Shown here: in pieces, positions 1 to 32,358 of the stretch
Layout of the letters: the number at the start of each line of letters is the position of its first letter
Numbering within the stretch: position 1 is the first letter of the stretch
Virus record (IMG/VR): IMGVR_UViG_3300027963_000208
Location: 1 to 32,358 of that record
DNA: 32,358 nucleotides
Source: a virus
Direction: 5' to 3' (one strand)
Notes under the pieces: generated by a model
The model's database searches: none
What the model saw: only the letters and a program-made list of their open reading frames with translations
Told to the model about the DNA's origin: nothing
Program-made: the position numbers and the translations under genes

Positions 1-1572
1 GGGTTTAGTGTTGAGCGTGATGATGTGAACCAGTTGCCTATTGTGAATGAACACTTTGAAGAGTCTACCACTATGATTACTGTGGATGATTCTAAGAGTG
101 GTTGGGCGCGTAGTCTACGAGAGTTAATTGCTATGCTGTACGCTGGGCAGAAGCCTAAGTGGGACACGAGTAAGATTCGTCCTAAGGGTGCTAGGCTTAA
201 AACGTTTGGTGGTCGTGCGTCTGGACCAGAACCCCTAGAAGACTTGTTTGTGTTCACTACCCGCTTGTTTGAGGGTGCTGCTGGACGCAAACTATACCCG
301 TTGGAGTGTCATGATCTTGTATGTAAGATTGCTGAAGTGGTCGTTGTTGGTGGAGTTAGGCGCTCGGCGCTTATTTCCCTATCTAACTTGTCGGATGGGC
401 GTATGCGGAACGCCAAGAGCGGTCAATGGTGGGAAGAGAATCAGCAACGTGCGCTTGCAAATAATAGTGTTGCTTACACAGAGAAGCCGGGAATGGACGC
501 TTTTATGGAAGAGTGGTTGAGCCTTTACCAGTCTAAGAGTGGTGAGCGTGGTATCTTTAATCGTCAGGCTAGTGTGTTACAAGCAGCCAAAAATGGTCGT
601 CGAGATTATGATCACAAGTTTGGTACTAATCCTTGCTCTGAGATTATCCTACGACCACAACAATTCTGTAACTTAACTGAGGTAGTGGTTAGGCATGATG
701 ATACGCTTAATAGTCTTAATCGTAAGGTGCGTCTTGCTACTATTCTAGGTACATTCCAGTCTACGCTTACTGACTTTAAGTATCTTCGTAAGATTTGGAA
801 GCACAATACTGAGGAAGAGCGTTTGCTTGGTGTTAGTCTTACGGGTATCATGGATAATAAGTTGATGAGTGGTAAGGGTAAGTCTCCGCTAAGTAAGATC
901 CTGCCACAACTTCGCGCTCAGGCTGTAGCAGTTAATGCTGATTTTGCTAAGCAGATTGGTATCGAACAGTCTACAGCAATCACATGTGTGAAACCTAGTG
1001 GTACTGTCTCACAACTTGTTAATAGCGCCTCTGGCATCCACGCACGTTATGCGCCCTACTATATTAGGCGTGTACGCGGTGGCCTCACAGACCCTCTTAC
1101 GCGCTTCCTCATCGATGCTGGAGTACCAAACGAGATAGACGTAACAAACCCTGATATTGTAGTGTTTGACTTCCCACAAGAAGCGCCCACAGACGCAACA
1201 GTAACAGACGATATGACAGCCCTAGATCAACTAGAATTATGGTTAGCATATCAAGAGTTCTGGTGCGAGCATAAGCCTAGCGTGACTGTTAGTGTGGCTG
1301 AGGATGAGTGGATGGCTGTAGGGGCGTGGGTGTACGATCATTTTGATCAAGTATCTGGTATTAGTTTCTTACCTAAGAGTGATCATACTTATCGTCAGGC
1401 ACCGTATGAGCGCATCACTAGCCTAGAGTATGTTACGTTGTGTAACAATAGTCCTATGAAGATTGATTGGAGTAGGTTGTCTGAGTACGAGTTAGAAGAT
1501 AATACGGATGCTAGTCAGACTCTTGCTTGTTCCGCAGATGGTTGCGAGATAGTAGACATATCTGCTAGTTAG
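1..1572 (+). CDS. nrdJ: Adenosylcobalamin-dependent (class II) ribonucleotide reductase, 5' end outside window
   Basis: Reduces ribonucleotides to deoxyribonucleotides for phage DNA synthesis, using a B12-derived radical. The frame is open from base 1 (GFSVER...), so the start lies upstream; 523 residues are present. The class signature NPCSEI is encoded at about 628-645: Asn, the thiyl-radical Cys and Glu. A second cysteine follows 11 residues later (QQFCNLTE), the spacing of the redox pair in monomeric Lactobacillus-type RTPR. The C-terminus has CSADGC, matching the CxxxxC re-reduction tail, so the 3' end is intact. KPSGTVSQLV is also typical of the family. The N-terminal redox cysteine would lie in the missing part. 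The gene faces the late operon across a shared hairpin. Codon choice between about 1020 and 1265 is A/C-rich, unlike the G/T-rich rest. Confidence 0.95.
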   Translation, partial: GFSVERDDVNQLPIVNEHFEESTTMITVDDSKSGWARSLRELIAMLYAGQKPKWDTSKIRPKGARLKTFGGRASGPEPLEDLFVFTTRLFEGAAGRKLYPLECHDLVCKIAEVVVVGGVRRSALISLSNLSDGRMRNAKSGQWWEENQQRALANNSVAYTEKPGMDAFMEEWLSLYQSKSGERGIFNRQASVLQAAKNGRRDYDHKFGTNPCSEIILRPQQFCNLTEVVVRHDDTLNSLNRKVRLATILGTFQSTLTDFKYLRKIWKHNTEEERLLGVSLTGIMDNKLMSGKGKSPLSKILPQLRAQAVAVNADFAKQIGIEQSTAITCVKPSGTVSQLVNSASGIHARYAPYYIRRVRGGLTDPLTRFLIDAGVPNEIDVTNPDIVVFDFPQEAPTDATVTDDMTALDQLELWLAYQEFWCEHKPSVTVSVAEDEWMAVGAWVYDHFDQVSGISFLPKSDHTYRQAPYERITSLEYVTLCNNSPMKIDWSRLSEYELEDNTDASQTLACSADGCEIVDISAS

Positions 1573-1640
1573 CCGCAGGTTTATGCGAGTAATAACATAC
1601 CGAAGGTTAAGTATATGGTATGTCTAAATGATCATAAAAA

Positions 1641-1667
1641 AAGGGGAGCGGCTTTGCCGCTCCCCTT
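1641..1667 (-). terminator. Intrinsic terminator of the late operon (triloop hairpin)
   Basis: Perfect 12-bp arms (AAGGGGAGCGGC and its complement) enclose a three-base loop, TTT on the plus strand and AAA on the minus strand. On the minus strand the stem runs directly into a seven-T tract, the layout of a Rho-independent terminator 17 bases after the last late gene. On the plus strand it is followed by TTAATCC only, so stopping nrdJ transcripts would be weaker, although the convergent genes could share it. The rest of the 1573-1683 gap shows nothing else. Confidence 0.9.
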
Positions 1668-1683
1668 AATCCTACCTATAATT

Positions 1684-2820
1684 TTAATTAAACGCTCGTC
1701 TAGCAAAGTTTGTTGTAGCATCTTGCCAACCACCAAAGTCTAGACCATGAGGTGCGCCCTTAGCAACATCACCAAAGTGACCCCATGTCCACTTACCGCC
1801 CTCTGGATTAAGTAAAGCATTCTCAATACTTACTACATCATCGCCATACTTTGCTTGCAAATCCAACAATAATTTACTTGTTGCTTTATACATATCTTTT
1901 TGATTTAACGGCACACTACCAGTTGTAGCATAGTGTGTTTTTAAAACAGCGTCTCTAAAAATTTTAGGAGTTGTTGACCATAAATCTTGGATAGCGCTAC
2001 CCGTATTTGCTACACCAGTTTGTGCCGCAAAAACTCTTTTATCATAATTTCTATTAATATCAGAAAAAATACTACGCACTCTACCAGTTTTATCCTGCCT
2101 ACCAATTAACTTTGACGCTTCCTTAGCCGCCGTTGGCACATCGTTTACAGCATCATTTAATAAGTTTAATACTCCTTGTACGCCACCCTTATTTAACAAA
2201 GGCTTTAATACGCTAGGGTTTACGTTCATTGCCATAGCATTATCAGGATCAACAATCCCTATTCCTGCCGCCCCGCCGACACCAGCCGTTGCCAATTTAC
2301 CCATTTTACTAGTAACAATAGGCATAATCCGACTACCAATACTGCCACCAAGCCCTGACATTCCTCCCGGAGCAAGAGCCTGCGAAACATCCTCATTATT
2401 AATCAAATTATTAGTAACAAAATTAGCAATAGCCCTATTAGGATTCATAGCAAGATCCCTTAAACTAGTATCACCATTAGTAATTAAACTACTTTTACCT
2501 TTACCACCCATAAAAGTATCTTGTTTAATTCGACTAACCGCATCGCCCGTATCAACCGTCACGTTTCGAACAAACCTATTAATAAAATCTTCCACTCCCG
2601 TAGCCTCACTAATAGGACCACTAACACCACCAAAATACTTTTTATCCGGACCAAGTATAACCTTTGCAAACGTATCACCAAACACGGGTTTAGGAGTTGA
2701 AACAACACCCGGACGACCACTCGGAGTAAACTTAGAAGCAGGCGTAGAAAACGTACTAACCAACTTCTTGCGTTGCTCAACAGCCTTAAAATTCCTATTT
2801 ATTGCACGATAATCAGCCAC
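1684..2820 (-). CDS. Unknown protein, last gene of the late operon (378 aa)
   Basis: I do not recognise a family. The GTG start at 2820 is preceded by AAGGGGG at good spacing. The N-terminal 60 residues are basic and Ser/Thr/Pro-rich. A central stretch (GKLATAGVGGAAGIGIV) is Gly/Ala-rich and weakly hydrophobic. The C-terminal third is more globular, rich in Trp and Gly near the end (WTWGHFGDVAKG). The position at the end of the structural/lysis operon, beside two other Ala/Gly-rich proteins of similar style, suggests a virion or lysis-associated protein; that is inference. No enzyme motif was seen. Confidence 0.75.
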   Translation of the reverse strand: MADYRAINRNFKAVEQRKKLVSTFSTPASKFTPSGRPGVVSTPKPVFGDTFAKVILGPDKKYFGGVSGPISEATGVEDFINRFVRNVTVDTGDAVSRIKQDTFMGGKGKSSLITNGDTSLRDLAMNPNRAIANFVTNNLINNEDVSQALAPGGMSGLGGSIGSRIMPIVTSKMGKLATAGVGGAAGIGIVDPDNAMAMNVNPSVLKPLLNKGGVQGVLNLLNDAVNDVPTAAKEASKLIGRQDKTGRVRSIFSDINRNYDKRVFAAQTGVANTGSAIQDLWSTTPKIFRDAVLKTHYATTGSVPLNQKDMYKATSKLLLDLQAKYGDDVVSIENALLNPEGGKWTWGHFGDVAKGAPHGLDFGGWQDATTNFARRAFN

Positions 2821-2831
2821 TACACACCCCC

Positions 2832-3353
2832 TTAAAAGAAACTATTTTCAGCAGCATTACCAAGCCGCCTAAAAAACCGATCAACAAGAGCCTGTTTAGC
2901 AGGAATACCACTAGTAGAAGAACGACCTATATCGGCACCAAGAGTACTCATACCCTGAACAGGATCATCAACGTACTCAGAAATACCCTTTAAAAACTTA
3001 TTAGCCGTTTGGGGTTTAACGCCCATTCGTTCCATTTGTGCTAAGAAATTAAACAACTCTTCTTGAGCGGCCTTACCAGCCATAGGAACGTTACTCTGAG
3101 AATACTTAACTCCTTGAGCAGCAGCATTACCAAGAATAGAACCAGCAACAGACCTACCCTCTGCTTCAGCAACATCTAAAGCGCGTTTCATAATAGGACT
3201 AGCAACCCTACCAATAAGAGGAGTAGCAATATTAGCGCCAACTCTTGCAACACCACCAACCATACCACTAGGGTCTACAGGAAGATTAAGCGATATTTGT
3301 TTAAATCGCGCTAACTTAGCCTTTTTACGATACTCATCATCAACTTGTGGCAT
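2832..3353 (-). CDS. Unknown Ala/Gly-rich late protein (173 aa)
   Basis: No family recognised. The ATG at 3353 has AAAGGGG eight bases upstream. The first 30 residues are basic and polar (KKAKLARFKQ), followed by a Gly/Ala/Val segment with possible amphipathic or membrane-seeking character (residues about 28-75), then a polar helical C-terminal half. It lies 11 bases from the next gene in the same operon. Similar composition to its two neighbours may mean they are parts of one virion assembly, but nothing in the sequence proves it. Confidence 0.72.
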   Translation of the reverse strand: MPQVDDEYRKKAKLARFKQISLNLPVDPSGMVGGVARVGANIATPLIGRVASPIMKRALDVAEAEGRSVAGSILGNAAAQGVKYSQSNVPMAGKAAQEELFNFLAQMERMGVKPQTANKFLKGISEYVDDPVQGMSTLGADIGRSSTSGIPAKQALVDRFFRRLGNAAENSFF

Positions 3354-3365
3354 AATAAAACCCCT

Positions 3366-3878
3366 TTATTTACGGTCGCGTAACTGACGACCCGGAGGAT
3401 TACCCGTCCCAACAGTACCACCGCGAGGCCTAGCAGCAGCACTACCCGGAATAGGAGTCGACCTATAACCAACAGAACTAGACCCAGGAGGCATACTACT
3501 CGCATTTTTTAATGCTGGCGCTGGGCGCGTTCGAGGTTTTGGAGTCCCAAGACGCGCAAGATCTCTCTGTATACGAGCAAGACCCGCACCACTACCAGCA
3601 CGATTAGTAACAGTACCCTTAGGCAACTTAGCCATAGAAGCAAGAGAATAACCGTCTCTAGCATAACCAGCAGCAGTTTTACTAGAAGGAAACATCATAT
3701 CATCCATAATAGCCCTAACACTAAAATCAGGCTTACCCTTTAGCAAACTTGTAAGACTATCAACATTACCCTCATTATGCAAAACTCGTATTGTTTGTTT
3801 TGTAGCCTTAGATACAGCAGGACCAAGTTTACGCGCCTGAAAAAACGCTTCCTTAACTTGTCCAAGAGGAATAGCCAT
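3366..3878 (-). CDS. Unknown basic late protein with Pro/Arg/Gly-rich tail (170 aa)
   Basis: The start ATG overlaps the holin stop codon by one base (TAATG), with GAGGG just upstream, so translation is probably coupled to the holin. Residues 1-95 look helical. Residues about 110-170 are low-complexity, rich in Pro, Arg, Gly and Ser, and probably disordered. Adjacency to the holin raises the thought of a lysis role, but no muramidase, amidase or peptidase motif is visible, so it is left unnamed. Confidence 0.73.
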   Translation of the reverse strand: MAIPLGQVKEAFFQARKLGPAVSKATKQTIRVLHNEGNVDSLTSLLKGKPDFSVRAIMDDMMFPSSKTAAGYARDGYSLASMAKLPKGTVTNRAGSGAGLARIQRDLARLGTPKPRTRPAPALKNASSMPPGSSSVGYRSTPIPGSAAARPRGGTVGTGNPPGRQLRDRK

Positions 3879-4072
3879 TACACACCCTCTTTCTTAACCA
3901 TCTGATTAACAACATTATAAACAAACGACAACAACGCCGCAACACCAGCCACACCAGCAGGCTTCAACGCACCCCACGAATCAAGATTCTCCACACCAGT
4001 CACAACAAGCACAGCCAATCCAGCCTGAAGAAACGTCAACACAGCACGAATAAAAATATTCTTCCAATCCAT
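3878..4072 (-). CDS. Holin, r1t-like (64 aa)
   Basis: A holin makes membrane lesions that let the endolysin reach the cell wall. The protein starts MDWKNIF, has a first hydrophobic helix (LTFLQAGLAVLVVTGV, about residues 12-27), then a Gly/Ala-rich second helix (AGVAGVAALLSFVYNVV) and a short charged tail. The two-helix layout and the LKxAGVAGVAALLS-type segment resemble phage r1t holins of Gram-positive phages; this is by eye. I chose the internal ATG at 4072 because AAGGAG lies just upstream; the longer frame to 4141 would only reread the 3' end of the upstream gene. No endolysin is recognised nearby. Confidence 0.78.
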   Translation of the reverse strand: MDWKNIFIRAVLTFLQAGLAVLVVTGVENLDSWGALKPAGVAGVAALLSFVYNVVNQMVKKEGV

Positions 4073-4082
4073 AATAATCTCC

Positions 4083-4337
4083 TTAATTAATCGAATTAGT
4101 AAAAAACCACACAACACCAGCAAGCACACAACCACTAGCAACAGTCGTAAGAATCATATGAAACATACGACGAGACTCCACACCACCCTGCCACTTAGCC
4201 TCCTCCATCTCCAACTCGGTCACACGCCCATTAGTACGCTTAACCTCCTCATGAACAGAAACCAGCATATCCTCCAAGTGCTGCAACTTAACCATAATAA
4301 CATCTACCTCAGAAGTAGTCACATCATCAACCCCCAT
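4083..4337 (-). CDS. Coiled-coil plus C-terminal membrane-anchor protein, probable lysis accessory (84 aa)
   Basis: Residues about 8-55 form a heptad-like polar helix (VKLQHLEDMLVSVHEEVKRT), followed by a single hydrophobic segment (MILTTVASGCVLAGVVWFF) near the C-terminus. This architecture matches the small XhlA/hemolysin-like proteins often encoded beside phage holins, though I see no decisive motif. The ATG at 4337 overlaps the end of the giant upstream gene by 11 bases. The next gene downstream is the holin, supporting a lysis cassette. Role is inferred from architecture and context. Confidence 0.75.
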   Translation of the reverse strand: MGVDDVTTSEVDVIMVKLQHLEDMLVSVHEEVKRTNGRVTELEMEEAKWQGGVESRRMFHMILTTVASGCVLAGVVWFFTNSIN

Positions 4338-7300
4338 TCATAATACGATCAATATCATCAGCAGTCAACCTGCCCAACTCCGCATTAGACGGATACATAT
4401 CCGCCAACCCCTGCATAATACGCCTAATAATAGCCGGATCAGCATTCTTACCATAAGTAGGCAACAAAACATTCTCAATAAAAAACTTAGCCTGACGATA
4501 TTTAGTCAGAGCGTTAATAGCCTTAGTCTTAGCAGACTCAAAAGCATCTGCCTGACCCGCAACAAGACGACCCGCATCCCGAGCCTGCTGTTGCATAGCC
4601 TTATCCAACTCCGTAGGACCAAGTGAATAAACACGAGAAGGAGAAAACGCATTAAAAATACCAGCCATACTAGTAGGACTATAATTAGTACTCAACTTCT
4701 CCTTAGGAAGTGTCAACTTAGTAGACGTAGGATCCTCAGGATCAGCCAAAAAGTCTTCAACACTATTAATATTTCTTAAAGCATTAAGATCAGCATCCGT
4801 TTTAAACAAGTTAATACCAAGACTAATAGCAGGAAACGCAGCATACATATCCTTATAGTATTGTGCAGCACTCTTATTACGCTCTTCCTCTCGAAGAGGA
4901 TAACCAGTAAGCGGATTAACACCATAACTACGCGAAAACAAACCAGTAATATAAGGGTTAGTACCCGCAGTAATAGGCTGAATACTTCTAAGACTAGGAT
5001 CACCAGTAAGAAACCCTGCAACAGCAGCAATGTTACGCCCAGTAGTAGCAAAAGGATTAACACTCTCAACATTAAGAACATTAACTTTTTCAGGATCAAA
5101 ACCTAAAAAGTTTGCTACATCACCAGTAAACGGAACAGAACCAAGCAACCAGTCTGGCAAACCACCCGCCTCAAGAATCTGCTCATACCCATAATTACCA
5201 AGATTAGCAGTAAGATTAGCAGTAATAGGACGATCCTGAAGAAGCCGTTTAGTAAACAAAGCACTATGCCTAGTCCAAGCATAAAAAGGAAGAAGAAAGT
5301 TACGCGCAAACTTTTCAGAAGGACTAAACCAACGATAATTACCAACAACACTATCAGCCGCATAACGCATCTCACGCAACATAAACTCATTATAATACGG
5401 ACTATTAGGATCAGCAATCATACGCAAAGCAGTATGAAACTTAGTCATCTTATTAATAGCAAGACCCGGAATAGGAACATTAGAAGCCTCAGCAACAACA
5501 TCACTATCCATAAAAGCCCTAAATAATGGTTGACTTAAAGCGCTCTGCTTAAGAATACTAGCCCTTATAGCGCCCTCAAAAGCAAAAGTAATAACATAAC
5601 CAAAACTAGTCACACCACGAGCAAACTTACCACCAATACGAGTAGCCTTATTTTTAAGAAGCGGCCTAACAAACCTACCTACACTAGGAGCACGTTTACT
5701 AAGTTCATTAACAGCCCCAGAAACACTAGCACCCAACTCAGTATTATCTTCCATAAAAATATCGTGATGAAAATCATCAGAAAACACTTCTTTAATAATC
5801 ATAGTATCATCGCCCAATTCGGACAAAGACTGAAGTTGTTCTCGATCTTCACGACTAAGTTTTTGTCCAAGACGATCAGCCTGTTTCAAAGCATTCTTAG
5901 CACCCTTACTAAACATATCAGCCATAACTTGCATTGCCCACTCAGGACGAGCAAGCATCAACATAGTATTAGTACCAAAAACATTCTGTTGAAGAAACTT
6001 AGGATTCATAGAAAGCACAAGCATTTTAAACAAGTTATTAACCAACTGCATTGTTTTAACAGCCAGATTATTAGAACGCCGACTAGCCTCACCAAACTTA
6101 TTATAAATACCACGCGGAATAACCATAATAGTACTATTAGGATCCGACAACCCAAGCGCAGCATAACGATCACCAATATCACTAGCCGCCATATTAGCAA
6201 GATCATTAGGATTCATTAAATCAATAAAATCCTTATCAACATATTTAGACGACAAGTCAGTCTCCCAATCAGCAAGCCTAGCCGTACGATGCTCAGCCAA
6301 CGTAGTACTCATAACATCAAAATAATTCATAGTAACTTTAAACTTCTCAACACCCTGATCCATAATAGACTCAACAAAACCCTTATCAGTCGCATCCATA
6401 CCAGAACGATGCCGATAAGTACTAGCATACGCCTCAGCAGACTCTAACGTATCAAAAATACGTTGAGTAATAAGAGGAACATAAGCATCAGGATTATCCA
6501 AATAATCTTTTACAGTAATAGGAACAGCCTGCTCATTAATAACATCATCATACAAAGTCTCAACACGACGAGCAGTAGCACGAGCACTACCATTAAGTTG
6601 CACATCAAACTGGTAAGAAGCAAGACCAGAACGAATAACCTCATTACGATTAATCTTCAAATCAAAATCCTCATTACCCCGCATATCCCTAGTACTAATC
6701 TTATCAATAAAATCTCTAGCATTAGGAAACATCTTATGCATCTTATTAGCAATAGCAACTTCAATACTAATACGAGCATCAGCAGGCTTATTATACTTTA
6801 ATTTACCTGTACGACTAGTAGCAAAGAATTGTTCTGGAAGATAAAACACATCATCACTAAGCAAATGTTTACGATCAAAACTCATATTAGAATCATCAAA
6901 CAACCCTTGAATCCGCAAAGCGCGAACAGGATAAAAACGAGTAGTAGACGCAACCTTACTTTCAACACGAGCATTAGCAACAGTAACATCCTCAATAACT
7001 CGTTTAGGAACATTAGGAAGATTAATAGGCTTTAAATTAGGATCCATAAACACTATAGGACGACCACCAGACTCTCTAGCAGCCAAATCATTATTTAAAC
7101 GAGCAAGAGCCGCATTAGACCTATCAATAAGAACCTTAACCTCAGGAATACTAGTATCAACAAACTCTCCACGAGCATTAGGAAGATCCTCCATACCAGC
7201 ATCAAGCATATCAGTAAGACGAATATTAGGATTCAAAATAGGGACAGCCCTACTATGCAAAACATCAGAACCCTCCTTACCTAACTCTCTAACCACATCC

Positions 7301-10236
7301 TCCGGCAACAACCTAGCCGCAGTAAGAATAAGAGCATAAGTACGTTGAAAAGCAGCAAGACTACGCGCATCAGCCTCACCAGTAAGAAGCCTATTATTAC
7401 GTTCACTAAGAAGAATCATAGCGTCACGCATACGAGCAACCTTACGTCCTTGTTCAGTACGAGGAACACCTAACTCGTCCACATCTAGCATAGCAGCCAC
7501 AGTAGCACGATAACGAGCCTCAAACTCTGGAGTCATATACCGATCATAATCAATCTCAAGAAGACGCAACTCGTTACCAGCAACCTCAACACCAGAATCT
7601 CTAGCCGCACGAACCTCTTCAAGCCTACGATTAATAGTAGCCGTAAACGCAGCATACCCCTGACTTTCGCCACCAGCAGCATACCAAGCAGCCATCTGCT
7701 CAGCATCATCCAAATCAGAAGCCTGTAACGTCTGCAACTTCTTCTCAACCATAAACTCTCGACTAGCAGCATCAGAAACAATAGGATTACCCTCACGCAA
7801 AGCCTTACCGTAACGATACTGAAAACCAATAAGAGGAAGTTTAGTTATAATGTTACCTGTACCTACTTTTTTCTGAGCCTCTAACCAGAAAGTTTGAGCA
7901 CTACGACTAAGCGGATTACCCGCCATACGCACATAAACCTTATTAGAAGCATTAGCCTGCTGCTCATCTGCAATACGCTGCACAACCTCAGCAACATTAG
8001 AATCACGAATACCATCAGCAGCATTTAAAACAACATAACGAGGCTCAAACAAAGCAGCAGCACGATCAATAGCAGTAGGCACATAAGTACTCTGCGTATT
8101 AATCTTAATAGCCTGCTCTTTAGTATAACCACCAAGCATAAGTTGTTCAATTTTAGAACTATTAGTAGCCGCTAAAATAGCATCAACATTAGGATTAGTA
8201 CCAACCAAAGTCTGGCGTTGCATACGCGCAAACTCTCTAGGAGACAAACCAAGACGACTAGCCTTAGGCAACGCAGTAAGCCTACCAAGTTCACCCGTTT
8301 TACTAGTAACAGCAGCAATCTTACCAAGTTGACCAGCCTTAGCAGCCCAACCAACAGCAGGAACAACAGCCATAAGATCAAGAATAGGCATAAGAGGATC
8401 TTCAAGCGTCGAATTAACAAAACCATCAACACTACCATAACGATACTTATAATCATCAACCATAGCAGTAAGCGCCTCATTAGGATTATCACTTAAAGCA
8501 TACAAACCAGCAGGAGCATTAAGCGTAGCCCTAAGGATACCCTTAGTAAGATTCATACGAATTTGACTCTCAGCAAGCGCTGTATCAGTCCTAAGATTAT
8601 TTCTAATCTCACTAGCAGGAGTAGGAGAAAGCGTACCAGACCCAATAGCACCTAACTTAGCAAGCAAATACTTACTAGGATCATCCCTAAACGCACTAGC
8701 ATCAGCAACCTTAACAGCCTCGGCATTATACTTATCATTACCTAACTCGTTCATATATTCTTGCGCTAAAGCCCTAAGAGGCATAGAAACAGCACCCTCT
8801 TTAAAACCAACAGCACTAACCGCTTGAATAAGACGAACCTTATCCGCATCCGTAACAGTACTCTCACGAATAATAGGAATAGTACTAAGAGAAACCTCAG
8901 AACCACGACCAGAACTAATCACACCAAACAAATTATTATTAATCTCGTTAGGAGTAGTATACACACGCTTATCAAAAAACTCTAAATTAAACTCTGCATT
9001 AGCCTTAGCAGTCTTAGCAGCCTCAACCTGACGTTGTTTATTAGCCTCCGCAATAAGAGGTTTACGGACACGCTCCTCCTCAAGATTACTACTAATTTGA
9101 GCAAAATCTGTACCCTGAATATTATTAATAAAAGTACGCTGAACATCACCATAAGAACTATTAGGACCAAACGAAAACATATAACGCTTTAACTCGTCAA
9201 CCTCAGCCGTATTAGCGCGACCAGACTGCAACTTATTAAATAATGCTACACCCCTATCGCCACCATTCTTTTTAACTTCAGCAGCAATCTTACCACGCCA
9301 CTTCTCATCTTGAACAATAAACTTAGCGTATTTATCACCCATACTCTTAAAATCAAAATTATAATCAACAGTACTAGTCTTACGTTTAGTAACTTTATCA
9401 GGATTTTTATCATCCACCACATAGTACTCGCCCGGAACATCAGTACGCTTAATATTCTTCTCACCAGTACGATCATAATTAAACGCAGTAGAACGAGGAT
9501 TCAAACCATAAATATTCTGATAATACTCTAAACTATCACTAAAATTATAGTTAGGCTTTTTACGATTATAATCAACAATATCAGGGTCTTCCTTAGTATA
9601 AACCCTAACACCACCAGCATCAAACTTAGGCTTAGCCTTCTTAGCCTTATAATTATCACTAAGAAATTGTTGAAGCGCCACAGGACTAGCCACAGTAATA
9701 GTACGCGGAGTATCACTACCCGCAGTCTTAACATAAGCCATCAAACCCTTATTAATCATCTTCTGAGCATCAGCCTGCGTAAGATTAAACGCAGCGCCCT
9801 TAGAATCAATAAACGCTCGAACATCCGCTAAACGAGCAGCCGCACCCGGAACACCCGGTTTAGCAAACGCAAACATATCAAACGAACCAAGATACTTCTC
9901 ACTATCAGGAATAGTATAAGGCAACGCCCTACCGCCCCTATACTGCTGCAAAACATTAGAAACATTAGCACTAATCATAGTCGGATCAATACCCCGAGGA
10001 AAATTCTTCTTATTGGAAAAATAATCCGAAATAATCTTACCACCAAGATAATTATTATACCTAGGTGTCAACATTTGATTATTAGGGGTTCTACGATACT
10101 CAGTAGGCTGAATCCGGCGCGGCTTATATGTCGCGGGTCGAGGCCTATTGGTTGTTCCGCGATTGATCGGCGCGGGGCGAGTACTACTAACCGGAACATT
10201 GTTCGACGGCGCTCGCGGATTAAACACATCAGCCAT
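4327..10236 (-). CDS. Giant virion-type protein, probable internal/ejection protein (1,969 aa)
   Basis: The largest gene, 18% of the window. The N-terminus (about 60 residues) is Pro/Arg-rich and disordered, then a long mostly helical protein follows. A hydrophobic Ala/Gly segment lies near residue 620 (PILDLMAVVPAVGWAAKAG). Around 1415 there is LSMNPKFLQQNVFGTN, and near 1645 LLPFYAWTRHSALFTKRLL, reminiscent of large phage internal proteins with a conserved PFYxWxR-like segment. The end is helical. Size, position between small virion genes and the lysis cassette, and short-tail neighbours suggest a protein ejected with the DNA, analogous to podovirus internal virion proteins. I looked for lytic transglycosylase and single-subunit RNA polymerase motifs and saw none convincing. 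The ATG has GGAGTC a few bases upstream. Confidence 0.85.
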   Translation of the reverse strand: MADVFNPRAPSNNVPVSSTRPAPINRGTTNRPRPATYKPRRIQPTEYRRTPNNQMLTPRYNNYLGGKIISDYFSNKKNFPRGIDPTMISANVSNVLQQYRGGRALPYTIPDSEKYLGSFDMFAFAKPGVPGAAARLADVRAFIDSKGAAFNLTQADAQKMINKGLMAYVKTAGSDTPRTITVASPVALQQFLSDNYKAKKAKPKFDAGGVRVYTKEDPDIVDYNRKKPNYNFSDSLEYYQNIYGLNPRSTAFNYDRTGEKNIKRTDVPGEYYVVDDKNPDKVTKRKTSTVDYNFDFKSMGDKYAKFIVQDEKWRGKIAAEVKKNGGDRGVALFNKLQSGRANTAEVDELKRYMFSFGPNSSYGDVQRTFINNIQGTDFAQISSNLEEERVRKPLIAEANKQRQVEAAKTAKANAEFNLEFFDKRVYTTPNEINNNLFGVISSGRGSEVSLSTIPIIRESTVTDADKVRLIQAVSAVGFKEGAVSMPLRALAQEYMNELGNDKYNAEAVKVADASAFRDDPSKYLLAKLGAIGSGTLSPTPASEIRNNLRTDTALAESQIRMNLTKGILRATLNAPAGLYALSDNPNEALTAMVDDYKYRYGSVDGFVNSTLEDPLMPILDLMAVVPAVGWAAKAGQLGKIAAVTSKTGELGRLTALPKASRLGLSPREFARMQRQTLVGTNPNVDAILAATNSSKIEQLMLGGYTKEQAIKINTQSTYVPTAIDRAAALFEPRYVVLNAADGIRDSNVAEVVQRIADEQQANASNKVYVRMAGNPLSRSAQTFWLEAQKKVGTGNIITKLPLIGFQYRYGKALREGNPIVSDAASREFMVEKKLQTLQASDLDDAEQMAAWYAAGGESQGYAAFTATINRRLEEVRAARDSGVEVAGNELRLLEIDYDRYMTPEFEARYRATVAAMLDVDELGVPRTEQGRKVARMRDAMILLSERNNRLLTGEADARSLAAFQRTYALILTAARLLPEDVVRELGKEGSDVLHSRAVPILNPNIRLTDMLDAGMEDLPNARGEFVDTSIPEVKVLIDRSNAALARLNNDLAARESGGRPIVFMDPNLKPINLPNVPKRVIEDVTVANARVESKVASTTRFYPVRALRIQGLFDDSNMSFDRKHLLSDDVFYLPEQFFATSRTGKLKYNKPADARISIEVAIANKMHKMFPNARDFIDKISTRDMRGNEDFDLKINRNEVIRSGLASYQFDVQLNGSARATARRVETLYDDVINEQAVPITVKDYLDNPDAYVPLITQRIFDTLESAEAYASTYRHRSGMDATDKGFVESIMDQGVEKFKVTMNYFDVMSTTLAEHRTARLADWETDLSSKYVDKDFIDLMNPNDLANMAASDIGDRYAALGLSDPNSTIMVIPRGIYNKFGEASRRSNNLAVKTMQLVNNLFKMLVLSMNPKFLQQNVFGTNTMLMLARPEWAMQVMADMFSKGAKNALKQADRLGQKLSREDREQLQSLSELGDDTMIIKEVFSDDFHHDIFMEDNTELGASVSGAVNELSKRAPSVGRFVRPLLKNKATRIGGKFARGVTSFGYVITFAFEGAIRASILKQSALSQPLFRAFMDSDVVAEASNVPIPGLAINKMTKFHTALRMIADPNSPYYNEFMLREMRYAADSVVGNYRWFSPSEKFARNFLLPFYAWTRHSALFTKRLLQDRPITANLTANLGNYGYEQILEAGGLPDWLLGSVPFTGDVANFLGFDPEKVNVLNVESVNPFATTGRNIAAVAGFLTGDPSLRSIQPITAGTNPYITGLFSRSYGVNPLTGYPLREEERNKSAAQYYKDMYAAFPAISLGINLFKTDADLNALRNINSVEDFLADPEDPTSTKLTLPKEKLSTNYSPTSMAGIFNAFSPSRVYSLGPTELDKAMQQQARDAGRLVAGQADAFESAKTKAINALTKYRQAKFFIENVLLPTYGKNADPAIIRRIMQGLADMYPSNAELGRLTADDIDRIMNGG

Positions 10237-10283
10237 GTTTTATGACTCCTTTATAGAATTATCGTACGCTATCTTTAAATAAA

Positions 10284-11297
10284 TTATCGTGACACAACTG
10301 CCGCAGCGCTGCCAACAGTATTCTTAGCCTTATTAATATCACTAGTACTCCAACCAGCCTTCTTCAACTCAGCAACAACAAGAGCATTATTAAGATTAAC
10401 ACCCCTAATATTAGCAAGAGCAGTAAGACGCTCTAACCTAGTCTTCTGAGGCAACGCCTTAATCTCCGCCCTAGTTAACTTATTAGCAAGCCTAACACTA
10501 TTAATACTAGCCTTAGCCTCATCAATCTGCAAAGGAGTCATCTTAGTAATCTGATCAGTCTGAGCAAGCGTTAAACCAAGATTAGCAGCATCCTGCTCAG
10601 CAATGCCAAGAGTCTCAGCAATAGTCTTAGCAGTACTAGCCTTAGAACCCTCAATCTGAGCATTAGTTAAACCAAGATTAGCCTGTTCCTGTTCAGCAGC
10701 CGCATTAGACGGCGAACCATCCTCATTATACGTTGGCGTACTAGAAATAGTCTTAGCAGTATTAGCCTCAGTACCAAGATTATTAACAGTACCAGTTTCA
10801 ATAGCCTGACCACCCTGAGCATACTGAAGATAATCAGCAAGTAACTTAGCCTTATCCTCCTCAGCAGCAACAACCTTATCCTCATTCAAAAATCGTTGCC
10901 CTTCAAGATTCTGCTTATTCTCCATAATACTCGAAGCAAGATTCTGCTGAACATTAGTCCCAAGAACCCCACCCATAAGCGCAGCAGACCCACCAGCACG
11001 ACTAGTACCACGAGCCGCATCAGCAAGCATAGTAGGACTAAACCCCGGCAAACTAGCACCCAAACCACCAAGCGCAGACAAACCAGACATACCAACCCGA
11101 TTAACGTCCTCACCCAAACGACCAGCAGCACCAATAGCAGGTTGATAAAGAGCCGTAGTCTCATCCTGAACCTGACCACTCGTTTTCATACTAGCCAAAC
11201 GCTTCTGAGCAGCAGCAATACGAGGATCAACCGTAGCACCCATACCAGCCGCATAATTCTTACCATAATTTAACCAATAATCAGTACTCTCAGCCAC
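10284..11297 (-). CDS. Ala/Gly-rich helical virion protein (337 aa)
   Basis: No named family. GTG at 11297 is chosen because GGGGAGG lies nine bases upstream; the longer TTG frame at 11315 would include the SD itself. Residues about 60-120 are Gly/Ala-rich (LSALGGLGASLPG). Residues 120-330 are strongly helical, with a repeated style of Ala/Asn/Leu/Thr stretches such as TAKTISST, TAKTIAET and NLGLTNAQ, NLGLTLAQ, which look like degenerate internal duplications. It lies between a 182-aa protein of similar style and the giant virion protein, so an internal core or ejection role is plausible. Confidence 0.78.
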   Translation of the reverse strand: MAESTDYWLNYGKNYAAGMGATVDPRIAAAQKRLASMKTSGQVQDETTALYQPAIGAAGRLGEDVNRVGMSGLSALGGLGASLPGFSPTMLADAARGTSRAGGSAALMGGVLGTNVQQNLASSIMENKQNLEGQRFLNEDKVVAAEEDKAKLLADYLQYAQGGQAIETGTVNNLGTEANTAKTISSTPTYNEDGSPSNAAAEQEQANLGLTNAQIEGSKASTAKTIAETLGIAEQDAANLGLTLAQTDQITKMTPLQIDEAKASINSVRLANKLTRAEIKALPQKTRLERLTALANIRGVNLNNALVVAELKKAGWSTSDINKAKNTVGSAAAVVSR

Positions 11298-11320
11298 AAA
11301 AATCATCCTCCCCAATAAAA

Positions 11321-11869
11321 TTAAGCATTATACAAACTCATTAATTGTGCAAGACGCTGAGCATTACTCTGCGCATCCGACACATTAGCAGCACCAACAT
11401 TCTGATACTTCTTAGCCAAATCACTATATTTGCCCTGAAGACCACCAAACAATTCGGAACTAAGACCAGCAAGATTACTACTAGTAGCACCCTCAGACAA
11501 AGCCTGCGCCTGCTGACCCAAACCGCTGCCACGACCAAGACCACGATTCATAATACTACGATTAATATCCGCTTCTTGCGTACCACCCTGTTGAGTAGCC
11601 TCAGCAAAGCGACCAGTAGAACCATACTGACCACCACTAGTTTGTTGAAGAATGCTAGCCTGATCAAACGTAGGATTACCCGCCTCGTCAAACTGGACAA
11701 CACTATCAGGATCAAAAGCATTCTGAGCATTAAGAACACTATACTGCCCATCTTGACCCGGCATTTGCCAACCAAAACTACGCATCTGTTGGTCAACAAA
11801 ATTACCATAATCTTCAATAGCACCACGATAAGCCATTGCTGCTTGGATTGCGTTGTCTGCTACAGTCAT
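11321..11869 (-). CDS. Gln/Ala/Gly-rich small virion protein (182 aa)
   Basis: No family recognised. The ATG at 11869 overlaps the stop of the upstream gene (TAATG), so the two are translationally coupled. The N-terminus (ADNAIQAAMAYRGAIEDYG) is an amphipathic helix. The middle is Gln/Gly/Ser-rich (QQTSGGQYGSTGRF) and the end is helical with many Ala, Gln and Leu. The composition matches low-complexity internal virion proteins of short-tailed phages. Function is inferred from position only. Confidence 0.75.
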   Translation of the reverse strand: MTVADNAIQAAMAYRGAIEDYGNFVDQQMRSFGWQMPGQDGQYSVLNAQNAFDPDSVVQFDEAGNPTFDQASILQQTSGGQYGSTGRFAEATQQGGTQEADINRSIMNRGLGRGSGLGQQAQALSEGATSSNLAGLSSELFGGLQGKYSDLAKKYQNVGAANVSDAQSNAQRLAQLMSLYNA

Positions 11870-12132
11870 TAGGCGCTCTTTTTAATCCAAGTAACAGTTC
11901 CGGGAGGCGTACCAAACGCAGTATTCATAGCCGCTAATGTAGGACTAGTACTAGCACTTAATGCCTGCCAACCAGTTGGAATAGTTGCTGTAGCATTAAG
12001 CATAATCATTCCCGGTACTGCCACGCGGGTATATAGACTAGTATCAATACTAGTAATTAGTGTATTAATACTATTATATCCGGCTGTATCTGCTCCGGTT
12101 AATAGTGTGAAACCATAATTAGTTGTTGCCAC
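11869..12132 (-). CDS. Short tail-fibre-like protein (87 aa)
   Basis: The N-terminus (NYGFTLLTGADTAGYNSINT) is the kind of short leader seen on phage fibres, and the second half (VPGMIMLNATATIPTGW) resembles the start of a tail-collar-type tip domain, where PTGW is typical. At 87 residues it is far shorter than a usual fibre, so it may be a minimal tip or a degenerate fibre. GTG at 12132 has GGAGG seven bases upstream. It overlaps the glycosyltransferase by 14 bases. Confidence 0.72.
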   Translation of the reverse strand: MATTNYGFTLLTGADTAGYNSINTLITSIDTSLYTRVAVPGMIMLNATATIPTGWQALSASTSPTLAAMNTAFGTPPGTVTWIKKSA

Positions 12133-13174
12133 TACAAGCCTCCTTATAATAAATAAGATTATTAATTAAACGATCATCGTCTAGCGCTAACAAAAGCGCT
12201 GCATTGCCATACTCCACAGCCCTATCAAACAAACCAAGATTATACGCACTAATAGCAGCATAATCATAAGGCGCAAAACCCCAAGCAAAATCCTCACACA
12301 AATACTCAAGCGGCTTATCAGTAATGTCTAACGCCCTCTGAGAAGCCCACAAACAGCCCTCCCAAGCGTTTTTATTATAATAATACTTAGCCAAGTCCAC
12401 CCACACCTCACGACGCTCAGGAGCCTCAGCAACAGCCTTAAAAAGCCACTCCTCAGTATCCTCTAACTCGGCAAGATACCGCATACTACGCGCACGTTCA
12501 GGTCGCCAAAGAGCCTTAGGAAGCGAGAGGTGCCGCTTAAACTCCAACAAAGCCTTATCCCTATCGCCAGTAAAAAATAATTCTCTAGCATAATAAAAAG
12601 CATTACGATCATCAGTAGGATCCTCTTCCACACTAAGGGCAAGAAGAGGCAAATATTGTCCACGACTTTTAGTACTATCAGGATAATGATGAATCTCAAG
12701 ATCACACCACTCTTGAGTTTCTACAATACTAGATTTAAGTACCTCGTGAACAGGATGCTTCCACTCATAATAATTACGAGCATGAATTTTATCGCCACCA
12801 TAAACAAGGCCCTCAGAACCATCATCATTCCAAGACCAAACATACTTATAACGAGGACGAGTAACACCAAGATCATGCATCTTTTGTAATTCCTCACGCC
12901 ACCCCGGAAGAAGAACCTCATCCATATCAAGCGCAATACAATAATCAATATCCTTAGGCAACGCCTTTAAAGCCGCATTACGAGCCTTATCAAAACGCCA
13001 AGGATCAATCTTAATTTTTTGAACCGCACAACCCCGCATTAACGCTTCTCCAACAGTATCATCTGTAGAACCAGTATCCGCAATAAGCCAATAATCCGCA
13101 TCTCGACAAGAATCATACCACTTATTAACAAACTGCTCCTCATTAAGAGCAATAGTATAAACAGCAACTTTCAT
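12119..13174 (-). CDS. Family-2-type glycosyltransferase with TPR-like C-terminus (351 aa)
   Basis: Transfers a sugar from a nucleotide donor to an unknown acceptor. The GT-A fold is visible: NEEQ at residues 11-14, ADTGSTDDT at 32-40 (donor site), and LDMDEVLLPGW at 82-92 with the metal-binding acidic motif. From about 195 onward the protein is helical with repeats that look like tetratricopeptide units (FYYARELFFTGDRDKALLEF, YYNKNAWEGCLWASQRAL). It sits among fibre genes, so a virion or fibre glycosylation role is possible, or modification of the host surface; the substrate cannot be read from sequence. ATG has GGAG six bases upstream. Confidence 0.88.
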   Translation of the reverse strand: MKVAVYTIALNEEQFVNKWYDSCRDADYWLIADTGSTDDTVGEALMRGCAVQKIKIDPWRFDKARNAALKALPKDIDYCIALDMDEVLLPGWREELQKMHDLGVTRPRYKYVWSWNDDGSEGLVYGGDKIHARNYYEWKHPVHEVLKSSIVETQEWCDLEIHHYPDSTKSRGQYLPLLALSVEEDPTDDRNAFYYARELFFTGDRDKALLEFKRHLSLPKALWRPERARSMRYLAELEDTEEWLFKAVAEAPERREVWVDLAKYYYNKNAWEGCLWASQRALDITDKPLEYLCEDFAWGFAPYDYAAISAYNLGLFDRAVEYGNAALLLALDDDRLINNLIYYKEACSGNN

Positions 13175-13188
13175 TAATACTCCAAAAA

Positions 13189-13452
13189 CTATTCGACAAC
13201 AGTACCATTATACATAACTACATGATCACCAACAGGATGAATATTATCTAAATGCGCTTCCCACTTATGTAAAGGACAAGTAGCCATAGAAAGTTTAGTT
13301 TTCCACTTCATCTTACAACCACACTCCATACAAATACCTAATTTTAATGAAGGACAAGCAGCACAAATACTAAGTCGTTCCGTTACAACTTCTTCAGGTG
13401 CTTTAGGAACTTCTTTGCGCAACATATCCCAAGGACGGACATTATCACTCAT
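13189..13452 (-). CDS. Small Cys-rich, probably zinc-binding phage protein (87 aa)
   Basis: Cysteines at 30, 33, 41, 44, 46 and 59 form CAAC, CMECGC and TCPLHKW motifs. This pattern (CxxC, CxxCGC, Cys-Pro, Lys-Trp) is familiar from small uncharacterised proteins encoded among structural genes of many marine and cyanobacterial phages; I recall the pattern but not a function. Metal binding is inferred. Start ATG is preceded by GGGG. It lies between a fibre gene and the glycosyltransferase. Confidence 0.82.
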   Translation of the reverse strand: MSDNVRPWDMLRKEVPKAPEEVVTERLSICAACPSLKLGICMECGCKMKWKTKLSMATCPLHKWEAHLDNIHPVGDHVVMYNGTVVE

Positions 13453-13461
13453 TATAACCCC

Positions 13462-14457
13462 TTAAATAGTATACCTAATTACAACAATTCCAGAACCACC
13501 AGCGCCACCAGCATTAGAAGCCGAATGACCTCCAGCACCACCATTGCCAGTATTAGCACTACCGGCAGTACCAGCCCCAGCAGTAGTACGACCAGTACCA
13601 CCAACACCATAAGTGGCTAACCACCCAACATAACCAGCGCCACCAGTACTACCACTAGCAGCCCCAGCAGCCCCGCCACCACCACCACCAGCAGCCGCAC
13701 TAGGAGCAGCAGCCCCAGCAAAAGAACCATTACTACCACCAGTACCACTATTAGCAAAAGGCGCAGTAACACCACCGCCATTACCCCCAGTAGCAGAATA
13801 AGTAGCGCCGCTTGCAATAGCAAAACTACTACTTGTGCCAGCACCACCAGCACCACTAGCAGTATCTCCTGTAGTTCCCGAACCAGCAGTACCAGCAGTA
13901 CCTAAAGTAATAGTAGCACTTGCTCCTTGTGCTAAAGATAAAGAAGAAACAAGATTTTTAACTCCGCCAGCACCTGAACCACCAGCACGAGCGCCAGTAG
14001 TAGTAGGATTACAATTATAAGGATTACAGTTATAAGGGTTACAATTGTAAGGGTTACAGTTATAAGGATTACAAGAATAGCAATAACAACAATCAGTACA
14101 ATAGCCACAACCAATACCACAAGGTCCATCACACTCACAACCATAACCATTATAACAAAAACAACCCTCAAACTCATAATATCCACAACTAACACAACAA
14201 GTCGAATAACAAGTATCGTAACAAGTCTGATAACAAGTCTGATAACAAGTAGCATAAGTTCTAGCATCAGAACCACCAGCACCACCACCACCCGCACCAA
14301 CAACTAAAACATCACAAATAAGAGTACCAGAAGGAACAGTAAAACTACCATTAGAAGTAAAACTATGATAACGATAACCGGCAGCCTCACTAACAGTACC
14401 ACCAGACCCATAACTACCAACATTAGCAGACGAAATAATACCATAATTATTAGGCAT
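13462..14457 (-). CDS. Glycine-rich tail fibre/adhesin with a 22-cysteine insert (331 aa)
   Basis: Residues 1-50 form a small beta-type domain (YRYHSFTSNGSF, DVLVVGAGGGG). A Cys/Tyr-rich insert follows at residues 71-149, then a Gly/Ala/Ser-rich region with many GG runs to the end, closing with GGSGIVVIRY. The same start and end blocks occur in the adhesin at 27763-28794. Glycine-rich fibres often carry host-recognition specificity through polyglycine-helix packing; that is family knowledge applied by analogy. The ATG overlaps the stop of the upstream gene by one base, with GAGGG upstream. The frame is continuous on both sides of the Cys insert, so it is not a frameshift artefact. Confidence 0.85.
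   Translation of the reverse strand: MPNNYGIISSANVGSYGSGGTVSEAAGYRYHSFTSNGSFTVPSGTLICDVLVVGAGGGGAGGSDARTYATCYQTCYQTCYDTCYSTCCVSCGYYEFEGCFCYNGYGCECDGPCGIGCGYCTDCCYCYSCNPYNCNPYNCNPYNCNPYNCNPTTTGARAGGSGAGGVKNLVSSLSLAQGASATITLGTAGTAGSGTTGDTASGAGGAGTSSSFAIASGATYSATGGNGGGVTAPFANSGTGGSNGSFAGAAAPSAAAGGGGGGAAGAASGSTGGAGYVGWLATYGVGGTGRTTAGAGTAGSANTGNGGAGGHSASNAGGAGGSGIVVIRYTI
14011..14247 (-). repeat. Cys-Tyr tandem repeat insert within the glycine-rich fibre
   Basis: The encoded segment has 22 cysteines in 79 residues. It begins with period-4 units (CYQT, CYQT, CYDT, CYST), passes through an irregular Cys-rich core (FCYNGYGCECDGPCGIGC), and ends with four period-5 CNPYN units. At DNA level the last units are near-identical 15-base repeats, so expansion or contraction by slippage is likely. 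Confidence 0.9.
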
Positions 14458-14978
14458 TATACAGCCCTCAAAGACTTATAAACACTAAACTTAATAGGAC
14501 CACCAATAATAATATTACTAACAGTAACATTAAAAGCAAAAGAACGAACAGGAACAGCGTCTTCTTTATCAGAAAGATCCTGAGTAAGAGCAAAATAAAC
14601 TTTAAAAGAAGGACTATAACGAATTAAATCAGAAGCACTAAACATAATACTATCATCACTTTTAACAATAGTAAAATCATAAGGATTAACATCATCCATA
14701 CTAGTTAACTTATCACAAGAAAACTCAACATAATACAAATTATCTACCCTAAAATTATCATAAAAAGGTACATCAGAAAAAACAAAACTTTCCGACTCAG
14801 AAACAAAATCATCTACCAAAGAGACAGAAGAAACTTCTTCAAACCCAACATAATCATCATACTTATTCCAAGTATTATTTTCAAAAATATAAACATAATT
14901 ATCCATACCAACAAAAACCATCGTACCATCAGGCACATTTGTAGGAAGATTATTAAAAGACTCAACAATACTAAACAT
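14457..14978 (-). CDS. Unknown fibre-associated protein (173 aa)
   Basis: Residues about 10-45 (PDGTMVFVGMDNYVYIFENN, then TWNKYDD) match the style of a small beta motif common near fibre N-termini, where a parameter-like strand pair ends in YxxNxTW; a similar motif (YNGTAWVKA) occurs in the fibre at 28796-29704. The rest is acidic, Ser/Val/Phe-rich and beta-like. ATG at 14978 has GGATT upstream. Its place between two fibres suggests a fibre adaptor or baseplate part. No enzyme motif is visible. Confidence 0.75.
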   Translation of the reverse strand: MFSIVESFNNLPTNVPDGTMVFVGMDNYVYIFENNTWNKYDDYVGFEEVSSVSLVDDFVSESESFVFSDVPFYDNFRVDNLYYVEFSCDKLTSMDDVNPYDFTIVKSDDSIMFSASDLIRYSPSFKVYFALTQDLSDKEDAVPVRSFAFNVTVSNIIIGGPIKFSVYKSLRAV

Positions 14979-14987
14979 TATAATCCT

Positions 14988-16118
14988 TTAAGCACTTAGA
15001 TCGCCGACAAGGGACCAAGTATCAGTAGCAATTTTAACCAAAGTAGCACCAGAATATTGAGCGCGAAACTTAGATCCCGGAGTAGAACGAAAAGTAACGC
15101 CAGTACCACTAACAGTAACTTGTCCAGCACCAGTTTGTAAAAGATCAATACGAGTACCAGTAGTAAAAGCAACATTAGCATTAGTAGGAACAGTTAAAGT
15201 AAACGCTGTAGCCTTATTAAGAACAAGAAGCGCACCAGCATCACCAAGAACAAGTGTATAATCTGTCGTCTTATCAGCACTAACAGTTTGAGCAGTAGCA
15301 AATGTACCAGACGCTCCGGTAGGACCAGTAGAACCAGTAGCGCCATTAGTACCACTAGTACCCGCTGCTCCAGTAGGTCCCGTAGGTCCCGTAGCACCAG
15401 TAGTACCATTAGATCCGGCTGCTCCAGTTGGACCCGTAACAGTACTTGCCGCACCTGTAGGCCCTGTAGGGCCAATAGTTCCATTAGAACCAGCCGGACC
15501 AGTCGGACCAGTTACAGTAGATGCAGCACCCGTCGGGCCAGTAGCGCCTGTAGGCCCAGTAGGACCAGTAACAGTACTCGCCGCTCCAACAGCACCAGTA
15601 GGACCAGTAGGCCCAGTAGACCCAGTAGCACCAACAGCACCCGTTGGACCAGTAACTGTAGAAGCCGCTCCTTGTGCACCCGTTGGACCTGTAGGTCCTG
15701 TAACTGTACTAGCAGCACCAGTTGCACCTGTAGGACCAGTAGGCCCAACACTACCCTGAGGACCAGTAGGCCCTGTAACCGTAGAAGCAGCACCAGTAGG
15801 TCCTGTAGCGCCTGTCGGTCCCGTAGGCCCTGTAACAGTACTAGCCGCTCCCGTAGGACCAGTAACACCCTGCACTCCTTGGCTCCCAGTTGGTCCTGTA
15901 GGGCCTTGTGCTCCAGTAGGACCAGTTACAGTAGAAGCGGCTCCTGTAGGTCCAGTAGGTCCCGTAGGAAGTGAAAAATTAGGAAGACTAATGCCCATAA
16001 GTGTATAACTACTATCAACATATTCGGCTAATTCTTGAATACGAAGAGCAACATTAGATAGACTATCAGACCCTAAAGGATATGGAATGCTATAGTTACT
16101 TGTTGCACTTGTTGCCAT
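14988..16118 (-). CDS. Collagen-like tail fibre (376 aa)
   Basis: The N-terminus ([20 protein letters not shown]) is a short leader typical of phage fibres that attach to the virion. Residues about 52-270 are Gly-X-Y triplets, mostly GPT, GAT and GAA, interrupted eight times by AASTVT, which breaks the triplet phase. The C-terminal ~105 residues are a beta-rich cap ([16 protein letters not shown]). Such proteins form trimeric collagen-like shafts. GGAGG sits upstream of the ATG. Thr-rich triplets next to a phage glycosyltransferase gene raise the possibility of O-glycosylation, which is inference. Repeat DNA may vary in copy number between relatives. Confidence 0.9.
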
Positions 16119-16121
16119 ACA

Positions 16122-16316
16122 TTACCTCCTAAATGTTGCTTGTTCTAAACGCTCAATACGCTCAGCAGTTGTTAAAGAACCAGTATCAATATATGTAGTA
16201 TTTCTATTAAACAAAACTTCTTGAATATATGCATTAACTTCATTACGAATAATAGCCGTAACCCACCGCTCAAACTCTTGCTTACTCTGATCATTACTCA
16301 AATCATAATCCAACAT
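16122..16316 (-). CDS. Small helical protein between nozzle and collagen-like fibre (64 aa)
   Basis: No family recognised. The sequence is acidic and helical, ending with a likely coiled coil (LTTAERIERLEQATF). ATG at 16316 has AGGG upstream and lies two bases from the stop of the nozzle gene; it stops three bases before the fibre start. This tight packing supports a real gene. A fibre-attachment or trimerisation helper is possible but not shown. Confidence 0.7.
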   Translation of the reverse strand: MLDYDLSNDQSKQEFERWVTAIIRNEVNAYIQEVLFNRNTTYIDTGSLTTAERIERLEQATFRR

Positions 16317-16318
16317 AA

Positions 16319-18958
16319 CTATACCCTACTCTTACGCATAGGCTTAAACCCAATAGTCCAAGAATCAAGCATAACCGTATGAGGACGCTGACTACTAGTA
16401 GCATTACTAGGACGAAAATCATTCATCTGATACAACCTAAAACCTAGCGTAGGATAACGCCAAGACATACGCTTCTTACGACGAGTAAACTCTGCATCAG
16501 CAAGATTATACCAAGAAGAACTAAGATCCTCTACATTACCCCAAGTAGAACGATTAGGACTAAGCCTACGAGGAAGAATAATAGTACCCAACTCGTCCCA
16601 AGTATAAAGCGCCTCAACAAAAGTCTCCCAATTATTATGCCGCTTCTTCTGAATATCAATCCTATCATTATCCTCATTATCAACAAGATCCATACGAACA
16701 GCCCCATCAACAAGATACAAGTCTAAAAATAATTGTCTAAACCATTTACGAATAATAGGATCACCAAACGTATAATTCTTTGTCTGGATATAAAAGTCTG
16801 GACCCTTAATATACATTGAAGCGCTTTTTCCTACGTTTTCAATTAATTCTTCATCAAGATTAGTTGAATGATCATTTGTAGTACTTAAAATAGAATCAAC
16901 ATCTACTAATTTAGCAAGAACATTAGCGCCACTAATAGTATTTACACCAATAAGAGTTTTTAGTCCTGTTGGTGTGTCGAGTCCAATTGCTCCTTTAAAA
17001 TTAAAGTTACTTATAACGCTTAGTGCGTTTGTTGGAAGGTAGATTGCAAACACTACGCCTTCTGTTAGGTTGATTGGTCCCCAAACATACTGTGAACCAG
17101 CAGATCCCCAAACATATTCATTCCCCGCACTACCCCAAATAGGAACAATACCAGTCGCATCTGCACCAACAGATTCGTACATACTAATATGTTTCCAATA
17201 AATAGGAACATTATTTTCAGGAAGAAAATCATCTACAGTAAAATCAGGATCCCAATCAGGACCATCAGGATTGTCACTAATAGCAGCAAAACTACTAATA
17301 GCGTCTGTAGTACTAATACCGTCCGAATAAACAGGTTCATATCTAGCAGGATTATAAGCAGAATCAAAACTAGTAAAACTAAGAAACAAATAATCTTTAT
17401 GAAAAAACCCGTAAATACGTTGATTATTAGAATCAAATGTTTTAATACTATCCGTATAATACACACCAAGATTATCTTTAACAAGGTTACGAACAGTAGC
17501 ACCATCATAATAGAAAATGCCTTCTTTACCAGTCCAGAAAACACCACCACCATACTCAACAATACTCATAGCAGACAAACAACCCGCAGGATATAATTCT
17601 GATAAAGTAAAGTTAGCACGATAATTACCACGAATAATATAAGTATGATCATCAAGAAAAATAAGCAAACCACTATTAGATGTAGCCATACCACGAATTT
17701 GACCATTATTAGGAATAATAATACTATCCGACGCATTAAGCGACAAGTCTACACTCTCAGCATCATGATAAGCACTAAAGACTACTCTGTTCGCTGTGGC
17801 TTTAGTGCCACCATTAGCAAACCATTGATAACCAGCATATGTTGCTGTAAAAACACCAGCAACATTATCAGCATCCCCATCAGAGATTTTTGTAGTAGGA
17901 ATTACAGCGTATTCTCGCGCAACATACTCATCAGCATTCATTGTAGTAGCAGTAAGATGCGTAGTGCTTAAAGTTAAAGCAGCATTATTCTGAATAGAAG
18001 CAACATCGCCTAACCACTCACCATCATTAGCACGATACAACGCCCAGTTACTAATATTAGCACTATTAAAATGTCCTTCACCATCAGACCCAACACTACC
18101 ACTAGTAACAGCCCCACCACTAGGCTTTGTAATAAGTCCACGACCATGATTATGAATATAAGGACGCACATTAGTAAACCTAATTGTCTGCGCAGTATTA
18201 TAACTAACCGCATTAGTCTGATAACCACCAGTACGAATAATATTTTTATCAAGAGTAAGAGAACCACTAGAAGCAGACTTAATCATACCAAGATAATAAC
18301 TAGAACTACCACTAACACGATAAACAAACATACCAGGAGTAAGTTTAGTCGTATCAAATGTACCAGTAATAGTATTAGTAAAAGTACTTGAATTACCAGA
18401 ACCAGTAACACCAAGAGTACAAGTAGTAGCATTAGTATGCTCCTGCCCATAACCACCATACCAATAATACTGATAATACTCATTAGAAGAACTACCAGCA
18501 TCATACGACTCTAACAAACCAAGCCACATACCACCCGTACTAGACTGAGTAGCATCAAAAATAGCATTATCAGGAATATTAGCATCTAAAGCAGCAGAAC
18601 TAACAATAGTAGAAGAGACAACAGTACTAACAAAATCTTCATCATAAAAAAGAATACGACAAGTAGTATTATTAGAAACAACAATACCAGTAATATCTTT
18701 ACCAAACGGATTCTTAGTAGAAATAACACTAATAACACGCTCATTATTAACATTAGGTTGAAAAAGAGTAGGAGGATCACTATTCTTATACAGATTATGT
18801 ACAATAAAAGGAGCACGACGACGAATATAACCAGCGCGATCAAACAAAACATCTTGACCCCAACGAAGATACTCATCAAGAATAAACGTACCCGGAGCAG
18901 ACTGATTCAATCCCTTAGGAGCACCAACCTGATTACCATAAATAAGCCCACCAGCCAT
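16319..18958 (-). CDS. Tail nozzle (tail tubular B-like) protein (879 aa)
   Basis: Large beta-rich protein with blade-like segments (LLIFLDDHTYIIRGNY, GGVFWTGKEGIFYYDGATVR), the style of the beta-propeller tail nozzle of short-tailed phages such as T7 gp12. The N-terminus LIYGNQVGAPKGLNQSAPGT and the late position directly after an adaptor-like protein agree. It would form the distal tail tube through which DNA leaves. GGGGGGTGG precedes the ATG. Codon composition flips locally between about 16955 and 17100. Identification rests on architecture and gene order. Confidence 0.75.
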   Translation of the reverse strand: MAGGLIYGNQVGAPKGLNQSAPGTFILDEYLRWGQDVLFDRAGYIRRRAPFIVHNLYKNSDPPTLFQPNVNNERVISVISTKNPFGKDITGIVVSNNTTCRILFYDEDFVSTVVSSTIVSSAALDANIPDNAIFDATQSSTGGMWLGLLESYDAGSSSNEYYQYYWYGGYGQEHTNATTCTLGVTGSGNSSTFTNTITGTFDTTKLTPGMFVYRVSGSSSYYLGMIKSASSGSLTLDKNIIRTGGYQTNAVSYNTAQTIRFTNVRPYIHNHGRGLITKPSGGAVTSGSVGSDGEGHFNSANISNWALYRANDGEWLGDVASIQNNAALTLSTTHLTATTMNADEYVAREYAVIPTTKISDGDADNVAGVFTATYAGYQWFANGGTKATANRVVFSAYHDAESVDLSLNASDSIIIPNNGQIRGMATSNSGLLIFLDDHTYIIRGNYRANFTLSELYPAGCLSAMSIVEYGGGVFWTGKEGIFYYDGATVRNLVKDNLGVYYTDSIKTFDSNNQRIYGFFHKDYLFLSFTSFDSAYNPARYEPVYSDGISTTDAISSFAAISDNPDGPDWDPDFTVDDFLPENNVPIYWKHISMYESVGADATGIVPIWGSAGNEYVWGSAGSQYVWGPINLTEGVVFAIYLPTNALSVISNFNFKGAIGLDTPTGLKTLIGVNTISGANVLAKLVDVDSILSTTNDHSTNLDEELIENVGKSASMYIKGPDFYIQTKNYTFGDPIIRKWFRQLFLDLYLVDGAVRMDLVDNEDNDRIDIQKKRHNNWETFVEALYTWDELGTIILPRRLSPNRSTWGNVEDLSSSWYNLADAEFTRRKKRMSWRYPTLGFRLYQMNDFRPSNATSSQRPHTVMLDSWTIGFKPMRKSRV

Positions 18959-18979
18959 TAAATCACCACCCCCCTAAAA

Positions 18980-19621
18980 TTAGTAAGACCAATCCATAGA
19001 ATCAGTCGTAACAAAAACACGATCCGTACGATCATACTGATTCATCCACAAATCACTACGCATCTGCTGATAACGAGCCTCAAACATATTCTGAAACACA
19101 GCAGCCTGCGGATCATCATTAACAAGAAACGCCTTAACAAGCGCACCATACACAATGATACTATGATGACGAGAAGGAATATAAAACGTATCACTCGTAG
19201 TCGTAGCAGCAACAGGAGTCTTAGTATACAACAAACGATAAGTACTACCACTAGACGCAGGATAAACCATTAACTCGTCACCAAGAAAATAATACACAGA
19301 AGAAACATTAGTATCCAAAGACAAGAAGTAAGACTTTTCAATAACATCAACACGTTCGGGGGTCATAACAATATTATTACTAGTATCAATAAAACTAAGC
19401 ACACTATTAACATTAGTAAGATTAGGAACAACCAGAGCATTATTAGTAATCTGCTCTTGACCATCCGGAACTACAATTGTACTTAAAGCCTCTAAAAAAG
19501 GCCAAGGCTCACGAGTAACAATATCAAAATAAGACTCATTAAGAAGAATAAGTTTCTGTGCATCCTCAAGATCATCAAAACCATATAATTCCATTTCAGT
19601 ATACATATCATCAAGCGTCAC
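18980..19621 (-). CDS. Head-to-tail adaptor (tail tubular A-like) protein (213 aa)
   Basis: The core (MELYGFDDLEDAQKLILLNE, then FDIVTREPWPFL) and later segments (SRHHSIIVYGALVKAFL, FEARYQQMRSD) have the style of short-tailed phage adaptors that sit under the portal. The start is set at GTG 19621, nine bases after AAGGGGG, giving an 11-base overlap with the upstream gene; a longer frame from 19801 reads through that gene and begins with implausible Arg/Leu-rich sequence. An ATG at 19606 is an alternative. Followed directly by the nozzle gene. Confidence 0.75.
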   Translation of the reverse strand: MTLDDMYTEMELYGFDDLEDAQKLILLNESYFDIVTREPWPFLEALSTIVVPDGQEQITNNALVVPNLTNVNSVLSFIDTSNNIVMTPERVDVIEKSYFLSLDTNVSSVYYFLGDELMVYPASSGSTYRLLYTKTPVAATTTSDTFYIPSRHHSIIVYGALVKAFLVNDDPQAAVFQNMFEARYQQMRSDLWMNQYDRTDRVFVTTDSMDWSY

Positions 19622-20039
19622 TCTTAACCACCCCCTTCTTATCATTAGGAAACACTTTAACAACGGGACTATGCCCTTTGCCACGCAAAAACTTTTCAAC
19701 ACGCTCAGCAGAATCACCACTAGCCTGATCCGCATTATAATTAAGCATCTTCTTAAACTCTTCCTGAGACTTAAGAATATCATTAAGAATCTTATCACCA
19801 TGAATCATAGTATCAGACTCCCACAACTTCTTACAAGCCGTATCAGGATGAGGAACACTTTGCCCAAACCCAAGAATAGGAAGATCAGGCTCAGGACGAG
19901 GCATACGCATAAAAATACAATAATCACCCGTATCTTCATTTAACTTAAAACTAAGCCGCTCATTATACTGATTAACAGCCCTATCAACCTTATACACATC
20001 AGAATCAACGCTACCACGACCCGGAATATAAATCTTCAC
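19611..20039 (-). CDS. Unknown small virion-module protein (142 aa)
   Basis: No family recognised. Residues 1-60 look beta-like (KIYIPGRG, YCIFMRMPRPEPDLPILGFG), then a helical, charged region (ILNDILKSQEEFKKML) and a basic tail. GTG at 20039 follows the stop of the upstream gene by one base, so reinitiation is likely. Located between capsid-proximal small genes and the adaptor; could be a head-completion protein or a minor capsid component. Confidence 0.72.
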   Translation of the reverse strand: MKIYIPGRGSVDSDVYKVDRAVNQYNERLSFKLNEDTGDYCIFMRMPRPEPDLPILGFGQSVPHPDTACKKLWESDTMIHGDKILNDILKSQEEFKKMLNYNADQASGDSAERVEKFLRGKGHSPVVKVFPNDKKGVVKSDA

Positions 20040-20040
20040 C

Positions 20041-20298
20041 TTAACAATCCCACTTCCTCAGACTCTTATTAATACGACTATTAGGATCATTCGCAGTCTT
20101 AGCACTAGTCAACTTAGACTTCATACCACTCATGCGAGCACAAAAACTCTTACGCCTAGCAGCAGCCTTAGGACTACTCTTAGCCTGTTTAGCAGACACA
20201 GGGGGCTTCAAAGTACCCTTAGAATACGAAGCGCGACCTTTAGCGTTCAAACCACCACTAGGATTCTTACCCTCTTTACGAGTCCACGCCTCACTCAT
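20041..20298 (-). CDS. Small basic conserved phage protein (85 aa)
   Basis: Sequence features AWTRKEGKNPSGGLNAKGRA, RRKSFCARMSGM and the terminal LRKWDC. I recognise this as a family of short uncharacterised proteins recurrent in structural modules of marine phages (DUF6321-like, by memory). Highly basic, so DNA or RNA contact within the head is conceivable. Its ATG overlaps the stop of a 20-residue frame (ATGA), indicating coupled translation. Confidence 0.8.
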   Translation of the reverse strand: MSEAWTRKEGKNPSGGLNAKGRASYSKGTLKPPVSAKQAKSSPKAAARRKSFCARMSGMKSKLTSAKTANDPNSRINKSLRKWDC

Positions 20299-20357
20299 AA
20301 TCCGCGCCTACGCTTCCAACGAAGCATAGCATAACGATTATACGCAGTAATACTCAT
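20295..20357 (-). CDS. Possible 20-residue linker gene
   Basis: A frame MSITAYNRYAMLRWKRRRGL begins with an ATGA overlap on the 39-residue gene upstream and ends with another ATGA overlap on the 85-residue gene downstream. Overlap at both ends is what a real coupled gene would show, and the peptide is basic and non-random looking. It may alternatively serve only to carry ribosomes across the gap. It contains a small GCTTC/GAAGC hairpin at 20309-20322. Confidence 0.45.
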   Translation of the reverse strand: MSITAYNRYAMLRWKRRRGL

Positions 20358-20473
20358 TTCTTACGCGCCCTTCGCTTCATAATATTAGTAGCAAGAGCAT
20401 AAGCCATAGACTCCTTCATCTTAGGATTACTCTTCATAATATCATTCTTAATCTTCTCTAAATCTTTAGGCAC
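20354..20473 (-). CDS. Small helical phage protein (39 aa)
   Basis: Starts at GTG 20473, five bases after a perfect AGGAGG, and reads MPKDLEKIKNDIMKSNPKMK then ESMAYALATNIMKRRARKK. This start is better than the longer frame to 20608, which runs back through the terminator hairpin. The DLEKIKxDIMKSNPxxxESxAYAxAT pattern resembles short proteins seen near capsid genes in marine phages, though I cannot name a function. Two helices and a basic tail suggest nucleic acid or capsid contact. Confidence 0.68.
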   Translation of the reverse strand: MPKDLEKIKNDIMKSNPKMKESMAYALATNIMKRRARKK

Positions 20474-20474
20474 A

Positions 20475-20552
20475 TCAACCTCCTCTTGCTTTTCTACCAG
20501 CCTTAACGCTCGCAACAATACTTTTCCATCGTGGTTCATTAGTTCTTGCCAC
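20475..20552 (-). CDS. Possible 25-residue basic gene product
   Basis: GTG at 20552 has a perfect AGGAGG with the same five-base spacing as the next gene, and reads MARTNEPRWKSIVASVKAGR then KARGG. Its stop is one base from the following GTG (TGATGTG), so it is packed like a real gene. The start resembles small phage proteins of the MARTNKxLWxxIxxxVKAG style, of which this could be a shortened version. Too short to be certain. Confidence 0.5.
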   Translation of the reverse strand: MARTNEPRWKSIVASVKAGRKARGG

Positions 20553-20576
20553 AAGCGCCTCCTTTCTATAGAAGAA

Positions 20577-20603
20577 TGGGAGAGGGGCAAAGCCCCTCTC
20601 CCA
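20577..20603 (-). terminator. Triloop stem-loop after the capsid gene
   Basis: Perfect 12-bp arms (TGGGAGAGGGGC and its complement) enclose AAA on the plus strand, TTT on the minus strand. It lies nine bases after the capsid stop. On the minus strand it is followed by ATTCTTC rather than a T tract, so it probably acts as a partial terminator or as a 3' stabiliser that raises capsid mRNA over downstream genes. Same loop size and closing pair as the operon terminator at 1641. Confidence 0.75.
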
Positions 20604-20612
20604 AACAATCAC

Positions 20613-21974
20613 TTACACACCAGCATCCGCAGAACCATTAACATTAATATCATTAATGACCACGTTCTTGCTACGATTCGTAGCGCCCATATTCATGTAA
20701 CGAACCATGATAGCCTCATACGCATCATAACCAGCGACCTGACGAAGCGTCTGACCATCCCCATCAAGGAAGTGCCAATCCTGATCCGAAAACACTTTAA
20801 GTGTAGACTCATCAAGAATGTACATCTTACCATACGGAGCATCCAGATCAGCAATGACCGGCATACCATTATACGTCAGCGTACTAAAGCCCGACGCATA
20901 ATCCGTTCCACCCGGAACAACGAACTGCTGATTAGCCTGAAGCAGACGATAAAACTCGCGCTGCACACCAAGCGACGTAATGATTGCACTAGGCATAGCC
21001 CCCTGCTGACGAGAAAGGTTAATAGCCTGTTGCACACGCATGATCGTAAGAGCCTCAGCAGTACCCGGCGTAGCGCCGAACGTACGCTGATTATCCCAAT
21101 ATGTTGCCGAATATGCATCAATCTTACCAAGCGAACCAGACTTACCATTCGCAGTAGCAAGAGTAGCACTAGCAATAGTACCATTAGCCTCAGAAGCCGC
21201 AGCCGGAGTAAACGAGTTTACCACGCGACGAAGCCCATCAATCTCATTCGAACGAGTCGTGTTATTAAAACGATTCAACGATTGAGCAGCACTAACACTA
21301 CCAGCACGAGTAATCGTAACCAGCACAGCCGTCATAGCAACACTAGCACTAGTAACGGTAATAGTCGAGGTTGTGGCAGCGGCAATACTAACAGCCGAAA
21401 TCGTAAACTCGGTAATCGTACCAGCGGTAGCAACACCCGTAGACTGAACAAAACAATTGACCTTCTGACCAACATACAACTGACCCTTCTTCAAAGGCTC
21501 CCAATCCGCAAGCGTAATCGTATGCGTCGTAGCAGTCGTAGCGTCAGGAGTACCCGTAGCAATAACACCGTCACCCGTACCATAAATCTGACGAGCAAGA
21601 TCCTTCGTCAAGTCGGCACGAATGCCGTCCAATTCGCCCTTAAGAACCTGCAAGAACGAACCAGCATCACTTTTAGTCTTAGCCATCGACGGACCCGTAA
21701 CCTGAATTCGACCATACAAGTACTTCAGGTCGTACTCAGCACGAGCATAAGACTGATTACCAGCCTCCGGCAACGCAGCCGACTCAGCAATAGCACCAAT
21801 ACCAGACGAACGCCCAGTATGCAGCGGCACAAACGCCGCCTTACCAACAAGATCCTCCGAACGCGCTTCAATACGCGACAGAAGAAGCACCTCATTATTC
21901 AACTGCTCCTGTACCGGCCCAAGGTAATACTCCTTGAGAATACTATCAACAGTTGTTAAAGTTCCACCAGCCAT
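20613..21974 (-). CDS. Major capsid protein (453 aa)
   Basis: Forms the icosahedral shell. The N-terminus (TVDSILKEYYLGPVQEQLNN), the segment AAFVPLHTGRSSGIGAIAES with the following LYGRIQVTG strand, and the later MPSAIITSLGVQREFYRLLQ and GMPVIADLDAPYGKMYIL segments follow the order of HK97-fold capsid proteins. A Thr/Val-rich beta insert lies at about residues 145-225 (TITLADWEPLKKGQLYVG), probably a surface domain. The ATG has a strong GGAGG. Gene order scaffold, capsid, hairpin, small genes is standard. Confidence 0.9.
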   Translation of the reverse strand: MAGGTLTTVDSILKEYYLGPVQEQLNNEVLLLSRIEARSEDLVGKAAFVPLHTGRSSGIGAIAESAALPEAGNQSYARAEYDLKYLYGRIQVTGPSMAKTKSDAGSFLQVLKGELDGIRADLTKDLARQIYGTGDGVIATGTPDATTATTHTITLADWEPLKKGQLYVGQKVNCFVQSTGVATAGTITEFTISAVSIAAATTSTITVTSASVAMTAVLVTITRAGSVSAAQSLNRFNNTTRSNEIDGLRRVVNSFTPAAASEANGTIASATLATANGKSGSLGKIDAYSATYWDNQRTFGATPGTAEALTIMRVQQAINLSRQQGAMPSAIITSLGVQREFYRLLQANQQFVVPGGTDYASGFSTLTYNGMPVIADLDAPYGKMYILDESTLKVFSDQDWHFLDGDGQTLRQVAGYDAYEAIMVRYMNMGATNRSKNVVINDINVNGSADAGV

Positions 21975-22001
21975 AAAAACACACCTCCATAATAATTAAA
22001 T

Positions 22002-22814
22002 TTAAGATGCGTTACGAATAGCCTCCATAGCCGCCTTATGCGCCTCATCAAGCGACGAGAACGCTCTAGCAGGGATAGTAGACGGACCAGACGGAGTAGG
22101 CGCTAAGCCCACAGGAACCTGCTTAGACTGCAAGTATCCACCAAGAAGCCGCTGTTGAATCCCATGATACTCCTCTGCCGCAAGCGACAAATCGCCACCA
22201 GTAGAATACGCCAACGAGTAAATCGCAGAAATATCATCATCATTATAATGAGGATTACCTAAACGAATACTTTGTTCCTGACCTTCTAATTCACCAATAA
22301 GATTAGCCTGTTCCTGATCATACAACACTTGTTCACGGAACTGTCTCATCTCCCCTAACTCTTGAGCAAGCATAGGAGAAATATCTCCATAACGCTCATC
22401 TATAATAGTAGGTGCTAACTCGGCAGCCTCATTACGCGAATACCCCGCTTGTTCTAACTCAGACTGAACATTTGACACAAACCCAGCAAGAAACTGGGGA
22501 TCAGAGTCTAATCGTTGATAGAATTGGATCATATCACGCGCAGAATCTACATCAACACCTAGATCGGAAAACGCCTCAGCCTGACGACGAATATCCGCAA
22601 TTTCCTGAGTCTTACGAGTGTAATCAGCCTGCATAGACCGATAAACTTGCTGCATATCTTCAGGTAAAACATTCGGATCAAACTTTGTAAACGATTCCAC
22701 ATCGGGATTGTCGTCCACAACACTATCCGAAACAGTTGCCGTATCTTCATCATAAGATTCTGGAATAACGGCCTGAAGAGCATCAATAGCGCCCTCCATA
22801 TCAATTTCACTCAT
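22002..22814 (-). CDS. Probable capsid scaffolding protein (270 aa)
   Basis: Guides procapsid assembly. It is acidic at the N-terminus (DTATVSDSVVDDNPDVESF), has a long helical middle (QVYRSMQADYTRKTQEIADI, then FREQVLYDQEQANLIGELEG) and a short C-terminus ending in LDEAHKAAMEAIRNAS, which would contact the capsid. High charge, helicity and the position just before the capsid gene support the call; scaffolds show little sequence conservation. GGGG precedes the ATG. Confidence 0.8.
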   Translation of the reverse strand: MSEIDMEGAIDALQAVIPESYDEDTATVSDSVVDDNPDVESFTKFDPNVLPEDMQQVYRSMQADYTRKTQEIADIRRQAEAFSDLGVDVDSARDMIQFYQRLDSDPQFLAGFVSNVQSELEQAGYSRNEAAELAPTIIDERYGDISPMLAQELGEMRQFREQVLYDQEQANLIGELEGQEQSIRLGNPHYNDDDISAIYSLAYSTGGDLSLAAEEYHGIQQRLLGGYLQSKQVPVGLAPTPSGPSTIPARAFSSLDEAHKAAMEAIRNAS

Positions 22815-22817
22815 TAA

Positions 22818-23348
22818 TTACCCCTTTAATACTAAGAGTCCAGATGATTCTGGTTGCTCCTCTACCTCCACATCAATAATCTCATCAGCACGATTCTCCG
22901 CCGCACCAACAAGACCATCAACAAAGCCGCCCATAAGTTCCTTCATATCTTCACGAGAAGGAAGTATCTGAACGGTTTCAGTACGTTTAGTAGCCAGCCC
23001 AGTAGCAAGACGAATCTTATCATCCATAATACCTACTACCGTAGCAATAGCACTTAATTGTCTAACTTCAGCCTGAGGAATCAACTCCTCCAACTTATCC
23101 ATCGCATTCTGACGAACACGATTAGCATGATGAACAAACTCGTATATCTGAGCAGGAAGTTCATCTAACACCGCATCAGGCGGTCCATCCTCATTCCAAC
23201 CTTTAACCCAATACCTCAAAGTATTAGTTGGAATACCAGACTCGCGTGACGTTTTACGAACATTCTTATCATTAGAAACCCAAAGAACATACGCAGCCGC
23301 ACGATCCTGATCAGACCATTGGGTATTACTTTTGGAAGCCAACGCCAC
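22818..23348 (-). CDS. HTH protein, possible small terminase subunit (176 aa)
   Basis: Residues about 10-50 contain a helix-turn-helix-like segment (AAYVLWVSNDKNVRKTSRES then GIPTNTLRYWVKGW), the style of terminase small subunits and related DNA-binding domains. A helical middle (EFVHHANRVRQNAMDKLEEL) and acidic C-terminal tail (EIIDVEVEEQPESS) complete the small-terminase layout. GTG at 23348 overlaps the portal gene end by 23 bases; its SD is poor, so coupling is likely. Position between portal and scaffold, away from the large subunit, is unusual for TerS, so a regulatory role is an alternative. Confidence 0.65.
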   Translation of the reverse strand: MALASKSNTQWSDQDRAAAYVLWVSNDKNVRKTSRESGIPTNTLRYWVKGWNEDGPPDAVLDELPAQIYEFVHHANRVRQNAMDKLEELIPQAEVRQLSAIATVVGIMDDKIRLATGLATKRTETVQILPSREDMKELMGGFVDGLVGAAENRADEIIDVEVEEQPESSGLLVLKG

Positions 23349-25662
23349 TCATTTCTTTCTGGTACTGCTGCTGCATATTCTGCTCATGAACCGCAGACTT
23401 CTCAGCCAACTTATTAGCCAAATCCTGCTGCAAACTAGCAATATCCTCACCACCAGCAGACTCAGCATTAGGCTTATCCTTATTATCAATAACAACCGTA
23501 TCAATCGGCGGCTCCAACAACTCTTGTGGAGTAACACCCTTAAGGCCAGACTGAGTAAGAATCTTAGAACCAGTCGTAGGACCAACAGCGCCACGCAATT
23601 GAAGACTAACCTTAGCAGGCTGACCCTGAACATTAGCAGACTCCTGCATAGCAGTCATAGTAAACTGGTAATGCTTCTGGAATCGCTCCTGAATCTCCAA
23701 AGGAAGATCTTCAAACTCTGGCGACTTCATATACAAAGCGTGAGTCTCAAGATGCGAAGCATGATTCTCAAACGGCAACGGAGTCAAACCAGCATCCATA
23801 ACCTGCATAAGAGCCTCAGGAGTAACCGCAGCAGGACGACCCGTATTAGGATCAACCTGAGGATTATCAATCTGCATCATCAACTCTTGCTGAGCCTTCA
23901 TAGCAGCAGGCTTATTAATAGGCTCACCCACAATAAGACGATCATTCTCCCGCATAGCCTGCTCCTCATCCGCCTCAAACTGTGCCTGAAGCGTCTTAAA
24001 ATCAGCCATATCAAGATACTTATACGCCTTAGTAGGACTAATAATACCCATCTGAAGCATCTGCATAACACGCGCCTGCTTACCCGCACGAGTACGAGGC
24101 AAACCAGAACCAGTCTCAACCTTAACCTGAACACCAGCAATAATATCAGCAGACTCAAAACGACTAACCTTAGCCTTAGAACCAGCACCAGCAAGCATAA
24201 TAAGACGAGGCTCATTATAATAACGCTGAGCCAACTCAAGCATCATATTACCAGCACGCTCCAAACCCTTCTCCATCATAAGAATCTGAGGAGCCAAACG
24301 ATCCGTAGCCGCCTCCTGAAGAAGATCAATAGCAACACCAGCCTCAACATTAGGAGGCACAGCACCATCACTAATCTCATTCAAACCAAACGTATCACGC
24401 AAACGCTGACCAAGATCCTGAAGATGCTGAAACACATAAGAAGGAAGACTTTGAATAGGAATAGCCTCAGGCACCTTACCAGCCACAGGATTATACTCAA
24501 AAATAGCGCCCGGCTCATCAGTCATACGCTGACGCAAAGAACCAACCGGAGCAAGCATCTGGGGCTTCAACGTAAGATTCTTATACTCAATCATCTGACT
24601 AAGGGTACGATTAAGTTCCTTCTGCAACGGAATAGCCTGCTCAACAACACTAGTATCATACAACTGGCCCGGAATACGCATACCCGGAAACTTAACAAGA
24701 GGAAGTTTCTTAAACGGATAAGGCCAAGGACCATCATACAAAATAATATTAGGTGACTTAGTAAACGCAACATACCGACCCTCAGGAAACTCTGGACCCG
24801 GCAAAAAATAACCAACAAAAACAGTACGAACATTCTGCTTAGTCTTACCACTCGTAGTACCAAACATGCCCGGAAGAGTCTCATCAGGATAACGATTAAT
24901 AGCATTAGGCTTCAAACGCACATCATAACGCGCATAAATCTCATCACTACTCATTGGATGCACACAAAACGCATACTTACAATCTTCAAAAACCTGAGCA
25001 GAATCATCCAAAAGAACATCAAAAGGAGCCATAACATCAACCTTAATCTCCCCCTCAAATACTTCCTTCTCAAACTCTCCCGCATCCAAGCCCATCTTAC
25101 TAAGACGATCCTTAAAAAGATGCTCAATAATAGGATTAACAATAGGCTCACCATCAGGATTAAGCATCAACTTAACACTAGATCCAACCTTATCATCCCA
25201 ACTAATCTTCCAAAAACCATTACCACAAATAATAGCCCATAACATTGCCTCTTCACGCTTGCTCCCCAGACTAAACGTATCCCACCAATAATCCAACAAA
25301 GACTCAGCAACCTCAGTCGCCTTAATAGCCTCATAATCGGCCTGAGCAGGAGTAGCAAAAAACGTAGGCTTAGTCTTAGTCAAACGAGCAAGCAAACCAT
25401 TAGAATTAGGAGCAATCTGATTAGCAACAAGACGAACACGATAACGAGGCTTATCACCATCATCAGTAGGCAAAGACTCCATACGCCTAGACTTCCGATT
25501 ATAAAAAACGTACTGCTTACCCTTATAAAACGAAAGATTCAACTTCCATTGGCGCTCCATAATCTCACGCTCAGACTGCAACTCGTCCACACGTTTAACA
25601 AGCGCATCAGCGGAGGCAAACCCAGCCGGAACATCCTCATTACTATAACTTTTATCTTCCAC
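23326..25662 (-). CDS. Portal protein (778 aa)
   Basis: Dodecameric channel at the head vertex for DNA entry and exit. Features: ERQWKLNLSFYKGKQYVFYN near residue 40, RVRLVANQIAPNSNGLLARL following, a central KKLPLVKFPGMRIPGQLY with VVEQAIPLQKELNRTLSQMI, and a helical ALAQ-type crown region with Gln/Ala-rich C-terminus. This matches the large P22/podovirus-type portals, including the K-E-L-N-R helix after the wing. GTG at 25662 has GGGGG upstream. Length is at the high end for portals. Confidence 0.9.
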   Translation of the reverse strand: MEDKSYSNEDVPAGFASADALVKRVDELQSEREIMERQWKLNLSFYKGKQYVFYNRKSRRMESLPTDDGDKPRYRVRLVANQIAPNSNGLLARLTKTKPTFFATPAQADYEAIKATEVAESLLDYWWDTFSLGSKREEAMLWAIICGNGFWKISWDDKVGSSVKLMLNPDGEPIVNPIIEHLFKDRLSKMGLDAGEFEKEVFEGEIKVDVMAPFDVLLDDSAQVFEDCKYAFCVHPMSSDEIYARYDVRLKPNAINRYPDETLPGMFGTTSGKTKQNVRTVFVGYFLPGPEFPEGRYVAFTKSPNIILYDGPWPYPFKKLPLVKFPGMRIPGQLYDTSVVEQAIPLQKELNRTLSQMIEYKNLTLKPQMLAPVGSLRQRMTDEPGAIFEYNPVAGKVPEAIPIQSLPSYVFQHLQDLGQRLRDTFGLNEISDGAVPPNVEAGVAIDLLQEAATDRLAPQILMMEKGLERAGNMMLELAQRYYNEPRLIMLAGAGSKAKVSRFESADIIAGVQVKVETGSGLPRTRAGKQARVMQMLQMGIISPTKAYKYLDMADFKTLQAQFEADEEQAMRENDRLIVGEPINKPAAMKAQQELMMQIDNPQVDPNTGRPAAVTPEALMQVMDAGLTPLPFENHASHLETHALYMKSPEFEDLPLEIQERFQKHYQFTMTAMQESANVQGQPAKVSLQLRGAVGPTTGSKILTQSGLKGVTPQELLEPPIDTVVIDNKDKPNAESAGGEDIASLQQDLANKLAEKSAVHEQNMQQQYQKEMSGVGFQK

Positions 25663-25682
25663 GCAGAATCACCCCCAATACA

Positions 25683-25865
25683 TTAAACGAAACTAAGATC
25701 GCTAGGATCCAGCCCCGCACCAGTTAACAAACTCTTATACTCATCCTGATTAATAATTCCCTGACCCAAAGCCCAATCCGCATCCTGCTCATCTTCAGCA
25801 ACACGCAATTGTCCCATAGGAACATCACTTAACGGCTTTGCGCCCTCTAACCGGAGAATCTCCAA
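25683..25865 (-). CDS. Small acidic protein before the portal (60 aa, start uncertain)
   Basis: Frame ends ...NQDEYKSLLTGAGLDPSDLSFV. I favour TTG at 25865, nine bases after GGAGGAGGAG; ATG at 25895 and ATG at 25817 are alternatives. The coding segment overlaps the end of the 106-residue gene. The acidic EDEQDADWALGQGIINQDEY helix-turn-helix-like stretch looks like the small proteins often placed between terminase and portal. Function unknown. Confidence 0.55.
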   Translation of the reverse strand: MEILRLEGAKPLSDVPMGQLRVAEDEQDADWALGQGIINQDEYKSLLTGAGLDPSDLSFV

Positions 25866-26145
25866 CCGGAGTTTCTCCTCCTCCAATACTAGCATCTTCT
25901 CCAACCACAACTTCTGTGTCGCTAGAATCTCTTGCATCACTTCTAGTAAGAGTGTATCCTGCCGACTCCGCCAACCAAACAATAGTAGACTCCTTAACAA
26001 ATCGTGTAAGCGTGTCCCCCATATAAGGAACAGGCACATTAGCAACATTAGTATCTATAACACTATCACCCGGAAAGATACGCTCCCCCGTAATAGCATC
26101 AGCACCACTACTATAAATACTAAACTCCATAAGATTATTCACCAC
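25825..26145 (-). CDS. Unknown small protein after the terminase (106 aa)
   Basis: GTG at 26145 overlaps the terminase end by seven bases, with GGGGAG close upstream. The N-terminal 65 residues look structured (EFSIYSSGADAITGERIFPG, then FVKESTIVWLAESAGYTL). The C-terminal 40 are Gly/Asp/Glu/Val-rich and probably disordered. No family recognised. Both this and the next small gene are packed between terminase and portal, suggesting packaging or head-vertex accessory roles. Confidence 0.7.
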   Translation of the reverse strand: MVNNLMEFSIYSSGADAITGERIFPGDSVIDTNVANVPVPYMGDTLTRFVKESTIVWLAESAGYTLTRSDARDSSDTEVVVGEDASIGGGETPVGDSPVRGRKAVK

Positions 26146-27611
26146 ATACTCCCCATAAACTCGTCAATGTAACGATCTTCTTTCTTACCATCACCCGGAC
26201 GATCATTAACAACCCAATCCGGCAAACCACTAGGGTGAGCCAAAGGCTTATCAAAAAACGATTCAGCCAACAACGCACCCGCAGTCCTCAAAGCAATCTC
26301 CACACTATCCAAACAGTCATCCCTAGGATTAGAAATACTAGAATCATAATTAATCCACTCATCAATAAAATCCTTTTGATCCTTCTTAATACGAATTTTA
26401 CCAATTTTAAAAAGAGGACTCATAGCCATAATACGCTCATACTTCTTACCCTTAGCAAAAATAGGAACAATAGGAGGCATACTAGGCAAACGCTCCGCCT
26501 GCTGCACAAGAGCCGCCTGAAATGCATTAGACTCAATCCCAATAATATCTGGAGCCCAACGCAAATAATACTCCTCAATCTTATCTAACTGATCAGCAAA
26601 AGGAATCTTAGCAGCAACTTGATCTAACAAGAAAACCTGATTATTTTTAGCAACACCAACAACACTAAGAACAAACCTATCACCACGACCACTCATACTC
26701 ACAGCAGGGTCAACACCAATATACTTACGAAGTTTCTCAAGCGTACCATCCTCATTACGAGGAAGATCATCAGCAGTATAATACTGCAACCAATCGCCAG
26801 CAAGATCACGACCAGCCATACTATCAAACGCAGCCATATACTCCTGAGCAAACAAAAGAGGATGATACCGTTGCTTAGTATACTCCCACTCTTTCTTAGG
26901 AAAATAAGGATTATCAATACTACGATACTCAACCCGGCCTTGGGCCGGGTCTTTCATAGCGTCCTTGTTCCAGAATTCTTCGTAAAACCAGTTTTTGCCG
27001 TCTGGTGTGGTAGTTGTTATTAGTAATCCTTCTTTGTCTGAGAGGGCTGGGCGCATTACCTGCCACGGTTCCTCACTACGAATGAATGCGGCCTCATCCA
27101 TCCATAGGATGTCTAGTCCAGCGCCTCGTAGCGACTGGGGATCATCAGACGACTTGAATTCTATTAGACTACCATTGTTAAACTCAAAGGTCATTGCTCC
27201 ACGATTCTCTTTCACATCTTTACCGATCTCTAGACCGGCTTCCGTAATAACTTTACGCATAGTTAAGAGTGCTGGACGCAATACCTTATAATCTTTACTT
27301 GTTGCCCATACCCAGAGGGGTGAGTTGTCTGTTTTTCCTCGCGCATCCATGTGGAATTGTTCGGGATATAGACAATAAAATAGTACTTCCCATGCAGCAG
27401 AAAGAGTTTTTCCTCCACGACGACCGGCAACTAGGTGTCGGAATCGTGTTAGATGCTTATTATCTGTGTTTGCGTGGAATAAGGCTTGATAATAGTGGGG
27501 TGCATAGCCTTTAGATAGGAACCAACCCATTTTTTCTGGATATGTGAGTAGAATTTCTTCTAATTCTTTACTCTTGATGTTTACGCCATCTTTAAACGAG
27601 TAGTTTGGCAC
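26139..27611 (-). CDS. terL: Terminase large subunit (490 aa)
   Basis: ATP-driven motor and nuclease that packages and cuts phage DNA. Walker A AGRRGGKT at residues 62-69, Walker B LDILWMDE at 166-173 and the coupling motif TTTTPDG at 199-205 define the ATPase. The RNase H-like nuclease has YIGVDPAVS with Asp301, IGIESN with Glu360 and RDDCLDS near 430-436, its acidic catalytic residues. GTG at 27611 follows AGGAG that overlaps the stop of the mini-protein upstream. Codon composition changes abruptly at residue ~222, between the two domains, exactly at a GC-rich palindrome (see separate entry). Confidence 0.96.
   Translation of the reverse strand: MPNYSFKDGVNIKSKELEEILLTYPEKMGWFLSKGYAPHYYQALFHANTDNKHLTRFRHLVAGRRGGKTLSAAWEVLFYCLYPEQFHMDARGKTDNSPLWVWATSKDYKVLRPALLTMRKVITEAGLEIGKDVKENRGAMTFEFNNGSLIEFKSSDDPQSLRGAGLDILWMDEAAFIRSEEPWQVMRPALSDKEGLLITTTTPDGKNWFYEEFWNKDAMKDPAQGRVEYRSIDNPYFPKKEWEYTKQRYHPLLFAQEYMAAFDSMAGRDLAGDWLQYYTADDLPRNEDGTLEKLRKYIGVDPAVSMSGRGDRFVLSVVGVAKNNQVFLLDQVAAKIPFADQLDKIEEYYLRWAPDIIGIESNAFQAALVQQAERLPSMPPIVPIFAKGKKYERIMAMSPLFKIGKIRIKKDQKDFIDEWINYDSSISNPRDDCLDSVEIALRTAGALLAESFFDKPLAHPSGLPDWVVNDRPGDGKKEDRYIDEFMGSMW
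26932..26950. repeat. GC-rich triloop palindrome inside terL
   Basis: Arms ACCCGGCC and GGCCGGGT (8 bp) enclose TTG (plus strand). It encodes residues 221-227 of the terminase (DPAQGRV). The all-G/C core is conspicuous in an A/T-rich genome, and it marks the point where terL codon style changes. Confidence 0.9.
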
Positions 27612-27620
27612 TATTTTCTC

Positions 27621-27758
27621 CTAATGGGGACGATGATCCCCACACTTGGTGCATTTAGAGTAGTAAGACTTGTTTTCAATATCACAAGTATGACAATACC
27701 ATGCTTCTTTTCGTTGTTCTTTTACAATTCTTTTTGGTTGTACATTAGACCCAAACAT
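27621..27758 (-). CDS. Zinc-ribbon mini-protein (45 aa)
   Basis: Reads from MFGSNVQPKRIVKEQRKEAW with CxxC pairs at residues 22/25 (YCHTC) and 36/39 (KCTKCGDHRPH), a four-cysteine ribbon or knuckle. A basic N-terminal tail would suit nucleic acid binding. ATG lies four bases after the stop of the adhesin gene and has no clear SD, so it probably depends on reinitiation. Its TAG stop overlaps the terminase SD. Immediate position before terL suggests a packaging accessory; that is inference. Confidence 0.72.
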   Translation of the reverse strand: MFGSNVQPKRIVKEQRKEAWYCHTCDIENKSYYSKCTKCGDHRPH

Positions 27759-27762
27759 TTAT

Positions 27763-28794
27763 TTACCAAAGATACCGTACAATAACAATACCAGATCCAC
27801 CAGCATTACCTTGAATACCGTTTGCTCCGCCAGACCCGCCATTACCTCGATTGGCTACTCCAGCACTACCATCACTTGCTCCGGTACCATAAACTGTTCC
27901 AAGCGACCACACATTATACCCACCACCACCAGCACCTTGATAACTATTATTACCATTACCGCCGTTTCCTTGGTTGCCAGCGCCGCCACCACCTCCATAA
28001 AAGTAACTTCCGCTTGCTCTTCCTGCTCCACCCGAATATGCGCTATTTGTTCCGGCTGGTGTTGAGCCGCCAGACCCGCCCTGAGTAGTAATAGGGGCAA
28101 CAGCACCAGCACCACCGCCAGCGGCACTATAACCACCAAAAGAAGATGCAGTACCACTAGTACCATTACTAAAATCATCATCACTTCCCGGACCACCATC
28201 TCCAACAGTAACAGTAACAGTTGCAGCAACTTGACTCAAAGAATCATTTAGATAAAATGCTCCACCAGCGCCACCTCCGCCTTGAGCAAATACGTCTCCG
28301 CTTGAATCATTGCCACCTCCACCACCGCCGCCGCCTCCAAGAACAAAGATTCCCATTGTTTTTGTTACTGAGCCAGTAACAATAAGAGAACTACTTGCAT
28401 TAAAGATATGATATTTATATCCGCCAGCGGTACTAGTAGTACCTCCACTAGCCGAAAACGTAGTATACGCGCTAGAAACCGTAGAAGCCGGACCAATACC
28501 AGTATCATTAGTAGCCGTAACCGTAAACGTATAAGCCGTACCAGAAGATAAACCAGAAACCGTTGCAGTAGTAGTAGCGCTAGTAGCAGTTGCGCCTCCC
28601 GGACTAGCGGTAACAGTATAATTTGTAATAGGCAAACCACCATTAAAAACAGGAGCAGTCCAAGAAACAGTAACACTAGGAGTAGAAGTAGCCTGAGCAC
28701 TAGTAGAAGAAACAGTTACATTAGTAGGCGCATCTGGCACACTACTTCCTAACCTATACCCACGAATACCCATACTACCAAAAATAGGAACCAT
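27763..28794 (-). CDS. Fibronectin-III plus glycine-rich adhesin (343 aa)
   Basis: Residues about 20-112 form a fibronectin type III domain (PDAPTNVTV, VTVSWTAPVFNGGLPITNYT, SGLSSGTAYTFTVTATN). Then YKYHIFNASSS and a run of nine glycines introduce a Gly-rich domain that ends GGSGIVIVRYLW, the same cap as in the fibre at 13462. FN3 domains on phage virions are thought to help reversible carbohydrate binding. The start follows the upstream stop by one base. Likely a host-binding fibre tip. Confidence 0.85.
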   Translation of the reverse strand: MVPIFGSMGIRGYRLGSSVPDAPTNVTVSSTSAQATSTPSVTVSWTAPVFNGGLPITNYTVTASPGGATATSATTTATVSGLSSGTAYTFTVTATNDTGIGPASTVSSAYTTFSASGGTTSTAGGYKYHIFNASSSLIVTGSVTKTMGIFVLGGGGGGGGGNDSSGDVFAQGGGGAGGAFYLNDSLSQVAATVTVTVGDGGPGSDDDFSNGTSGTASSFGGYSAAGGGAGAVAPITTQGGSGGSTPAGTNSAYSGGAGRASGSYFYGGGGGAGNQGNGGNGNNSYQGAGGGGYNVWSLGTVYGTGASDGSAGVANRGNGGSGGANGIQGNAGGSGIVIVRYLW

Positions 28795-28795
28795 C

Positions 28796-29704
28796 TTAAG
28801 CGCTCCATTTACCTACACTAGCAAAAACCGTAAACACAGTATTAGCAGTCTTAAGGATATTAAAAGTATAAATATCACTAGATGAAGCATTACCACTAGT
28901 AGGAGTAGTGCTATTTCCCCATTTAGGAGTAACACTAGCACCATCAATAGTCATAGCGGTTTGATAATATGCCGTAGTACCATTTGTATTAATAAGAACA
29001 ATACTAATAGCCTGATTAATAGCAAGCAAAGAGTTGAGTGTAGTAGACGCATCTCCACGCACATTAAGAGTCCAGTTACCAGTAGCATTAGCAGTAGCAT
29101 ACAAAACGCCCTGAGTAAGAACATCAAGATTAACAGTACCCGTCATAGTACCACGAGTAGCAAACGTTTCAAAGGGAGCAAGAAGAGCCTCATTAGACAC
29201 CGTACCAGCAGCATCACGAAGAACAATAGTACTAGCCGTATTAGCCGTAGTAGCAGTTGTAGCACTATTAGAAACCTTACCAGAAGTAGCAATAGTAGCA
29301 AGTTTAGTATCAACAATAGCAGCCGCACTATTAATATCAGCATCAACAATAGTATCATTAGCAATCTTAGCCGACGTAACAGCACTAGCAGCAATCTTAC
29401 CCTCAGTCACAGCCAAATCATTAATCTTCGCCGTAGTAACAGCCAAATCAACCAAACTCACAGTATCAATAGCCTTAACCCACGCTGTACCATTATACAA
29501 AAACAACGTATCAACATCAGACTGATACACCATAACGCCCTCAACAGCACTAATAGCAGACTTAGCAGTATTATCCGCAACAACCACATGACCAAACTTT
29601 ATCGAATCAAAATTATCCCGCACATAAGTATTCCAATCAGAAGCCAACAAACTCGAAACACCAGCAGTCTGACTAGGCACACCATCCAAATCCGCATACG
29701 ACAA
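28796..29704 (-). CDS. Tail fibre, first gene of the late operon (302 aa)
   Basis: The N-terminus (SYADLDGVPSQTAGVSSLLA then SDWNTYVRDNFDSIKFG) is a typical phage fibre head. A parameter-like strand pair ends YNGTAWVKA. Residues about 90-140 contain AVTTAKINDLAV, EGKIAASAVTSAKI and DADINSAAAI, the AxxxxKI repeat of trimeric fibres. The C-terminal domain (WTLNVRGDASTTLNSLLA) is beta-rich and probably globular. I prefer TTG at 29704, eight bases after GGGGG; TTG at 29719 is possible but has no SD. Confidence 0.82.
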   Translation of the reverse strand: MSYADLDGVPSQTAGVSSLLASDWNTYVRDNFDSIKFGHVVVADNTAKSAISAVEGVMVYQSDVDTLFLYNGTAWVKAIDTVSLVDLAVTTAKINDLAVTEGKIAASAVTSAKIANDTIVDADINSAAAIVDTKLATIATSGKVSNSATTATTANTASTIVLRDAAGTVSNEALLAPFETFATRGTMTGTVNLDVLTQGVLYATANATGNWTLNVRGDASTTLNSLLAINQAISIVLINTNGTTAYYQTAMTIDGASVTPKWGNSTTPTSGNASSSDIYTFNILKTANTVFTVFASVGKWSA

Positions 29705-29899
29705 CCAAACCACCCCCAAACATAAGAATAATAAAAAAACACCCCACTACAATACTATACGAAACTTATCCAACAAAAGTAACAACAAAAACTAAAATTA
29801 ACACAACCTTAACATAACATAACCATAATAAGCCAAACTCAAAAAACACCAAAAATATATGTAGCATAATATATAGTGTGTGTGAGATTGATAACGGGG
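29705..29899 (-). promoter_or_regulatory. Leader and presumed promoter region of the late operon
   Basis: About 180 bases upstream of the first late gene are A/C-rich on the plus strand with no supportable reading frame. A TATAGT element on the minus strand near 29752-29757 could be a -10, but no convincing -35 lies at 16-18 bases, and a phage-specific promoter may be used instead. The plus-strand A/C bias ends near 29880 where the palindromes start, so this is where transcription direction changes. Confidence 0.35.
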
Positions 29900-30334
29900 A
29901 TACTACTTTGTAGTATTATATACAGTTATGGTGGGTATAATCGTAGATTATAGTAAGAGCCTAGTATGCTTATACAACTCTGTTGTATTAGGGGATGCCT
30001 ATAACCTACAGTTATAGGATGATGACTAGTACTACCTTCGGTAGTAAGATATACTTATACCCTTATACTAAGAGTAACTACTCTTAGTATATATATATAT
30101 AGAGTCTTCGACTCTATAAGAATTCTTTATGGTACCAATAATGATAGTAATATCAATTGATATTACTATTGTTTCTACTACCTTTGGTAGTAGTAGCCTT
30201 ATACTACGGAGTAGTATAAGTTTTGTTTATGTTGGTTTATTGGTTCACTACGAAGTAGTGTTTGGTTAGTATCGAAGATACTAGTTTTTGTCTCAACGTA
30301 GTTGAGATACGCATGTTATCCATCTTCGATGGAT
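29900..30334. repeat. Array of 14 different triloop palindromes in the divergent control region
   Basis: Perfect inverted repeats at 29900-29916 (loop TTT), 29936-29952 (GTA), 29972-29988 (TCT), 29998-30018 (CTACA, a C·A mismatch around TAC), 30030-30046 (TTC), 30064-30091 (13-bp arms, AC centre), 30098-30118 (TTC), 30144-30169 (26-base perfect palindrome), 30175-30193 (TTT), 30198-30220 (GGA), 30246-30260 (GAA), 30267-30283 (GAA), 30291-30307 (GTA) and 30318-30334 (TTC). Arms are 6-13 bp; 232 of 435 bases are paired. All eleven true triloops are closed by C-G. Stem sequences differ, though ACTAC next to the loop recurs in five. No reading frame is supportable here. A TA-dinucleotide run lies at 30088-30101. 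Confidence 0.93.
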
Positions 30335-30352
30335 TGGGCTGAGATTTATATA

Positions 30353-30400
30353 CTCTCTAAATAAATATCTGAACGAAGTGAAGATATTTATTATAGAGAG
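30353..30400 (+). promoter_or_regulatory. Long hairpin, copy 1, before the zinc-finger early gene
   Basis: Lower stem CTCTCTA/TAGAGAG (7 bp), one unpaired A on the right side, 11-bp upper stem (AATAAATATCT with its complement), then apex GAACGAAGTGA, which can form tandem G·A pairs, two base pairs and a GAA triloop. It is preceded by TATATA and followed by ATAAAGGGGA, the SD of the gene starting at 30418. Possible roles: mRNA 5' stabiliser, RNase III-type processing site, or protein-binding cruciform. Confidence 0.88.
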
Positions 30401-30417
30401 ATAAAGGGGACGGAAAA

Positions 30418-30834
30418 TTGCTGAATCGCAGTATCAACGAAGTTGAGGGAGCATTCGAAGAATGGTTGGAGTCTTTGTCTCCGGAGGAGACTGCCGAGTT
30501 CTTCGAAATGGTTGCTCGTGATCTTGATAGCATCGAAGATGCTAAGGGTGTTCAGATCGTCGAAGACGATGAATGTGTTGCTCCGAAGGAGGAGATTGTG
30601 GAACCGAAGGTTGCTGTGAAGAAGACGAAGTGCCGCTGCTGTGGCTTTGCCAAGAAGCATTACCGAGTGAATGCCGAAGGCATTTGCAAAGTTTGCTACG
30701 TTGCGTTGGCTACGTCGGATAGTAACTCTGTTACTATCGTTGGTCGGCAGGGCAAGAAGGGTCACAACACTGTAAGTGTTGTAGTCGGTGGGACTCGTGT
30801 GAAAGTCTCTCGTAAGGTACGGCTTGACTCGTAG
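30418..30834 (+). CDS. Early zinc-finger-like protein carrying DNA triloop palindromes (138 aa)
   Basis: TTG start, seven bases after AAGGGGA. Residues 1-60 are acidic and helical (EWLESLSPEETAEFFEMVAR). A Cys cluster at 72, 74, 75, 90 and 93 (KCRCCGFAKK, GICKVC) looks like a treble-clef-like or zinc-ribbon finger. The C-terminus is basic (TRVKVSRKVRLDS), suited to nucleic acid binding. Eleven short palindromes run through the gene, most with the loop as a whole codon. As the first rightward gene after the control region it may be a regulator, but no family is recognised. Confidence 0.8.
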   Translation: MLNRSINEVEGAFEEWLESLSPEETAEFFEMVARDLDSIEDAKGVQIVEDDECVAPKEEIVEPKVAVKKTKCRCCGFAKKHYRVNAEGICKVCYVALATSDSNSVTIVGRQGKKGHNTVSVVVGGTRVKVSRKVRLDS

Positions 30835-31013
30835 AGTAAAGTGTGCTATGATGGTTGAGAATCAACGAAGGAGTGTATATGCGTAAGCGAGAAGTCATCG
30901 TAGATGGTGAGGTCAAAGTGTTTCGTGTCAAGCGTTTGAGTGATAGGCATTCTACGAATGTGGCTGCCAAGTTTGCTAGTCGGGGTCGTGGTTATGCGAA
31001 GAAGCCGAAGGCT
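30434..31013. repeat. Triloop palindromes continuing through the early genes
   Basis: Within the coding region: 30434-30446 (GAA), 30452-30464 (GAA), 30477-30491 (GGA), 30528-30544 (GAA), 30556-30570 (GAA), 30581-30591 (GAA), 30602-30612 (GAA), 30642-30652 (TTT), 30670-30684 (GAA), 30718-30738 (9-bp arms, TCT) and 30764-30782 (8-bp arms, GTA). Further on: 30854-30866 (GAA), 30896-30906 (GTA), 30948-30960 (TAC) and 31003-31013 (GAA). Those with 4-5 bp arms could individually be chance; the 6-9 bp ones are not expected at this density. Confidence 0.8.
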
Positions 31014-31103
31014 CATGTGACTGATATTGTGAGTCCTCTTGGTTTGCGTAGTGATAGTCGGCATGGCGATGATCGTCTTGCTCGTGATAAGGAGTGTGCG
31101 TAA
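30879..31103 (+). CDS. Small basic early protein (74 aa)
   Basis: ATG at 30879 has AAGGAG seven bases upstream; the frame could extend to 30855 but the SD fixes the later start. The protein is rich in Arg, Lys and His (MRKREVIVDGEVKVFRVKRL, then RGRGYAKKPKAH), so nucleic acid binding is plausible. No family recognised. Its stop overlaps the next start (TAATG). Confidence 0.72.
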   Translation: MRKREVIVDGEVKVFRVKRLSDRHSTNVAAKFASRGRGYAKKPKAHVTDIVSPLGLRSDSRHGDDRLARDKECA

Positions 31104-31303
31104 TGGCTAAAATTTGTAGTATTTATGGTGATTATATGGTGATGGATCCTGATTGTGGGTTATATGAAGTGTGGTATGTTAATCCTCACGATGATAATGA
31201 TGAGTTTGTGAGTGAGTGGGAGTCTTTGCATGATGCTGAGTGGCATGCTTTGTGTCATCACAATGCTGACGTTGCTTTGCAACAGGCTCAGGTGCGTAGG
31301 TAG
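31103..31303 (+). CDS. Small acidic early protein (66 aa)
   Basis: ATG at 31103 overlaps the previous stop by one base, with AAGGAG upstream. The sequence is acidic and aromatic (YMVMDPDCGLYEVWYVNPHD, then SEWESLHDAEWHALCHHNAD). Small acidic early proteins of phages often mimic DNA or inhibit host enzymes, but nothing here identifies a target. An upstream GTG in frame (31094) is less likely. Confidence 0.72.
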   Translation: MAKICSIYGDYMVMDPDCGLYEVWYVNPHDDNDEFVSEWESLHDAEWHALCHHNADVALQQAQVRR

Positions 31304-31354
31304 GATCAATTCTAAGGGGTCTACAGAGGCTCCTAAGACGTTTGTGTGTGTCAC

Positions 31355-31380
31355 ATAGGCTACCCCATATGGGTACCTAT
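31355..31380 (+). promoter_or_regulatory. Stem-loop in the 31304-31405 gap
   Basis: ATAGG and TACCC pair with GGGTA and CCTAT around a CATAT loop, with one bulged C at 31360. No T tract follows, so it is not a classical terminator. It precedes the gene at 31406 by 25 bases and may be a processing or stabilising element. Nothing else is seen in the gap. Confidence 0.55.
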
Positions 31381-31405
31381 AATCTCCCCCTGAAAGGGCT
31401 GTAGA

Positions 31406-31612
31406 ATGAGCGAAGATATGACGTATATTATTGAGTGGAATGATGATGTGCTTAGCAATGCTGATTATTGGGCATTGGAATCCTACGAATATGTAGCACA
31501 AGAGGCTGGATTCGTAGAGGATCTCATGGATTATGTGCAAGGCATGGGTTACGATTGGAGTGATGTAGCGCATGTGCAAGAAGTCAATTCGGCAACGGTA
31601 TATACTCTCTAA
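31406..31612 (+). CDS. Small acidic early protein (68 aa)
   Basis: Reads MSEDMTYIIEWNDDVLSNAD and continues acidic and aromatic to VYTL. GAAAGGG lies eight bases before the ATG. Its last codons and TAA stop form the left base of the second long hairpin (31605-31652), so gene end and regulatory stem overlap. No family recognised. It shares style, not clear homology, with the 66-residue protein upstream. Confidence 0.72.
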   Translation: MSEDMTYIIEWNDDVLSNADYWALESYEYVAQEAGFVEDLMDYVQGMGYDWSDVAHVQEVNSATVYTL

Positions 31613-31652
31613 TAATTACTCTGAACGAAGTGAAGAGTAATTATATAGAGAG
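31605..31652 (+). promoter_or_regulatory. Long hairpin, copy 2, before the ArdC-like gene
   Basis: Same 48-base design as the copy at 30353: identical TATATA prefix, CTCTCTA/TAGAGAG base stem, single bulged A at 31645, identical apex GAACGAAGTGA and identical ATAAAGGGGA suffix. The 11-bp upper stem is different (ATAATTACTCT), with six of eleven positions changed and all pairs kept. This covariation between two loci shows the structure, not the sequence, is selected. Confidence 0.9.
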
Positions 31653-31667
31653 ATAAAGGGGAACAAA

Positions 31668-32358
31668 ATGAAGAAGAAGTTTGACATTGCAGAGGTTCAC
31701 GCTGAGATTACCGAAGGGCTGATTGCCTTGATGGAATCTGGTGTGGCACCATGGTCTAAGCCGTGGATTGTTCGTGGTAGGGATGATGCTATGATGCCTC
31801 GTAATGGTATTAGTAATCGTGTATACACAGGGTTTAATAGCATGTACCTGTCGTTTCTCGTTGAGCAGAATGGTTGGAATGATCCACGATTCTACACGAT
31901 GAATAGCCTAGGTGAGGGTATGCAGGTGAAGAAGGGTAGCAAGTCTACGATGGTGATCTATAATAAGGCTACTAAGCGTGACGTTGAGGATGAGGCTACG
32001 GGTGAGGTTGAGACTAAGACTTCGTGGTTTCAGCGCTACTACAGGGTTTTTAATGGCTCGCAGATTGATGGTCTTGATACCTTCGAGTTGCCTGAGGTAG
32101 AGGTTGATGGTTATGATCATGAGCATGATGAGTATGGTGAGGCACAGTTGATTACGGCTGAGTGGTGTGATACGCTGAAGCATGGTTTGATTCATGGTGG
32201 TGATCATGCATTCTACACTCCACAATTGGATGGTATTACAATGCCTGATCTTGACCAGTTTAAGACGCTAGAAGATTACTACCACACCCTGTTCCACGAG
32301 ATTGCACATAGTACGGGGCATGAGTCTCGCACTAACCGGCTTGATCTTGGTACGTTTG
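31668..32358 (+). CDS. ArdC-like anti-restriction protein, 3' end outside window
   Basis: Probably protects incoming DNA from host restriction and may bind single-stranded DNA. The first 230 residues are present and open to the window end. Residues 1-110 match the N-terminal ArdC/ssDNA-binding style (LIALMESGVAPWSKPW, PRNGISNRVYTGFNSMYL, QVKKGSKSTMVIY), followed by an acidic spacer and a metallopeptidase domain with LFHEIAHSTGHESRTNRL, where His210, Glu211 and His214 make HExxH. ATG follows AAGGGGA and sits behind long-hairpin copy 2. Such genes are common early genes of phages and plasmids. Confidence 0.9.
   Translation, partial: MKKKFDIAEVHAEITEGLIALMESGVAPWSKPWIVRGRDDAMMPRNGISNRVYTGFNSMYLSFLVEQNGWNDPRFYTMNSLGEGMQVKKGSKSTMVIYNKATKRDVEDEATGEVETKTSWFQRYYRVFNGSQIDGLDTFELPEVEVDGYDHEHDEYGEAQLITAEWCDTLKHGLIHGGDHAFYTPQLDGITMPDLDQFKTLEDYYHTLFHEIAHSTGHESRTNRLDLGTF

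Follow-up and report, generated by a model that had tools for sequence, protein, structure and literature searches.

A dense array of short palindromes occupies the divergent junction between the early and late genes of an uncultured phage and continues through its first early gene. Typically, these palindromes form hairpins with three-base loops (“triloops”) closed by a C-G pair. The array is a real, strongly conserved feature, and the constraint on it probably acts at the level of DNA. As far as we found, no such array has been described for phages.

Source phage and gene order

The window, i.e., the whole 32,358-nt stretch analyzed here, is a 32-kb fragment of the genome of a tailed, podovirus-like, uncultured phage that is known solely as an IMG/VR record. 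The late genes run leftward and include the first late gene (28796-29719) and those for the terminase (26139-27611), the portal (23326-25662), the major capsid protein (20613-21974), and a giant protein of 1969 aa (4327-10236). The early genes run rightward, starting at 30418, and a ribonucleotide reductase is encoded at 25-1572. By comparison of capsid and portal, the distant isolated relatives are the podoviruses Jasmine and Adat, whose host is Arthrobacter, Shocker, whose host is Microbacterium, and DS1, whose host is Cellulosimicrobium. The 1969-aa protein has no match in Pfam, PHROGs, or PDB sequences; the annotations of Shocker, Jasmine, and DS1 each include a protein of similar size in a similar position.

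The divergent junction is AT-rich, with 31% GC upstream of the first early gene. This gene, referred to here as “gene 1” (30418-30834, plus strand), encodes a protein of 138 aa with two CxxC pairs and a basic C-terminus, and the predicted structure of the protein has low confidence (pLDDT 65, pTM 0.39).

The hairpin array

A preliminary description of the window had placed 14 inverted repeats between the early and late operons, 11 of them C-G-closed triloops. Both the location, at the divergent early/late junction, and the count proved exact: the intergenic array (29900-30334, no strand assigned) comprises 14 inverted repeats, and all 11 of those with three-base loops (arms of 6 or more) are C-G closed. 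As described, the loops of these triloops on the purine strand are AAA, GTA, AGA, GAA, and GGA only. With loops in brackets, the triloops are ATACTAC[TTT]GTAGTAT (29900-29916), TATAATC[GTA]GATTATA (29936-29952), ATACAAC[TCT]GTTGTAT (29972-29988), TACTACC[TTC]GGTAGTA (30030-30046), TATAGAGTC[TTC]GACTCTATA (30098-30118), CTACTACC[TTT]GGTAGTAG (30175-30193), CTTATACTAC[GGA]GTAGTATAAG (30198-30220), CACTAC[GAA]GTAGTG (30246-30260), TAGTATC[GAA]GATACTA (30267-30283), TCTCAAC[GTA]GTTGAGA (30291-30307), and ATCCATC[TTC]GATGGAT (30318-30334). The other three inverted repeats are CCTATAAC[CTACA]GTTATAGG, with a 5-nt loop (29998-30018); a pair of 13-bp arms, TATACTAAGAGTA/TACTCTTAGTATA, with 2 nt between them (30064-30091); and the palindrome ATAGTAATATCAATTGATATTACTAT (30144-30169).

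The preliminary description confined the array to the intergenic region, and here it needs correction: the array also covers gene 1, which holds eight further triloops at 30434-30782, seven of them C-G closed. These are TCAAC[GAA]GTTGA (30434-30446), CATTC[GAA]GAATG (30452-30464), GTCTCC[GGA]GGAGAC (30477-30491), TAGCATC[GAA]GATGCTA (30528-30544), ATCGTC[GAA]GACGAT (30556-30570), AATGCC[GAA]GGCATT (30670-30684), the 9-bp GATAGTAAC[TCT]GTTACTATC (30718-30738), and the 8-bp, T-A-closed ACAACACT[GTA]AGTGTTGT (30764-30782). In the rest of the window, triloops are scattered and rarely have the closing pair and loop class of the array.

The preliminary description had called for a comparison with shuffled sequence, which the array survived. 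When the 650 nt preceding gene 1 are dinucleotide-shuffled 200 times, 0.03 C-G-closed triloops are expected, with a maximum of 1, against the 11 seen; 0.47 are expected when any closing pair is allowed. Within gene 1, the seven C-G-closed triloops compare with a mean of 0.54 and at most 3 in 1,000 synonymous-codon shuffles. Fold energies calculated for DNA have z-scores of −10.3 (plus strand) and −9.7 (minus strand) for 29900-30334, −5.5 and −6.0 on the two strands of gene 1, and −1.1 for the next two genes.

The stems are not copies of one another, since a repeat search of the array listed no family of direct repeats. REP and BIME elements are clusters of palindromes in bacteria that lie outside genes and whose units are copies of one sequence. 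The array is likewise a palindrome cluster, but it has no direct-repeat family and enters a gene; it was rejected as a REP/BIME element since it does not consist of copies of a conserved palindromic unit. A cluster of intrinsic terminators (a GC-rich stem followed by a T run) was also rejected. Three terminator-like sites occur in 29700-30450, against 0.4 expected; the remaining hairpins have no T run. Elsewhere in the window are two 12-bp GC-rich triloop hairpins that are likely terminators, one beginning AAGGGGAGCGGC[TTT] at a convergent gene end (1641-1667) and one beginning TGGGAGAGGGGC[AAA] just downstream of the major capsid gene (20577-20603).

Conservation and extent among relatives

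A search with a profile of the 138-aa protein retrieved 25 viral loci, and in 25 of 25 of these contigs an array lies upstream of the gene-1 homologue at the same junction. The array therefore passes the second check put forward in the preliminary description, its presence in relatives at the syntenic place; together with the lack of a direct-repeat family, this upholds the earlier view of a conserved architecture rather than a copied repeat. In most relatives, the coding part of gene 1 also has more triloops than synonymous-codon shuffles.

The extent of the array was measured with “strict” hairpins, i.e., those with a C-G closing pair and an R-N-A loop. When 17 loci are pooled, almost all strict hairpins lie between −570 and about +500 of the gene start. 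Each 100-nt bin between −600 and +600 contains them at 0.6 to 15 per kb, and outside these limits there are four in total within −2.4 to +3 kb. In G006, a complete circular relative, nine of the ten strict hairpins are inside the array segment or just beyond it. In most relatives the hairpins end near the gene-1 stop codon. Most relatives also have the final triloop of the array centered on that codon, e.g., GGAGTC[GTA]GACTCC and CTTGACTC[GTA]GAGTCAAG (L007 3421-3439; L111, L113, and L114).

Three relatives (G005, G020, and G027) have terminases 82-85% identical to that of the window, yet have neither a gene-1 homologue nor an array at the junction. Relatives with the array, such as G006, and these three without it have terminases about equally similar to that of the window. 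Since the array and gene 1 are absent together, they appear to move as a module, and the segment looks like one that is exchanged between phages. At the divergent junction of G005, where the array is absent, there are three copies of GTTAGGCNNCCCTAAC tetraloop palindromes (L075 2680-2789, corresponding to G005 42680-42789). Among annotated isolates, none was found with the array or gene 1, and among GTDB genomes none was confirmed.

DNA-level or RNA-level structure

The leader region, pooled over relatives, has 114 distinct triloops, of which 86 are C-G closed and 3 are G-C closed; among background triloops elsewhere in the same genomes, 18 are C-G closed and 15 G-C closed. Of the C-G-closed leader loops, 81/86 are R-N-A on one strand, with ends G..A or A..A, and these are split between the plus (43) and minus (38) strands. 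A separation by orientation seen in the window, minus on the left and plus on the right, fails in relatives (P = 0.64). Loops in the coding part are mostly GAA on the plus strand because of glutamate codons. Loop lengths other than 3-4 are nearly absent from the array, and none of 210 distinct hairpins has a GNRA or UNCG loop. The minus strand exceeds shuffled sequence in fold energy no less than the plus (transcript) strand does, no one-sided signal of G-U bias towards one strand was seen in the leader, and the array has no Rfam match at the gathering score, with weak E-value matches only.

According to NMR work by Chou and Reid, a sheared purine pair reportedly closes AAA loops in DNA. The same kind of closure is reported for GNA triplets in the DNA of Streptomyces telomeres (PMC7205883) and of phage N4 (PMC4496689). 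In RNA hairpins, by contrast, loops of the GNRA and UNCG types are strongly enriched, and they have one orientation (PMC8794818). A DNA-level constraint is favored because the sheared R-N-A loops are strand-symmetric, GNRA and UNCG loops are absent, and fold energy has no strand bias; we regard such a constraint as probable. The same features, with the loop inversions described below, sustain the preliminary reading of the array as a DNA-structure element.

Changes in stems and loops

Among relatives, hairpin positions are kept while stem sequences change. Alignment of orthologous hairpins shows 589 changed stem pairs, of which 492 are double Watson-Crick changes that still pair; the 589 were counted over comparisons of related sequences, such that independent events are fewer. 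The 13-bp arms at 30064-30091 have a counterpart in two relatives (L109 and L107) with an identical 12-bp stem. Different codons can also be used to rebuild a hairpin at a given site of the protein, as where the window has ACAACACT[GTA]AGTGTTGT and G006 has CCGAAAC[TCC]GTTTCGG.

Between near-identical relatives, loops are often inverted as a unit (GAA to TTC, ATA to TAT), and 29 of 40 differences in three-base loops are exact inversions. Thus, the loop at 29972-29988 is inverted to AGA in L008, that at 30246-30260 is inverted in L011, and that at 30318-30334 is GAA in L007. Other loops differ as TTT in L008 (30030-30046), and as TAC (30267-30283) and TTC (30291-30307) in L007. Loop inversion combined with perfect arms is a footprint of template switching between the arms (PMC8604942, PMC8794818), and, judging from these sequence comparisons, loop flips and perfect stems in the array may arise by template switching during replication.

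Genome ends as the favored explanation

The divergent junction is also where the isolated relatives Jasmine, Adat, Casserole, and Shocker have a direct terminal repeat, which in each case includes the first early gene. These repeats are 1551 bp (Adat), 1558 bp (Casserole), and 484 bp (Shocker) in size, and that of Jasmine is 1330 bp (PMC5513430). The hairpin zone of the window matches them in place and size, and the terminal repeats of the Arthrobacter and Microbacterium podoviruses share with the array segment the genome layout, the divergent junction, and the contained first early gene (PMC5513430). Based on this synteny, we infer that the array segment coincides with the direct terminal repeat of the phage. 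There are also differences: the repeats of Jasmine, Adat, and Shocker have no triloop array, and the first early gene of the Jasmine group is Lsr2-like. Terminal repeats thus do not need an array, given its absence both from these repeats and from G005, G020, and G027. Three relatives assemble as closed circles, which fits a terminal repeat or circular permutation alike. Contig ends were rejected as proof of a physical end since they do not cluster at one homologous position.

In linear phages such as T7, terminal repeats become single-stranded on one strand per end during replication and end processing. Our favored explanation, which is tentative and has somewhat less than even probability, is that the array is a DNA-structure element of ~1 kb that spans the divergent control region and gene 1, and folds the single-stranded DNA of genome ends. 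Under the same tentative explanation, stem sequence would be free provided that it pairs, and both strands would be selected to fold. On each strand there would be many hairpins folding independently, with C-G-closed sheared R-N-A triloops as their caps. Single-stranded DNA could arise at genome ends as 3' tails left by replication, or in the course of repeat duplication, packaging, or entry; hairpins there might shield the single strand from nucleases or present it to a structure-specific protein, in the manner of the Streptomyces telomere palindromes, and the putative zinc-ribbon protein of gene 1 is a candidate hairpin binder. A repeat foldable on both strands would explain why the array is strand-symmetric, why it takes in coding sequence, and why its limits are sharp. 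A stronger form, in which the ~1-kb terminal segment, coding sequence included, is selected on both strands as single-stranded hairpins that serve as telomere-like armor for a terminally redundant genome, is more doubtful. Also against the favored explanation, the end of the hairpins near the gene-1 stop codon could point to a transcript as well, and the process that flips loops, template switching, might alone account for some of the perfect pairing.

The closest likeness is to the telomere palindromes of Streptomyces, which are also a tight series of different stems with sheared 3-nt (GNA) loops, have compensatory changes, and barely align in sequence between clades (PMC7205883). The array differs in length (~1 kb versus about 160-180 nt), in having A-N-A as well as G-N-A loops on both strands, and in running through a protein-coding gene; its location at an end is suggested by synteny with the terminal repeats of isolated relatives. 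The terminal proteins Tap and Tpg, part of the Streptomyces system of terminal single-strand hairpins, are not among the PHROGs matches of the early proteins of G006, the one relative scanned. If the favored explanation is true, DNA rather than RNA structure would be selected over a kilobase and strongly enough to shape codons, which would be unusual; phage terminal repeats would be linked to the hairpin telomeres of linear Streptomyces replicons; the relatives would offer a naturally made set of compensating mutants with which to learn what DNA hairpins form in cells; and template switching would be shown to maintain a functional DNA element.

Alternative explanations

The array could instead work as cruciforms in double-stranded DNA, with negative supercoils between the divergent promoters extruding hairpins that absorb torsion or gate a promoter or origin. 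The strand symmetry of the loops and the AT-rich junction (31% GC upstream of the gene) agree with this idea, and in N4 C-G-closed triloops of the same class extrude at physiological supercoiling (PMC4496689). However, it leaves unexplained why the first early gene alone has hairpins throughout its coding sequence, and promoter-like matches are no more frequent than in shuffled sequence. We consider cruciforms unlikely, with perhaps a quarter of the weight.

Structured RNA is less likely still. Here, the hairpins would belong to a long 5' leader and the first gene of the early transcript, where they would control its stability, processing, or translation. The extent of the array matches leader plus first gene, and a separate, orientation-locked hairpin sits at the leader end (see below). 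Departures from pairing in stems are somewhat more often G-T (30) than A-C (18), and several relatives have stem bulges at conserved places. Set against this, GNRA and UNCG, which are enriched in RNA hairpins (PMC8794818), are missing from the 210 hairpins, loop orientation is random, the fold-energy excess is not greater on the transcript strand, and there is no Rfam family.

The palindromes might also be a mutational by-product, made and perfected by template switching in a locally single-stranded region with little selection. While the exact loop inversions (29/40) and perfect arms carry the signature of this process (PMC8604942, PMC8794818), it does not predict the C-G closing pair, the R-N-A loops, loop lengths limited almost entirely to 3-4, the sharp boundaries of the array, or the upkeep of hairpins through synonymous codons in a conserved protein; we consider it improbable.

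Lastly, a battery of promoters for an N4-type virion RNA polymerase, akin to the multi-promoter reading in the preliminary description, has very little to recommend it beyond a shared form (short stem, three-base loop, C-G closing pair; PMC4496689): it fits poorly with a loop orientation that is random (43:38) and invertible, with dissimilar stems that have no constant flank and no conserved −17 to +1 sequence, and with the lack of an RNA polymerase match for the 1969-aa protein (PHROGs, Pfam, and PDB sequences; the PF00940 search had no positive control) or among the early proteins tested of G006. The N4 promoters are likewise DNA hairpins at early genes with a sheared G:A pair (PMC4496689), but they number 3 against about 18 triloops in the window, and the array, in addition, extends inside a gene.

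A separate leader hairpin

Just before the RBS of gene 1 is an orientation-locked hairpin with the apex TGAACGAAGTGAA (30353-30400, plus strand). It is separate from the array and more RNA-like. Its form is CTCTCTA, a variable covarying stem, TGAACGWAGTGAA, the other side of the stem, and TAGAGAG, shortly before the RBS of early genes. At the apex, tandem G.A pairs carry a C(GAA)G triloop. The hairpin has no Rfam match and is possibly an RNA processing or regulatory element. The window has a second copy at 31599-31662, each relative has 2-3 copies, and the hairpin also occurs in otherwise different viral contigs of 49-59 kb (L163 4050, L167 6470, and L173).

What the first reader, a model, noticed from the sequence alone, without database searches (positions are those of the whole stretch)
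30353..31652. Two 48-base hairpins with covarying stems before two early genes
Copies at 30353-30400 and 31605-31652 share base stem, a bulged A at the same place, apex and flanks, but six of eleven upper-stem positions differ with every pair restored. Two paralogous loci with six compensated changes is strong evidence for selected structure. The apex can form tandem G·A pairs, then A-C/G-T, then a GAA triloop. Each is followed by an identical ATAAAGGGGA SD. This could be a phage mRNA 5' cap-like stabiliser, an RNase cut site or a regulator binding site.
Basis: seen in the sequence. Interest (0 to 1): 0.83.

Follow-up and report, generated by a model that had tools for sequence, protein, structure and literature searches.

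The report
Start-site hairpins beside phage hairpin array
The two hairpins are real, conserved structures found just upstream of small early genes in many unrelated phages, and here they end a dense row of tiny hairpins that look built to fold as DNA, a control-region layout for which we found no direct description.

Summary
Searches extend it. Thirteen distinct type-A copies have 99.6% of 260 pair cells paired, nine of 20 pairs doubly changed, none changed on one side only. The conserved part is a cap, GA-AC-[GNA]-GT-GA, on freely varying stems. Long-stemmed copies lie on the coding strand 5-50 nt before small genes in diverse phages, including cultured Munch-like jumbo phages. Array triloops are closed by C-G 135 times and G-C 4 of 182, with loops known to be hyperstable in DNA, and are strand-neutral. 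Capped stems hold 8 wobble pairs in 915. My best reading is DNA-level hairpins (extruded or on single strands) marking early expression units, related in logic to N4 promoters and plasmid EGeRS1 regions. An mRNA 5'-leader stem-loop is the close rival. Template switching can make such compensated changes, so covariation alone does not prove function. No experiment separates the readings yet.

The parts
30353..30400 (+). capped hairpin 1 (type A), before the first early gene
31605..31652 (+). capped hairpin 2 (type A), before the ardC-like gene
30371..30381 (+). cap GAACGAAGTGA of hairpin 1 (tandem GA, A-T, C-G, GAA loop)
31623..31633 (+). cap GAACGAAGTGA of hairpin 2
30349..30352 (+). TATA, invariant in 18 type-A copies; either extends the stem past a bulge or is part of a -10-like TATACT
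31601..31604 (+). TATA before hairpin 2
29900..30334 (.). array of 13 perfect hairpins, stems 7-12 pairs, loops 3-5 nt
   Evidence: Markov mean 0.19, maximum 2 of 500
30418..30834 (+). first early gene (TTG start, 138 aa, Cys-rich zinc-finger-like block), itself carrying 8 hairpins with stem 5 or more and loop 3
31668..32358 (+). ardC-like anti-restriction gene (PF08401 and PF18818), cut by the window end

Best explanation
The two hairpins belong to a family of start-associated hairpins of phages: a long, almost perfectly Watson-Crick stem with a conserved cap (GA-AC-loop-GT-GA, loop mostly GNA), lying on the coding strand shortly before the start codon of small, exchangeable early genes. Together with the adjoining array they form an early control region that most likely folds as DNA. 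The hairpins would extrude under negative supercoiling or form on exposed single strands, and the sheared-GA/GNA cap would make the coding-strand arm hyperstable while its template-strand partner (TNC loop) is weak and left open, setting where early transcription or polymerase loading begins. Shown: structure, cap, position, orientation, array, loop types, module-boundary behaviour. Inferred: folding as DNA in the cell, the supercoiling or single-strand step, and the role in early transcription.
For: (1) Structure under constraint: 260 cells in 13 distinct copies, 99.6% paired, 9 of 20 pairs with double changes, covariation 0.42 against 0.09 shuffled and at most 0.11 when slid. (2) Loops of the array fit DNA rules: of 182 deduplicated triloops 135 are closed by C-G and 4 by G-C, and 59 are c[GNA]g; isolated hairpins of the same loci give 67, 38 and 14 of 200; c[GNNA]g or c[CNNG]g tetraloops 10 of 80 against 6 of 177; c[TTCG]g 0 of 80 against 8 of 177. 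GNA and GNNA mini-hairpins are hyperstable DNA (PMC4686876, passages); the title naming d(cGNNAg) and d(cCNNGg) was seen in a reference list. Streptomyces telomere palindromes, a single-stranded DNA structure, carry the same loops, GNA or CTTG (PMC7205883, passages). (3) Non-coding array loops are strand-neutral, 36 purine-type to 37 pyrimidine-type, 3 others, and six comparisons of hairpins with identical upper stems show the loop inverted. (4) 8 wobble pairs in 915 in 48 long capped hairpins, against 33 of 321 in 30 terminator-like hairpins of the same loci. (5) Cap loops also vary to GTTA, TTTA, TAAA and AAA while GA-AC..GT-GA stays. (6) In cultured Munch-like phages a TTGACA-17-TACACT promoter overlaps the hairpin so that the -10 lies in its 5' arm (5 of 2000 shuffles as good), and likewise in L081 (2 of 2000). 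(7) Protein-only search for the first early gene: 25 of 25 loci have 5 or more perfect hairpins upstream.
Against: The capped hairpins themselves keep one orientation (an ATG-started frame within 100 nt downstream in 40 of 50, against 8 of 50 antisense) and sit beside the SD, as an mRNA element would. Promoter scores around all 51 copies are barely above shuffles (mean 5.8 against 5.0; 6 above the 95% line), and type A shows no conserved -35. No T7-type RNA polymerase was found, though no control genome rang, and the 1969-aa protein matches none. N4 hairpins carry GNA on the template strand, these on the coding strand. Close relatives G002, G006 and G009 lack capped hairpin and zinc-finger gene, and the loci L007, L028 and L039 of the same records pass no array threshold, so the region is dispensable. 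Few wobbles and inverted loops are also what template switching alone leaves.
Confidence: 0.42

Rival explanations
1. mRNA 5'-leader stem-loop. The hairpin is transcribed and, as RNA just before the SD, protects the message from 5' decay, is an RNase III site that separates early messages, or is bound by a phage or host protein that controls translation. The array would be a structured leader.
For: Fixed coding-strand orientation (40 of 50 against 8 of 50); place next to the SD; strong RNA folds; one copy per small gene in several genomes. In type B copies (L064, L070, L114, L154) the stem base covers the SD, as in translational control.
Against: 8 of 915 wobble pairs; DNA-type loops and strand-neutral array; TTTA, TAAA and AAA cap loops are not RNA-stable loops as far as I recall; SD cover would hinder the first early gene; in Munch-like phages and L081 the predicted start lies inside the hairpin.
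Confidence: 0.33
2. By-product of replication. Template switching at a hairpin-prone, single-stranded-rich region (perhaps an origin) perfects palindromes and inverts loops; the array has little or no function, and only the capped copies are used.
For: Instant double changes and loop inversions are the published signature; DNA-stable loops favour snap-back; 21 of 52 comparisons with identical upper stems have other loops and 6 inverted ones; dispensable in close relatives.
Against: The cap sequence, orientation and position are kept; the array recurs before the same gene in 25 of 25 loci and continues into coding sequence while 61 of 72 blocks of the rest of the window have none.
Confidence: 0.12
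3. Recombination or gene-exchange site. Hairpins act as boundaries where small early genes are swapped, through a single-strand nuclease or simply as shared sequence, with expression effects secondary.
For: Of 46 pairs of type-A copies that share a flank, 34 share only one side; the same cap occurs in a REP-like dispersed repeat of bacterial genomes.
Against: No nuclease or transposase partner was identified; stems vary too freely for homology; one-sided homology also follows if the hairpin is just the retained control element.
Confidence: 0.08
4. Replication element: origin, primase or SSB-excluding hairpins.
For: Array lies between the late and early blocks; telomere-like loops; strand-neutral.
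Against: Absent in near relatives with a similar replication module (G006, G009); the capped hairpin recurs at several genes per genome.
Confidence: 0.05

Closest known systems
EGeRS1 regions of pLS20-type conjugative plasmids (PMC8708921, passages)
   Same: Regions of 400-600 bp with many inverted repeats directly upstream of the RBS of early (establishment) operons, ardC among them; no constitutive promoter found; RNA or ssDNA level undecided.
   Different: By the paper the pLS20 regions are conserved repeats of each other. In six pLS20 upstream stretches I found 0-6 perfect hairpins (stem 6 or more) per 620 nt, and no GAACGNAGTGA or GAGCGNAGCGA cap on either strand of the 16-kb stretch.
N4 virion RNA polymerase promoter hairpins (PMC4496689, passages)
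   Same: Small DNA hairpins with a sheared-GA three-base loop before early genes; variable stem bases tolerated if pairing is kept; extruded by supercoiling.
   Different: GNA is on the template strand in N4 and on the coding strand here; long stems here; no vRNAP found; a whole array here.
Streptomyces telomere palindromes (PMC7205883, PMC4513846, passages)
   Same: Tightly packed palindromes capped by GNA or CTTG loops that fold as single-stranded DNA; compensatory stem changes noted.
   Different: Replicon ends with terminal protein; here internal, before early genes, strand-neutral.
SAS/ESAS of cluster K mycobacteriophages (PMC3203893, passages)
   Same: Repeats tied to the start of non-structural genes; the ESAS is an inverted repeat just upstream of the SD-like SAS.
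   Different: ESAS arms have a consensus and, by their authors, little support for pairing in mRNA; here arms vary and pairing is kept.
PeSL cassettes of T4-type phages (only cited in PMC4503421; original not held)
   Same: Stem-loops beside early genes linked to shuffling of genes.
   Different: PeSL is a composite promoter-terminator motif (a cited title); here the hairpin abuts the SD.
REP-like repeat GTCATTCTGAACGNAGTGAAGAATCT of bacterial genomes
   Same: Same cap.
   Different: Short stem, exactly 5 bp in 128 of 140 GAAC..GTGA copies; dispersed; fixed sequence rather than covarying stems.

Membership tests
N4-type vRNAP promoter hairpin | GNA-type loop on the template strand of the early gene | tested here: not met
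   Cap GAACGNAGTGA is on the coding strand; N4 polarity.
N4-type vRNAP promoter hairpin | giant virion RNA polymerase in the genome | tested here: inconclusive
   PF00940 in 0 of 34 records, but no control genome rang; the 1969-aa protein has no RNAP match.
EGeRS1 | multiple inverted repeats immediately upstream of the RBS of early operons | tested here: met
   Array plus capped hairpin before the first early gene; the ardC-like gene has the capped hairpin only.
EGeRS1 | sequence conserved among the copies over 400-600 bp | tested here: not met
   The window copies share the 48-nt hairpin and short flanks only; no record covers 80% of the hairpin-2 query in phages or plasmids.
Streptomyces-type telomere array | palindromes with GNA or CTTG loops | tested here: met
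   arrays also hold other loops (ATA, AAA, AGA)
Streptomyces-type telomere array | lies at a replicon end with 3' overhang | tested here: not met
   Internal, between late and early genes; the true genome ends are unknown.
SAS/ESAS | 13-bp GGGATAGGAGCCC and consensus 17-bp arms | tested here: not met
   SD stretch is ATAAAGGGGA; upper arms vary freely.
Rfam RNA families | match at gathering score | tested here: not met
   0 matches in the window; sub-threshold matches E 0.22-5.
RNase III processing site | cleavage by RNase III in the early mRNA | not testable with these tools
   no RNA data

The most novel reading that the evidence does not exclude
A new kind of phage early-control region made of DNA structure rather than sequence: a dense, strand-neutral field of hyperstable DNA mini-hairpins running from the non-coding leader into the first gene, followed at each early expression unit by a coding-strand hairpin with a dedicated GA-AC-loop-GT-GA cap that acts as a structural start signal read on extruded or single-stranded DNA. 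It would have spread among unrelated phages and serve as the docking point for swapping early genes.
Probability: 0.33. Interest if true: 0.86.

Novelty: new variant of a known kind. Interest (0 to 1): 0.72.

Why it matters
Regulatory DNA hairpins are known from very few systems (N4 promoters, Frpo-type single-strand promoters). Here a widespread set of phages, including cultured Salmonella and Klebsiella jumbo phages for the capped hairpin, carries start-associated hairpins with DNA-type caps, and environmental relatives carry them beside dense hairpin arrays. If DNA-level action holds, it gives many natural test cases for how DNA shape controls early genes, and may bear on the unexplained inverted-repeat leaders of plasmid establishment genes.

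Tried and rejected
Rfam: nothing at gathering score, only chance-level matches below it. N4-type promoter: rejected as membership because the GNA loop is on the coding strand. T7-type RNA polymerase: none found, but the search had no positive control. Sigma-70 promoter as a general explanation: not enriched over all copies; kept only for Munch-like phages and L081. The wobble comparison for array hairpins found with wobbles allowed was uninformative (10.5% in arrays, 23.5% elsewhere), because that search lets chance hairpins in. Vienna's DNA parameters hold no special loops, so an energy test of loop choice was not possible. A scan for type A with any cap loop gave 30 stretches; of the 13 new ones one (L368, the L008 phage, loop TTTA) is a hairpin and the other 12 have no paired stem by eye. 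The sequence string was looked for in print: 74 papers, the 30 listed look like chance primer matches. A literature search for hairpin arrays in phages gave 8 papers, none on point by title; other literature searches are.

One search likewise stopped at its limit; all 119 loci were used. Many loci are near copies of each other; counts were deduplicated by sequence, not by descent, so p-values are only descriptive. Loci L060, L062, L075, L079, L085, L087 and L090 were left out as duplicates of contigs held under other numbers. Records were mostly chosen because a cap, a pattern or the terminase had brought them in. In one search only 7 of 56 terminase relatives show an array and 3 of 56 a long capped hairpin, but many of these loci are too short to reach the region. 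In one search, G048 (its contig starts in the array), G011, G019 and G032 lack the zinc-finger gene although they carry an array or capped hairpins. Of the 8 loci marked new, L392, L398 and L404 share an exact 200-nt probe with earlier loci, so five are fresh. The cap pattern misses some caps.

Full report
What was claimed and checked. The two 48-nt hairpins exist exactly as described: same base stem, same bulged A, same apex, same SD, and twelve differing bases that are six restored pairs. Both fold far better than shuffles (z -7.4 and -7.0). A covariance model finds no third copy in the window.

The family. A pattern with free upper stems gave 28 viral stretches. Twenty-one type-A copies, thirteen distinct, were aligned. 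With the named structure 99.6% of 260 cells pair, nine of twenty pairs carry double changes, none changes on one side only, and the covariation score is 0.42 against 0.09 in shuffles and at most 0.11 in slid versions. The pattern fixed the cap and most of the base stem, so the pairs that tell are the upper-stem ones, which it left free. One copy (L154) changes the base stem as well, T-A to C-G. The model then hit 37 of 43 viral records, most of them chosen by earlier cap, pattern or terminase searches; six terminase relatives had none.

What is conserved is the cap. A scan for any GA-NN-loop-NN-GA cap on a stem of seven or more pairs found 70 hairpins: with AC/GT, loops GAA 31, GTA 20, GGA 2, GCA 1, AAA 2, TTTA 2, GTTA 2, TAAA 1; the other nine have other inner pairs. 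Most loci had been brought in by searches that fixed GNA, so the loop shares are biased towards GNA. The long-stemmed examples range from the window's kin to phages with no visible relation (L069, L077, L080, L112, L128, L149). Of 50 long copies 40 have an ATG-started frame of 50 or more codons within 100 nt downstream on the cap strand and 8 on the other; the window's first copy counts as a miss there because its gene starts with TTG. Spacing from hairpin to the first such start is 5-50 nt in all but one (91, L061, where another start lies at 15).

The array. From 29900 to 30334 there are 13 perfect hairpins with stems of 7-12 pairs and loops of 3-5 nt; Markov shuffles of that stretch average 0.19 and never exceed 2 in 500 (coordinates). 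The first early gene carries eight more with stems of five or more pairs and loops of three (shuffles 0.26, maximum 3), while 61 of 72 same-sized blocks of the rest of the window have none. Relatives keep the hairpins but change stems in pairs and change loops, and six of 52 comparisons with identical upper stems show the loop inverted (some comparisons may not be true homologues). Similar clusters occur in many loci that carry the cap, in quite different phages, sometimes inside genes (L147, L102, L112, L080, L069).

DNA or RNA. Array triloops are closed by C-G 135 times and by G-C 4 times of 182; isolated hairpins of the same loci give 67 and 38 of 200. c[GNA]g is 59 of 182 against 14 of 200. 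Among tetraloops c[GNNA]g or c[CNNG]g is 10 of 80 against 6 of 177, and the RNA-type c[TTCG]g is 0 of 80 against 8 of 177. Both the window's kin and the unrelated group show the C-G bias (75 of 91 and 59 of 90). GNA and GNNA loops make hyperstable DNA mini-hairpins (PMC4686876, passages), and Streptomyces telomere palindromes are capped by GNA or CTTG (PMC7205883, passages). Non-coding array loops are equally often purine-type and pyrimidine-type on the early-gene strand, 36 to 37, with 3 others; coding ones 16 to 9, with 6 others. Capped stems hold 8 wobble pairs of 915; terminator-like hairpins of the same loci hold 33 of 321, though that set may include chance hairpins. I recall, without a call, that RNA triloops are not known to prefer C-G over G-C closure in this way. 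These points favour folding as DNA. Against this stand the fixed coding-strand orientation and the neighbourhood of the SD for the capped hairpins, which suit an mRNA element.

Mutation versus selection. Template switching in replication can make compensated changes in one step and invert loops (PMC8794818, passages). It can explain the absence of wobble intermediates and the inverted loops whatever the level of function. It does not explain why the capped hairpins keep their orientation, their GA-AC..GT-GA and their place, nor why arrays recur upstream of the same gene.

Gene context. The gene after the array encodes a small protein with a variable N-terminal part and an invariant C..CGF.KK...G.CK.C block. 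It is found in 17 of 42 records searched. A search with the protein alone gave 25 loci, all with five or more perfect hairpins in up to 900 bp upstream, five of them fresh by an exact-probe check. Near relatives with terminases 82-85% identical to the window's (G002, G006, G009) lack the protein and the capped hairpin, and their terminase loci pass no array threshold; for G006 and G009 much of the rest of the genome is shared by mutual BLAST (G002 was not compared). The array is therefore a dispensable, exchangeable module. Type-A copies also mark junctions: of 46 pairs sharing a flank, 34 share one side only.

Cultured phages. A blastn search brought up Salmonella phages 7t3, SE_PL, Munch and PHA46 and Klebsiella phage fENko-Kae01. 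In Munch the pattern GAACGNAGTGA occurs three times, all on the same strand: one at the end of a gene without a stem, one before an ADP-ribosylglycohydrolase gene, one before gene 496, whose annotated RBS starts 31 nt after the matched stretch. At the last, TTGACA, 17 bases, TACACT places the -10 in the hairpin's 5' arm; only 5 of 2000 shuffles score as well, and L081 is similar with 2 of 2000. These were the best of 51 tested; over all 51 the excess is small (6 above the 95% line). No hairpin array accompanies the Munch copy before gene 496.

Mechanism. I commit to DNA-level hairpins that mark early expression units. The cap would make the coding-strand hairpin persist, while the template-strand hairpin with its weaker loop opens, giving an entry or start point; this mirrors the published N4 logic with opposite polarity. 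Shown: the structures, their cap, place, orientation and company. Inferred: everything about what happens in the cell. The RNA-leader reading is close behind, and the two can be told apart by 5'-end mapping and the reporter set given in the next steps.

Known kinds. Closest in layout are the EGeRS1 regions upstream of ardC and other establishment operons of pLS20 (PMC8708921, passages), whose mechanism is unknown; in six pLS20 upstream stretches I found 0-6 perfect hairpins and no such cap. In mechanism it may resemble N4 promoter hairpins or Frpo single-strand promoters (PMC11541004, passages), in loop choice Streptomyces telomeres, in position ESAS, in gene shuffling PeSL. It fails a tested defining feature of N4, EGeRS1, telomeres and ESAS, so I file it as a new variant of a known kind, regulatory nucleic-acid hairpins. 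The literature searches made showed no description of it in their listings, within an open-access library.

Noticed in passing
window 29900-30334 and 30418-30834: Dense array of perfect short hairpins reaching into the first early gene; became central to the report.
   Followed up: yes
window 30418-30834: Small early protein with invariant zinc-finger-like Cys block, no Pfam or PHROG match, co-occurring with the array; structure prediction did not finish.
   Followed up: partly
L408 about 2086-2480 and L428 about 595-1040 (Salmonella phage Munch): A duplicated non-coding stretch (73% over 295 nt plus 85% over 66 nt) precedes both Munch capped hairpins; no Rfam match.
   Followed up: partly
119 genome-contig loci L205-L323: Repeat GTCATTCTGAACGNAGTGAAGAATCT with the same cap, dispersed in genomes of several phyla (Bacteroidota, Ignavibacteria, Chloroflexi, Clostridia and others); looks REP-like.
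   Followed up: partly
window 1641-1667 and 20577-20603: Two perfect 12-bp hairpins with TTT or AAA loops and GC-rich stems, probably terminators.
   Followed up: no
window 30824-30852: TTGACT-17-TATGAT with TG before the -10 (10 of 12) at the end of the first early gene, just before ORF 30855.
   Followed up: no
window 14988-16118: Collagen-like GPTGPTG repeat protein among the late genes.
   Followed up: no
L077 1871 and L119 3225: Long perfect hairpins with tandem-GA caps but other inner pairs (GT[CTT]AC, AT[TCT]AT).
   Followed up: no

Follow-up and report, generated by a model that had tools for sequence, protein, structure and literature searches.

A dense array of DNA mini-hairpins, mostly of one loop class, spans the leader and the first early gene in a clade of podovirus-like phages

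The window analysed here, a whole viral record of 32,358 bases, carries an array of about 22 mini-hairpins over about 0.9 kb, which spans the leader of the early region and the first early gene (gene 1). From the comparative data alone it is evident that the relatives keep the pairing and a loop rule of DNA type, while the sequence, the strand orientation and even the encoded residues change. We give an even chance to the reading of this array as a DNA-hairpin zone of the early region, that is, an extruding control or origin zone that is kept perfect by template switching.

Genome and locus setting

The phage is podovirus-like and carries a P22-like portal, a large terminase and a fragment of a class II ribonucleotide reductase. 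Its host is likely actinobacterial, since the portal and capsid distantly match those of Arthrobacter, Microbacterium and Cellulosimicrobium phages (about 25–38% identity). The structural and late genes run leftward (− strand) from 29719, the early genes run rightward (+ strand) from 30418, and the strand asymmetry flips its sign at about 30 kb, the same spot as the change in gene direction. Gene 1 (30418–30834, + strand, 138 codons) encodes an early protein with a CxCC...CxxC zinc-ribbon-like motif and begins with a TTG start codon, which is aligned to ATG in the relative L003. The protein has no Pfam or PHROG match; gene 1 was not found in bacterial genomes, and neither gene 1 nor gene 2 was found in named phages. 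An AlphaFold2 model calculated from 12 sequences has a mean pLDDT of 63.6, with the zinc ribbon and a β part at about 70–85, and a Foldseek search with this model returned nothing meaningful. Rfam and tRNA scans gave no match.

Other features of the window are recorded here for completeness. An early gene at 31668–32357 combines an ArdC N-terminal domain with a zincin metallopeptidase of the anti-restriction type and is truncated by the contig end. Two 12-bp G+C-rich triloop hairpins (1641–1667 and 20577–20603) resemble intrinsic terminators.

The leader array and its boundaries

The leader part of the array (29900–30334) contains 14 perfect mini-hairpins with stems of 6–12 bp and loops mostly of 3 nt. 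When tri- and tetraloop repeats with stems of 6 bp or longer are counted across the whole 538-bp leader (29880–30417), the total is 13, compared with a mean of 0.64 and a maximum of 4 in dinucleotide shuffles. Folded as single-stranded DNA, the leader gives z values of −11.7 for the + strand and −11.9 for the − strand relative to the shuffles. The first-pass annotation had confined the palindromes to gene 1; they do lie there, but this scope is too narrow, because the array begins about 520 bp upstream of the gene.

To the left, the block at 29720–29879 is AT-rich, hairpin-free and conserved in the relatives (AAAAATATAT... TATAATTATATATATGTG, then AACGGGG), and no inverted repeat of at least 6 bp was found in these 160 bp of non-coding DNA; the block separates the late (−) from the early (+) genes and is probably their promoter zone. 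At 29740–29902, nearly all of the relatives share an AT-rich block with AACGGGG as its end, where the array begins on the left; it is a candidate promoter or origin core. To the right, the 1524 bp following gene 1 contain no perfect hairpin with a stem of at least 6 bp. No cluster of DnaA boxes was found in the array region, where neither DnaA boxes nor AACGGGG repeats exceed chance.

Palindromes within gene 1

At a stem cut-off of 5 bp, eight perfect triloop inverted repeats were counted in gene 1 (in-gene stems, 5–9 bp), and the loop is exactly one codon in seven of them. Lowering the cut-off to 4 bp gives 13 repeats in the gene, 12 of which lie within 30434–30782 and eight of which are codon-phased. 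The earlier count of eleven triloops, eight of them codon-phased, is therefore essentially correct, the exact number varying with the stem cut-off. Synonymous-codon shuffles (n = 1000), which keep the protein and the codon counts and were scored for stems of at least 5 bp, yielded a mean of 0.78 repeats and a maximum of 4 (p = 0.001), so the excess over codon-preserving shuffles stands; codon-order shuffles gave a mean of 0.32. The same enrichment occurs in 13 of 13 homologues of gene 1 (p from 0.001 to 0.011). As a control, 19 other ORFs of the window were analysed; a nominal p of 0.03 was obtained for the major head gene, and none of the others was significant.

The hairpins follow each other along the gene. 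Near the start, tcaac-GAA-gttga (30434–30446) and cattc-GAA-gaatg (30452–30464) are codon-phased, and gtctcc-GGA-ggagac (30477–30491) is not. The next, tagcatc-GAA-gatgcta (30528–30544), reads acctcatc-GAA-gatgaggt in L003, with three compensated pairs in the aligned stretch, and atcgtc-GAA-gacgat (30556–30570) reads atcttc-GTA-gaagat in L070. The hairpin aatgcc-GAA-ggcatt (30670–30684), encoding NAEGI, is identical in 13 of 13 aligned homologues. Further downstream, gatagtaac-TCT-gttactatc (30718–30738) corresponds to ggtaac-GAA-gttacc in L070 and acggt-GAA-accgt in L004, and acaacact-GTA-agtgttgt (30764–30782) is the last strong hairpin of the array.

Relatives with and without the array

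Relatives were gathered from viral contigs in scans that used gene 1 and gene 2, the head protein and a conserved leader motif. The window and 13 related loci carry the array at the same place, each with 7–14 leader hairpins and 3–11 gene hairpins, and the gene 1 proteins of the array-bearing loci are 44% to 90% identical to that of L070. Leader arrays are also present in L058, L063 and L014, the contigs of which stop before or within gene 1. In L084 and L085, which have gene 2 and a different first gene, there are only a few weak palindromes of AT type. No array was found in the named distant relatives Jasmine, Shocker and ctEqG8, nor in the scanned stretches of G013 and G004, which share the head gene; the matching region of G004 may lie off the contig. 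A pattern scan for GTGTGTGRG..AACGGGG mostly returned unrelated contigs.

Several observations on these relatives stand apart from the array itself. At 2316–2789 of L100, gene 1 and gene 2 apparently form one fused ORF, with the zinc-ribbon part followed by the VKRL...KAHVTDIVSP part. The near-identical genes of L072/L074 and L075–L077 differ by a swapped segment in the C-terminal part of gene 1 (YMALATSGGESVTVV versus YVTLATASPDEAIVVV), which contains a palindrome in one form and none in the other. Judged by eye from the translations, the early regions of L097 and L098 appear to contain a DNA polymerase A-like gene in pieces with a glycosyltransferase-like gene between, a dUTPase, an SSB-like protein ending in GDDFPF, a TOPRIM/RepA-like helicase, a sigma-like pair and a metallophosphoesterase.

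Drift of the arms and persistence of pairing

We compared 124 distinct pairs of orthologous perfect triloop hairpins. In 82 pairs the arms differ and are perfect nevertheless, and in 90 pairs the loops differ. Examples between relatives are gagtc-TTC-gactc versus gagta-GAA-tactc, atacaac-TCT-gttgtat versus atacaac-AGA-gttgtat, and ctgttac-ATA-gtaacag versus ctattac-TAT-gtaatag. The arms of different hairpins are unrelated in sequence and form no repeated family, single palindromes are gained and lost between relatives, and the arms are more conserved than the spacers in only four of six close pairs.

Two sites illustrate how far the encoded protein follows. The SNSVT codons of the window, AGT AAC TCT GTT ACT, are replaced by GGT AAC GAA GTT ACC in L070 and by GAC GGT GAA ACC GT in L004 and L039; in the L072 group, GCC ACC TCT GGT GGC lies a few codons upstream of the site. 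Across the relatives, the palindrome is re-formed with other centres and other residues. NAEGI is encoded by AAT GCC GAA GGC ATT invariantly in 13 homologues, although AAT and ATT are minority codons elsewhere in the same genes (4/44 and 9/62 of the respective codons). L100, a more distant relative, has the residues GANGV here, and its palindrome tgcaaac-GGA-gtttgca lies one codon further on.

These comparisons bear on how the palindromes arose. The first-pass annotation proposed that they shape the protein, and this holds: lineage-specific in-frame palindromes occur in the length-variable N-terminal part, and the NAEGI codons are fixed. Its suggestion of in-frame insertion fails as a general rule, because the homologue alignment shows that the palindromes are mostly re-formed in place via compensated substitutions and shifted centres. 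It had also named, as a refuting observation, homologues that keep the residues without the palindrome; such cases occur at single sites (NTVSV in L039, L072 and L078), but not for the whole set.

Loop class and codon phase

Among the distinct leader triloops, 61 of 66 read R-N-A, 35 of them on the + strand and 26 on the − strand, compared with 36 of 97 background triloops of the same genomes (Fisher p = 1e-13). A C–G pair closes 55 of the 66 leader triloops versus 27 of the 97 background triloops (p = 2e-12), and G–C closes only one leader triloop. The gene 1 hairpins behave similarly, with R-N-A loops in 22 of 26 and C–G closure in 22 of 26. When the loops change, they stay in one class, 5′-C(R-N-A)G-3′ on either strand: 79 of the 90 changed loops remain within it, 43 of these 79 switch strand, as expected from an orientation-blind constraint, and 18 are exact inversions. 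In phage N4, the C–G closing pair together with the 5′ G and 3′ A of the three-base loop is required for supercoil-driven extrusion, and this requirement works through a sheared G·A pair (PMC4496689). Read from the sequences, the rule of the array corresponds to the N4 rule widened to A at the first loop position.

Over seven lineages, the repeats fall into the three codon phases as 39/9/1, and synonymous shuffles by themselves give 59/24/17%. If a whole codon forms the loop, each arm codon pairs its third base with the first base of its partner, and 2–2 is the sole fixed pairing; the most restrictive phase, which ties first to second positions, is nearly absent and is also the rarest in the shuffles. 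The long coding palindromes of nematomorph mitochondria likewise avoid the most restrictive phase (PMC6649704). Since the synonymous shuffles already favour the phase in which the loop is a codon (59%), the phasing is mostly a by-product of coding freedom; thus, the codon-phased pattern noted in the first-pass annotation is real, but coding constraint largely accounts for it. The phasing is sharpened by GAA, GTA and GGA being ordinary codons and by C being easily available at third positions.

DNA-level or RNA-level structure

The annotation left open whether selection besides coding acts on DNA or RNA structure. A constraint on the nucleic acid is borne out, and the structure is very probably kept at the DNA level, because G·T pairs are almost absent, the loop orientation is free and the mRNA folding signal is weak. 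Stems with one mismatch are rare, and a single G·T is no commoner than a single A·C. The comparison of folding energy with codon-preserving shuffles, which the annotation had proposed, makes the gene 1 mRNA only weakly better than its synonymous shuffles (z = −1.98) and the antisense strand much more so (z = −5.1); an RNA helix on the transcript would give the opposite pattern, and hence the feature is taken as DNA-level. The alternative is that the hairpins structure the 5′ leader and the mRNA of the early transcript, in stability, translation control or protein binding. It is true that all of the hairpins fall within the first early gene or before it, and the GAACGAAGTGA leader element precedes the start codons of several early genes by about 28–42 nt. 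Nevertheless, we regard this RNA-level role as improbable: G·T pairs are nearly missing where RNA helices would allow them, 43 of the 79 in-class loop changes switch strand, the loops are not of GNRA or UNCG type, and the fold signal is weaker on the mRNA than on the antisense strand. Helices tolerant of G·U and loops conserved on the transcribed strand, by which structured RNA is recognized, were not found, and there was no Rfam match.

A repeated leader element before early genes

The last hairpin before gene 1 belongs to a distinct element (30353–30401, + strand), which consists of an outer CTCTCT/AGAGAG, a variable inner stem of 11 pairs and a constant cap, CTGAACGAAGTGAAG; its full layout is TATACTCTCTAA – stem – CTGAACGAAGTGAAG – stem – TATAGAGAGATAAAGG. 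A second copy lies at 31605–31655 (+ strand; recurrence position given as 31623), and its core ends 34 nt upstream of the ArdC-like gene (31668). In the relatives the element is also found ahead of two or three early genes, in most cases some 34 nt upstream of the start codon (for example, at 3934, 5503 and 6498 in L039 and at 4540, 7098 and 8088 in L080). Among 17 distinct copies from the window and the relatives, pairs 1–8 are always Watson–Crick with two to four pair types each, and no G·T occurs in pairs 1–11. The cap could fold as T-GA-AC(GAA)GT-GA-A, with tandem G·A mismatches under a C(GAA)G triloop. This strand-specific element has the look of a promoter or leader signal used early in this clade.

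Proposed mechanism and alternatives

In the reading that we prefer, negative supercoiling of the incoming genome would make the hairpins extrude as small cruciforms; alternatively, they would fold on single strands when replication opens the region. Extrusion is suggested because C(GNA)G loops permit it, and the match of the loop rule to the N4 extrusion rule is the best indication of it. Template switching between the arms during replication would repair and rewrite the stems in single events, which would account for the perfect arms, the inverted loops and the in-frame re-formation of palindromes without a change in length. The extruded state would be used, most likely in the control of the early region or in the start of replication, and selection for this state would keep the array here, within gene 1 too, where synonymous freedom would be spent on hairpins and would produce the codon-phased look. 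The parts of this proposal differ in strength. The upkeep of the stems by template switching is likely: perfect arms with few imperfect intermediates, compensated changes of several bases and exact spacer inversions between relatives were all found, and template switching is known to homogenize arms and invert spacers, coding sequence included (PMC8604942, PMC8794818). Extrusion with a function in early control or as an origin, to which the position of the array points (it lies between divergent gene blocks, at the skew switch), is a reasonable possibility that falls somewhat short of an even bet. The array is non-random, occupies one place per genome, persists in the relatives, is strictly Watson–Crick compensated and has a loop class indifferent to strand, all of which support the proposal. 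The missing DnaA-box cluster and the coincidence of the skew switch at about 30 kb with the change in gene direction are counterpoints to an origin role, and the turnover of palindromes between relatives, a counterpoint to selection, also fits a purely mutational process. That only four of six close pairs have arms better conserved than spacers likewise speaks against the proposal.

Such a process is the most serious competitor, although we consider it rather unlikely. The locus would be a hot spot of template switching, for example at a replication start where single strands are long exposed, and the hairpins would have no function. Template switching is recognized by homogenized arms and exactly inverted loops (PMC8604942, PMC8794818), single palindromes turn over, and a repeat-conversion process was favoured by the authors who described the coding palindromes of nematomorph mitochondria (PMC6649704). 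Template switching alone, however, poorly explains the confinement to one zone through much divergence, and selection for the extruded state is favoured for this reason: the array keeps one position per genome in relatives at about 44–90% protein identity next to a hairpin-free non-coding flank, the loop class survives many changes, and NAEGI is kept at every synonymous site in 13 homologues. Dyad symmetry would also suit an array of operators bound by a dimeric protein, perhaps that of gene 1 with its zinc-ribbon-like motif; gene 1 accompanies every strong array that reaches that far, and L084 and L085, with another first gene, have only the weak AT-type palindromes. We find this quite improbable, since there is no common half-site beyond the closing C–G, the stems range from 5 to 12 bp or more, and the variation of the arms is fully compensated, a feature for which binding to a specific sequence has no need. 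Still less credible are early promoters of the N4 type, read through the hairpins by a virion RNA polymerase. The C(GNA)G loop rule, the early-region location and the podovirus type are shared, and the repeated leader element before early genes has C(GAA)G, but the hairpins are far too many, the array has no common flanking sequence, the GNA loop of the leader element is on the coding strand rather than on the template strand as in N4, and, in a genome that is incomplete, no RNA-polymerase match was found by sequence for the 1969-residue virion protein.

Comparison with known systems

Biologically functional DNA hairpins in double-stranded DNA genomes are few, and the N4 promoters are the textbook case. 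The baculovirus hr regions are palindromes clustered in a control region, where they act as origins or enhancers and share a conserved sequence; the clustering is alike, but the array shares only structure and loop class. REP elements are short bacterial palindromes that form a sequence family, and the palindromic elements of Rickettsia lie in frame within genes (PMC6649704). Whereas the REP and Rickettsia elements are sequence families, the array has no family and its pairing does not decay; the reading as insertion elements was rejected since no sequence is shared.

The early-promoter hairpins of N4 resemble those of the array in being small, with 3-nt loops, C–G closing and G/A loop ends, and in lying in the early region of a podovirus (PMC4496689). 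In N4 the hairpin structure resides in the DNA and is extruded by negative supercoiling (PMC4496689). However, N4 has three promoters with a conserved sequence and a virion RNA polymerase, whereas here about 22 sequence-unrelated hairpins occur in either orientation, also within a gene, and no such polymerase was detected; a conserved promoter sequence with a template-strand GNA loop at each site was not found. The coding palindromes of nematomorph mitochondria are likewise perfect in functional genes, with imperfect ones almost absent, and are gained and lost between species (PMC6649704). Those palindromes reach 284 bp, are scattered over the genome (PMC6649704) and lie in genes, whereas the array starts in non-coding DNA, has stems of 5–12 bp and a strict loop class, and is confined to one zone; perfect in-gene repeats and phase avoidance are thus found in both, but long dispersed arms are not. 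Template switching in yeast genes and RNA hairpins shows the same compensated arms, inverted loops and GAA/TTC spacer inversions within codons (PMC8604942, PMC8794818). These events are sporadic, whereas here they are repeated at one locus throughout the clade and the loop class is kept.

Each ingredient of the array has a precedent, but no description of such a DNA-hairpin array was found in the literature searched. We tentatively raise the possibility, with the balance against it, that this dense, strand-indifferent array of sequence-independent, loop-class-restricted DNA mini-hairpins represents a new class of genetic element, based on extrusion under supercoiling or from single strands in a phage early region, imposed on a coding gene and maintained by template switching; in that case, selection across the whole clade would have made C(R-N-A)G a code of DNA structure. 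If the array is selected, it provides a natural, evolution-tested library of extrusion-competent hairpins, in which DNA secondary structure competes with protein coding. A mutational origin would make it a strong natural record of template switching and would point to a locus of unusual DNA exposure.
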